Program-made: the position numbers and the translations under genes
The notes under the pieces: model-generated
What the model saw: the letters and a program-made list of their open reading frames with translations, nothing else
The model's database searches: none
What the model was told of the DNA's origin: nothing
In this document: positions 1-40,940 of the stretch, piece after piece
Layout: the number at the start of each line of letters is the position of its first letter
Position numbering within the stretch: the stretch's first letter is position 1
IMG/VR virus record: IMGVR_UViG_3300042526_000248
Location: 1 to 40,940 of that record
Length of the DNA: 40,940 bases
Strand: one strand, 5' to 3'
Origin: a virus

Positions 1-125
1 ACATTACTTTATTTATTGAAAGTATAAACAATAAAATAGTAAAACTAGAAAGAACAAACGAGATACTAGAAATTAGACGTTATAAGCGTATATTAGAAAT
101 AGTATGGAGTAATTATAAGAAATAA
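1..125 (+). CDS. 3' part of a 45-residue protein gene (cut by window start)
   Basis: The reading frame enters from the window edge and ends at a TAA at 123-125. It is the last 41 codons of the gene that is complete at 38803-38940. The product is a small, charged, probably helical peptide of unknown function. If the genome is circular this fragment does not exist as a separate gene. Confidence 0.8.
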   Translation, partial: ITLFIESINNKIVKLERTNEILEIRRYKRILEIVWSNYKK

Positions 126-152
126 TAAAATAAACCTTTAAAACAAAAGAAA

Positions 153-455
153 ATGAGAAAGATAACACAACAAGCAGTAAATAATTTTTATAACGCAAAA
201 GCATTTAAAAGCAACAATACAAACGTAATTGTAAAAGAAAACGTAACAATTTTAAAACTATATAATACAGAAATAGCATATCTATATAACGACCCACAAA
301 GAACGTTAAGTATAACGAATGGAGGATATGAAACAAACACAACAAAAGAACGTTTAAACGCCTTAAACGGGGTATCTATACAACAAAAAAAAGGCGTTTG
401 GTATTTGAACGGGAATGAATGGAGTGGTAAATTAATTGATATTAAAACGAAATAA
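153..455 (+). CDS. Hypothetical 100-residue protein (repeat gene)
   Basis: A soluble protein of 100 residues with many Asn, Lys and Thr, no membrane segment and no motif I recognise. An A-rich leader precedes the ATG, as is usual in Bacteroidota. It sits in a tight + strand run of very small genes and the next start follows within 2 bases. Codon choice (ACA, CAA, AAC, ATA) is richer in A and C than in the rest of the genome. It is repeated identically at 38968-39270. It is probably an early host-interaction protein, judged only by position and size. Confidence 0.75.
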   Translation: MRKITQQAVNNFYNAKAFKSNNTNVIVKENVTILKLYNTEIAYLYNDPQRTLSITNGGYETNTTKERLNALNGVSIQQKKGVWYLNGNEWSGKLIDIKTK

Positions 456-456
456 A

Positions 457-603
457 ATGTATATAATTACGGGAATAGACAGACAGGGCAAACGTTTCAG
501 GATAGAAACAGAAACGCCACAACATTACAATATTTATAAGGGAAGTTTATGGTTAAAATGTACCATAACAGAAAGAAAGAAACTAATTAAAAGATATTAT
601 TAA
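457..603 (+). CDS. Hypothetical 48-residue protein (repeat gene)
   Basis: An open frame from ATG 457 to TAA 603. It begins MYIITGIDRQGKRF and ends with a basic tail. The start lies 1 base after the previous stop and the next gene begins 1 base after its stop, so the frame fills the gap between two ORFs exactly. That makes translation plausible despite its size. The beta-rich start followed by a basic C-terminus may indicate a small nucleic-acid-binding protein, but this is a guess. The second copy is at 39272-39418. Confidence 0.6.
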   Translation: MYIITGIDRQGKRFRIETETPQHYNIYKGSLWLKCTITERKKLIKRYY

Positions 604-604
604 G

Positions 605-799
605 ATGAAACACGCAATAAAAACACTAGAAAAAAGCATACGACTAAACAAGGTATTAAGACTACCAATGTTCACACTTTGGGAAAATAGCGATAAGATG
701 CTAATATATTCAGATACTCAATACAACCATGCTGAAGCTGAAACACTAAGCGAATTAATAGAAATAGTAAAGGAAACTTATAACGTATCAATAATATGA
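605..799 (+). CDS. Hypothetical 64-residue protein (repeat gene)
   Basis: A small protein with a basic amphipathic start (MKHAIKTLEKSIRLNK) and an acidic helical end around LSELIEIVKET. No family is recognised. Its stop overlaps the next start in an ATGA-type arrangement, which suggests translational coupling in a polycistronic message. The second copy is at 39420-39614. Confidence 0.7.
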   Translation: MKHAIKTLEKSIRLNKVLRLPMFTLWENSDKMLIYSDTQYNHAEAETLSELIEIVKETYNVSII

Positions 800-969
800 A
801 GGCAAAAGCAAAACAATTAAAACAAGGATATACATTTACTAAAAACAATTATACTTTATTTTATTCAGCAGGAAGATATTTTTATACTGCATTATATAAA
901 AACGAGTCCGCGTATACATTAAAAGAACTAAAAAGAATAGTATTAATAAATCATAGTATAAGCATATGA
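796..969 (+). CDS. Hypothetical 57-residue protein (repeat gene)
   Basis: ATG at 796 overlaps the previous stop, and the frame closes at TGA 967-969, itself overlapping the next ATG at 966. The product has a Lys-rich start and an aromatic centre (TLFYSAGRYFYTALYK). It resembles the preceding 64-residue protein in ending with a helical LKELKRIV segment, so the two may be distant relatives. Function unknown. The second copy is at 39611-39784. Confidence 0.6.
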   Translation: MKAKAKQLKQGYTFTKNNYTLFYSAGRYFYTALYKNESAYTLKELKRIVLINHSISI

Positions 970-1052
970 ATGGATTACAACAATTAACCGCCTTAATACT
1001 TTTATATGTAGGTTACACACTAATAAAACTAACATTGATAAACTTAATATAA
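966..1052 (+). CDS. Predicted 28-residue single-span membrane peptide
   Basis: A 28-codon frame overlapping the previous gene's stop. Almost the whole peptide is one hydrophobic helix (LTALILLYVGYTLIKLTLI), long enough to cross a membrane once. Phages often encode such micro-proteins in early regions. The only support is coupling (ATGA overlap), hydrophobic character and snug fit between neighbours. The second copy is at 39781-39867. Confidence 0.45.
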   Translation: MNGLQQLTALILLYVGYTLIKLTLINLI

Positions 1053-1058
1053 TATAAC

Positions 1059-1361
1059 ATGAAAACATATACACTACCACAAATGAAAGATATGTACTAT
1101 GAATACATAAACAACTATATAACCATTTCAAGAATGGCAGAAGACTATCAAACAAGCGTCAACACAATATCCACAATACTAAACAAAATCAAACTACGAT
1201 ACAGAATAACAAACAGAACAATAACAATATATAAAAGCATAAGCAGAACAAGTTTACAAGCGATTGAATACATACCAATAAAAGATATAATACAACATAA
1301 TGAAGCAATACAATTAATACAAAATAAATACCCTGATTATATAATAGAAAGATATAACTAA
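1059..1361 (+). CDS. Putative helix-turn-helix protein, 100 residues
   Basis: Residues about 21-44 (ITISRMAEDYQTSVNTIS then TILNKI) have the spacing of a helix-turn-helix: a first helix around the small residue of MAEDY, a turn at QTS, and a second helix entering a Lys-rich stretch. The remainder is basic and Ile-rich. It is the last gene before the terminator at 1388-1417 and lies beside the large non-coding region 1418-2191, so it could bind there. That role is inferred. The second copy is at 39874-40176. Confidence 0.65.
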   Translation: MKTYTLPQMKDMYYEYINNYITISRMAEDYQTSVNTISTILNKIKLRYRITNRTITIYKSISRTSLQAIEYIPIKDIIQHNEAIQLIQNKYPDYIIERYN

Positions 1362-1387
1362 CTAAACAACACAACAAACAATAATAC

Positions 1388-1417
1388 AAGCCTTTACATA
1401 TAGTAAGGGCTTTTTTT
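1388..1417 (+). terminator. Intrinsic terminator of the small-gene operon
   Basis: A 10-bp stem pairs 1388-1397 with 1403-1412, with one G:U pair and a 5-base loop. A run of seven T follows at 1411-1417. It lies 27 bases after the stop of the helix-turn-helix gene and is repeated at 40203-40232. Confidence 0.85.
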
Positions 1418-2137
1418 ATATCAATACATTATAATCCAATAAAAAACACACAAAAAACATTAACAAACAACAAACAAAACCATATTATATATTTACACAA
1501 AAGAATAAAACAACTTTGCACAAAAGCTATAAAAACCATAGATTGAATTTACACAAAACCAAAATAAACTAAGTTCGCACCATTTATACAAATCCACAAC
1601 AATTGCAATTTAAAAAAACAAACCACAAAACAACCTAAACAACTGAAATACAACATACTTAACAATTTACTTAACACATAACGTCCTGAGAGTCAGGAGG
1701 GAGGGTGTACCCCATGCTCATGGAAAAAGGGTAAAAGTCTATATAGACATGCCTACAAAATTTCTGATTTTAAACACTTTCCAATTAAAAACTGCCTATA
1801 AAATTTCTAAAAAAAAACTAATGTTATTTAAAAAATTTTCGTGTAAATTATTGGATGTGAATTAAAGGCATGCAATCACGCACAGCATACCCAGAGCGAA
1901 GCTTCTAAGCGAGCCAATCAGAACATTACAAACTGTTAAAGGTTGGGATATAGTTACTCCAAGTTACCTGAGTGGGCAGGAGTGTCAATCGTTGTCGTAA
2001 AACGACGTTTACATGACGAAGTGAAGTTACAAGAAATAATTGACATAATCAAGTGTTTTAGTAATATATATGTAATTATTTGTTAAGTAGTTAGTTTATT
2101 GGACTGTGTATTTTTGTGTAATTTTTTAAATTAAGTG
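1418..2137. other. Large non-coding region with hairpins, palindrome and direct repeats
   Basis: No convincing gene in either strand. Bases 1441-1680 are strikingly G-poor on the + strand (by my count about 9 G to 50 C). From 1681 the strand becomes G-rich and then T-rich. Visible structure: hairpin 1684-1689/1693-1698; hairpin 1712-1715/1720-1723; 12-bp palindrome 1737-1748; direct repeat GCCTAnAAAATTTCT at 1751-1765 and 1794-1808; hairpin 1994-1998/2002-2006 (GTCGT-AAA-ACGAC); and TTTACACAAAA at 1492-1502 and 1548-1558. Candidate roles are origin, packaging site or structured RNA. Present again to the window end at 40233-40940. Confidence 0.7.
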
Positions 2138-2167
2138 TTGTTTTTAAATATTTAAAAGTTATCTTTG
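2138..2167 (+). promoter_or_regulatory. Bacteroidota-type promoter of the 2192 operon
   Basis: TTG at 2138-2140 and TATCTTTG at 2160-2167 (consensus TAnnTTTG) are separated by 19 bases. The expected start is near 2174, giving a leader of about 18 nt before the ATG at 2192. Confidence 0.75.
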
Positions 2168-2191
2168 TGATATAATTAAAAAGATAGAATT

Positions 2192-2569
2192 ATGAGTTAT
2201 TCAATGAAAGGAAAAGTTAAGGTAGTAGGAACTACTTTGCAGATTAGTGAGAAGTTCTCTAAGAGAGAGTTTGTAGTAACAGATGATACTAATATGTACC
2301 CACAAGACATTATGTTTCAGTTAACGCAAGATAAGTGTAATCTTATTGATAGTTTGGTTATTGGTGATGAAGTAGAGGTTAGTTTCAATCTTAGTGGTAG
2401 AGAATGGGTTAATCCTAAAGGCGAGAGTAAGTTCTTTAATACACTAGATGTATGGAAGGTTAATAAGATTGGTAGTAATGCTGTAAAGAATGCACAAGGA
2501 CAAGGGTTTGAACCTAAAGCTAGTGTTATGCCAATAGCAGAAGAAGTTAATGATGATTTACCATTTTAG
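2192..2569 (+). CDS. DUF3127-type single-stranded DNA-binding protein
   Basis: A 125-residue protein with an OB-fold-like N-terminal half (KGKVKVVGTTLQISEKFSKREFVV, with the GDEVEVSF strand near residue 60) and a flexible C-terminal part ending in the acidic tip DDLPF. That tip is the hallmark by which SSB proteins recruit partners. DUF3127 proteins are widespread in Bacteroidota and their phages and are treated as SSB-like. It is first in its operon, directly behind the 2138-2167 promoter, which fits an early replication or recombination role beside the ERF/exonuclease module further on. Confidence 0.85.
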   Translation: MSYSMKGKVKVVGTTLQISEKFSKREFVVTDDTNMYPQDIMFQLTQDKCNLIDSLVIGDEVEVSFNLSGREWVNPKGESKFFNTLDVWKVNKIGSNAVKNAQGQGFEPKASVMPIAEEVNDDLPF

Positions 2570-2571
2570 TT

Positions 2572-2892
2572 ATGTGGTATAAAATAATTTTAAAAGATGG
2601 TACGATTATTCATTATGAAGATTCTATCACAGACTTTCCAGATTTTCTTAAAGAAGCAACAGCCAATGTTGGAAGTGAATGGAAATATTATAGAGATACA
2701 ATTCTTGGGTATTTAATTGGATTTAGAATTAGCGATATTAAATATATAGTTGAAGTTTTAGAGGATGAAGCTACTGACTTAATAAGAATAAAGAATGGAG
2801 AGTCTTTACTAAAAAATACTGCTATGCCTAAGTCAAGGTTTGCTCAAAGATTAGAAGAATTAATGAAACAAAAAGAAAATGAACAAAATTAA
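2572..2892 (+). CDS. Hypothetical 106-residue protein
   Basis: A soluble acidic protein with no recognised family. It begins with a beta hairpin-like stretch (WYKIILKDGTIIHYEDS) and ends in a charged helix (RFAQRLEELMKQKENEQ). It starts 2 bases after the SSB-like gene and its end overlaps the next start (2879), so it is part of the same operon. Confidence 0.75.
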   Translation: MWYKIILKDGTIIHYEDSITDFPDFLKEATANVGSEWKYYRDTILGYLIGFRISDIKYIVEVLEDEATDLIRIKNGESLLKNTAMPKSRFAQRLEELMKQKENEQN

Positions 2893-3100
2893 GAAAGGTT
2901 TTAAATTATTTATCGGTGTCTTATTGATGCCGATAATGTTTTCTGTATTCGTTGCAGATAGATTAGTAGTTGTACCATTTGTTTGGTTAAAGACTGATAC
3001 TTTATTGAATTGGTTACGTAACAATAGTGCTATGGTAGAGAGTTTTATTAGAGTATGTTTTGCTTTAGTAATTTACTTATTGTTGAACTGGATATTTTAA
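2879..3100 (+). CDS. Small membrane protein, two predicted spans
   Basis: 73 residues with a basic start (MNKIKKGFK), one hydrophobic span at about 10-36 (LFIGVLLMPIMFSVFVA then VVVPFVW), and a second at the C-terminus (FIRVCFALVIYLLLNWIF). It overlaps the preceding gene by 14 bases. The location is outside the lysis block, so a holin role is less likely than a membrane function early in infection, for example superinfection exclusion. That function is a guess. Confidence 0.7.
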   Translation: MNKIKKGFKLFIGVLLMPIMFSVFVADRLVVVPFVWLKTDTLLNWLRNNSAMVESFIRVCFALVIYLLLNWIF

Positions 3101-3105
3101 TAAAG

Positions 3106-3495
3106 ATGAAAGAAATATTTAAAGAAGGAGACAGAGTGTTTCATGTTGAGTATGGATGGGGTGTAGTACGTTTTGAAGAAAGTATTAATTTTCCAATACT
3201 TGTTGATTTTAGTGAAGACGAAGTGATGTCATTTACTTTAGATGGCAAAGAAACAACCGAGTCTAAGCAATCATTACTTTCATTCACAGAATACACCTTA
3301 TTGGGTTTTAGTCAAGAAAGACCAATTATGCTTCCTGAGGTTGGTGAATTATGTTTAGTTAGAGATTATAATGATGAGTCTTGGTTGGCTAGAGAATTTG
3401 CTGAGTATAGACATGGATTATTTATATGTCAAGCAGTTCATGGTCAGGGTGAGGTCGAATGGAAATATATGAAACGAATTAAAATACTTGACTAA
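3106..3495 (+). CDS. SH3-like/KOW-type domain protein, 129 residues
   Basis: The chosen start (ATG 3106, MKEIFKEGDRV) follows the previous gene's stop by 5 bases; a longer frame from 3055 would run through that gene. Residues 8-22 carry GDRVFHVEYGWGVV, the pattern of small beta-barrel domains seen in CarD/UvrD-tail and KOW-like modules. A second barrel-like segment occurs later (EVGELCLVRDYNDESW). Proteins of this shape recur in Bacteroidota phages without known function. The preceding conserved phrase SFTEYTLLGFSQERP is typical of that group as I recall it. Confidence 0.65.
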   Translation: MKEIFKEGDRVFHVEYGWGVVRFEESINFPILVDFSEDEVMSFTLDGKETTESKQSLLSFTEYTLLGFSQERPIMLPEVGELCLVRDYNDESWLAREFAEYRHGLFICQAVHGQGEVEWKYMKRIKILD

Positions 3496-3620
3496 TGAAA
3501 CTATCAAAGCGTGAACTATTCGCAATACGATTTAGATTTCGTGAGAATAGAAAAGGAGTGTTTAACTTCTATAGAAAGCTAAGAAAACAAATGAATATGT
3601 TAAATGACGATTTAAACTAA
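3495..3620 (+). CDS. Hypothetical 41-residue basic peptide
   Basis: ATG 3495 overlaps the preceding TAA, and the frame ends at 3620, 6 bases before the HNH gene. The peptide is strongly basic (KRELFAIRFRFRENRKG) and predicted helical, so nucleic-acid contact is plausible. Support is position, coupling and clean fit only. Confidence 0.5.
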   Translation: MKLSKRELFAIRFRFRENRKGVFNFYRKLRKQMNMLNDDLN

Positions 3621-3626
3621 AGAAAG

Positions 3627-4118
3627 ATGAAAGAAGTATGGGTAGATATAACTGGATATGAAGGGTTATATCAAGTGAGTAGTTTAGGAAGGATAAAATC
3701 ATTGAGGCATGGTAGAAATGCAATTATGAAAAATGGAACTAGTAGACAATACTTAAATGTTTCACTTTATTTAGGTGGTATTTCAAAAACATTTGTTGTT
3801 CATAAATTAGTTGCAATGGCTTTTTTAAATCATAAACCAGATGGAACACAAGATTTAGTTGTAGACCATATTAATGATGTTAAAACAGATAATAGAGTTG
3901 AAAATTTGCAAGTTATAACAAGTCGTGAAAACGTATCCAAAAAACAAGGCAATTATACAAGCAGATTTAAAGGTGTATGTTGGCATAAAGCTACTGGAAA
4001 ATGGAGGGCTAAATTAAGTGTTAAATATAAATCTTATTGGTTAGGTGTATTTAATACAGAAGAAGAAGCAAGTGAAGTATATCAAAATAAATTAAAAGAA
4101 ATATTATGCAAGGATTAA
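3627..4118 (+). CDS. HNH homing endonuclease (NUMOD4-HNH-AP2)
   Basis: 163 residues in three modules. NUMOD4 is at about 5-26 (W5, then ITGYEGLYQVSSLGRIKSL). The HNH core has H59 (VVHKLVA), D80-H81 (VVDHIND) and N93 (VENLQ). An AP2-like DNA-binding tail lies at about 112-158 (FKGVCWHKATGKW, then YWLGVFNTEEEA). The family makes site-specific double-strand breaks and spreads as free-standing mobile genes. It sits between small genes and overlaps the MazG start by 13 bases. It is a clear paralogue of the endonuclease at 26692-27207; both share the FLNHKP and DNRVENLQ stretches. Confidence 0.93.
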   Translation: MKEVWVDITGYEGLYQVSSLGRIKSLRHGRNAIMKNGTSRQYLNVSLYLGGISKTFVVHKLVAMAFLNHKPDGTQDLVVDHINDVKTDNRVENLQVITSRENVSKKQGNYTSRFKGVCWHKATGKWRAKLSVKYKSYWLGVFNTEEEASEVYQNKLKEILCKD

Positions 4119-4399
4119 AAAAAGAAATATTAAAATGGGGAAACAACAAGAATCTATTACATTACGAAAATAGATTTAAACAGTTTGGGAAACTTTTAGA
4201 GGAAGTGAATGAATTGTATAATGCAATGGTCGATAACAATCAAGAAGAAATCATAGATAGTTTGGGTGACATAAAAGTTGTTATTACAATACTTGCTGAA
4301 CAATTAGGTTTTGATATTGATGAGTGTGAAGAAATTGCTTATCAAGAAATTAAAAACCGAACTGGTAAAACTATTAACGGAACTTTTATAAAGGACTAA
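4106..4399 (+). CDS. MazG-like nucleoside triphosphate pyrophosphohydrolase
   Basis: 97 residues with the all-alpha MazG signature: E32-E33-x-x-E36 (KLLEEVNEL), followed after about 14 residues by D51-x-x-x-D55 (DSLGDIKVV), the magnesium-binding acids. The family hydrolyses (d)NTPs to monophosphates. In phages it is thought to alter nucleotide pools or ppGpp signalling. It overlaps the HNH gene and its TAA shares a base with the next ATG (4399), so the three are coupled. Length fits a single-domain phage MazG. Confidence 0.88.
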   Translation: MQGLKKEILKWGNNKNLLHYENRFKQFGKLLEEVNELYNAMVDNNQEEIIDSLGDIKVVITILAEQLGFDIDECEEIAYQEIKNRTGKTINGTFIKD

Positions 4400-4989
4400 T
4401 GGGAATGTACCAACATAAAGATAGTGGTGTAGTCTGTAAGTTTATAGGCTATACCTCTGATGGTTCTGTAGGATTAAGAATAGGAACTGATAGTCATTGT
4501 TTACCTATAAAAGATTTTAAATTATACTACATAAAGTTTGACGTTAGATGTGGCGACTTATTAGAATCTGAAAACTTTGTAGTTAAATTCTACCATTTTT
4601 TAGGTGATGATTATGAAAATTTCCTTGGTGAACTTGTAGAATGTAAAAGTGGTGGTAAAATTGAAGGTATAAACACTTTTACAACTGAATTTTTTAGAAC
4701 AATGAGTAAAGATAAAATAACTGAAAAACTAGATAAGATTAATAACTTAGACCAAAAAGAGGAATACGACTTCGTTAATCCAGAACACTACAAACGTGGT
4801 AGTATGGAAGTAATCGACATGATGAAACTTTTATGGGGTACAGAAGCATTGATTGCGCATTGTGAGATGACAGAATTTAAGTACAGAATGAGATTGGGTA
4901 GAAAACCAGACCAACCTACAGATAGGGATTTACAAAAAGCCTTATGGTATCAAGAAAAAGCTAAAAAATTACGTGATGAGTTACGCTAG
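4399..4989 (+). CDS. DUF3310 protein with extra N-terminal domain, 196 residues
   Basis: The C-terminal 75 residues match DUF3310: NPEHY at 127-131, GSMEVIDMM, then CEMTEFKYRMRLGRKP and a final helix with ALWYQEKAKKL. In other phages this domain is annotated as a nucleotide kinase-like or SaV protein; its biochemical role is unsettled. The first 110 residues form a separate beta-rich part not recognised. Adjacent MazG suggests a shared nucleotide-metabolism setting. The start could also be Met3 (4405). Confidence 0.8.
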   Translation: MGMYQHKDSGVVCKFIGYTSDGSVGLRIGTDSHCLPIKDFKLYYIKFDVRCGDLLESENFVVKFYHFLGDDYENFLGELVECKSGGKIEGINTFTTEFFRTMSKDKITEKLDKINNLDQKEEYDFVNPEHYKRGSMEVIDMMKLLWGTEALIAHCEMTEFKYRMRLGRKPDQPTDRDLQKALWYQEKAKKLRDELR

Positions 4990-5176
4990 AAAACAAAAAA
5001 GACAATTAAAGCGTGATTTTAAAGACCCAATCAAACGCACTAAGATTGTTGAAATACATAACACTAAAGTTCGTAAACAACAAAAGAAAGACAAGAGGTT
5101 CGAGGTTATCGTGACCTCTTGCTTCATGTTGGGGTTAATCGTAATAATTGCATTGAAACTATGGAAGGTGATTTAA
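4976..5176 (+). CDS. Small basic protein with C-terminal membrane anchor
   Basis: 66 residues. I chose ATG 4976 (MSYARKQKR) over the GTG three bases earlier. The N-terminal 40 residues are very basic (KRQLKRDFKDPIKRTK). Residues about 44-62 form a membrane span (VIVTSCFMLGLIVIIALK). Positive charge before the span predicts a cytoplasmic N-terminus. It overlaps the genes on both sides by 14-16 bases. Function unknown. Confidence 0.65.
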   Translation: MSYARKQKRQLKRDFKDPIKRTKIVEIHNTKVRKQQKKDKRFEVIVTSCFMLGLIVIIALKLWKVI

Positions 5177-5433
5177 GTTTTGGTAGTTTTTCACTAGATG
5201 AATTAAACTTAGATATTCAATTAGATGCTTTAAACTTTGATTCATTCGATAATATGTTTGAACCACAAGAAGCACCTACAGAACAGCGTTCACACTTTAT
5301 AGTAATATGTACCAACGAAGAACAAGACGAGTTGATTCGTGAAAAGTTTAACCTTGGATTGAAAACTAAATCTGGCAGAGGTAAATACGAAACGAATATT
5401 ATTCAAGCAGAACAATTAATTGATTTATTCTAA
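5161..5433 (+). CDS. Hypothetical acidic 90-residue protein upstream of terminase
   Basis: The start is taken at ATG 5161 (MEGDLSFGSFSLDEL), overlapping the previous stop by 16 bases. The first 45 residues are acidic and hydrophobic. The second half carries HFIVICTNEEQDELI and a basic KTKSGRGKY stretch, resembling a small alpha/beta fold. Its stop overlaps the terminase small subunit start, which ties it to the packaging operon. No family assigned. Confidence 0.7.
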   Translation: MEGDLSFGSFSLDELNLDIQLDALNFDSFDNMFEPQEAPTEQRSHFIVICTNEEQDELIREKFNLGLKTKSGRGKYETNIIQAEQLIDLF

Positions 5434-6125
5434 TGGAACAAAACGAAGAATCTGAACCTAAAAAACCTAAGGTTACAAGACCAAGAAAGAAAAAGGTAGA
5501 GCCAAGAGGTGTAAAAGCTGGTACTAAGCGTGGTAAATACGTTATAAAACCTAAAAAACGTGGTGATGAAGGACTTTCTTTCATTGAAAAAGTACAATTT
5601 AGGAACAAATACAGCGAAAAAGAGGTAAAAGAAGCACTTTATCCATTAAAAGTACCTAAACCAGAAGATGTCACTAAAAAAGACGAACCTATAGAAGTTG
5701 AACAAACTGATGTACCTAAAAGAAACCTTGGTGGTAGACCTAAAGGTAGATTAAATAGAAGTACAGTTGTTCGTGCTATTTTAGAAGCTACACGATGGGG
5801 AAAAGACCCTATTACTGGTATTGAGTCATATATTCCTATAGAATATCAAATGACACTAGCTATTTTACAGAAAGCACTTAAAGGTGATGTAAATGCCTAT
5901 AAAGCATTGATGGATAATGCGTATAAACCTCACGCACAAGAAGTTGAAAGTAAAAACGTAACAGTTGATATTAGCAATTTTTCAGAAGAAGATATTAAAG
6001 CACTATTAAATGATGACGACGATGACGAACCAGACTACTTTAGAGAACAAGAACTTGCACTCGGAGAACGAGCAGAAGATAGCGACGAAGGAAGAGGCGA
6101 GGAAAGCACTGGAATACCATCTTAG
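5433..6125 (+). CDS. Putative terminase small subunit (DUF5681-like)
   Basis: 230 residues. A Lys/Arg/Pro-rich N-terminal tail (first 45 residues) is followed at about 96-110 by GGRPKGRLNRSTVVR, the DUF5681 motif found directly before terminase large subunits. A helical core comes next (MTLAILQKALKGDVNAYKALM) and a very acidic end (DDDDDEPDYF). The terminase small subunit recognises phage DNA for packaging. The large subunit overlaps it by 116 bases in another frame, strong contextual support. Small subunits diverge widely, so the call depends mainly on context. Confidence 0.72.
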   Translation: MEQNEESEPKKPKVTRPRKKKVEPRGVKAGTKRGKYVIKPKKRGDEGLSFIEKVQFRNKYSEKEVKEALYPLKVPKPEDVTKKDEPIEVEQTDVPKRNLGGRPKGRLNRSTVVRAILEATRWGKDPITGIESYIPIEYQMTLAILQKALKGDVNAYKALMDNAYKPHAQEVESKNVTVDISNFSEEDIKALLNDDDDDEPDYFREQELALGERAEDSDEGRGEESTGIPS

Positions 6126-7446
6126 AGCCAAGTTAGGCAAAGATGACTTTTGGGAGTTTTGTAAGTTCTATGATAAAGACTTTTTTCTTAAACGTAAATT
6201 CTTGCAACGTGTCGCTAGAGCATTCCAAAGAATCGAAGAAGGCAAGATTAACTCTTTATCGGTATCAGTACCACCAAGGGGTGGAAAATCATATATAACA
6301 ACTTTGTTTTGTGCTTGGACTTTAGGTAGGAATCCTTCTGAATCTGTTATGCGTAATACTTGTACTGGAACTCTATATCAAAAGTTCTCTTACGATGTGC
6401 GTCAAGTGTTAAAGTCAGAAAAGTTTAATTCTGTATTTCCAGAAGTAAGTATTTCCAATGATAAAGCAAACCTTAATGGTTGGAATACTAATCAATCTCG
6501 TCAAGTAGGTTACTTTGGTGCTGGTGTAGGTGGAACAATTATCGGTTTTGGTGCTACAAAACTTGCTATTACCGATGACTTGTATCGTGGTATTGAAGAT
6601 GCACTATCTGATGTTACCAATGATAGGGTTTTACAATGGAAAGAAGGTACTCACGACTCACGTCTTGAACGAACGTGTGCTAAGATTGATATTGGTACAA
6701 GATGGTCGACAAACGATGTTATAGGCAAGAATTTTCAAGAAGGCAGTTATGATGAATCTATAGTTATTCCTGCGCTTGATGCAAATGAAGAAACTTTTTG
6801 TGCTGATGTAATGTCTACAGAGCAATATAAAATGATTCGTAAGAAAATCAATCCAGATATTTGGAGTGCAGAGTATATGCAAGAACCAGTCGATTTAAAA
6901 GGACGTTTATTTTCTAATCTACGAACTATTAGTGAAGCAGACTTTAATCTTATTAAAGGTAGAAGTGCTGGAAGTATTGCTTATGTCGATGTATCAGACC
7001 AAGGAGCAGATTACACAGCTATGGCACTTGCTGTTATTATTGATGGAACAATTTATATTGCAGATTATTGTTTTAACAAGCATAATACCGATGTAACCAT
7101 TCCTTTGATTGCGGAAAAGTTAAATAGATACCGAACGTCTTATTGTCGTGTAGAAAGTAATTCTATGGGAGCCATGTATGCTAGAAACTTACAAAAACAG
7201 ACTAGAACTAAGATTTTACAAGTACATAATACACAAAATAAAATGACTCGTATAATCATGCAGTCAGCAAGTATAATTAATGCCTTTGTCTTCGTGAAAT
7301 ATGAGAATAACAACGATTATCACCAATTTATTACAAATCTACTATCCTTTAGCAAGGAAGGTAAAATGAAAAATGATGATGCGCCTGATTGTCTCGCTGG
7401 ATTGTCAATGTTAATTAAATCTTTGTTTAAAAGGTTGGATATATAA
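6010..7446 (+). CDS. terL: Terminase large subunit
   Basis: 478 residues: packaging ATPase plus headful or site-specific nuclease. Walker A is at 87-94 (VPPRGGKS). Walker B is at 185-190 (LAITDD). The coupling region carries DIGTRWS. The RNase H-like nuclease carries D327 and D330 (YVDVSDQGAD), E382 (VESNS) and D456/D457/D460 (NDDAPDCLAG). Three possible starts lie at 6010, 6013 and 6022, with no later Met before the ATPase core, so the 100-116 base overlap with the small subunit is real. It is followed by a strong terminator, after which the portal runs the other way. Confidence 0.95.
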   Translation: MMTTMTNQTTLENKNLHSENEQKIATKEEARKALEYHLRAKLGKDDFWEFCKFYDKDFFLKRKFLQRVARAFQRIEEGKINSLSVSVPPRGGKSYITTLFCAWTLGRNPSESVMRNTCTGTLYQKFSYDVRQVLKSEKFNSVFPEVSISNDKANLNGWNTNQSRQVGYFGAGVGGTIIGFGATKLAITDDLYRGIEDALSDVTNDRVLQWKEGTHDSRLERTCAKIDIGTRWSTNDVIGKNFQEGSYDESIVIPALDANEETFCADVMSTEQYKMIRKKINPDIWSAEYMQEPVDLKGRLFSNLRTISEADFNLIKGRSAGSIAYVDVSDQGADYTAMALAVIIDGTIYIADYCFNKHNTDVTIPLIAEKLNRYRTSYCRVESNSMGAMYARNLQKQTRTKILQVHNTQNKMTRIIMQSASIINAFVFVKYENNNDYHQFITNLLSFSKEGKMKNDDAPDCLAGLSMLIKSLFKRLDI

Positions 7447-7524
7447 AAAAAGAGTATATTTACACAGTTATTAGTGCTTTTCTTTCTTTTCTTTCGGTGC
7501 TAACTACTTTTGATTCTTTCTTTC
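7447..7524 (+). promoter_or_regulatory. Pyrimidine-rich segment after terL with a -7-like box
   Basis: TATATTTA at 7455-7462 is one base from the TAnnTTTG box. It is followed by a T/C-rich stretch with a weak stem (7466-7470 with 7501-7505). The layout (box, then structured transcript, then terminator) resembles the RNA elements at 26612 and 30091. It may be a short RNA or simply the 3' end of the terminase message. Confidence 0.3.
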
Positions 7525-7561
7525 AGCCCTCTCGCTATTTATTTGGCTTGAGGGCTTTTTT
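7525..7561 (+). terminator. Intrinsic terminator of the terminase operon
   Basis: The stem AGCCCTC (7525-7531) pairs with GAGGGCT (7550-7556), and T follows through 7561. The loop is long (18 bases). Confidence 0.8.
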
Positions 7562-7568
7562 AATGCAC

Positions 7569-7599
7569 AAAAAAAAGACCCGATTATTAGTCGAGTCTT
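7569..7599 (-). terminator. Intrinsic terminator of the portal gene
   Basis: On the minus strand, AAGACTCGA pairs with TCGGGTCTT across a short loop, with one G:U pair, and a run of T follows. It lies just beyond the portal stop (7618), back to back with the terminase terminator. Confidence 0.82.
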
Positions 7600-7617
7600 A
7601 CTAAGTTAGTGTGATAC

Positions 7618-8847
7618 CTATTTAATTCCTTTTTTCAATCCAAGGAATATCTTTTTTTCATCATCAGTTAAAGTAATTCCTATTTCATTTTCTATTTTGA
7701 TTAAAGCAGATGCTCTGTAATCTATAGATTGACTTTCTTGTAGAATATCATTTTGTAGAACTGGTAAATGAGTATAATCAGCAACTAATCTTAAACCTTC
7801 TTTATCTAATCCTAATTGTTCAGTAATGTTATTATAAATTCTTTCAGCTTCTGGAATAATAGTAGAAGTGTAGCATAATCTCTCACCGTAGTTTACGTTA
7901 GAGTAAGTAGAACCACTTTCGTTAGAGAAAATATAGTAGTTAAGACCAAAGGCATCTATAATAGCAAGTTTATCAGCTTTAAGTTCATCAAACAACATTA
8001 AATCCTTAGTAGGATAAGACATTGGTGTCCATTTAACGTCGTTTTCAGAAATAATAATCTCATCTTTAGAACGATTGTACCAATCCTTACGTATTTGTTC
8101 TTTTTCTTCTGGACTCATTGGTAAAGCACCGCCTAAATCAGAGTTTGAGGCAGATAAGATACCAATAGCACCAATATTCTCTAAAAGTATGTTACGTTTA
8201 TTGTATTGTGCCTTAATATTAGATAACGGAAACTTTAAAGATTCAATTCTTGATACAGAATCTAAAATATTAACACCATCCGTAGTTTGAATAATAACTA
8301 CTTCTTCATTTAATAATGTTTCTGGTTTATCACCTTCATAGTTATAAGTGTAATCTTTTATAAGACCACCTTTATCCATTTGTTTTAAAGTTCTTCCAGA
8401 AGTATTGATTTGAACCTTATGTCTAGCAAGTGGAACAAATAAATTAACTATTCCAAAACTCCTTCGTGGCGCATAACATAAAGCAGTTGAAAATAAACTA
8501 TCATTTACAGATATAGAATACATTACGTCCTGCCAAGTTTGCATTGGATTAGGATTCTTAATTAAATCAAGTACCCAATGTTTTTCTACTTCCGTTCCAT
8601 CCTCTTTTACAAGTCTTGGACGACCTTGTGAAAGCATTTGAGCCTTTTTATCGACAACAGTTCTTAATTCTGGTATTTCAACATACGCTTGAAATGGTTT
8701 TTCGGTATTCATCCAGATTGGAACTTTCTTACCATAGAAGTCATGTTGATATGCTCTATTTGTATCTAATAGGGCATTTATTTCCCTAAGTTGATTATTA
8801 TTTATAGGTGTTCCAAAAAAAGCGTTCCAAAAAGAAGGGTTACTCAT
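7618..8847 (-). CDS. Portal protein (HK97 gp3-like), on the opposite strand
   Basis: 409 residues from ATG 8847 (MSNPSFWNAFFGTPI); a longer frame from 8874 would start inside the likely promoter. Portal traits: the IPELRTVVDKKAQMLS helix, HWVLDLIKNPNPMQTWQD (the classic start of the HK97-type portal core), SLFSTALCYAP, and near the end KADKLAIIDAFGLNYYIFS with SGSTYSNVNYGERL. Twelve copies form the DNA entry vertex and bind the terminase. It is the only minus-strand gene in the window, lying between terL and the prohead protease, where portals normally sit but co-directional. The length is normal and no frameshift is seen. Confidence 0.9.
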   Translation of the reverse strand: MSNPSFWNAFFGTPINNNQLREINALLDTNRAYQHDFYGKKVPIWMNTEKPFQAYVEIPELRTVVDKKAQMLSQGRPRLVKEDGTEVEKHWVLDLIKNPNPMQTWQDVMYSISVNDSLFSTALCYAPRRSFGIVNLFVPLARHKVQINTSGRTLKQMDKGGLIKDYTYNYEGDKPETLLNEEVVIIQTTDGVNILDSVSRIESLKFPLSNIKAQYNKRNILLENIGAIGILSASNSDLGGALPMSPEEKEQIRKDWYNRSKDEIIISENDVKWTPMSYPTKDLMLFDELKADKLAIIDAFGLNYYIFSNESGSTYSNVNYGERLCYTSTIIPEAERIYNNITEQLGLDKEGLRLVADYTHLPVLQNDILQESQSIDYRASALIKIENEIGITLTDDEKKIFLGLKKGIK

Positions 8848-8858
8848 AATAATTTTTT

Positions 8859-8866
8859 TACATTTG
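8859..8866 (+). promoter_or_regulatory. Candidate -7 box for the prohead/capsid operon
   Basis: TACATTTG matches TAnnTTTG exactly. A start near 8873 would give a leader of about 14 nt before ATG 8887. No clear TTTG element lies upstream, so it is a moderate call. Confidence 0.5.
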
Positions 8867-8871
8867 TACAA

Positions 8872-8879
8872 CAAATTTA
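8872..8879 (-). promoter_or_regulatory. Candidate -7 box for the portal gene
   Basis: Read on the minus strand, the bases give TAAATTTG, an exact TAnnTTTG match. A start near 8865 would leave about 18 nt before the portal ATG at 8847. It faces the + strand box at 8859-8866. The -33 element is weak. Confidence 0.5.
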
Positions 8880-8886
8880 AGTAAAT

Positions 8887-9651
8887 ATGAATAATAAACT
8901 TAATTCTACCTATAAAATTAAATCACATTCTTTAGAAATTAAGGATGTTGATGCAAAATCACGCAAGGTATCGATGTATTTAGCGCATTTTGGAAATATT
9001 GACTCCGACCAAGATATGATTGTTAAAGGTGCTTTTTCTAAATCTTTACAAGAAAGAGGTTGTGATTCTTCTTCAAATAGAAAAATTGCTTTCCTAAGAC
9101 ACCATGATTGGAAAATGCAAATAGGAAAGTTCGTTGAACTTAAGGAAGACGAAAACGGATTATATGCTGTAGGTGAACTTGGAAGTTCTACTTTAGGTAA
9201 CGATGCTTTATGCGATTATCAAGATGGAATTATCCGTGAGCATTCTATTGGTTTTAAATATATCACTGATAAAATTAAGTGGATTAAAGATGAAACTACA
9301 GAAGCAGAAGGATATTGGCTAGTTTCAGAAGTTGCATTGTGGGAAGGTTCAGCTGTTACTTTTGGAGCTAACGAAATGACTCCAGTGTTAGAAATTGGTA
9401 AATCAGAAGAAAAAAGTAAGATTATTACTACTATCACAAAAGAAATGGACACTATAATTAAGGCTTTAGGAAACGCAAGTCGTACAGATGATAGTTTATA
9501 TTCGCTTGAAATGAGACACAAGTTTTTAACTGCACAACTTTCTGAAATTGCAAGCATGAATATCGAAGCAATGGACGTTAAAAAAATAATTGAACCTACA
9601 GAAGAAGAAAAATCTTTTGATTGGAGTAAAGTTGTAACTAATATTAAATAA
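8887..9651 (+). CDS. Prohead maturation protease (HK97 gp4-like)
   Basis: 254 residues. The serine protease core carries the expected fold markers: FGNIDSDQDMIVKGAF (36-50), catalytic His in FLRHHDW (H72 or H73), and nucleophile S120 in REHSIGF. The strand LVSEVALWEGSAVTFGANEMTP closes the domain. The family cleaves scaffold and capsid N-termini during head maturation. Residues from about 175 on form a helical tail that may act as a fused scaffold or targeting segment. It begins a new + strand operon immediately after the inverted portal gene. Confidence 0.92.
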   Translation: MNNKLNSTYKIKSHSLEIKDVDAKSRKVSMYLAHFGNIDSDQDMIVKGAFSKSLQERGCDSSSNRKIAFLRHHDWKMQIGKFVELKEDENGLYAVGELGSSTLGNDALCDYQDGIIREHSIGFKYITDKIKWIKDETTEAEGYWLVSEVALWEGSAVTFGANEMTPVLEIGKSEEKSKIITTITKEMDTIIKALGNASRTDDSLYSLEMRHKFLTAQLSEIASMNIEAMDVKKIIEPTEEEKSFDWSKVVTNIK

Positions 9652-9653
9652 TC

Positions 9654-9845
9654 ATGGAAAAAGTAAAACGCACTACTAAAGAAGCTAAAGTTGTTTTAAA
9701 TGAAAAGTTTGAAAACCACGAATTAGTAAAGTTTTCATTTAATAATAAAGCACCATATCATCATGAAGGTGTGATTGAAGTTATTTCTGGTGAACACGCA
9801 AATATTTTTTTAGAGCAAGGTTATGGGGTTGTTTGTAACGATTAA
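9654..9845 (+). CDS. Hypothetical 63-residue protein in the head operon
   Basis: A small Lys-rich beta-type protein (VKFSFNNKAPYHHEGVIEV) ending in VISGEHANIFLEQGYG. It starts 2 bases after the protease and overlaps the next gene by 23 bases. Its place between protease and connector suggests a minor virion or assembly factor. No family is recognised. Confidence 0.7.
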   Translation: MEKVKRTTKEAKVVLNEKFENHELVKFSFNNKAPYHHEGVIEVISGEHANIFLEQGYGVVCND

Positions 9846-10326
9846 TGATTTTACTGGCAAGTTCGCACTTTCCACTGGAATGTATGCAAATACTAATATC
9901 CAATCTTATATAGATAGGTATGAAGATATATATTTAACTGAATTATTAGGTATAAAACTTTATAATCAGTTTATAGCAGACTTGAATGTTAGTAACGTAC
10001 CAGTTACAGCAAAGTTTACTAAGATATTTAATCCCTTTAAGGAAGAAATGGATATTAGACTTATTATCTCTAAAGGAATGAAAGATATGCTCTTAGGATT
10101 CATCTATTTTGAATACATGAAGGATTCTATTACGCAAACTACTCCTATTGGTGTTGTTAAACAGTCTACAGAGAATTCTACGCCTATTTCTGCACACACA
10201 CCTATATACTTACGTTACAATGAATCTGTGAAGACTTATCGTGCTATTCAAGATTATATAATGCAAACATTAGGTACTTATCCAGACTTTAGAGGGTACA
10301 TGAAACAATATGCTTATTGGATATGA
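9823..10326 (+). CDS. Head-tail connector protein (DUF6712-like)
   Basis: 167 residues, mostly helical. It contains IQSYIDRYEDIYLTELLGIKLYNQF, a pattern I associate with DUF6712 connector proteins of Bacteroidota phages, followed by KGMKDMLLGFIYFEYMKD and a C-terminal YKTY-type helix before YPDFRGY. It is analogous to adaptor proteins that bind below the portal (HK97 gp6 class). It overlaps the genes before and after it. Length and position fit; catalytic function is not expected. Confidence 0.68.
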   Translation: MGLFVTINDFTGKFALSTGMYANTNIQSYIDRYEDIYLTELLGIKLYNQFIADLNVSNVPVTAKFTKIFNPFKEEMDIRLIISKGMKDMLLGFIYFEYMKDSITQTTPIGVVKQSTENSTPISAHTPIYLRYNESVKTYRAIQDYIMQTLGTYPDFRGYMKQYAYWI

Positions 10327-11000
10327 GAGATATTAGTGTTTTATTTGAAGAAATAGTAGATAATATTGATACTTCGATTGAGGTTAAGTCTTATTCTAAT
10401 AAAAGATTTTATACTTGTAATACCAAATGGATTCGTGCAGGTAAAATTATTTTTGGTAAAACTTCTAGTAATACGGAGGTTTCTTCCGTTGTTACCTCTG
10501 TAGTAAAGGACACGTACTTTGAAATAGAAAGTGCTACACTCGTGAAATCGGTGCGCTGTCCGTTACCATTTGCAATTACTGGAACTAAGTTAGCTACTAA
10601 TATAGAGTTTACTAAAAAAGACAATAATCTATTAAATAAAACTCCTTTAGTTTGGTTGCTTGAAAATCATAGTGAAAAACTTTATGGTATAGATTCTTCT
10701 TTAGAAAGAGATATGGAAATGACTGTATTATTTCTTGATGAAACAGATGTATTGAACTATTACACTAAAGACCATAGACTTCAAGTATCTGAACCAATGA
10801 TTGCTTTAGAGGAAGAATTTGAAAAAGTAATTAATAATTTTGCACTTTATAGACGATTAATTAGTTTTAATAGAAAAGTTTTTAGTAGATTTGGTACTGA
10901 AACAGAAAATGGTATGTATAAAAACATACTTGATGCTAATTTAAGTGGTATTATTATTACCTATTCTGTATCAAAATATAAAGATGCTTGTAAATGTTAG
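10323..11000 (+). CDS. Putative head closure/tail-joining protein, 225 residues
   Basis: The start is taken at ATG 10323, four-base ATGA overlap with the previous gene; a TTG six bases earlier is less likely. The protein is beta-rich in the first half (KRFYTCNTKWIRAGKIIFGK) and has a long helical segment (EPMIALEEEFEKVINNFALYRR). It ends with a Cys pair (DACKC). No motif identifies it; position between connector and capsid supports a neck role. Confidence 0.55.
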   Translation: MRDISVLFEEIVDNIDTSIEVKSYSNKRFYTCNTKWIRAGKIIFGKTSSNTEVSSVVTSVVKDTYFEIESATLVKSVRCPLPFAITGTKLATNIEFTKKDNNLLNKTPLVWLLENHSEKLYGIDSSLERDMEMTVLFLDETDVLNYYTKDHRLQVSEPMIALEEEFEKVINNFALYRRLISFNRKVFSRFGTETENGMYKNILDANLSGIIITYSVSKYKDACKC

Positions 11001-11098
11001 TTTGAAGCGTTAGAGCCGAGATAATCACTCTACAAAACGAAAACCCAACGTAGCGTAGAATGAATTATTGTAAACTTTAAACCTAAAAACAAACAAAA

Positions 11099-12310
11099 AT
11101 GGAAATGACTCCAGAACAAGTAATTGAGAAAGTAAACTCAATTGTTGCTGAAAAAACAGCAAATTCCGTTTCTAAAACAGACTTAGAAGCGTTGAAAAAT
11201 CAATTAACAGACTTAGAAGGTAAATCTGACAACTCCGAAGTTAAATCTGCAATTGCAAAATTGGAAGGTTTAGTAGAAGGAATGAAAGAAGAAAAAACTT
11301 CAAAAAATGTTACTTTGAAATCTATCGGACAAGCTATCGCTGATGCTTATTCTGATTCTATCGACAAAATCAAAGACATCGCTGAAAAAGGTGGTTTGAT
11401 GAACCTTGATGTGAAAGCAGTAGGTACAATGTCAATCACGAACAACTACTCTGGTGGTACAGTTGCTTTATCGCAATTAGAAGCTGGTGTTACTCGTATT
11501 GCACGTAGAATGCCTTTCTTACGTCAATTAGTTAATGCTTCTGGTACTACTTCTAAGTATATCACTTACATTCAGTCTAGTGGACAAGAAGGTGGTGCTG
11601 ATATGACAGCAGAGGGTGCATTAAAATCACAAGCTGACTTCAATGTAGTTGAAACTTCTGTAGCAGTTAAGAAAGTTACTGCATGGATTAAAGTTTCTAA
11701 AGAAATGATTGCTGATTTACCATTCATGCGTAATGAAATTAACAATGAGTTGATGGAAATCGTTGAATTGAAATTAGATTCTCAAATTCTTTCTGGTGAT
11801 GGTGCTGGAGATAACTTAACTGGTATCTTACAAAATGCTGTTGCTTGGGCGGCTGGTAACTTTGCTTTAGCTTATGTTTTACCTAATGAGTTTGATGTAT
11901 TATCTGTTGCAATCGCACAAATCCAAACTGGATTGTTTAATGCTAACTATATTGTTCTTCACCCAGAGGATGCAGTTAAAATGCAATTGAACAAAACAAG
12001 TACTGGTGAGTACACTTATGCTATGCAATATGTTGATGCTAACGGAGTTACTAGAGTTAAAGGTATTCCAGTTATCGAAAACGTTGGTATGACAGCTGGT
12101 ACTTTCTTAGTTGGTGACTTTACTAAATCTAACTTACGTATTCGTGAAGACTTGAATATCCAAGTTGGTTATGTAAATGATGACTTCACTAAAAACTTAA
12201 TGACAATATTGTGTGAAGCACGTGCGGTTCATTATGTGAAATCTAATCACTACAACGCTTTTGTTAAAGGAACTTTCTCAACTGCAAAAACTGCATTATT
12301 AAAACCTTAA
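11099..12310 (+). CDS. Major capsid protein (HK97 fold)
   Basis: 403 residues. The first 85 or so are a charged coiled coil (EQVIEKVNSIVAEKTAN, then LEALKNQLTDLEGKSDN) as in HK97 delta/scaffold domains removed by the protease. The mature part begins near residue 105. Hallmarks: SQLEAGVTRIARRMPFLRQLV, the E-loop-like region rich in Gly and Ala, VSKEMIADLPFMRNEINNEL, SGDGAGDNLTGIL, and the C-terminal LVGDFTKSNLRIREDLN. A 98-base leader precedes it, and a strong terminator follows at once, matching a highly expressed single unit. Met3 (11105) is an alternative start. Confidence 0.94.
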   Translation: MEMTPEQVIEKVNSIVAEKTANSVSKTDLEALKNQLTDLEGKSDNSEVKSAIAKLEGLVEGMKEEKTSKNVTLKSIGQAIADAYSDSIDKIKDIAEKGGLMNLDVKAVGTMSITNNYSGGTVALSQLEAGVTRIARRMPFLRQLVNASGTTSKYITYIQSSGQEGGADMTAEGALKSQADFNVVETSVAVKKVTAWIKVSKEMIADLPFMRNEINNELMEIVELKLDSQILSGDGAGDNLTGILQNAVAWAAGNFALAYVLPNEFDVLSVAIAQIQTGLFNANYIVLHPEDAVKMQLNKTSTGEYTYAMQYVDANGVTRVKGIPVIENVGMTAGTFLVGDFTKSNLRIREDLNIQVGYVNDDFTKNLMTILCEARAVHYVKSNHYNAFVKGTFSTAKTALLKP

Positions 12311-12317
12311 TTTGAAT

Positions 12318-12345
12318 GGGGAGGGTAACTCCCCTTCTTTTTTTT
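12318..12345 (+). terminator. Intrinsic terminator after the capsid gene
   Basis: The stem GGGGAG (12318-12323) pairs with CTCCCC (12329-12334) over loop GGTAA, followed by TTC and eight T. It is the strongest stem-plus-T-run in the structural region. Confidence 0.9.
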
Positions 12346-12366
12346 AATCATTAAAACTTTAAAAAT

Positions 12367-13275
12367 ATGTCATTAGGATGTAAATGTGATTCTGGTTTGT
12401 CGAATACTGGTAAACCAAACTGTGTAACGATTCAATCCGTTACTTCAAAACTTATCTTAGTTCCGTTAAAAGCTAACGATGGAACAAAAAACTCTTTAGA
12501 TTTAACAGCTACTTTTACTGAATCTACTTTTACAGCTTTAGCTAATCAAGTAGATTCTTCTAAAAGATGGTTTCCACTTCCACAATTTGAAAACGTTGAA
12601 CTAGCTAAGGCTGATTCTACTTTTGAGGAAGCTCCATCTGGACGTAAAGTATTTATCAAACAAGGTAAACGTTCTTTTGCAGGTCAATTATGGAATGAAA
12701 CACCTCAATTATTAGGTAAAATTCAAGACAATCGTTGTGTTGACTTTGGTGTTTACATTGTTGACGTTAATGGAAACTTAGTTGGTTCTAAAGTTGGTGA
12801 TAAGTTATACCCAATTCCAGTAGATAATGAGTCTTTTGAAGCGAAATTAATGTTTGCTACAGATGCGGCTACTCAAAAAATAATGGTAGGATTTGACTTC
12901 TACAGATTGTTTGACGAGTCTACACTTTGGTTGTTAACTCCATCTGATACAACTGACTTATATGACTTCAATAACCTTGAAGGTTTATTAGATGTAAATG
13001 TTGCTATTTCTGGTATTACAGCTACTGGTGTTGTTGCTACTTTAACATTGGATTATGGTACGGCTAAAAACCCAATTAAAGTTAAAGGATTAGTTGCTTC
13101 TGACTTCTTGTTATATAACACTACAACAAGTACAACTGTAACTAAAACTGTTACTGAAACAGCGGATGGTGTATACGCTTTTGTTTATACAACAATTACT
13201 GGTTCAACAGACGTAATTAAATTATCTTTAGCGAAAAATGGTTATGTAGGTTATAAAACTTATATTGACGCTTAA
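12367..13275 (+). CDS. Major tail tube protein with C-terminal Ig-like domain
   Basis: 302 residues, strongly beta-rich. The first about 200 residues have tail-tube character: the Cys-containing start (LGCKCDSGLSN), FIKQGKRSFAGQLWN and a DFGVYIVDVNGNLVG strand. Residues from about 215 (VNVAISGITATGVVATLTL) to the end look like a bacterial Ig-like domain that would decorate the tube surface. It lies alone between two terminators directly after the capsid gene, as expected for an abundant structural protein. Family identity is inferred from order and fold, not from a signature. Confidence 0.72.
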   Translation: MSLGCKCDSGLSNTGKPNCVTIQSVTSKLILVPLKANDGTKNSLDLTATFTESTFTALANQVDSSKRWFPLPQFENVELAKADSTFEEAPSGRKVFIKQGKRSFAGQLWNETPQLLGKIQDNRCVDFGVYIVDVNGNLVGSKVGDKLYPIPVDNESFEAKLMFATDAATQKIMVGFDFYRLFDESTLWLLTPSDTTDLYDFNNLEGLLDVNVAISGITATGVVATLTLDYGTAKNPIKVKGLVASDFLLYNTTTSTTVTKTVTETADGVYAFVYTTITGSTDVIKLSLAKNGYVGYKTYIDA

Positions 13276-13298
13276 TCTATAAATTGATTATTTAAGGA

Positions 13299-13330
13299 AG
13301 GGGTACATTAATTTGTACCTCTTTTTTTTT
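13299..13330 (+). terminator. Intrinsic terminator after the tail tube gene
   Basis: The stem AGGGGTAC (13299-13306) pairs with GTACCTCT (13315-13322), one G:U pair, loop of 8, and T follows to 13330. Confidence 0.85.
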
Positions 13331-13341
13331 ACCTTTGAATT

Positions 13342-13812
13342 ATGAAAGACCTTTTTGCTAAAACTGACTTAGGTAAAAAACTAAAACAAGTTAAACTACT
13401 CAAACAAGTTGATGCTTGGTTCTATTCATTCGATAAGGAGGTTCAAGAATATGTGGTTGAATATTTGATTCAGAAACACCAGTTAATTGATTTAGGAGTA
13501 AATGCTAAAGGAAATGTAATCGGTAGGTATTCACAACTTACAGAACAAATTAATCCTACAAAAAGGGCTGGAAGTCATTACACATTATTTGATACTGGAG
13601 AATTTTTTAACTCTATGTTTATAAAAGTAATGGACGATGGGTTTATTGTTGATGCAGATGCAGATAAAACCAACTTTTTAGGCACTACAAACTTATTTGA
13701 GCAATACGGCAATGATATTGTAGGCTTGACAGAAGAAAGTATGACAGCGTTAAAGAATGAAATAAAAATAAGAATGATTAAGTATGCAAGAAAGACATTA
13801 TCAATCGATTGA
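13342..13812 (+). CDS. Tail completion/minor tail protein (gp10-like), 156 residues
   Basis: An alpha/beta protein with basic N-terminal helices (KKLKQVKLLKQVDAWFYSF) and the central phrase SHYTLFDTGEFFNSM followed by strands (GFIVDADADKTNFL). This resembles HK97 gp10-type or tail-terminator proteins, which contain a similar tyrosine, aspartate and glycine loop before a beta sheet. It is first in the tail operon and overlaps the chaperone gene by 29 bases. Moderate confidence on exact role. Confidence 0.6.
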   Translation: MKDLFAKTDLGKKLKQVKLLKQVDAWFYSFDKEVQEYVVEYLIQKHQLIDLGVNAKGNVIGRYSQLTEQINPTKRAGSHYTLFDTGEFFNSMFIKVMDDGFIVDADADKTNFLGTTNLFEQYGNDIVGLTEESMTALKNEIKIRMIKYARKTLSID

Positions 13813-14227
13813 AGAAATACCATTGTTTAATTGGCAAAAGTGCCTTGAGGGTGATGTAAAGTACGTTAATTTAGAAACTAAAGAAGATTCTGGTAACCAA
13901 GAAGCATTCACTAAGTTGTATGATGAATTTTTACAGAAACGTGGTGTAAACAAAGAATATAAGAAGTATTTGGATATTCTAAAGAAGAAAGCAATGCTTC
14001 AATGTGAGTTTTTAATTACAAAAGACAATTTCAAGCTAACACAAATAGAAATAGAAGATGCTAAAATTGTATCTTTACAAAAGACTTCGGAAGAAGGGTT
14101 AAGTATTGATAAAACATTGATATACTTAGGGAAATGGTTAGGTTATAGATTAGATTGGAAAATTATCTCTGTATCAGAGTTTTATTCGATACTAGAAGAA
14201 TACGAAAAACAAAGTAATATAAGTTGA
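13784..14227 (+). CDS. Probable tail assembly chaperone
   Basis: 147 residues, starting MQERHYQSIEEIPLFNWQ, a phrase I associate with proteins preceding tape measures in Bacteroidota phages. It is helical, with KKKAMLQCEFLITKDNF and a C-terminal acidic helix. Directly upstream of the tape measure (1 base gap), it occupies the slot of lambda G/GT. No overlapping second frame or convincing slippery site is seen, so the usual frameshifted long form appears absent here. Confidence 0.65.
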   Translation: MQERHYQSIEEIPLFNWQKCLEGDVKYVNLETKEDSGNQEAFTKLYDEFLQKRGVNKEYKKYLDILKKKAMLQCEFLITKDNFKLTQIEIEDAKIVSLQKTSEEGLSIDKTLIYLGKWLGYRLDWKIISVSEFYSILEEYEKQSNIS

Positions 14228-14228
14228 T

Positions 14229-17200
14229 ATGAGTGAAAAAATTAAGAGTTCCGATATATTTGAAGGCGATATATTCAAAATAGTTGTAGATAGTGCAGAT
14301 TTAGCAAAAACTAAGATTGCTGAACTAAACAAAGAATTAGTAGAAGTAGGAACGTCTTTTAAAAAAGAATTAAATGGAATTAAAGCTGATAATGTAAAAG
14401 AAATTGAAGCATTAATTGTAAAAGTTAAGGAATTAACTAAAGCAGTAGATGCTCAAACACAAGTAAATAAAGCGAATGAAATCGCAATGCGTGAAGCTAA
14501 AAAGACTTCCGAACAAGCATTACGCGAAGAAGAAAAAACTAAACGTGAAGCATTAAAAACGCAAGAACAAATAAATAAATCGAATGAACGTGCTGTAAAA
14601 AATCAAAAAGATTTATCCGATGCCTACAAACAATTAGCGCAAAACACTCGTGATTTAAAGAATGAATCTAAACGTTTAGGTGCTGAAATGCTTGAACTTG
14701 AAAAACAAGGCAAGAAAAACTCAGCAGAATACTATAAACTAAGCAGACAATATAAGGAAACTACTAAGTCAGCAGTAGAAGGTGATAAAGCACTTAAAAA
14801 ACTTGATAGTACAGTAGGTGATAACTTCCGTAATGTAGGTAATTATTCTAAGGCTATTGGTGGATTGAAAAACGCTTTAATGCAATTAGGACTAGCATTT
14901 GGTGTATTTGATGGTATTCGTGCATTATTAGATACACAGATTAAGTTAGATTCACTTAATTTATCACTAAAGAACGTTTCTAGTAGCACCAAAGAGTATC
15001 AAGCTAACTTTGCCTTTCTTAAAGATTTATCATTGTCTTACGGACAAGATTTACTTGTATTGATTGATTCGTACAAAAACTTTATTGCTTCTACTTCATC
15101 ATCTAATTTAAGTTTAACAGAACGTAAAAGAATTTACGAAAGTGTAATAAAGGCAGGTTCAGCATTAGCCTTATCAAACGATAATATCAAAGGTTCATTA
15201 CTTGCAATATCTCAAATGTTCTCTAAGGGTACGGTTTCAGCAGAGGAATTAAGACAGCAATTAGGTGAGAGATTGCCAGGCGCTTTTGGTATTATGGCTG
15301 AATCTATGGGTGTTACAGAAGCTGAATTAGGTAAATTAATGAAGGAAGGTAAAGTTTTGGCAGATGATGTAATGCCAAGATTTGCTATTTTGCTTGAACG
15401 TAGTTTTGGGGAGAATGCTAAGGCTAGATTAGAGACTTTTGGTGGAGCATGGAATGTACTTAAAAATAATGTTACTTTATACTTCGACCAAGTACAGAAA
15501 AGTGTTGGTGTAAATAAAGTATTAGCTGGAGTAATATTAGGTTTAGGTAATAATATAGGTGGATTACTTAATAATATTAGGCAATTAATTATTGCTTTTG
15601 TTTCCTTTAAAGTATTATTATTAGCTAATGAAATAAGACTTAAAGGTTTGTCTGTAGGTTTTTTAAATATGGCTAAAAATGCACTTACTGGTTCTAATGC
15701 AGTTAAAGTATTTGGATTATCTCTTAAAAACATATTTTTTATTGCTGTAATAGATGGTATTGTTAAATTAACTGATAGATTTTTTGAATTATCAAAGGGT
15801 ATTGACATAGCTAGAAGAAGTTATGAAATATATCAATCTACTACTACAAAAGGAAAAGATAAAGGGAGTTTATTTGTGCAAAGTGTAACTGATGAATATT
15901 TTAATACAAAAGATGATTTAACCAAAAAACTAAAAGACAAAAAAATATCTCAGGCTGAATTCAATAAAAAAATGGATGAAGCCGAAATTAAAAGACTTGA
16001 AAAAACACAAAAAAGAATTAGAGAACTAGAGATTAGTATTGCTATTGGAGATAAAAGTGTTAGAGAGATAAGAACTGTAATGGGAGGAAACCCAGTGTAT
16101 TTAGCTAAAAAAGCTAGAGAGAACAGAGGGCTTATGGAGAATTTATTAAACACTTTGGGAATAGAAACTAAAAGTGGAGATTTATTAGATGTAGAATTTT
16201 TTGCTAAATTATATCAAAAAGAACAAGGCAACATAAATGATTTTAAAAATCAATTACAAAAAATACGAGCTTCATTAAGTAGCTTAAAAACTCCTGAAAT
16301 AAAGGATGGTGGAAAAGGTAAGGATAAGGGGTATGCTGAAAAAGAAAAACCTCTTATAGATTTAAATACAGAATATAAAACTACAAATGAGTATTTATCA
16401 AGACAAGTAGAATTACAAGCTAAAATATCAGAATATGAATTAGATAGAGATATTATAAAAGCACAAGAAGAATATAATAAAGAATTAGAAAAACAACAGA
16501 AGATACTTGAAAATACTGGAGACTATGCTATCGGTTCACTTTATTATGCTTCGGAAGATGAAAAATCTAAAATGATAGCGTCTGAACAAAAACAGTTTGA
16601 TAATAAAAAACTTTTAAGAGAAAAAGATTATAAGGAAAAATATGATGAATTAAATGCAGACCTTGAGCAAGAAAAAATTAAAAAAATTGAAAATGCACAA
16701 GAGATAGAAGATACGATTGCATTAAAACGAAGAAATGCAAATAAAGTATTAAAAACCAAAGGAACTTCTGATAGTGCAAGGCAATCTGCAAAAGATGATT
16801 TAAAATGGGCTATTGAGCAGGAAGAATATTTAAAAATTAAAAAATTAGAAATAAACGATAACTATGAAGCTAAAAAAGCATACATTGAAGAACAAGCTAA
16901 AAACGAACGTAGAGATTTAGACAAAGAAGAACTTAATGAATTAAGAATACTTGGTGATAAAAAAGCAGATATTGAAAAACAAATAAATGAAAAAATTGCT
17001 AAAGACGAAGAACAGTTTGAGTTGAAAAAAGCAGAAATGAGATTAGATAGAATTAAAAAAACAGCTGAATCTGTAAACACATTAATTCAAAAATCACTTG
17101 AACACTATATCAATATGGCAGAACGCAGAATTGATATGTTAGACAAACGTATGGATAGGATGTCAACACAAGCTGACTTCTTACGTGAAAAAGCTGTAGC

Positions 17201-17828
17201 TGGTAATATTCAAGCACAAGAATCACTTGCTGTAATTGATAAACAAGAAATAGAAGCACAAAAAGAACGAATTAATGAGCAAAGGTCAATACAAAGACTT
17301 CAAATGGCTATGACTGTATTTCAAGCGTACTCTAATAATATTCAAAATGCTAAAATTGGTGAAAATCCATTTACAAAAACACTTACTGATATTACTTTAT
17401 TAAATCAAGTTATAAATTCACTACCTACATTTATTGATGGTACAGAAACAAATATTGCTAGTGCTTTAGGTAAACCACATTTACAAGGTCAGGATGGATA
17501 TATTGTTCGTGTAGATGGTTCAGAAAAAGTGCTTAATCCACAACTTTCAGCAATGACTGGTAACATGACTACAATGGAAATTGCTAAATTAGCAGAAGAC
17601 TTCCGTAGAGGTGATATTATGCGTAAAGGTGAAGGTGCAATGCAGTTGAATGTTGGTTCATGGGGAACTGATATGATTATTTCTGAATTACAAGACTTAA
17701 AAAATGTAATTAAAAACAAACCAGAGAACCAAGTAGAAGTAGCTGAAATATTGAATGGTGTAATGCATATTGTAGAAACTAAGAAGTCTGGCAATACAAA
17801 AGTTCGTAACATTTCAAGATTCTCTTAA
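14229..17828 (+). CDS. Tape measure protein
   Basis: 1199 residues, the longest gene. The order is a long coiled coil (about 15-190, Lys/Glu/Gln-rich); the conserved tape-measure N-domain at about 255-395 (KDLSLSYGQDLLVLIDSYKN, SLTERKRIYE, AEELRQQLGERLPGAFGIMA); hydrophobic helices at about 420-515; a second large coiled coil to about 1030; and a globular C-terminal part. The family sets tail length and is ejected into the host. At about 0.15 nm per residue, the tail should be near 180 nm (inference). No lytic domain is obvious. Confidence 0.95.
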   Translation: MSEKIKSSDIFEGDIFKIVVDSADLAKTKIAELNKELVEVGTSFKKELNGIKADNVKEIEALIVKVKELTKAVDAQTQVNKANEIAMREAKKTSEQALREEEKTKREALKTQEQINKSNERAVKNQKDLSDAYKQLAQNTRDLKNESKRLGAEMLELEKQGKKNSAEYYKLSRQYKETTKSAVEGDKALKKLDSTVGDNFRNVGNYSKAIGGLKNALMQLGLAFGVFDGIRALLDTQIKLDSLNLSLKNVSSSTKEYQANFAFLKDLSLSYGQDLLVLIDSYKNFIASTSSSNLSLTERKRIYESVIKAGSALALSNDNIKGSLLAISQMFSKGTVSAEELRQQLGERLPGAFGIMAESMGVTEAELGKLMKEGKVLADDVMPRFAILLERSFGENAKARLETFGGAWNVLKNNVTLYFDQVQKSVGVNKVLAGVILGLGNNIGGLLNNIRQLIIAFVSFKVLLLANEIRLKGLSVGFLNMAKNALTGSNAVKVFGLSLKNIFFIAVIDGIVKLTDRFFELSKGIDIARRSYEIYQSTTTKGKDKGSLFVQSVTDEYFNTKDDLTKKLKDKKISQAEFNKKMDEAEIKRLEKTQKRIRELEISIAIGDKSVREIRTVMGGNPVYLAKKARENRGLMENLLNTLGIETKSGDLLDVEFFAKLYQKEQGNINDFKNQLQKIRASLSSLKTPEIKDGGKGKDKGYAEKEKPLIDLNTEYKTTNEYLSRQVELQAKISEYELDRDIIKAQEEYNKELEKQQKILENTGDYAIGSLYYASEDEKSKMIASEQKQFDNKKLLREKDYKEKYDELNADLEQEKIKKIENAQEIEDTIALKRRNANKVLKTKGTSDSARQSAKDDLKWAIEQEEYLKIKKLEINDNYEAKKAYIEEQAKNERRDLDKEELNELRILGDKKADIEKQINEKIAKDEEQFELKKAEMRLDRIKKTAESVNTLIQKSLEHYINMAERRIDMLDKRMDRMSTQADFLREKAVAGNIQAQESLAVIDKQEIEAQKERINEQRSIQRLQMAMTVFQAYSNNIQNAKIGENPFTKTLTDITLLNQVINSLPTFIDGTETNIASALGKPHLQGQDGYIVRVDGSEKVLNPQLSAMTGNMTTMEIAKLAEDFRRGDIMRKGEGAMQLNVGSWGTDMIISELQDLKNVIKNKPENQVEVAEILNGVMHIVETKKSGNTKVRNISRFS

Positions 17829-17838
17829 ATAAAATATT

Positions 17839-19551
17839 ATGAAGCATAAAATAAACGGACAAGAAATATCTCCAGACAATAGATTCGATATTGGTGTTTC
17901 TATTGATTTTGACGCACGTATAGACCAACAAAAGATGACTACAGATACAGTTGTACTTTCAAGGGAAGGTAATAAGATTGTAAAAGACCATATTAGTCAA
18001 GGTAAACTATTAGAAGGAATACCATATGAAATTGAGTTTGCACAACAATCTATTGAATATTTTATAGACTTAACTAGTGAATTAAAGATATACGATAACA
18101 AAGTACACGTTACACTTAAAAACTATTTAGGACACGACCAATTCTTTGATAAAGCAGAAACTTTAATATGGGATTTAGTTCATTTATCTAATCCAATTAC
18201 TGGTATTGATATAAAGTATCAGATATTACCACAAGATGCAAATGCGCGCGCTTTAATGGCTTCTTTAGGTTTATTTACTATCTCCGTAACTATTGCACAA
18301 CAAGCTAGAGAAGTAAAAGAAAGAGCAATAAGTCTTGCTTGGTCTGTACAGCCTTTATACGGTGTGGGATTATCTGGAATTGTTGTTGTTGCTGATTGGA
18401 AAAGTATTGTTATAAACGCACTTAAATTAGTTGTTGCACTAGCTTTTACTGCAATATTGCTATATCAAGCAGTTGCTTTAGGGCTTGAGGTGTATAGATT
18501 ATTAAATCCACCATTAAACACTTTAAAGGCAAGTACAGCAATAGATTTACTTAAAAAAGGTTGTAACCACTTAGGGTTTAAATTCCAATCCTCAATCTTA
18601 GAAGGTGATTATAAAGACATGGTAATACTTCCAATACCACAAAATAGAACAAATGTAAAGTGGTACGATGTATTCTCTGGTGATTTTGGTACTGGATTAA
18701 ATAAAGCGTTCCCGCAAGCAAGTGATACGGTTGGAACTTTAGGTAGTTTAATCTATGCAATGGAAAATATGTTTAATGCTAAAACTAAAGTGCAAAACGG
18801 AGTTGTACAATTAGAAAGATGGGATTACTGGAGTGTAAATGCTAATCAACAATTATCGTCTTCACTTGTAGTTCAAGCAGATAGGGTTAACGCCTTCGAG
18901 TATGACTTTAGTAAACTATTCAAAAGATATTACATACATTATTTAACTGACTATTCCGATTATAATACACTTGATGCTTTTGAAAATAACTTAGCAGAAT
19001 ACTCATTAGATACAACTAAACCTACAGACCCTAAATTAAACCTTATAAAAGGACTTCAAGAAAAAACGATACCATTTGCACTTGCTAAGAGAAAAGATAA
19101 GCTAACATGGTTAGAAAAGCAATTCTTAGGATTATATAAGGCTATAGACAAACTATCACTTGGTAAAACTGGGCTTGTTGCTAAGAAAAACAAATATGGT
19201 GCGATACAGATTACAGACGCATTCTTTTCTACTACTAAAATATTCATATGGGATAAAGCATTTGGTGCTAGAGAAAATCAAGAAGTTCTTACACCTACAT
19301 ACCTATGGGATAAGTTTCACTACATTAATAATCCAGAAGTATATCAATACATTATCAAAAGAGGTGTTAAAATAAAAATAACTAGCACTGAATTTGTAAG
19401 TGTTTTAAATAAAAACTTTGTCCTTATTGATGGTAAACTATGTGAAATTACTAAGCTAGATTATTTTGATGAAAAAAATTATGCTATAATTGACTACAAA
19501 GAACCTTATAATGTGTTTACAAATCAATTTAAGTTAACAAAAATATATTAA
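17839..19551 (+). CDS. Baseplate/distal tail protein, 570 residues
   Basis: It starts MKHKINGQEISPDNRFDIGV, followed by IDFDARIDQQKMTTDTVVL and a VHVTLKNYLGHDQFF strand. These are typical of the first protein after the tape measure in Bacteroidota phages, taking the place of Dit/hub proteins. A hydrophobic stretch at about residues 193-220 (LKLVVALAFTAILLYQAV) is unusual for a baseplate part and might contact the host membrane or tape measure. No catalytic motif is seen. Confidence 0.65.
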   Translation: MKHKINGQEISPDNRFDIGVSIDFDARIDQQKMTTDTVVLSREGNKIVKDHISQGKLLEGIPYEIEFAQQSIEYFIDLTSELKIYDNKVHVTLKNYLGHDQFFDKAETLIWDLVHLSNPITGIDIKYQILPQDANARALMASLGLFTISVTIAQQAREVKERAISLAWSVQPLYGVGLSGIVVVADWKSIVINALKLVVALAFTAILLYQAVALGLEVYRLLNPPLNTLKASTAIDLLKKGCNHLGFKFQSSILEGDYKDMVILPIPQNRTNVKWYDVFSGDFGTGLNKAFPQASDTVGTLGSLIYAMENMFNAKTKVQNGVVQLERWDYWSVNANQQLSSSLVVQADRVNAFEYDFSKLFKRYYIHYLTDYSDYNTLDAFENNLAEYSLDTTKPTDPKLNLIKGLQEKTIPFALAKRKDKLTWLEKQFLGLYKAIDKLSLGKTGLVAKKNKYGAIQITDAFFSTTKIFIWDKAFGARENQEVLTPTYLWDKFHYINNPEVYQYIIKRGVKIKITSTEFVSVLNKNFVLIDGKLCEITKLDYFDEKNYAIIDYKEPYNVFTNQFKLTKIY

Positions 19552-19560
19552 ATTTGTTCT

Positions 19561-19788
19561 ATGAATACAGATACTCTAGTCCAACTTTCTAAAGAATTAG
19601 AAGTTATAACAAAAGAAGCTAAGGATAAGTTTGAATTAATGGCACTTAGTGATGAAATGAGTGACGAATACAAGTCAGTTATCGAAAGAGCAAAGGAAAT
19701 GTGTTCCGAATTGCAAGTAGCAATGGAGACTAAGGATATTAATAAAATGAATAAAATATTAGAAGATGCCAATAAAATTAGTATCTAA
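19561..19788 (+). CDS. Small helical protein, 75 residues, in tail operon
   Basis: Mostly charged helix (LSKELEVITKEAKDKFELM, then SVIERAKEMCSELQVAM), probably a short coiled coil. It lies 9 bases after the baseplate gene and overlaps the next gene by 23 bases. It could be an assembly chaperone for the following large protein. A TAAATTTG sequence lies at 19549-19556 but too close to the ATG to act as its promoter. Confidence 0.65.
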   Translation: MNTDTLVQLSKELEVITKEAKDKFELMALSDEMSDEYKSVIERAKEMCSELQVAMETKDINKMNKILEDANKISI

Positions 19789-22057
19789 GTCATACACAGA
19801 CATTTATGGTAACTCTAGTAGCAACTATAAAGCAAATGCTGGAGATAAAATAATCTCTAAGCTAACAATAAGTTCTGATATTTACGTTCGTTCTGGAAGT
19901 CAAAACACAATGTCTTTCGATAAGTTTGACGGTGTTCTTAAACAAACTCAAGGAGACTTCGTAGAATTAGGATTTAGAAAAGGAATGACTTTAAATTGGG
20001 TTACTGTAAATGAATCTAATGTTATTCAAAATACATATTCAGCTACCATTGACGATGTTTATCCATTGTACATGGTTATTTCTGATGCGTCTTTACCGAA
20101 TATAAATAACACTAGTACAAGTAGTTATATTTGGGCTTTGTATTCTAATTCTACCCATGATGAAATTAACCTAAGTTTAAACTTTACGGACATTGAAAAC
20201 CCTACTTCTACGCCAGATAGTTTAATTGATGGTGAGGTTAGTAAGTTTTCTTATCAAGGACTTACAGCATTATCTGTTAATTCTACAGCTAACTTAACAC
20301 AATTAGGTAAGAAATCAGGACAATTTGCGATAACAAACACTACAATTAAGCGTTTAGCTGATTCTACTAACGTATATGTAACTGGTAGAAGTGTTAGAAA
20401 CTATGAAGTGTCATTTACTACAATATTCTCTGGAATGTTGTTTGAGGATATGTTTATAGGTAATAAATGTCTTAAACAATTTGCTCAATTAGATTTTAGA
20501 GTAGTGTCTTCTGAAACAATTAAACCTACTACAATATCTATAGATGATGAATGTGATACTGGATGGTTTAATGAAGCGTATAACACAGAGATACCAAAAG
20601 TATTGTCAGCTAGTAGCAATATTACTAAATTATATTATAATGCTTCAAATACTATTACAGCAACAATACAAGTTAAAGGCACAACTACTACACATCTTGA
20701 AATAGGTAGTGTTTATGAGACTTTGGATGATACTTATAACTTAAACAAAGCAGAAGACCAAAGTTCAAAGTTATTTTTACTTAAGACTGGATTAATTAAC
20801 GCTAGTGCTATTGGTAATAATTATCCTTCATCTGGAAGTCCTTATTATACAGTTAGTTTGTTAGGTTTTTCTTATGTTGACTCTGGTGGTGATAGAACTT
20901 TTACTGTACAATTTAGATTTAATCCAACTGGTATTCAGACATTTATTGAGTCAAGAAATGAAACCGACAGAAAGTTTTACGTATGGATAAAAGCTGAAAA
21001 CTATAATTATTTAGTTTTTGGAGATAATTTAGAATACCAATATCAAGTAGGGGAATTAATAGCTCCAGAATTATCAACTATATTTAATCACTCTTATAAC
21101 TTAGATTATTCAGATTTTACAACGCCTACTGCGTGTAACGATATAAATATAGAGGATGACTTAGGTTTTGTAGCAGACTTTATACTTAATACTTACGATG
21201 TAAATTCACTTGTTAAATCAAGTATAGTTGTAAAAAATTCTTCTACTAATTTTGAATTTATATTAGATTCTATTGAATTTGATATATCACAACAAGATTT
21301 ATACTACTGGATAGACCAAACACTAGCATTAAACAATAATTTACCTCAAAGTTCTACAAAAAAAGTATCATACTTAAAACAAAAGTCAGCAGTAGATAGA
21401 GAATCTTGTGTAATGAGGTTGTACTATCCATTCTTAATTAATTGGACTTATTGGCAAAAACTAGTAACTACACACCCTTATTTTGTATCTCAAAATATTA
21501 GCAACAACGATTGGTTTAACTTTCAAGTTGCACCATGGTCTTTGAAAATAAAAACAGAGATTGTTCGTAATGATAAAACAGATTGGTTCTATAAAGATAT
21601 ATCAATTAAAGACTATGACGACAGTACAGTTGTATCTACTATATCTTTGTTTGAATACCCTGCAATGACTGCGTTAAACAACCTTAAAGAGGATAAACAG
21701 ATACTTATTAGAGCAACACACGTAGCACCTACTGCATGGTTAACCGATATTTATGGACAAATAACCATTGAACCTAAAGAAAGTTCTCCGAGGTGGGTGA
21801 TGTCTACTGAAATAGATACCAATACTGATACTCCTAATCCTTTGTATGGTATCAATGATAATAAGCTAACTACTAGTGGATTAGCTACTACTACTATTGT
21901 TTTTGAATGTTTATTAGACATGACTAAGGTAACTTCTACTAATTTATGTATTACCTCAAAAATAAGTGATGATTCAGCTACAGGTGGAGATTTATTTATT
22001 TATACGACTGGAATTGGAGTATCTAACACAAATAGTATTAATTTTGTAACAGCATAA
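19766..22057 (+). CDS. Large tail/baseplate structural protein, 763 residues
   Basis: Beta-rich and Thr/Ser/Asn-rich across its length, without low-complexity repeats. It begins MPIKLVSKSYTDIYGNSSS and includes WALYSNSTHDEINLSLNF, CNDINIEDDLGFVAD and a C-terminal domain with DDSATGGDLFIYTTG. Nothing indicates an enzyme. The slot between the hub and the fibres suggests a baseplate wedge, central fibre or receptor-binding component. Confidence 0.6.
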   Translation: MPIKLVSKSYTDIYGNSSSNYKANAGDKIISKLTISSDIYVRSGSQNTMSFDKFDGVLKQTQGDFVELGFRKGMTLNWVTVNESNVIQNTYSATIDDVYPLYMVISDASLPNINNTSTSSYIWALYSNSTHDEINLSLNFTDIENPTSTPDSLIDGEVSKFSYQGLTALSVNSTANLTQLGKKSGQFAITNTTIKRLADSTNVYVTGRSVRNYEVSFTTIFSGMLFEDMFIGNKCLKQFAQLDFRVVSSETIKPTTISIDDECDTGWFNEAYNTEIPKVLSASSNITKLYYNASNTITATIQVKGTTTTHLEIGSVYETLDDTYNLNKAEDQSSKLFLLKTGLINASAIGNNYPSSGSPYYTVSLLGFSYVDSGGDRTFTVQFRFNPTGIQTFIESRNETDRKFYVWIKAENYNYLVFGDNLEYQYQVGELIAPELSTIFNHSYNLDYSDFTTPTACNDINIEDDLGFVADFILNTYDVNSLVKSSIVVKNSSTNFEFILDSIEFDISQQDLYYWIDQTLALNNNLPQSSTKKVSYLKQKSAVDRESCVMRLYYPFLINWTYWQKLVTTHPYFVSQNISNNDWFNFQVAPWSLKIKTEIVRNDKTDWFYKDISIKDYDDSTVVSTISLFEYPAMTALNNLKEDKQILIRATHVAPTAWLTDIYGQITIEPKESSPRWVMSTEIDTNTDTPNPLYGINDNKLTTSGLATTTIVFECLLDMTKVTSTNLCITSKISDDSATGGDLFIYTTGIGVSNTNSINFVTA

Positions 22058-22064
22058 TAAAGAT

Positions 22065-22862
22065 ATGAGTGAACAACTAAAACAACAGACATTGTATAAT
22101 GTCTCCGAATCAAATACTAAGAACTTACTATGGGCTGATGTTTATGTAAGCGGTACAGAAGGTGCGACAGGAGTTTACGCTTCTCGCAGAATGACTTGGG
22201 CGCAATGGATAGCCTACCTTAATGCAAACGGTGCTACTGGCCCTACTGGTGCGACTGGTGCAGATGGTGCTAGAGCATTAACGAACCTTTATTATGCGAA
22301 TAGCACTTTAACGCTTCAAACTGGAACTCTAACACTTCCAGTAACAACTGCTTTAGTTAATTTAGGATGGATTCAAGGTACTAGAGTTAGAATTTGGAAT
22401 AGTGCTACAGCATATATGGAAGGTATTGTTACTTCTGCAATAAGCAACCCGCAATCATCAAGTATTTCAGTTAATATTGATTACGTTGTCGGTAGTGGTA
22501 CTCAATCTATATGGTACGTGGGTATTACTGGTGATTTAGGTAATGGCAATCCAAGAGTTCAAACAGTTGCAAGTTCAGCTACGGTTACACCTACAGCTAC
22601 AAATGACTTGGTTACTATTACGGCACAAGCTACTGGTCTTACTTTAGCTAATCCTACTGGTGCTTTTGCAGAAGGTCAAGCATTAATGATTAGAATTAAA
22701 GATAATGCTACAGCACAAACAATTGCTTTTGGAACTAGTTACAGAGCGGTAGGAATAACATTACCTACTACTACTGTTATTAGTAAAACAATCTACCTTG
22801 GAATTATTTATAATTCTACGGATGCAAAATTTGATATTATAGGTTTAAATCAGCAAGCATAA
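22065..22862 (+). CDS. Collagen-like tail fibre protein, 265 residues
   Basis: A short N-terminal part with MTWAQWIAYLNANG (probable virion attachment) leads to five Gly-X-Y triplets at 56-70, a collagen-like trimer. A beta domain follows (RVRIWNSATAYMEGIV) and a C-terminal globular domain (RIKDNATAQTIAFGTSYRA, then LGIIYNSTDAKFDIIGL) of the kind found at fibre tips in many phages. Its stop overlaps the next start, so expression is coupled to the neighbouring fibre gene. It is a likely part of the host-recognition apparatus. Confidence 0.78.
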   Translation: MSEQLKQQTLYNVSESNTKNLLWADVYVSGTEGATGVYASRRMTWAQWIAYLNANGATGPTGATGADGARALTNLYYANSTLTLQTGTLTLPVTTALVNLGWIQGTRVRIWNSATAYMEGIVTSAISNPQSSSISVNIDYVVGSGTQSIWYVGITGDLGNGNPRVQTVASSATVTPTATNDLVTITAQATGLTLANPTGAFAEGQALMIRIKDNATAQTIAFGTSYRAVGITLPTTTVISKTIYLGIIYNSTDAKFDIIGLNQQA

Positions 22863-23647
22863 TGTATTATAGTTTAATAAGTTCAATGAATAAAACTCCA
22901 TCTGTAGATGCGGATGCTTTATTGTTTATTACAAATGCTGTAATTACCAATACCACTCAACAAAGTGCTATCAATACTTTAGTTACAGACTTAAAGATAG
23001 CTAACATTTGGACTAAAATGAAAGCTATTTATCCAATGGTTGGTGGTACAGCTAGTACGCATAAATGGAATTTAAAAGACCCAAGAGATTTAAATATTGC
23101 ATATAGATTGCTATTTATAAACGGATGGACACATAGTGCTACTGGTGCTTTACCAAGTGGTACAGATGGGCATGCAGATACTAATTTGAGTGCTTTAACT
23201 GTAAGCACAACTAATCATTTATCCTATTATTCAAGGACTACATCTGTAGGGGCTACCTGTGAGTTAGGATGTTATGATTCTACTACAACTACAGCTAATC
23301 AATTAAGAGCTGGTGGTAATTATATATCAGGTAGTATCGCATTACCACTATTGTTTACATCAACAACGGATGGCAAGGGATTTTGGGTAGGTTCTAAAAG
23401 AGCTATTAACGATAGGGAAATATATAAAAATAGCACATCGGAAGTAACAAGTACAACTTTAGAGGCCACCAATAACCCTAATAAAATTATATTCCTTGGT
23501 GCAAGAAATGAAAATGCTGGTGCAAATCTTTTCTCGAATAAAGAATGTGCATTTGCGTCTATTGGAGATGGATTAACAGATGCAGAAGAAGCTAACTTCT
23601 ACATAGCAGTACAAAAATTTAATACTACATTAGGTCGTCAAGTTTAA
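22862..23647 (+). CDS. Tail fibre/receptor-binding protein, 261 residues
   Basis: It contains IWTKMKAIYPMVGGTA and HKWNLKDPRDLN, a conserved phrase of Bacteroidota phage fibre proteins. A Thr/Ser-rich, probably lectin-like beta sandwich follows (GYNN-type turns, GSIALPLLFTSTTDGKGFWV), ending FASIGDGLTDAEEANFYIAV, as in concanavalin-like tail proteins. It shares a base with the preceding gene. Role inferred from family phrase and position. Confidence 0.65.
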   Translation: MYYSLISSMNKTPSVDADALLFITNAVITNTTQQSAINTLVTDLKIANIWTKMKAIYPMVGGTASTHKWNLKDPRDLNIAYRLLFINGWTHSATGALPSGTDGHADTNLSALTVSTTNHLSYYSRTTSVGATCELGCYDSTTTTANQLRAGGNYISGSIALPLLFTSTTDGKGFWVGSKRAINDREIYKNSTSEVTSTTLEATNNPNKIIFLGARNENAGANLFSNKECAFASIGDGLTDAEEANFYIAVQKFNTTLGRQV

Positions 23648-23658
23648 AATTAATAATT

Positions 23659-23886
23659 ATGAATGTATATAAACTAACAGAGCAACAAGCTCAACAGATA
23701 GAAGGTCAATCGTACGATGGTGAGCAATTAATGATGCCACCTTTGGATGCTGATGGAAATAAATATATCTCACAAGAAGTATATAATAAAATAACACTTG
23801 TACGTGCAAATGAATTAGGTGTTATTAGTTGGTGGTTTACTTTACCACTTATTCCTTATAATCCAGTAATTAGCGAATTTATATAA
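23659..23886 (+). CDS. Small fibre-associated protein, 75 residues
   Basis: It begins MNVYKLTEQQAQQIEGQSYD and ends VISEFI. It lies between two fibre genes and overlaps the next start by one base. Small proteins of this kind may act as fibre assembly chaperones. No motif beyond the Gln-rich start. Confidence 0.6.
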   Translation: MNVYKLTEQQAQQIEGQSYDGEQLMMPPLDADGNKYISQEVYNKITLVRANELGVISWWFTLPLIPYNPVISEFI

Positions 23887-25979
23887 TGAAAATATTTGTA
23901 AAAGGTAACTTCTTCATCTACGTCGATTCAAACAATTTAGTTTGGACTGATAACTGCGAAAGCGCATTAGTATATAAAAATAGTACGACATCTACTACTT
24001 ACAATATATTACTAAAATCTTCTAACGCAAGATTTACGGATATACCTTTTGCAAGTATTAACGATGAAACTAATACTCCATACGCAACACAAGCTATATT
24101 TGAAGAATATATATACCAAAATACTGGTGTAAGGTTTCAACAGCCTTTAATTGAACTAGACGATTTAAACGATGTTGTTGTTTCAGCACCTTCTAACGGA
24201 CAAGTTTTGGTTTACAATAGTACTACTTCAAAGTGGGAAAATTTAACTAGTTCAGCTACTGGTGGGGATATGAATAAGTCTGTTTATGATACTGATAACG
24301 ATGGTGTAGTAGATAGTTCTGAAAAGCTAGAATTTATCGGTAAAAACTCTACTGGCGTAACAATTGGAAAAACTAAAGTAGTTTACATAAGTGGTGCTAC
24401 TGGACAAAAACCTAATATAACACTAGCAGATGCAAGTTTAGAGATTACATCAAGTAAAACTATTGGTATAACTAGAAATTCAATTGCTCACAATACAGAT
24501 GGATACGTTATTACTCATGGAACAATACATGACATAAATACTTCGGCTTTTGCAGATGGTGATGCTTTATGGCTATCGGAAACAGCGGGTGAAATTACAA
24601 ATACTGTACCTTCAGAGCCTGCGCACGCTGTATTTATTGGATATGTAGCCCGTGCTCACCCAACAGCTGGTAAAATCATTCTACACATACAAAATGGGTA
24701 TGAATTAAATGAACTACATGGTGTTAAAATCACAAGTGAAGCAGATAAAGACGTAGTTTATTACAATAATTCAACTGGATTATGGGAAAATGCTACTATT
24801 CCAGAGGTTTTAGGTTATACTCCTTCACAAAATAATAGTCAATTTGTATTTGTACATTCTAAATCTAATCTACCAACTCCTTCTAGTGGGGTAATAACAC
24901 TTGCTAGTAACGTAACTTATTATTTTACCACTACAGTAGATTTAACTGGAGATAGGTTAGTAGGTAACACTAATACAACTATTTTAGGTGGTTCATCTGA
25001 AAATTGCAGAATAAAATCAACTGGGCTTACTGGAACTGCATTAATTACTTCTTCTTACTCTTTACCAATTAGAAACGTAACAATTGAAGCAGATATAGCT
25101 TTAAGTTTAAGTGGTGATGGTGTAACTACTGCATTAGATTGGTTTGGTGTAAACTTTACTGATTGTAATACGGTTGGAACAATTGCTAACTATACAAACT
25201 TTGTGATGTCAGATAGTGCGTTCTTAAACTCACAAGGATTAACTTTTGATGGAACTATTGGAACAATTGGAATAAGTAACTCTTTATTTGATTGTAAAGC
25301 GTCAGGTACAGCAATAACAATAGCGTCAGGAGCAAACATTACACGTAGATTTAGAATTATTTACTCGTCATTTGTTGTATTGTCAGGTGAAACAGCATTA
25401 AATGTAAATGCTAGTGCTACTATTGGTGATGAAAAATATATTTTAGATACAATAAACTTTAGTGGTGGTGGTTCATACGTAGCTGGAGTAACACACACTA
25501 GCAATAAAGCATTATTTGTAAACTGTGTAAATATTACAAATACAGCTACACGTGGATTTATGTACATGGTAAACAACACTACAGATACTACTATTGGTTC
25601 TCCAAATGTAAACGTATGGGTTAAAGCGGGTGGAACAACTACTGCAAGTGCTGACAACTCTAAGTTTTCACATTCTGCAAATAGACTTACTTACACTGGT
25701 GCTTTTTCAAACTCTTTTCAGATTAGTGTAAATTGTAGTGTTAGGTCAGGTTCTGTTTCGCAAGTCATATCAATTGGAATAGCAAAAAACGGAACGATAT
25801 TAGCAGAAAGTGAAATGACAGTTAGGACAGATGTTTCCAATCAAGAATATCCAAGTTCTACCTCTTGTCAATTAAGTATGACTACAAATGATTATGTTGA
25901 AGTTTTTGTTAAAAACACTTCGAGTTCAAACATGAGAGTAGCAGATTTAAATGTTTCAGCAATTAAAATACCAGTATAA
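23886..25979 (+). CDS. Long tail fibre with beta-helix C-terminal part, 697 residues
   Basis: An N-terminal adaptor comes first. Around residue 95 is LDDLNDVVVSAPSNGQVL, a repeat module typical of fibre shafts, and it recurs in spirit at YNNSTGLWENATI. The middle domain has VFIGYVARAHPTAGKIILH, widely shared among phage fibres. Residues about 330-560 look like a parallel beta-helix (many short T/S/G/N turns). The final domain (SVSQVISIGIAKNGTIL) resembles trimeric C1q-like tips. It is the probable receptor-binding fibre. Confidence 0.75.
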   Translation: MKIFVKGNFFIYVDSNNLVWTDNCESALVYKNSTTSTTYNILLKSSNARFTDIPFASINDETNTPYATQAIFEEYIYQNTGVRFQQPLIELDDLNDVVVSAPSNGQVLVYNSTTSKWENLTSSATGGDMNKSVYDTDNDGVVDSSEKLEFIGKNSTGVTIGKTKVVYISGATGQKPNITLADASLEITSSKTIGITRNSIAHNTDGYVITHGTIHDINTSAFADGDALWLSETAGEITNTVPSEPAHAVFIGYVARAHPTAGKIILHIQNGYELNELHGVKITSEADKDVVYYNNSTGLWENATIPEVLGYTPSQNNSQFVFVHSKSNLPTPSSGVITLASNVTYYFTTTVDLTGDRLVGNTNTTILGGSSENCRIKSTGLTGTALITSSYSLPIRNVTIEADIALSLSGDGVTTALDWFGVNFTDCNTVGTIANYTNFVMSDSAFLNSQGLTFDGTIGTIGISNSLFDCKASGTAITIASGANITRRFRIIYSSFVVLSGETALNVNASATIGDEKYILDTINFSGGGSYVAGVTHTSNKALFVNCVNITNTATRGFMYMVNNTTDTTIGSPNVNVWVKAGGTTTASADNSKFSHSANRLTYTGAFSNSFQISVNCSVRSGSVSQVISIGIAKNGTILAESEMTVRTDVSNQEYPSSTSCQLSMTTNDYVEVFVKNTSSSNMRVADLNVSAIKIPV

Positions 25980-26593
25980 TGAATGAAGTTAGATTAATAT
26001 TAGAGCAATTAAGAAAAACAAAAACCTTAGTAATTATCATACTTTTAATTGCTTTTGTATTATTTTATTATAAATCTTTAATTACAGAAGTAGTTGAAAT
26101 TAAGGTGCATAAGGTGGATACAATAAAAGAAGATATAAGTAATGACGTATTGATTCAACAATTATTAAACGAATTAATGTTAAAGTACAAAGGAGATAGG
26201 GTATATATATTTAGATTTCATAATACAATTCGCTACTTTGACAATAAACATAAAAATCATCAATCTTTAACTCACGAAGTTTGTGGCAGAGGAATATCTA
26301 GTGAAGCATCTGACTTGCAAAATCTTCCAACCTCTTTATTTCCTATGTTTCTGCAAGAAGTTATGTTATGTAAAATGGTGTATTCAGACATTGAAGATAT
26401 AAAAGAAACAGCAACTAAAATATCTTTAAGAAATCAAGGTATTAAATCAGTAATTGTAGCACCAGTATTTAAACAAGGTAAATTTACTGCGTACATAGGA
26501 ATTGATTATGTAAAAGAAAGAAATCCGTTAAATTTTAGCTTTGAAGAATTTAAAAAACAAACTGATGAAATAGGTTTTATTTTATCAAAATAA
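25979..26593 (+). CDS. Membrane-anchored GAF-like protein, 204 residues
   Basis: A single N-terminal span at about 17-34 (LVIIILLIAFVLFYYKS) is followed by a periplasm- or cytoplasm-facing domain. That domain carries DRVYIFRFHNTIRYFDN, SLFPMFLQEVM, and a closing GIKSVIVAPVFKQGKFTAYIGIDYV. The order matches GAF/PAS-type sensor folds. It follows the fibre genes with a shared base and precedes the RNA element at 26612. A regulatory or lysis-timing role is possible, not shown. Confidence 0.6.
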   Translation: MNEVRLILEQLRKTKTLVIIILLIAFVLFYYKSLITEVVEIKVHKVDTIKEDISNDVLIQQLLNELMLKYKGDRVYIFRFHNTIRYFDNKHKNHQSLTHEVCGRGISSEASDLQNLPTSLFPMFLQEVMLCKMVYSDIEDIKETATKISLRNQGIKSVIVAPVFKQGKFTAYIGIDYVKERNPLNFSFEEFKKQTDEIGFILSK

Positions 26594-26597
26594 TTAA

Positions 26598-26605
26598 TAA
26601 ATTTA
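26598..26605 (+). promoter_or_regulatory. -7-like box before RNA element at 26612
   Basis: TAAATTTA differs from TAnnTTTG in the last base. A start near 26612 would coincide with the first paired bases of the RNA structure (26615). Confidence 0.35.
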
Positions 26606-26611
26606 CAACGT

Positions 26612-26690
26612 ATTGTCGCTGATACATTAAGAACTTATTAAATGCCTACCATGACGAGACAGCGACCTCTGATTGGTAGGCTTTTTATTT
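26612..26690 (+). ncRNA. Pseudoknot-forming RNA with U-run end
   Basis: Two interleaved stems. GTCGCTG (26615-26621) pairs with CAGCGAC (26660-26666), 7 bp. GCCTACCA (26644-26651) pairs with TGGTAGGC (26674-26681), 8 bp. TTTTTATTTT follows. The second stem alone would act as a terminator; the first stem locks across it, giving an H-type pseudoknot. Eight bases separate the 5' arm of stem 2 from the 3' arm of stem 1, as at 30091-30180. Either a short RNA or an elaborate terminator for the tail operon. Confidence 0.6.
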
Positions 26691-26691
26691 T

Positions 26692-27207
26692 ATGGAAAAA
26701 GAAATATGGAAGGATATACCAAATTGGGAAGGTATGTATCAAGTAAGCAACATAGGAAATGTAAAATCATTAGCAAGAGAAATTTTAAAAAATGGTAGAC
26801 ACCCATTCATTTGTAAAGAAAAAATAATAAAAAATTGTATAAATACGAGTGGTTATAATTATGTAGGTTTATCAAAAAACGCTAAAACTATTTCACGTAC
26901 AGTTCATCAATTAGTTGCAGAAGCATTTTTAAATCATAAACCTTGTGGAATGAAATTAATTATCGACCATCTTAACAATTGTAAATTAGATAATAGAGTT
27001 GAAAACTTACAAATAGTTACTAATAGATATAATACATCAAAAGATATTAAAAATAAAACATCTAAATATACTGGTGTAAGTTGGGAAAAAAGACGAAAAA
27101 AATGGGTAGTAAGAATAAAAGTTAATAAAAAATATTTGCATTTAGGATATTTTAATTGCGAACTATCCGCACATTTAGCATATCAAAATAAATTAAAAGA
27201 ATTGTGA
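26692..27207 (+). CDS. HNH homing endonuclease (NUMOD4-HNH-AP2), second copy
   Basis: 171 residues. NUMOD4 is at about 6-27 (W6, then NWEGMYQVSNIGNVKSL). The HNH core has H72 (TVHQLVA), D92-H93 (IIDHLNN) and N105 (VENLQ). The AP2-like tail is KYTGVSWEKRRKKW to HLGYFNCELSAHLAYQNK. It starts at the T-run of the RNA element and ends before an unrelated structural gene, a free-standing mobile gene inserted at a module edge. It is a diverged paralogue of the 3627-4118 endonuclease; both end in YQNKLKE. Confidence 0.92.
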   Translation: MEKEIWKDIPNWEGMYQVSNIGNVKSLAREILKNGRHPFICKEKIIKNCINTSGYNYVGLSKNAKTISRTVHQLVAEAFLNHKPCGMKLIIDHLNNCKLDNRVENLQIVTNRYNTSKDIKNKTSKYTGVSWEKRRKKWVVRIKVNKKYLHLGYFNCELSAHLAYQNKLKEL

Positions 27208-27255
27208 TACAATAAAAAAGATAATAAGTTAGTATCTTAGTAAAAATTTAATTAT

Positions 27256-28152
27256 ATGCCAACTCCATTATACAATCGAACTAAACAATGTTTTCGTGTA
27301 ATTCAAAAACGTAAGGATAAACCAAATGAAGTTTACGATGATTCACCAAAAGAATGTTGCGTTCCAGAACTTGTTTTAGCTTCTATTACAGACCCTACTA
27401 CTACATGGAAAAACGATATTACTTCTGCATGGTTTAAAATAGATGATTCAACGGTAGATACACTTGAATTTAAATTATACAAACAAGTTAATGGTGTTGA
27501 TGTTTTAGCTAATTACCAACCTACTAAAACTCCAGTAGTAGTTAATCCTAACGGAACTGACTTCTACGCAACTATTCCATGGAAAACAGTTTTATCTACG
27601 GATGGTGAAGGTTGTTATACTTATAAATTAGAATGGAATGTTAGCGGTGTAGTTGGCACTACTGAATGGGGTGAATATCAATTACTTACTTATTCTACTG
27701 ACACAGCTAAAGGAACAATAAGACTACGAGTAGTATTAAATCAATTTAACAACATTGAAGGTATTGACTTTACTAACTCTAAAGTTCAAGATAGTTTACG
27801 TTTTACGGGTTTCTTTGGTAAACGTGAACCTACATTTGTAATTGACAACTTAGTATATCAAGACAGAAAATCATATAACGTACAACGTGAAACAATCAAT
27901 AACTACACATTATTTACTGACCCTATTAGACAGAAATATTCAGATAAAATTGTTGATTTGTACTTACTTTCAGAATTTGAACTTTATGCTTCCGACCACA
28001 ATCCATTTAATTTCACTTCTGAATTTAAAGATACAGAACTTATTGTTGAGGAATCACCAACATTAGAATACATAGATTTTACTAACTTAGTAAAAATTAC
28101 AGCTAAGTTACAAGATAAGAAAAAAGATAAATTAACGAAATACAATGGCTAG
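27256..28152 (+). CDS. Putative virion structural protein, 298 residues
   Basis: A beta-rich protein starting MPTPLYNRTKQCFRVIQKR. It holds three Cys near the N-terminus (C12, then the pair in SPKECCVPE) and an immunoglobulin-like middle (AWFKIDDSTVDTLEFKLYK). The C-terminal half is charged (FGKREPTFVIDNLVYQDRKS). It lies after the HNH gene and before lysis genes, so it is most likely a minor tail or accessory virion protein. Upstream, 27218-27223 can pair with 27233-27238. Confidence 0.55.
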   Translation: MPTPLYNRTKQCFRVIQKRKDKPNEVYDDSPKECCVPELVLASITDPTTTWKNDITSAWFKIDDSTVDTLEFKLYKQVNGVDVLANYQPTKTPVVVNPNGTDFYATIPWKTVLSTDGEGCYTYKLEWNVSGVVGTTEWGEYQLLTYSTDTAKGTIRLRVVLNQFNNIEGIDFTNSKVQDSLRFTGFFGKREPTFVIDNLVYQDRKSYNVQRETINNYTLFTDPIRQKYSDKIVDLYLLSEFELYASDHNPFNFTSEFKDTELIVEESPTLEYIDFTNLVKITAKLQDKKKDKLTKYNG

Positions 28153-28267
28153 AAGAAGGTTTTGCGAAGGAATGATAGTAGAAGGAAAGAAAGTCAAGGA
28201 AGTCTTTAAAGATGGTACTGGATATATGCTGACTTTTACTGATGGTACATGGAAAATATATAAATAA
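28145..28267 (+). CDS. Hypothetical 40-residue basic peptide
   Basis: ATG 28145 overlaps the previous stop by 8 bases, and the frame ends at 28267, 6 bases before the holin candidate. It begins MARRRFCEGMIVEGKK and has a beta-hairpin ending (GYMLTFTDGTWKIYK). Position and coupling support it; function unknown. Confidence 0.5.
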   Translation: MARRRFCEGMIVEGKKVKEVFKDGTGYMLTFTDGTWKIYK

Positions 28268-28273
28268 ATAGTT

Positions 28274-28489
28274 ATGGGAATTTTAGACAGAATTAAATCG
28301 AAAACGCCTAAAAAAAACAAATTAGGCGTAAAAGTATCAGCATTATTAGGCGCTGTAGCTTTAGGAATTGCTGAAAGTGGAGTGGTAGATAACAGACCAG
28401 TTATTAAGATTGCACTAGAGGTACTATCAGTTAAATTAGGTGCAATAGCAGTTTATAACGCACAAAAAGTAGAAAATGCTAACGACTAA
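28274..28489 (+). CDS. Holin candidate, 71 residues
   Basis: A charged, basic N-terminus (MGILDRIKSKTPKKNK) is followed by a hydrophobic stretch at 17-36 (LGVKVSALLGAVALGIAE) and a second weaker one near 44-63 (IKIALEVLSVKLGAIAVYNA). The end overlaps the endolysin start by 14 bases. Small size, hydrophobic helices and endolysin adjacency match holins, which open the inner membrane at the end of infection. The helices are not strongly hydrophobic, so the call is moderate. Confidence 0.6.
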   Translation: MGILDRIKSKTPKKNKLGVKVSALLGAVALGIAESGVVDNRPVIKIALEVLSVKLGAIAVYNAQKVENAND

Positions 28490-28943
28490 ACAACTAATAA
28501 AAAAGTACGGAGTACCTTCTGAAACAGGTGCTTCATACTTAGTAACTATAAATCTACCTTATCCTATGCGACTTGCTTGGGATAAAAAAACTAAGGTGAA
28601 TAGAATAAGTTGTCATAGATTGGTTGCAAACAACTTTTTAAACGTGTTTAACGAACTTTTATCTACTTATGGGTACGATAAGATAGTTGAATTAGGAATA
28701 GATATTTACGGAGGCTGTTTTAATTATCGTAAAATGCGTGGCGGAACAGATTGGAGTAAACACTCATGGGGTGTAGCTATTGATTTAGATCCCGAAAGAA
28801 ATCTATTGAAAGAAACTTCAAAGACAGCAAGGTTTGCAAGACCAGAATATAAACAAATGATTGATATTTTTTACAAACATGGATTTATAGGGTTAGGTAG
28901 GGAAGAGAATCGTGATTTTATGCACTTCGAGATAAAAGAATAA
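28476..28943 (+). CDS. Endolysin, M15-family peptidase
   Basis: 155 residues of the zinc D-Ala-D-Ala carboxypeptidase/L-Ala-D-Glu peptidase type. The zinc ligands are visible: H96 and D103 in SKHSWGVAIDLDP, and H150 in DFMHFEI. The preceding FNYRKMRGG carries the conserved Arg. The enzyme cuts peptidoglycan peptides. No signal peptide is seen, so it needs the holin for access. It directly follows the holin candidate. Confidence 0.9.
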   Translation: MLTTKQLIKKYGVPSETGASYLVTINLPYPMRLAWDKKTKVNRISCHRLVANNFLNVFNELLSTYGYDKIVELGIDIYGGCFNYRKMRGGTDWSKHSWGVAIDLDPERNLLKETSKTARFARPEYKQMIDIFYKHGFIGLGREENRDFMHFEIKE

Positions 28944-28944
28944 C

Positions 28945-28952
28945 TATATTTG
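28945..28952 (+). promoter_or_regulatory. -7 box just after the endolysin stop
   Basis: TATATTTG is an exact TAnnTTTG match, but no clear -33 element is seen. A transcript from it would run through the hairpins up to 29020 and stop, making a short RNA of about 60 nt. Confidence 0.4.
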
Positions 28953-28990
28953 TTACTCGTTCTTTTCAATAACTCTTGCCATGAGTTTAG

Positions 28991-29020
28991 ACCTTGTTAT
29001 TAATTTAGCAAGGTTTTTTT
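28991..29020 (+). terminator. Terminator after the endolysin
   Basis: ACCTTG (28991-28996) pairs with CAAGGT (29009-29014), followed by seven T to 29020. A second small hairpin, AACTC (28971-28975) with GAGTT (28983-28987), precedes it. Confidence 0.75.
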
Positions 29021-29060
29021 GTGCAAATTTGTGTAGAATTAAAATAAATAGTTATATTTG
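29020..29060 (+). promoter_or_regulatory. Promoter with operator-like half site, for gene 29083
   Basis: TTTG at 29028-29031 and TATATTTG at 29053-29060 are 21 bases apart. The -33 box is inside TGTGCAAATTTGTGTA (29020-29035), which keeps one half of the palindrome that is near-complete at 38037-38052. The stretch ATTAAAATAAA and the spacing are identical in both promoters. Confidence 0.8.
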
Positions 29061-29082
29061 TAGAAAATTAAAACAATTGGCA

Positions 29083-29466
29083 ATGGAAAAAGAAAAATTA
29101 ATGAGTTATGTATTAGGATATAAGCCTGACTACATAGATGAAAGTGAAGTTGTATTTACTTTCTTAAATCAATCAGAATTACAGATTAATTGGAGAGGTA
29201 TTTCACGTAAGTTTTGCGTGTATGGTACTGAATGGTGTCCTATTGAGCAAGAGGACGATGAATGGTTTGATAATGGTTATTGTTTTGAAACGGAAGATTT
29301 AATGCAATTTACCAACTTTGAAGAAGAAAACACTTGTATTCATTGTGAAGGTAAAGGAAGTTACGAAGATGATACAACTCATTTATGTACAAAACCTGCG
29401 AGTCAATGTTGTGGCGGATGCTCGTCAATGGTAGAATGTGATTGTGAATTATTTTATCCTTTATAG
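29083..29466 (+). CDS. Cys-rich, probably zinc-binding protein, 127 residues
   Basis: The start is set at ATG 29083 (MEKEKLMSYVLGYK), about 16 nt after the expected transcription start; an upstream frame to 28981 would cross the terminator and promoter. The C-terminal third carries CIHCEGKGSYE (DnaJ-zinc-like CxxC), then C-x6-CCGGC and ECDCE, sufficient for one or two zinc sites. Its own strong promoter suggests an early or regulatory product. It overlaps no neighbour except by close spacing (1 base to the next start). Confidence 0.7.
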   Translation: MEKEKLMSYVLGYKPDYIDESEVVFTFLNQSELQINWRGISRKFCVYGTEWCPIEQEDDEWFDNGYCFETEDLMQFTNFEEENTCIHCEGKGSYEDDTTHLCTKPASQCCGGCSSMVECDCELFYPL

Positions 29467-29467
29467 T

Positions 29468-29683
29468 ATGAAAAGACCTAATCTAATAGACCGAATAATG
29501 TTTTTCGATAGATTCGATACAGATAAGTACACGGAGTTCTTAGAAGCAAGAAAAGTTAAAGAACCTATTGAACCAGAAAAAGTAGAATTTGAAAGTAATT
29601 ATGGTTGCTTACAAATGATTCAAATGTTTTTATACATTGTATTGCTTTTACTTGTTATTGTTGCACTTTATAAATTTATTTAA
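29468..29683 (+). CDS. C-tail-anchored small membrane protein, 71 residues
   Basis: ATG 29468 (MKRPNLIDRIMFFDRFD) follows the previous stop by 1 base. The charged cytoplasmic part contains EARKVKEPIEPEKVEFE, and the C-terminal 20 residues are one span (MFLYIVLLLLVIVALYKFI). Unknown function. Confidence 0.65.
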   Translation: MKRPNLIDRIMFFDRFDTDKYTEFLEARKVKEPIEPEKVEFESNYGCLQMIQMFLYIVLLLLVIVALYKFI

Positions 29684-29684
29684 A

Positions 29685-30071
29685 ATGATTAACGGACATA
29701 TTGAATACACACAAGAATTAAACGACGAAGAATTAATGTTAGCTAAAAGATTAGTTTCAGCATTTAAAAAACGTACAAAAGACAATCCAGTAACAGCACC
29801 AGAGATTGTATCTGGAGTTAATGCGAATATACCACTAACACAAAAGTTTTCAGAACGTAGATTAAGAAAGATTATAAACTATTATAGAGTACAAGGAATA
29901 TTACCTATTATAAGCACTTCTAAAGGTTATTATGTTTCTTATGATGAGAATGAAATAGAAGGAATGATAATATCACTTACACAACGCGCCAACTCAATAT
30001 TAGAAGGCTGTTTTGGTATGCAACGAATTTTAAAAGAAGAAAAATTTAAAAAATATATAGGAATTAAATAA
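29685..30071 (+). CDS. Winged-helix-like DNA-binding protein, 128 residues
   Basis: Start at ATG 29685 (MINGHIEYTQELNDEE); the longer upstream frame is the shadow of the membrane gene. Residues about 37-87 read as a helix-turn-helix with wing: NPVTAPEIVSGVNANIPL, then SERRLRKIINYYRVQGIL and the wing IISTSKGYYVSYDENEI. A C-terminal helical part (LTQRANSILEGCFGMQRIL) could dimerise. It is located directly before the 30091 RNA element and the replication genes, so a regulator of that switch is plausible. Confidence 0.65.
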   Translation: MINGHIEYTQELNDEELMLAKRLVSAFKKRTKDNPVTAPEIVSGVNANIPLTQKFSERRLRKIINYYRVQGILPIISTSKGYYVSYDENEIEGMIISLTQRANSILEGCFGMQRILKEEKFKKYIGIK

Positions 30072-30076
30072 TTTAC

Positions 30077-30084
30077 TATATTTG
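30077..30084 (+). promoter_or_regulatory. -7 box of the 30091 RNA element
   Basis: TATATTTG is an exact match. The expected start near 30091 coincides with the first base of the RNA structure. No good -33 box is seen. Confidence 0.5.
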
Positions 30085-30090
30085 TACCAT

Positions 30091-30180
30091 CGAAGCGTAG
30101 GAAACTCCGAAAAACATTTTTTATAACATAAAGTCAAGCAACAAGGTTTTCCTACGCACCTTCGTTAGCTTGGCTTTTTT
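30091..30180 (+). ncRNA. Pseudoknot-forming RNA of about 90 nt with its own promoter box
   Basis: Stem 1: CGAA+GCGTAGGAAA (30091-30104) pairs with TTTCCTACGC (30148-30157), then a 3-base bulge, then TTCG (30161-30164): 14 bp. Stem 2: AAGTCAAGC (30131-30139) pairs with GCTTGGCTT (30168-30176), 9 bp with one G:U, running into T to 30180. The arms alternate (1,2,1,2), so both can form only as a pseudoknot. Eight bases separate stem-2 5' arm from stem-1 3' arm, as at 26612-26690. No reading frame fills it. Confidence 0.68.
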
Positions 30181-30224
30181 ATTTAACTAAAAGTTACTGG
30201 TAATCTAAAAACCTTTATTGTATT

Positions 30225-30425
30225 ATGGTAAGTTTAAAATTCAAATGCTCATTAATTTCAAAAGATTTTATTGAAATAGAAGCAAACAATCAAAGAATTG
30301 AAATCGTAATAGTTAATCATGATGATTTTAATCAAGAACACGAAACTTGTGGTGTAATACTAGATAAGTTTACGGCTATTAAGCTATCTAAAGAACTTCG
30401 TAAACAAATTGCTTTATTAGATTAG
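30225..30425 (+). CDS. Hypothetical 66-residue protein
   Basis: A beta-type start (MVSLKFKCSLISKDFIEIEA) and a helical end (FTAIKLSKELRKQIALLD). It lies 2 bases before the replication gene, in the same operon. It starts 44 bases after the RNA element. No family recognised. Confidence 0.7.
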   Translation: MVSLKFKCSLISKDFIEIEANNQRIEIVIVNHDDFNQEHETCGVILDKFTAIKLSKELRKQIALLD

Positions 30426-30427
30426 TT

Positions 30428-31195
30428 ATGGAAAAAATGCAATGGTTTAAATTCTCTATTTCGGAATGGAAGATGGGAAAAATTCAAAAATGTACTCCAG
30501 AAGCTAAATCTTCATTTATGGAATTATGTTGTTTGTACTGGATAAATGAAACTAAACTTTCTATTGAAGATGCAATTATTGAATGTGATGAAGACAATTA
30601 TAAAAATCTTTTATCTAAGAAAGTAATTAAAGAAGTTGGTGGTTTTATAAAAATTTATTTCTTAGATGAACAGTTTGAAAATGCCTTAGAAAAATCTGTA
30701 AAAGCCAGAGAATCAGTAGAAAAGAGGTGGTCAAAACGTAATACGATAGTATTAGGAACGAATAACGATAGTAATACGACCGTATTACGACCGAATTACG
30801 ATAGTAATACAGAAGAGAAAAGAAAAGAAGAGAAAAGAAAAGAAGAGATATATACTCCTCCGTCGTTCGATTTTAAAAAATCTCTTTTGTCTTTTGGTTT
30901 TGATTCTAAATTAGTTTCTGAATGGATAAAAGTTCGTAAAGCTAAAAAACTTACAAATACAGAAACTGCACTAGATAAATTCATAAAGCAAGTTGAACTT
31001 ACTGGATTAGATAGAAACTTAGTATTAGAAAAATGCGTTGAAAAAAGTTGGGGTGGTTTTGAATCTTCTTGGATGACAAACGTATCTGTACAGCAAAGCA
31101 ATAATCAATCTAATGTTTTAGGTGTAACGGCAGATGGTGAAGTTGTAACAGACCAATATGTTTATAGTGTTTACAAACAAATGGGGAAATTATGA
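30428..31195 (+). CDS. Replisome organiser-like replication protein, 255 residues
   Basis: The N-terminal winged-helix domain, KMQWFKFSISEWKMGKIQKC to about residue 95, resembles DUF1376/phage replisome-organiser N-domains (WFK..I.eW). The linker at about 103-140 is encoded by DNA repeats and reads NDSNTTVL, NYDSNT, then EEKRKEEKRKEE. The C-terminal domain (about 145-225) has DSKLVSEWIKVRKAKK and SWGGFESSWM, found in DnaD-like/initiator C-domains that load the helicase. Followed with overlap (31192) by a RecA-fold helicase, the usual initiator-helicase pair. Iteron-like repeats inside the gene fit an origin-binding role. Confidence 0.75.
   Translation: MEKMQWFKFSISEWKMGKIQKCTPEAKSSFMELCCLYWINETKLSIEDAIIECDEDNYKNLLSKKVIKEVGGFIKIYFLDEQFENALEKSVKARESVEKRWSKRNTIVLGTNNDSNTTVLRPNYDSNTEEKRKEEKRKEEIYTPPSFDFKKSLLSFGFDSKLVSEWIKVRKAKKLTNTETALDKFIKQVELTGLDRNLVLEKCVEKSWGGFESSWMTNVSVQQSNNQSNVLGVTADGEVVTDQYVYSVYKQMGKL
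30743..30808. repeat. Six phased 11-bp repeats inside the replication gene
   Basis: Units start at 30743, 30754, 30765, 30776, 30787 and 30798. Five begin ACGA; the unit at 30754 is degenerate. Typical units are ACGATAGTATT, ACGATAGTAAT and ACGACCGTATT. A period of 11 bp is one helical turn and not a multiple of three, so the repeat is not explained by the protein sequence. It looks like an iteron array for an origin-binding protein. Confidence 0.8.
30811..30848. repeat. 38-base purine run made of a 15-bp tandem repeat
   Basis: AGAAGAGAAAAGAAA occurs at 30811-30825 and 30826-30840, with a partial third copy. It follows the 11-bp array at once. The pairing of iterons with an asymmetric easily melted stretch inside the initiator gene recalls the lambda O origin. 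Confidence 0.85.
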
Positions 31196-32184
31196 TTTTA
31201 AAAGACGGACATAGCACTAAATACCTATTTGATTATAGGGATGGTAAAATACCACAAGGGCTTGGATTAGGTATTTACTTAGATGATTATTTAAGATTTA
31301 AAAGAGGTCAATTAAATTTTATACTTGGACATGATAACGTAGGTAAATCTTACTGGATGTTATGGTATTTTCTTGCTTTGGCAACTAATCACAATCTTAC
31401 ATTTACTTTGTTTATGGATGAAAATTCAGCACAAAAAGCAATGAGAGATTTAATTAGAATGTATTTTGGAAGAAAGATAACTGAACTTACAAATTCTGAA
31501 TTACAAGTAGGTATAATGAAAATTGAACACCATTTTAAGTTTGTAGATAATCTTAAACGATATACTCCAGAAGAATTATTAGAGGTATTTAAAACAAGTA
31601 AAACGGACGCTTACTTAATCGACCCTTTCAACGGATTAAAGACAGCTTTATCATATTCTAGTAATTACGATGTTTTAAATGATTTAAAAATGTTTTGTAA
31701 GACTACTAATGCTACGATATACATAAATGCTCACCCAAGTACAGCAAGTGGACGTAGACAAGCTGTATATCCACAAGGACACACATGGGCTGGACATATT
31801 ACACCTCCATTTAAAGATGATATTGAAGGTGGTAAAGCATTTTCAAATAAAGCAGATGATTTTATTATAATTCACAGACTTATCGGTAGTGAAACAATGA
31901 AGTTTGAAACACTTGTGGAAATTAAAAAAGTTAAAGATACGGATGATGGTGGAGGTCAAACAATGCTTGAAAAACCAATAATGTTTAATTACAATTCTGC
32001 AAACGGATTTAAGTGTGGAGGTATAGATTGCATTAAGCACCCTAAAACAAGTTATCAAGCACCAGTAGAACTTCCAATACCAAAATATCCTCCAGTAGCA
32101 AGTTTTTACGAAGCAGGGGTTAGAGAGAATGAACCAGAAAGAATTATTAACGACCCTGACAAAGGGATTCAATTTCCATTTTAA
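31192..32184 (+). CDS. RecA-fold replicative helicase (DnaB/RepA type), 330 residues
   Basis: Walker A is at 46-53 (GHDNVGKS), Walker B at about 139-144 (DAYLIDP, D144). A following phrase YINAHPSTASGRRQAV has the sensor-like His of DnaB/AAA_25 helicases. The C-terminal IEGGKAFSNKADDFIIIHR and VEIKKVKDTDDGGG are family-typical. No N-terminal primase domain is present and length is short, so it is a helicase-only protein that relies on host primase or another gene. It overlaps the initiator gene by four bases. Confidence 0.85.
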   Translation: MILKDGHSTKYLFDYRDGKIPQGLGLGIYLDDYLRFKRGQLNFILGHDNVGKSYWMLWYFLALATNHNLTFTLFMDENSAQKAMRDLIRMYFGRKITELTNSELQVGIMKIEHHFKFVDNLKRYTPEELLEVFKTSKTDAYLIDPFNGLKTALSYSSNYDVLNDLKMFCKTTNATIYINAHPSTASGRRQAVYPQGHTWAGHITPPFKDDIEGGKAFSNKADDFIIIHRLIGSETMKFETLVEIKKVKDTDDGGGQTMLEKPIMFNYNSANGFKCGGIDCIKHPKTSYQAPVELPIPKYPPVASFYEAGVRENEPERIINDPDKGIQFPF

Positions 32185-32186
32185 TT

Positions 32187-32480
32187 ATGAATGAACTAGA
32201 TTTAATACTCGCTAGAGTAAATATTAACACTACAATTGCAAAACTTAAACTAAGTACAGATGAAATAAAGGAAAAGAACCCCCAAAGAACCGATTTAACG
32301 AACTCAATGGAAGATTCCATAGGACAACTCGTTTTTTCAGTTTCGATGTATGACGTGCTAGAAAAAGAGTATAGAACGGCAAGATTACTTTCTAACAACT
32401 ATTGCAGTCACATTATGCAGTTAGAAGAAAGAATTAGATTATTAGAAAAACAAAATAAATTATTATTAGAAGGATTATGA
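32187..32480 (+). CDS. Coiled-coil protein, 97 residues
   Basis: Helical and charged: NTTIAKLKLSTDEIKEK in the first half and HIMQLEERIRLLEKQNKLLL at the end, a heptad-type coiled coil. It is 2 bases after the helicase and overlaps the next gene by four. It could be a helicase partner. Unknown. Confidence 0.7.
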   Translation: MNELDLILARVNINTTIAKLKLSTDEIKEKNPQRTDLTNSMEDSIGQLVFSVSMYDVLEKEYRTARLLSNNYCSHIMQLEERIRLLEKQNKLLLEGL

Positions 32481-32899
32481 AAACATCAGAATTAATGATA
32501 GGTAATTATGTTACAGATGGGTATTATGATTCATTTAAAACCATATTTGAAGTAGAATCTATTAGTGAAAAAGGAATAAATCTTTCAATAGAAGATGATG
32601 GAAGATGGGGGGAAATAGCTGATAGATGGATTGAACCCGAATATAGATTTGATTTATTATTTGGAATACCACTAACAGAAGATTGGTTGTTGAAGTTTGG
32701 ATTTGATTTAATAAATAATGAATATCACCAAAGTAGAAACCATGAATTAAAATTGTATTGGACGGTAAATAAAAATAAAATGATACCAGAATTTAACGAA
32801 AAAAGATTTGTAACTGGATATGATTTTAAATATGTTCACCAATTACAAAACCTATACTTCATTTTAACGGGAGAAGAATTAACAATTAAAAATAAATAA
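32477..32899 (+). CDS. Conserved Bacteroidota phage protein, 140 residues
   Basis: MKTSELMIGNYVTDG at the start, GIPLTEDWLLKFGFDL in the middle and YVHQLQNLYFILTGEEL at the end form a combination that I know from many Bacteroidota phages and prophages, always unnamed. The first part may be a small barrel, the end a helix pair. Its role is unknown; it travels with replication genes. Confidence 0.75.
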   Translation: MKTSELMIGNYVTDGYYDSFKTIFEVESISEKGINLSIEDDGRWGEIADRWIEPEYRFDLLFGIPLTEDWLLKFGFDLINNEYHQSRNHELKLYWTVNKNKMIPEFNEKRFVTGYDFKYVHQLQNLYFILTGEELTIKNK

Positions 32900-32901
32900 T
32901 T

Positions 32902-33336
32902 ATGAGTTGGAAAATTAATAAAGATGGTAAACAAATGGAGTTTATAGAAGAAATGATACCAGAAAATGCAGTTGGATTTGTCTACTTAATGACAGCAGTA
33001 ATAGATGGTAAATTCGTTAAATACATTGGTAAAAAAAATTTCTATGCCGATGTAAAGACTAAGTTGGGTAAAAAAGAAATGCCTACCGATAAAAGATTAA
33101 AACAATACAAACGTGTAAGAAAGTTCACTTACAAAAATTACTATAGTTCTAATGAAGTTCTAAAAGCACATAAACAATCTGGAGGTGAAATACAACGTAT
33201 AATTATTGAGATATGCTACTCCAAAATTTCATTAACTTATTGCGAGTGCAAACATTTATTTATCAATGAGGTACTAGAAGATGAAAGTTATTTGAATAAT
33301 AATATACTTGGAAAGTTCTATAAAACAACAAGTTAG
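32902..33336 (+). CDS. GIY-YIG-like nuclease, 144 residues
   Basis: GFVYLMT and VKYIGKKNFY reproduce the spaced GIY...YIG strands. Downstream come a basic stretch (KRVRKFTYKNYYSSN), a possible catalytic Arg at IQRIIIEIC, and the conserved ECKHLF with Glu, then YLNNNILGKFY, where an Asn closes the fold. Phage members of this group are annotated as putative nucleases. It may act in host DNA breakdown or recombination. Not obviously a homing gene, as it is embedded in an operon. Confidence 0.65.
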   Translation: MSWKINKDGKQMEFIEEMIPENAVGFVYLMTAVIDGKFVKYIGKKNFYADVKTKLGKKEMPTDKRLKQYKRVRKFTYKNYYSSNEVLKAHKQSGGEIQRIIIEICYSKISLTYCECKHLFINEVLEDESYLNNNILGKFYKTTS

Positions 33337-33356
33337 AAAATAAATGAAATATTTTT

Positions 33357-33401
33357 ACACAAAGTTGCACGATTATTTAAAATGATTGTGTAACTTTGTT
33401 G
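33357..33401 (+). promoter_or_regulatory. Promoter within an inverted repeat, for the recombination operon
   Basis: TTG (33365-33367) and TAACTTTG (33391-33398) form a promoter with 23-base spacing. Both boxes lie in arms of an inverted repeat: ACACAAAGTTGCAC (33357-33370) and GTGTAACTTTGTTG (33388-33401), 11 of 14 positions complementary. This would suit a dimeric repressor or activator. Confidence 0.6.
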
Positions 33402-33419
33402 AAACAAATGGCAAAAATT

Positions 33420-33689
33420 ATGAAATCTTTACAAAGAGCAAAAGAGTTCGCTAAAAATATTGAAGGCGAAGCTACCCGACAAAAACTTGATGAATTAAAG
33501 CATTTATACAAATGTTTTGTATCAGAAGTAGAAAACAACAATCGTGTTAAATACCCAAGCACACATGAATCCATGAATATGCTTGAATTTAAAAGTTCAG
33601 TTTATGAATTGTTATTAAGCATTATGTTTATGGCAGAAACTAAGAATAAAGACAAAGAGTATATAATTTCAATTTTAAATAAAATATAA
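33420..33689 (+). CDS. Hypothetical helical protein, 89 residues
   Basis: I choose ATG 33420 (MKSLQRAKEFAKNIEGE), about 15 nt after the expected transcription start; ATG 33408 is possible, and the TTG at 33396 lies within the promoter. All-helical, with LKHLYKCFVSEVENNNR and a C-terminal LLLSIMFMAETKNKDKEY. Its stop overlaps the next ATG. First gene of the recombination operon, function unknown. Confidence 0.65.
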   Translation: MKSLQRAKEFAKNIEGEATRQKLDELKHLYKCFVSEVENNNRVKYPSTHESMNMLEFKSSVYELLLSIMFMAETKNKDKEYIISILNKI

Positions 33690-33913
33690 TGGCAAAAAAA
33701 GTAGTAACTGTAAATGAATACAAGAAAGTAACTGTACAATCTAGTGTTCAAGTAGAAAATGCAATGGATATAGCATTGCAAGTAAGTATAATGAGAAAAG
33801 AGTTTTCATTAGCAAAAACAAAGGCAAAACAAATAGAGTATGCTTTAGAATTGTTTTCAATTGCAGTTGAGCAAGGGCATATTAGTCGTGAATTATTAGC
33901 AAAAATTAAATAA
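33689..33913 (+). CDS. Hypothetical helical protein, 74 residues
   Basis: A basic start (MAKKVVTVNEYKKVTVQ) then helices (QVSIMRKEFSLAKTKAKQI, YALELFSIAVEQ). It sits between the first gene of the operon and the ERF gene with one-base spacing. Possibly an accessory recombination factor; no motif. Confidence 0.68.
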   Translation: MAKKVVTVNEYKKVTVQSSVQVENAMDIALQVSIMRKEFSLAKTKAKQIEYALELFSIAVEQGHISRELLAKIK

Positions 33914-33914
33914 G

Positions 33915-34490
33915 ATGAAAGATTTAGAATTAGAAATGAACGGAGTATCTCACTTGTTAAGTAAGGTTCAAAATGAAGTTAAGGTATTAAAAAACAACTT
34001 TAATGCTTTTGGTAAATACAAGTTTCGTTCTGTAGAGGACATTCAAGTAGCAGTTAAACCTATTTTACTTGGTTGGGAAGCAGTAATCGTACTTGCAGAT
34101 AAAGTAAGTGAGATATGTGGTATTCCAGTAGTAGAAAGTACAGCAACATTTATTTGTCCGTTTGGTGAAATTTCTGTTACAGCTTCCGCAGGAGTTGATA
34201 TTCATAAAAAAGGTATGGATATTCCACAGACATTCGGTACGGCTTCCAGTTACGCTAGAAAATATGCACTTGGTGGACTTTTACTTTTAGATGATGTTGC
34301 AGATTCAGATGCTACAAATAGTCATAAAGATGAGCCTAAAAAAGTATTACCAACTTGTTCAGATTTATTATTTGAAAAAGCAATAGCACGTTTTGAAAGT
34401 GGTGAAGCAGATATATTTGATAAGTTGTCTAAAACTTATACTTTGACTGGTAAACAAGCGTTAGAAATTAAAGCGATTACAAATGGATGA
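33915..34490 (+). CDS. ERF-family single-strand annealing protein
   Basis: 191 residues. ERF hallmarks: KNNFNAFGKYKFRSVEDIQ (the conserved Asn, Phe, Lys, Tyr pattern), the beta strands around VVESTATFICPFGE, and PQTFGTASSYARKYALGG, the signature AxSYxRRY/ArKYAL helix, followed by DVADSDATN. ERF proteins anneal complementary strands during phage recombination and genome circularisation. The C-terminal helical part is shorter than in P22. The exonuclease at 34590 completes a two-component recombinase. Confidence 0.92.
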   Translation: MKDLELEMNGVSHLLSKVQNEVKVLKNNFNAFGKYKFRSVEDIQVAVKPILLGWEAVIVLADKVSEICGIPVVESTATFICPFGEISVTASAGVDIHKKGMDIPQTFGTASSYARKYALGGLLLLDDVADSDATNSHKDEPKKVLPTCSDLLFEKAIARFESGEADIFDKLSKTYTLTGKQALEIKAITNG

Positions 34491-34572
34491 GTTGTACATG
34501 GAAATGCTTATGCAAGACACAGAATACATGATGCAATTAGAATGGGAGCAGTCAAATGTTCCCAGTATTTAA
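34483..34572 (+). CDS. Possible 29-residue acidic peptide
   Basis: ATG 34483 overlaps the ERF stop by 8 bases, and the frame ends at 34572. The peptide is acidic and Met-rich (MDELYMEMLMQDTEYMMQ). It fills the gap between ERF and exonuclease. Overlap and fit are the only evidence. Confidence 0.4.
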   Translation: MDELYMEMLMQDTEYMMQLEWEQSNVPSI

Positions 34573-34589
34573 CTTAAAAAGAAAGAAAG

Positions 34590-35195
34590 ATGAAAGAATT
34601 AGATTTAGAACAAGGGACGAAACAATGGTTGGAAGCTAGAAAAGGTAAAATCACTGGAACAAGGCTAAAAGATGTTTTAAAAGCAGATAACCTACCAGTA
34701 ATTTATGAATTAATAGCTGAATTAGGTTCAGATGAAATAGAAGAAACATTTACAACTAAGGCAATGGAACGTGGTAAGAATTGTGAACCTATTGCAATAT
34801 CACTATACCAACATATGACTGGAATAGTAATTGATAGTGTTGGGTTTTGTATTAGTGAAGAAAATGAAATGTTAGCTTTATCACCAGATGGGTTTACAGC
34901 AGATAGAACTGGTGCAGTAGAAGTTAAATCACCGAATACAGCTACTCATGTTAAATACATTCTTGGTGATAGGATTCCAAGTGACTACCTTCCACAAGTT
35001 ATGAATTACTTTCTTGTAAATACAAAATTAGACTGGTTAGATTTCATTTCTTTTGATGATAGATATAAACCTAAAACAATCTGGATTAAACGTGTTACAA
35101 GGGAAGAATTGCAAGACCAACTTGTAGAAGTAAATCAAAAAATAAATAAGTTCGTTGATAAATTCAATAAATACTACGAAAAAATAAGTTTATAA
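34590..35195 (+). CDS. YqaJ/lambda-type exonuclease
   Basis: 201 residues. The PD-(D/E)xK core of the YqaJ family: QGTKQWLEARKGKITGT (conserved W-R-x-G-K-x-T-x-S/T), ERGKNCEPIA with Glu, ALSPDGF (D), then VEVKSPN with E-x-K. The C-terminal QVMNYFLVN is the family's QLxxY analogue. It degrades one strand from ends, giving substrate for the ERF protein. Length is typical. Confidence 0.92.
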   Translation: MKELDLEQGTKQWLEARKGKITGTRLKDVLKADNLPVIYELIAELGSDEIEETFTTKAMERGKNCEPIAISLYQHMTGIVIDSVGFCISEENEMLALSPDGFTADRTGAVEVKSPNTATHVKYILGDRIPSDYLPQVMNYFLVNTKLDWLDFISFDDRYKPKTIWIKRVTREELQDQLVEVNQKINKFVDKFNKYYEKISL

Positions 35196-35215
35196 TAAAT
35201 AAAAAAAATATTAAA

Positions 35216-35521
35216 ATGAAAACTTTAATGTTAATTGGCTGGATAGCAACATGGTACGGTGGAAGTTTCCATGGCAATTACACCTACTCTGGTGAGATTT
35301 TCGATAAAAATAGAATGACTTGTGCTAGTAATCATTTTGAAATGGGTACGATTCTTAAAGTTACAAATGTTGAAAATCAAAAAAGTGTTATAGTTCGTGT
35401 TACAGATAAAGGTGCTTTTACTGGTAAAAAAATAGATTTGTCAGAAAGTGCTTTTAAAAAAATATCGAAATTACAAATTGGAGTTTTAAAAATAGTAATC
35501 AAAGTTTTAAAAAAGAAATAA
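35216..35521 (+). CDS. RlpA-like double-psi beta-barrel protein, 101 residues
   Basis: The full DPBB pattern is present: GWIATWYGGSFHGNYTYSGE (8-27), D30, TCASNHFEMGTILKVTNV, VIVRVTDKGAF (D64) and KIDLSESAF. In RlpA this domain is a septal lytic transglycosylase acting on naked glycan. Acidic positions E27 and D64 line up with those I expect in active members; the SPOR domain is absent. Only seven residues precede the barrel, so no real signal peptide. Its place behind the exonuclease, far from lysis genes, is unexpected. Confidence 0.85.
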   Translation: MKTLMLIGWIATWYGGSFHGNYTYSGEIFDKNRMTCASNHFEMGTILKVTNVENQKSVIVRVTDKGAFTGKKIDLSESAFKKISKLQIGVLKIVIKVLKKK

Positions 35522-35522
35522 A

Positions 35523-35840
35523 ATGGAAAACAAAATAAAACACATGTCTATGTATGAAATTAATAACACGGTAAACGAATTAAGAAATCTTTTAAAAGAA
35601 AAATATTTAGACGAAAGTCAAGAAAAAGAGAATTACCTTGATTTACCTATGAGAGTTTGTATGTTGTATGGAGTGATGCACCTTCATGGTGTAGGTGAAG
35701 AAGATGAAGTTCTGTATACTTTACACGTTGCTAAAGATGTAAATACTGGTAACTTATCAATTCAGTACAAAGGTGATGACGGTACATTTTTATCTCACAA
35801 AAAAGTAATTAAAGCAATTAAAAAAGAAAATAATTTATAA
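35523..35840 (+). CDS. Hypothetical 105-residue protein
   Basis: Helical N-terminus (MYEINNTVNELRNLLKEK) and a beta part with VRVCMLYGVMHLHGVGEE-like strands, then YKGDDGTFLSHKKVI. It is one base after the RlpA-like gene. No family recognised. Confidence 0.7.
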   Translation: MENKIKHMSMYEINNTVNELRNLLKEKYLDESQEKENYLDLPMRVCMLYGVMHLHGVGEEDEVLYTLHVAKDVNTGNLSIQYKGDDGTFLSHKKVIKAIKKENNL

Positions 35841-35841
35841 A

Positions 35842-36135
35842 ATGATAGTATCACTAGCAAGAAAGTTAAGCACAGAGACTCTTACAAATAGACTGCATAA
35901 ACAGCCGTTTAACGTGACTATATTAAAAGAGTTAAACAAACGTGCGACAAAGGTACATAAATGCCAAATAGAGGGTTTAAAACGTATGGAATTAGAGAAA
36001 CTTAGAATGCAAACAAAAGTAGGTTTAGGATATAAAAACGAAGCATATTTCACAGAGCAAGAAATGATAAGCGGATTTAGTTGTGCCTATGAAGATTTAT
36101 CACTTATAGAAAAGAAGATATATGATAACTTGTAA
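35842..36135 (+). CDS. Hypothetical helical 97-residue protein
   Basis: Mainly basic helices (KLSTETLTNRLHKQP, then LKELNKRATKVHK), ending FTEQEMISGFSCAYEDLSL. It overlaps the PP-loop gene by 14 bases. Unknown role. Confidence 0.7.
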   Translation: MIVSLARKLSTETLTNRLHKQPFNVTILKELNKRATKVHKCQIEGLKRMELEKLRMQTKVGLGYKNEAYFTEQEMISGFSCAYEDLSLIEKKIYDNL

Positions 36136-36964
36136 TAGTATTTCGGGGGGTAAAACATCTGCATATATCGCAGCTAATTACCCTGCAGATTATAATTTAT
36201 TTGCACTAGTTAGAACAAATGATAAATCATGTCTGTTTAAAGACGCTAAAATTAGACAGGTTGTAAGTGATAAATTAGGTGTTGAATTCATAGGTACTCT
36301 AGAAGAGGATACAATAATTTATACAATGTTAGATTTAGAGCAATTCATTGGAAGTGAAATAACATGGGTAACAGGTAAATCATTTGACGAAATAATTAAT
36401 AGAAATGGTAAGCTGTATTTACCTAATATTATGCAAAGATTCTGTACCACTGAGATGAAATTAACTCCTATGTTTAACTGGTGGAAAGAAACTATTAAAC
36501 AACCTATGGAAATGCGTATAGGATTTAGAGCAAACGAAGTTTCTAGAGCTGAAAGGATGATTTTAAAAACAAACGATGAAGGATTTAGTACATTTAAAAA
36601 TATTATAGGTAAAACTAAAACTGGTAATTCTAATAAATGGGATAATACACCTTGGCAAAAACCTAAATTTCCATTAATAGAAGATAGAATTTTCAAAGAT
36701 AAAATAGAAAACTTTTGGAGTGATAAAGAAGTTCGTTTTGCTTATATGAATAATTGTATTGGATGTTTCCATAGAAATGAAATATTACTAAAAAAAATGA
36801 GTGAAAAACATCCAGAGAAATTTGACTGGTTTTGTAGACAAGAAGATAAAAATAGAACTTTTAAAAATGGTATATCGTATGAAAAAATTAGAAAGCATAA
36901 ATTACAAATCGAATTATTTGATGAAGATTTTAACGAATGTGACAGTGGTTATTGTGGATTATAA
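36122..36964 (+). CDS. PP-loop ATPase of the PAPS-reductase type, 280 residues
   Basis: The PP-loop SISGGKTSAYIA (S8-G9-G10-K11-T12-S13) marks an N-type ATP pyrophosphatase. Further on come MQRFCTTEMKLTP, RIGFRANEVSRAERM, and a Cys set (NNCIGCFHRNE, C near the end in ECDSGYCGL) suited to a metal cluster. Phage relatives are called phosphoadenosine phosphosulfate reductase, but similar proteins also serve in DNA phosphorothioation or nucleic-acid sulfur chemistry. No dnd partners are seen. It overlaps the next gene by 44 bases. Confidence 0.85.
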   Translation: MITCNSISGGKTSAYIAANYPADYNLFALVRTNDKSCLFKDAKIRQVVSDKLGVEFIGTLEEDTIIYTMLDLEQFIGSEITWVTGKSFDEIINRNGKLYLPNIMQRFCTTEMKLTPMFNWWKETIKQPMEMRIGFRANEVSRAERMILKTNDEGFSTFKNIIGKTKTGNSNKWDNTPWQKPKFPLIEDRIFKDKIENFWSDKEVRFAYMNNCIGCFHRNEILLKKMSEKHPEKFDWFCRQEDKNRTFKNGISYEKIRKHKLQIELFDEDFNECDSGYCGL

Positions 36965-37184
36965 AAAATGTTTCACCTGTAGAAATAACTACCCTATGTT
37001 TTTTTACCATTTAGATGAGTCTAGATACAAGATAAAAGCAAATAAGGGTAAGACTATCGAATGCAGATTTTGTAGTCTTAAACGCAACTTAAATGACAAA
37101 GGGTTTACGCATCGTGTAGATGGTAAGTTTACATTTACACACGCAACAAAAACGCAAATACTACTTAATTTTTTTAAACGATGA
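36921..37184 (+). CDS. Zinc-finger-like protein, 87 residues
   Basis: The open frame extends upstream inside the PP-loop gene; ATG 36921 is the last Met before the conserved part. CFTCRNNYPMFFYHL and ECRFCSLKRN give a CxxC...CxxC zinc site of the kind in phage HNH-derived or late-regulator fingers, without visible catalytic His. The basic tail contains HATKTQILLNFFKR. It overlaps the PP-loop gene by 44 bases and the next gene by four. Confidence 0.65.
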   Translation: MKILTNVTVVIVDYKKCFTCRNNYPMFFYHLDESRYKIKANKGKTIECRFCSLKRNLNDKGFTHRVDGKFTFTHATKTQILLNFFKR

Positions 37185-37390
37185 CGTGCCCTTCATGTGA
37201 AAAAGAATTGTCATGCGGTTGTAAGTCATGCGAAAAAAGACCCGCAAAGTTTGAAAGAACAATACTGGAAGGAAATAATATTACTTGTGGGTATTGTGGT
37301 TTCACTTCTAATTGCGACCTTTGGCTCGATTTTGAATATAAAAGATATGATGCCACCAATGACTTGCGGAAAAATAAATCAAGCAATTGA
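37181..37390 (+). CDS. Zinc-ribbon protein, 69 residues
   Basis: CPSC (3-6), CGC/CKSC (12-17) and CGYCGFTSNC give two to three Cys pairs, a double zinc ribbon. The end is charged (DLRKNKSSN). It overlaps the previous stop by four bases. Likely a nucleic-acid- or protein-binding adaptor. Confidence 0.7.
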   Translation: MTCPSCEKELSCGCKSCEKRPAKFERTILEGNNITCGYCGFTSNCDLWLDFEYKRYDATNDLRKNKSSN

Positions 37391-37523
37391 ATTAGTAATT
37401 GAATCCGATTTAGAAAACTATGATAAAGATTTAATTGTAGATAGCTTAGAACGTGTTAGACGTGATAATATAAAACTTCGTGAATGTTTACACGAATTAA
37501 AGAAAATAAAGCCAACAGTTTAA
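37347..37523 (+). CDS. Hypothetical 58-residue protein
   Basis: ATG 37347 or 37350 starts MMPPMTCGKINQAIELVI and the frame runs to 37523, with the helical DSLERVRRDNIKLRECLHEL at the end. The frame stays open upstream to 37197, where it would add a membrane-like helix (IILLVGIVVSLLIATFG), but that part lies wholly over the zinc-ribbon gene. The short form is the safer call. Confidence 0.55.
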   Translation: MMPPMTCGKINQAIELVIESDLENYDKDLIVDSLERVRRDNIKLRECLHELKKIKPTV

Positions 37524-37559
37524 TATTAACTATGAGGGTGGTTTGTTTAAATGGCTTTC

Positions 37560-37588
37560 CTCCAGTACATTACGTGCTGGAGTTTTTT
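37560..37588 (+). terminator. Intrinsic terminator of the replication/metabolism operon
   Basis: The stem CTCCAGTAC (37560-37568) pairs with GTGCTGGAG (37574-37582), one G:U, loop ATTAC, then six T. A GAGG upstream near 37534 could compete for the CCTC of the stem. Confidence 0.9.
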
Positions 37589-37609
37589 GTTTTAGGTGAT
37601 GAGGTATAG

Positions 37610-37830
37610 GAATTTTGATTTGGAAATTTTTATATAGCCCACCAGAATTTTCAATTTCCGTAAAGTGGTATAGCGATTTGAATTTAGAAAAATTAATCCA
37701 GTTTTTTGTATCCAGAATTTTGGAATAGTTTTTTCAATTTAGAAAAATTCGACTAGTTTTTTCAGTTTGGAAAATTTAGTCTAGCTATCTGAATTTCAGA
37801 ATTTCCATTTTTGTATATACAGAATCAAAA
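37610..37830. repeat. Degenerate repeat array in non-coding DNA
   Basis: A motif close to AATTTAGAAAAATT plus TAG and a T-run recurs from about 37617, 37680, 37736 and 37764. CAGAATTT recurs near 37642, 37713 and 37797. Some intervals are about 28 or 56 bases. Units are imperfect, AT-rich and partly self-complementary. No reading frame runs through. It may be an origin, a partition or packaging site, or decayed sequence. Confidence 0.6.
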
Positions 37831-38036
37831 GCGCCAGTACGGGGCAATAAGTATTATTTAGAATTATTCTATATAATAATCCAATCCAATCAATCAAAAA
37901 TAAATATTACAAAAGACTTGTTTAATTAAAAAATATTATTATTTGCACGTACGTACATTTATATAAATAAGAAAGTAACTATTTTTAAGTGTAATTAGTT
38001 GATTATCAATTGAAATGAAAATAAATGAATTATTTT
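37831..38036. other. AT-rich non-coding stretch before the right-end promoter
   Basis: Very A/T-rich with only GTACGTAC near 37950 and CAATCCAATCAATCAA near 37880 standing out. No gene seen. It links the repeat array to the promoter at 38037-38077. Confidence 0.6.
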
Positions 38037-38077
38037 TGTGTAAATTTGCACAATATTAAAATAAAGTTGTATATTTG
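38037..38077 (+). promoter_or_regulatory. Strong promoter with palindromic operator-like site
   Basis: TTTG (38045-38048) and TATATTTG (38070-38077), spacing 21. The -33 box sits in TGTGTAAATTTGCACA (38037-38052), a palindrome with one mismatched pair. It is near-identical in layout and much of its sequence to the promoter at 29020-29060. It drives the small-gene arc. Confidence 0.85.
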
Positions 38078-38122
38078 TAGAGAAGAAAGAAACAAAGTAT
38101 TAAAAACTAAAAAAAAGAAAAC

Positions 38123-38485
38123 ATGGAAGCAAGAAACGAAAAATTAAAAGAATTGTTTAACGGATATGACAATTTAAGTAGTTGGATTGATTTAAATGAC
38201 GATACGTTAAACGATAATATGTTTGAGACTTCTGAAGACTTAAGAGAATATTTGGAAGATAGAATAAGAGAACAAGAAATAGTTTACTATGTAAGTGCAA
38301 TGGATTATTTAAAAGACAATGATAATAGTTTACGTACTTCTCTAGAAATAGCATACGAAATGGGGTTTGAATTACAAAATGTAAATTCTGAATTACTTGC
38401 TACTTTATTACTTCAGGAAGATTTAATGGAAGATTTAGTAAATTTCATTTATGAAGTAGAAAACGAAGAAATTTTTAACGATTAA
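38123..38485 (+). CDS. Acidic 120-residue protein, first gene of the right-end operon
   Basis: Very acidic and helical (LSSWIDLNDDTLNDNMFET, REYLEDRIREQEIVYYV, LLQEDLMEDLVNFIYEV). It follows the strong promoter with a leader of about 38 nt. Small acidic early proteins in other phages often mimic DNA or bind host enzymes (for example Ocr-like or anti-restriction proteins), but no similarity is shown here. Composition is like the main genome, unlike the following genes. Confidence 0.75.
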   Translation: MEARNEKLKELFNGYDNLSSWIDLNDDTLNDNMFETSEDLREYLEDRIREQEIVYYVSAMDYLKDNDNSLRTSLEIAYEMGFELQNVNSELLATLLLQEDLMEDLVNFIYEVENEEIFND

Positions 38486-38495
38486 TTTAAACACT

Positions 38496-38621
38496 ATGCA
38501 AAAGACTTTTAAACTTTATTTATTTGGTGAAATAGTTTATAAATCAAAAGATTTATTAATAATCCAAGCAATGAAAAACACCTATAAAGAAGAACTACAA
38601 AAATTTTTAATAATAAAATAA
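38496..38621 (+). CDS. Hypothetical 41-residue peptide
   Basis: ATG 38496 lies 10 bases after the previous stop. MQKTFKLYLFGEIVYKSKD is followed by a helix (LIIQAMKNTYKEELQKFLI). Same operon. No family. Confidence 0.55.
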   Translation: MQKTFKLYLFGEIVYKSKDLLIIQAMKNTYKEELQKFLIIK

Positions 38622-38627
38622 AAAGCC

Positions 38628-38786
38628 ATGAATACAGAAATTAAAAAAAGACTTGAATACATAAGACAAGAAATACAAAAAGAATGTATCTCATATAGTG
38701 AAATAGCAGAACTACAAACGTTAAAAAGTTACATTGATAAAGACGATACAGAACTATTACAATGGTTAGAATTTACAGGAATTTAA
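38628..38786 (+). CDS. Hypothetical 52-residue protein
   Basis: ATG 38628. Two helices: IKKRLEYIRQEIQKECI then YSEIAELQTLKSYI, ending in DDTELLQWLEFTGI. The pattern (short amphipathic helix pair with an SYSEIAEL turn) is common in small Bacteroidota phage proteins. Function unknown. Confidence 0.6.
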   Translation: MNTEIKKRLEYIRQEIQKECISYSEIAELQTLKSYIDKDDTELLQWLEFTGI

Positions 38787-38802
38787 TTTAAAAAAAGAAA
38801 CT

Positions 38803-38940
38803 ATGGAAACGCAAAACATTACTTTATTTATTGAAAGTATAAACAATAAAATAGTAAAACTAGAAAGAACAAACGAGATACTAGAAATTAGACGTTATAA
38901 GCGTATATTAGAAATAGTATGGAGTAATTATAAGAAATAA
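38803..38940 (+). CDS. Hypothetical 45-residue protein (complete copy)
   Basis: METQNITLFIESINNK, then a charged helix with EILEIRRYKRILEIVW. The repeat begins inside codon 5, so only this copy has the start codon. Unknown function. Confidence 0.6.
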   Translation: METQNITLFIESINNKIVKLERTNEILEIRRYKRILEIVWSNYKK

Positions 38941-38967
38941 TAAAATAAACCTTTAAAACAAAAGAAA

Positions 38968-39270
38968 ATGAGAAAGATAACACAACAAGCAGTAAATAAT
39001 TTTTATAACGCAAAAGCATTTAAAAGCAACAATACAAACGTAATTGTAAAAGAAAACGTAACAATTTTAAAACTATATAATACAGAAATAGCATATCTAT
39101 ATAACGACCCACAAAGAACGTTAAGTATAACGAATGGAGGATATGAAACAAACACAACAAAAGAACGTTTAAACGCCTTAAACGGGGTATCTATACAACA
39201 AAAAAAAGGCGTTTGGTATTTGAACGGGAATGAATGGAGTGGTAAATTAATTGATATTAAAACGAAATAA
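38968..39270 (+). CDS. Hypothetical 100-residue protein (right repeat copy)
   Basis: Identical to the gene at 153-455. Here it lies downstream of its natural promoter at 38037-38077, so this copy is the one in intact operon context. Confidence 0.75.
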   Translation: MRKITQQAVNNFYNAKAFKSNNTNVIVKENVTILKLYNTEIAYLYNDPQRTLSITNGGYETNTTKERLNALNGVSIQQKKGVWYLNGNEWSGKLIDIKTK

Positions 39271-39271
39271 A

Positions 39272-39418
39272 ATGTATATAATTACGGGAATAGACAGACA
39301 GGGCAAACGTTTCAGGATAGAAACAGAAACGCCACAACATTACAATATTTATAAGGGAAGTTTATGGTTAAAATGTACCATAACAGAAAGAAAGAAACTA
39401 ATTAAAAGATATTATTAA
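39272..39418 (+). CDS. Hypothetical 48-residue protein (right repeat copy)
   Basis: Identical to 457-603, with the same one-base spacings to both neighbours. Confidence 0.6.
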   Translation: MYIITGIDRQGKRFRIETETPQHYNIYKGSLWLKCTITERKKLIKRYY

Positions 39419-39419
39419 G

Positions 39420-39614
39420 ATGAAACACGCAATAAAAACACTAGAAAAAAGCATACGACTAAACAAGGTATTAAGACTACCAATGTTCACACTTTGGGAA
39501 AATAGCGATAAGATGCTAATATATTCAGATACTCAATACAACCATGCTGAAGCTGAAACACTAAGCGAATTAATAGAAATAGTAAAGGAAACTTATAACG
39601 TATCAATAATATGA
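39420..39614 (+). CDS. Hypothetical 64-residue protein (right repeat copy)
   Basis: Identical to 605-799. The stop overlaps the next start. Confidence 0.7.
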   Translation: MKHAIKTLEKSIRLNKVLRLPMFTLWENSDKMLIYSDTQYNHAEAETLSELIEIVKETYNVSII

Positions 39615-39784
39615 AGGCAAAAGCAAAACAATTAAAACAAGGATATACATTTACTAAAAACAATTATACTTTATTTTATTCAGCAGGAAGATATTTTTAT
39701 ACTGCATTATATAAAAACGAGTCCGCGTATACATTAAAAGAACTAAAAAGAATAGTATTAATAAATCATAGTATAAGCATATGA
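39611..39784 (+). CDS. Hypothetical 57-residue protein (right repeat copy)
   Basis: Identical to 796-969. Coupled to both neighbours by ATGA overlaps. Confidence 0.6.
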   Translation: MKAKAKQLKQGYTFTKNNYTLFYSAGRYFYTALYKNESAYTLKELKRIVLINHSISI

Positions 39785-39867
39785 ATGGATTACAACAATT
39801 AACCGCCTTAATACTTTTATATGTAGGTTACACACTAATAAAACTAACATTGATAAACTTAATATAA
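39781..39867 (+). CDS. Predicted 28-residue membrane peptide (right repeat copy)
   Basis: Identical to 966-1052: a single hydrophobic helix. Confidence 0.45.
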   Translation: MNGLQQLTALILLYVGYTLIKLTLINLI

Positions 39868-39873
39868 TATAAC

Positions 39874-40176
39874 ATGAAAACATATACACTACCACAAATG
39901 AAAGATATGTACTATGAATACATAAACAACTATATAACCATTTCAAGAATGGCAGAAGACTATCAAACAAGCGTCAACACAATATCCACAATACTAAACA
40001 AAATCAAACTACGATACAGAATAACAAACAGAACAATAACAATATATAAAAGCATAAGCAGAACAAGTTTACAAGCGATTGAATACATACCAATAAAAGA
40101 TATAATACAACATAATGAAGCAATACAATTAATACAAAATAAATACCCTGATTATATAATAGAAAGATATAACTAA
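39874..40176 (+). CDS. Putative helix-turn-helix protein (right repeat copy)
   Basis: Identical to 1059-1361. The helix-turn-helix candidate is at residues 21-44. Confidence 0.65.
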   Translation: MKTYTLPQMKDMYYEYINNYITISRMAEDYQTSVNTISTILNKIKLRYRITNRTITIYKSISRTSLQAIEYIPIKDIIQHNEAIQLIQNKYPDYIIERYN

Positions 40177-40202
40177 CTAAACAACACAACAAACAATAAT
40201 AC

Positions 40203-40232
40203 AAGCCTTTACATATAGTAAGGGCTTTTTTT
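40203..40232 (+). terminator. Intrinsic terminator (right repeat copy)
   Basis: Same stem and T-run as 1388-1417. Confidence 0.85.
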
Positions 40233-40940
40233 ATATCAATACATTATAATCCAATAAAAAACACACAAAAAACATTAACAAACAACAAACAAAACCATAT
40301 TATATATTTACACAAAAGAATAAAACAACTTTGCACAAAAGCTATAAAAACCATAGATTGAATTTACACAAAACCAAAATAAACTAAGTTCGCACCATTT
40401 ATACAAATCCACAACAATTGCAATTTAAAAAAACAAACCACAAAACAACCTAAACAACTGAAATACAACATACTTAACAATTTACTTAACACATAACGTC
40501 CTGAGAGTCAGGAGGGAGGGTGTACCCCATGCTCATGGAAAAAGGGTAAAAGTCTATATAGACATGCCTACAAAATTTCTGATTTTAAACACTTTCCAAT
40601 TAAAAACTGCCTATAAAATTTCTAAAAAAAAACTAATGTTATTTAAAAAATTTTCGTGTAAATTATTGGATGTGAATTAAAGGCATGCAATCACGCACAG
40701 CATACCCAGAGCGAAGCTTCTAAGCGAGCCAATCAGAACATTACAAACTGTTAAAGGTTGGGATATAGTTACTCCAAGTTACCTGAGTGGGCAGGAGTGT
40801 CAATCGTTGTCGTAAAACGACGTTTACATGACGAAGTGAAGTTACAAGAAATAATTGACATAATCAAGTGTTTTAGTAAAATATATGTAATTATTTGTTA
40901 AGTAGTTAGTTTATTGGACTGTGTATTTTTGTGTAATTTT
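40233..40940. other. Non-coding region, right repeat copy (truncated by window end)
   Basis: The same hairpins, palindrome and direct repeats as 1418-2125; it stops before the promoter that follows in the left copy. No gene seen. Confidence 0.7.

What the first reader, a model, noticed from the sequence alone, without database searches (positions are those of the whole stretch)
30091..30180. Second pseudoknot RNA with the same architecture: a candidate new RNA family
A 14-bp stem with a 3-base bulge interleaves with a 9-bp stem, with exactly 8 bases between the inner arms as at 26612, and both end in a T-run and begin about 7 nt after a TAnnTTT-type box. The primary sequences differ, so what is kept is the fold. 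It stands between a winged-helix gene and the replication operon. Two such elements in one phage suggest a family of small regulatory RNAs or anti-termination devices.
Basis: partly seen in the sequence, partly recalled or inferred. Interest (0 to 1): 0.72.

Follow-up and report, generated by a model that had tools for sequence, protein, structure and literature searches.

The report
Kissing-loop leader RNA before replication genes
This Bacteroidota phage, like dozens of its relatives, starts the messenger RNA of its replication gene with a small folded RNA in which a 5' hairpin's loop pairs with the loop of a terminator-like hairpin just in front of the gene; the sequence changes almost completely between phages while the fold is kept, which points to an undescribed RNA switch or brake on phage replication genes.

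Summary
At 30077-30182 a TAnnTTTG promoter is followed by a 5' hairpin and a terminator-like hairpin whose loops are complementary over 10 bp. The same anatomy is at 26598-26686. A descriptor finds exactly these two in the window; shuffled windows give 0.017 hits each. The fold is better called an intramolecular kissing loop than a plain pseudoknot. It recurs in over 60 distinct phage elements, including Flavobacterium, Cellulophaga, Polaribacter, Tenacibaculum and Parabacteroides phages. A covariance model built without the kissing helix recovered further elements, of which 15/16 have complementary loops (12% when loops are swapped); the kissing helix covaries. The element lies within 480 nt upstream of 54/57 distinct Bacteroidota-phage replication-initiator genes tested. 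Of 63 elements, 62 are followed by an ORF start within 50 nt on the same strand, with no promoter box between. They are therefore 5' leaders, and most carry a T-tract. Window and L010 share 98% identity in the initiator gene, yet their leaders are as different as random sequence. No Rfam match or paper was found. Best reading: a leader attenuator gating replication and homing-endonuclease genes. The direction of control, and any trans-acting role, are untested.

The parts
30077..30084 (+). -7 promoter box TATATTTG; predicted start site A30089 (box at -12..-5 in F. psychrophilum, PMC9723704)
   Evidence: Sequence; TAnnTTTG within 26 nt upstream in most of the 52 elements
30090..30110 (+). HP1, 5' hairpin (TCG 30090-30092 / CGA 30108-30110; weak in this allele) whose loop carries the kissing strand
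   Evidence: HP1 mean stem weight in the family 12.0 versus 9.0 +/- 0.3 with flanks swapped
30095..30104 (+). S1 5' arm GCGTAGGAAA (kissing strand in the HP1 loop)
   Evidence: relatives have GCGTGAGAAA with matching change in the other arm
30130..30139 (+). S2 5' arm AAAGTCAAGC of the terminator hairpin HP2
30143..30162 (+). Inner stem AAGGT (30143-30147) / ACCTT (30158-30162) closing the HP2 apical loop
   Evidence: inner-stem weight in the family 8.4 versus 4.8 +/- 0.5 with flanks swapped
30148..30157 (+). S1 3' arm TTTCCTACGC in the apical loop of HP2; the S1 duplex alone is -14.4 kcal/mol
30168..30182 (+). S2 3' arm GCTTGGCTTT (30168-30177) and T-tract (30175-30180): terminator-like end
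30225..30425 (+). Small ORF (66 aa), first gene after the leader, 47 nt after the hairpin
30428..31195 (+). Replication initiator O-like / primosomal protein gene (PHROG 6451, 678), followed by a helicase-like gene 31192-32184
26598..26605 (+). Promoter-like box TAAATTTA of the second element (predicted start G26610)
26610..26625 (+). HP1 of the second element: GTAT / ATAC with loop tGTCGCTG (S1 5' arm 26615-26621)
26644..26686 (+). HP2 of the second element: S2 GCCTACCA/TGGTAGGC (26644-26651 / 26674-26681), inner stem GAG/CTC (26656-26658 / 26667-26669), loop with S1 3' arm CAGCGAC (26660-26666), T5
26692..27207 (+). NUMOD4/HNH/AP2 homing-endonuclease gene; ATG 10 nt after the hairpin of the second element

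Best explanation
Each element is the 5' leader of the gene behind it. Transcription starts at the TAnnTTTG promoter and the first 1-2 nt already belong to a short 5' hairpin (HP1). After an A/U-rich linker a second hairpin (HP2) forms, whose apical loop base-pairs (6-10 bp) with the HP1 loop, and HP2 ends in a T-tract just before the start codon. Shown by sequence comparison: the fold, the kissing helix, the leader position and the terminator-like end. Inferred: HP2 is an intrinsic terminator, so the replication initiator (or ERF, or homing endonuclease) is made only from transcripts that read through; the cotranscriptional kissing interaction sets or regulates that read-through, making the leader an RNA attenuator (timing or dosage gate) of phage replication genes. 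Since both small loops (often 8 nt with 7 paired) and both stems can exist together, I expect kissing to stabilise the finished terminator or RNA rather than exclude it; regulation would come from something that breaks or pre-empts the kissing. No regulator was identified.
For: Fold: covariation with compensatory changes in 5 of 7 kissing pairs, 15 pairs changed on both sides versus 6.4 in shuffles, and slid partners collapse. A model without the kissing helix finds elements whose loops are complementary in 15/16 versus 12% for swapped loops. HP1 and inner stems exceed swapped flanks. Leader position: 62/63 elements have an ORF start 8-50 nt after the hairpin, on the same strand, and 0/62 have a TAnnTTTG box in between. 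HP1 starts a median of 5 nt after the box, that is +1/+2 given the F. psychrophilum geometry (PMC9723704). 54/57 distinct Bacteroidota-type initiator loci have an element within 480 nt upstream, also in FCL-2, morran9-1, snork6-1, elemoA, phi10:1, P12002L, JQ and Parabacteroides PD691P3. 50/63 elements found without demanding a T-run have a terminator-grade T-tract.
Against: No expression, termination or probing data exist here. 13/63 elements have a weak or absent T-tract (L098, L066, L093, L096 among them), so termination may not be the conserved function everywhere. Terminator hairpin and kissing are sterically compatible, so this is not a classical either/or switch. Promoters could also fire upstream and the hairpin could act on translation. 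Co-resident elements never share the kissing sequence, which argues against one common regulator that reads it.
Confidence: 0.55

Rival explanations
1. The terminated 80-100 nt leader is itself the effector: it accumulates and pairs in trans, loop to loop, with nascent leaders of the same type, giving RNA-based copy-number control or superinfection specificity of the replication operon (P4/P1-like or plasmid-like logic).
For: Leader sequence is replaced wholesale next to a nearly unchanged gene: window versus L010 leader 51% identical (shuffled 50%) but initiator 98%. 43 distinct kissing strands in 63 elements; co-resident elements never share one. The position before replication genes matches P4 (own knowledge) and I-complex plasmids, where RNAI-SLI kissing sets incompatibility (PMC10724649).
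Against: No antisense promoter enrichment (0.95 versus 0.86 per kb). No tyrosine integrase in 16 records, so lysogenic immunity is unlikely. The same leaders precede homing endonucleases. Intramolecular kissing should usually win over trans pairing.
Confidence: 0.17
2. 5' cap-like stabiliser or translation control: the 5' hairpin and kissing protect the mRNA or control ribosome access, and the U-rich tail is an initiation region rather than a terminator.
For: HP1 sits at +1/+2; the start codon is often 8-20 nt from HP2 (29/62); a minority lacks a good T-tract.
Against: The T-tract directly after a GC-rich hairpin is in 50/63 elements although not demanded; HP2 so close to AUG would hinder initiation.
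Confidence: 0.15
3. put-like cis-acting antiterminator that binds the RNA polymerase and makes it resistant to termination downstream.
For: Promoter-proximal, two stem-loops, about 70-100 nt, early phage genes, as in HK022 (PMC9378689; element anatomy).
Against: put RNAs share sequence similarity and, as described there, act on terminators elsewhere rather than ending in one; here sequence is not conserved and a T-tract is.
Confidence: 0.08
4. S1 arms are DNA inverted repeats bound by a protein; the RNA fold is incidental.
For: S1 is nearly pure Watson-Crick (G-U 1%).
Against: G-U pairs are common in S2 (9.6%) and HP1; arms lie in loops of two hairpins; elements in one genome have unrelated S1 sequences.
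Confidence: 0.03

Closest known systems
HK022 put RNA
   Same: Promoter-proximal, about 70 nt, two stem-loops, early phage transcripts, RNA acting in cis (PMC9378689)
   Different: put RNAs share sequence similarity; here fold without sequence, loop-loop kissing, and a T-tract before the start codon
Phage P4 / P1 immunity RNAs (own knowledge)
   Same: Complementary segments in the leader RNA of a replication or antirepressor operon, premature termination
   Different: No integrase found; complementary segments are hairpin loops inside one 90-nt unit; intrinsic-type rather than Rho-type terminator; trans activity untested
I-complex plasmid rep leaders (ColIb-P9, IncB, IncK)
   Same: Hairpin-loop kissing controls a replication initiator gene (PMC10724649)
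   Different: There an antisense RNA (RNAI) is needed and translation is controlled; no antisense promoter seen here and a terminator-like hairpin precedes the gene
Bacterial transcription attenuators and riboswitches
   Same: Promoter, folded leader, terminator hairpin, gene
   Different: No conserved ligand pocket and no leader peptide evident; kissing and terminator can coexist

Membership tests
Any Rfam 15 family, including Flavo-1 | Covariance-model match | tested here: not met
   No element matched (window at E<=5, ten relatives' loci at E<=1)
H-type pseudoknot | Two interleaved helices | tested here: met
   S1 and S2 interleave in both window elements
Intramolecular kissing loop | Both strands of the loop-loop helix are closed by their own stems | tested here: met
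   HP1 and inner stems above swapped-flank controls; HP1 is weak in the window's 30 kb allele
Transcription attenuator | Promoter, leader and terminator-like hairpin upstream of the gene, no second promoter | tested here: met
   (sequence level only)
Transcription attenuator | Regulated termination | not testable with these tools
   Needs transcription assays
HK022 put RNA | Shared sequence among members (PMC9378689) | tested here: not met
   43 different S1 strands in 63 elements; alleles at one locus as different as random; direct alignment to put was not made
HK022 put RNA | Binding to the RNAP beta' zinc-binding domain and antitermination | not testable with these tools
   No assay
I-complex plasmid rep control | Antisense RNA overlapping the leader | tested here: not met
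   Antisense -7 boxes at background density; other promoter types not excluded
P4-type RNA immunity | Trans-acting leader RNA that terminates the operon of a superinfecting phage | not testable with these tools
   No expression data; no integrase in 16 records
Riboswitch | Conserved aptamer sequence | tested here: not met
   Alignment A1 conserves mainly the promoter box, the T-tract and parts of the A-rich linker

The most novel reading that the evidence does not exclude
An RNA-only control system of phage replication in Bacteroidota: the leader RNA is both gate and allele-specific trans-acting inhibitor, so that swapping the kissing loops changes which co-infecting phages cross-regulate, like incompatibility groups of plasmids.
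Probability: 0.17. Interest if true: 0.88.

Novelty: new variant of a known kind. Interest (0 to 1): 0.74.

Why it matters
A short RNA with almost no conserved sequence precedes nearly every replication initiator gene tested in a broad set of Bacteroidota phages, including a gut Parabacteroides phage, and has apparently escaped sequence-based RNA searches. If it is a kissing-loop attenuator it would be a new way to gate phage replication, with candidate leaders for Bacteroidota gene-expression tools. The wholesale replacement of the leader beside a 98% identical gene makes the question why an RNA fold is kept and its sequence changed directly testable.

Tried and rejected
Free-standing sRNA gene: rejected as the sole reading because 62/63 elements are followed within 50 nt by an ORF on the same strand without an intervening promoter. 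DNA operator: disfavoured. I-complex antisense control: no antisense promoter enrichment. Rfam: nothing. Host genomes: model R1 in 155 bacterial genomes gave only two weak hits; one (L290) showed no kissing architecture, the other (L291) was not inspected; R1 is biased to one subgroup and has low sensitivity, so absence in hosts is weak. Genome-contig loci with initiator relatives gave no convincing element. MAFFT alignment of all elements misaligns S2, so only subgroup A4 was used for pair counts. A -7 box between hairpin and gene: none. Third element before the HNH gene at 3627: not found. Some hits in non-Bacteroidota loci (L160, L161, L176, L181) were treated as chance. Literature searches found no description; the library lacks preprints and most subscription papers. 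Phages without a detected element: phi38:1, Riemerella PT33, Elizabethkingia TCUEAP2 (only parts of phi38:1 and PT33 were read).

Full report
WHAT IS THERE. The element at 30077-30182 reads: box TATATTTG (30077-30084), predicted start A30089, HP1 with the loop strand GCGTAGGAAA (30095-30104), A/T-rich linker, S2 AAAGTCAAGC (30130-30139), inner stem AAGGT/ACCTT, loop strand TTTCCTACGC (30148-30157), S2' GCTTGGCTTT (30168-30177) and T6. The second element, 26598-26686, has the same order of parts. A descriptor for the interleaved stems with a T-run finds exactly these two in the window, both on the + strand, and one hit in 60 shuffled windows. A second descriptor, anchored on the promoter box and not demanding a T-run, again finds only these two. 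Nested folding alone is only moderately significant (z -2.8 and -2.1) because it cannot see the kissing helix.

IT IS A FAMILY. The first relatives came from initiator-gene neighbours in IMG/VR and named phages. In 189 loci the T-run descriptor gave 56 distinct hits (53 on the + strand of the loci, mostly the strand of the gene) and the promoter-anchored one 83 hits, against 5 in an equal amount of shuffled sequence (maximum score 56.5; the window elements score 57.0 and 67.5). After removing duplicates 63 elements remain at the score used.

KISSING LOOP, NOT A BARE PSEUDOKNOT. S1 arms lie in the loops of two hairpins. The HP1 stem and the inner stem of HP2 are better than when flanks are swapped between elements (12.0 versus 9.0 +/- 0.3; 8.4 versus 4.8 +/- 0.5). 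In subgroup A4 the kissing helix has compensatory changes at 5 of 7 pairs, the whole structure 15 such pairs against 6.4 in shuffles, and slid partners lose the pairing. These sequences are related, so the counts are not independent events. The cleaner test: covariance model R1 was built from HP1 and HP2 alone; elements it found that the descriptor had missed have complementary loops in 15 of 16 distinct cases (6-9 bp), against 12% when loops are swapped. Within the window's own allele class, GCGTAGGAAA/TTTCCTACGC and GCGTGAGAAA/TTTCTCACGC differ by matched changes in otherwise nearly identical leaders. G-U pairs are 1% in S1 but 9.6% in S2 (the scans capped G-U pairs, so read this as a trend).

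IT IS A LEADER. In F. psychrophilum the box lies at -12 to -5 (PMC9723704), so HP1 (median 5 nt after the box) begins at about +1/+2. After HP2 an ORF starts on the same strand 8-50 nt away in 62 of 63 elements, within 20 nt in 29, and no TAnnTTTG box lies between. 50 of 63 have a terminator-grade T-tract although it was not demanded. So the genes behind must be read through HP2, unless an unrecognised promoter exists. 13 elements have a weak or missing T-tract and remain unexplained.

WHICH GENES. Of distinct initiator loci with enough upstream sequence, 9/10 (window-type) and 45/47 (morran-type) have an element within 480 nt upstream; for P12002L-type relatives, mostly outside Bacteroidota, 4/34; the same loose thresholds hit 49/600 random windows of the same loci, real elements included. 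The initiators belong to different PHROGs. Named phages with the element upstream of the initiator are FCL-2, morran9-1, P12002L and JQ and snork6-1, elemoA, phi10:1 and Parabacteroides PD691P3. Second elements precede homing-endonuclease genes (window 26692, snork6-1, G003, G024, G025, GIY-YIG in G022) and an ERF-like gene (G004, G005) (several of these gene names rest on reading the N-terminal sequence only).

THE SEQUENCE IS REPLACED, THE FOLD KEPT. Window and L010 share 98% identity over the first 384 nt of the initiator gene, yet their leaders are 51% identical, the level of shuffled sequence (50%). 43 distinct kissing strands occur among 63 elements, and in the 13 genomes or contigs with two elements that I compared the two never share one.

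MECHANISM. Shown: promoter box, fold, kissing helix, leader position, terminator-like end. Inferred: termination at HP2, with kissing setting read-through. The small loops (often 8 nt, 7 paired) let both stems and the kissing helix coexist, so a mutually exclusive switch is less likely than stabilisation of the terminator that something else relieves. The rapid replacement of sequence and the position before replication genes also fit an RNA acting in trans on its own kind, but no test here supports trans action, there is no antisense promoter enrichment and no tyrosine integrase in 16 records.

COMPARISON. Rfam 15 has no match. HK022 put RNAs are promoter-proximal and made of two stem-loops but share sequence (PMC9378689). 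I-complex plasmids control a replication initiator by RNAI-SLI kissing (PMC10724649), but through an antisense RNA. P4/P1 immunity RNAs are compared from memory only. No paper describing this family was found, with the limits of that library. I call it a new RNA family and a new variant of phage leader control, not a member of any of these.

LIMITS. No expression or biochemical data; thresholds were tuned on the first hits; relatives share ancestry; host-genome absence rests on a low-sensitivity model.

Noticed in passing
window 30193-30222; similar in L053, L002, L022, L058: A second conserved leader stretch (GGTaatct..aaaACC or CGGTT..AACCG hairpin; alternative TTGCTTGTTTTTATAAAACATTCA) lies between the kissing leader and the start of the small ORF before the initiator; possibly a translational operator.
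   Followed up: partly
MN812219.1 14157-14300 (morran91_gp042): An annotated 48-aa hypothetical protein overlaps the RNA element and is probably a spurious gene call.
   Followed up: partly
window 3627-4118, 26692-27207, 32902-33336: Three homing-type endonuclease genes (two NUMOD4/HNH/AP2, one SegE-like GIY-YIG); only 26692 has the kissing leader.
   Followed up: partly
L093, L095, L096, L066, L098: Elements with the full kissing fold but a poor or absent T-tract after HP2.
   Followed up: partly
L027:3888 and L028: Variant with an extra hairpin in the linker between HP1 and HP2.
   Followed up: no
L254 2240-2320: A different promoter-proximal hairpin element with a T-run (AGAGGGG..CCCCTCTTTT) before an HNH-like gene and an initiator relative in a Bacteroidia MAG.
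   Followed up: no
window 26652-26655/26670-26673; L044, L058, L042: The internal loop of HP2 often can form tandem G-A pairs (TGAC/TGAT, TGAT/TGAT), a possible protein or tertiary contact.
   Followed up: no
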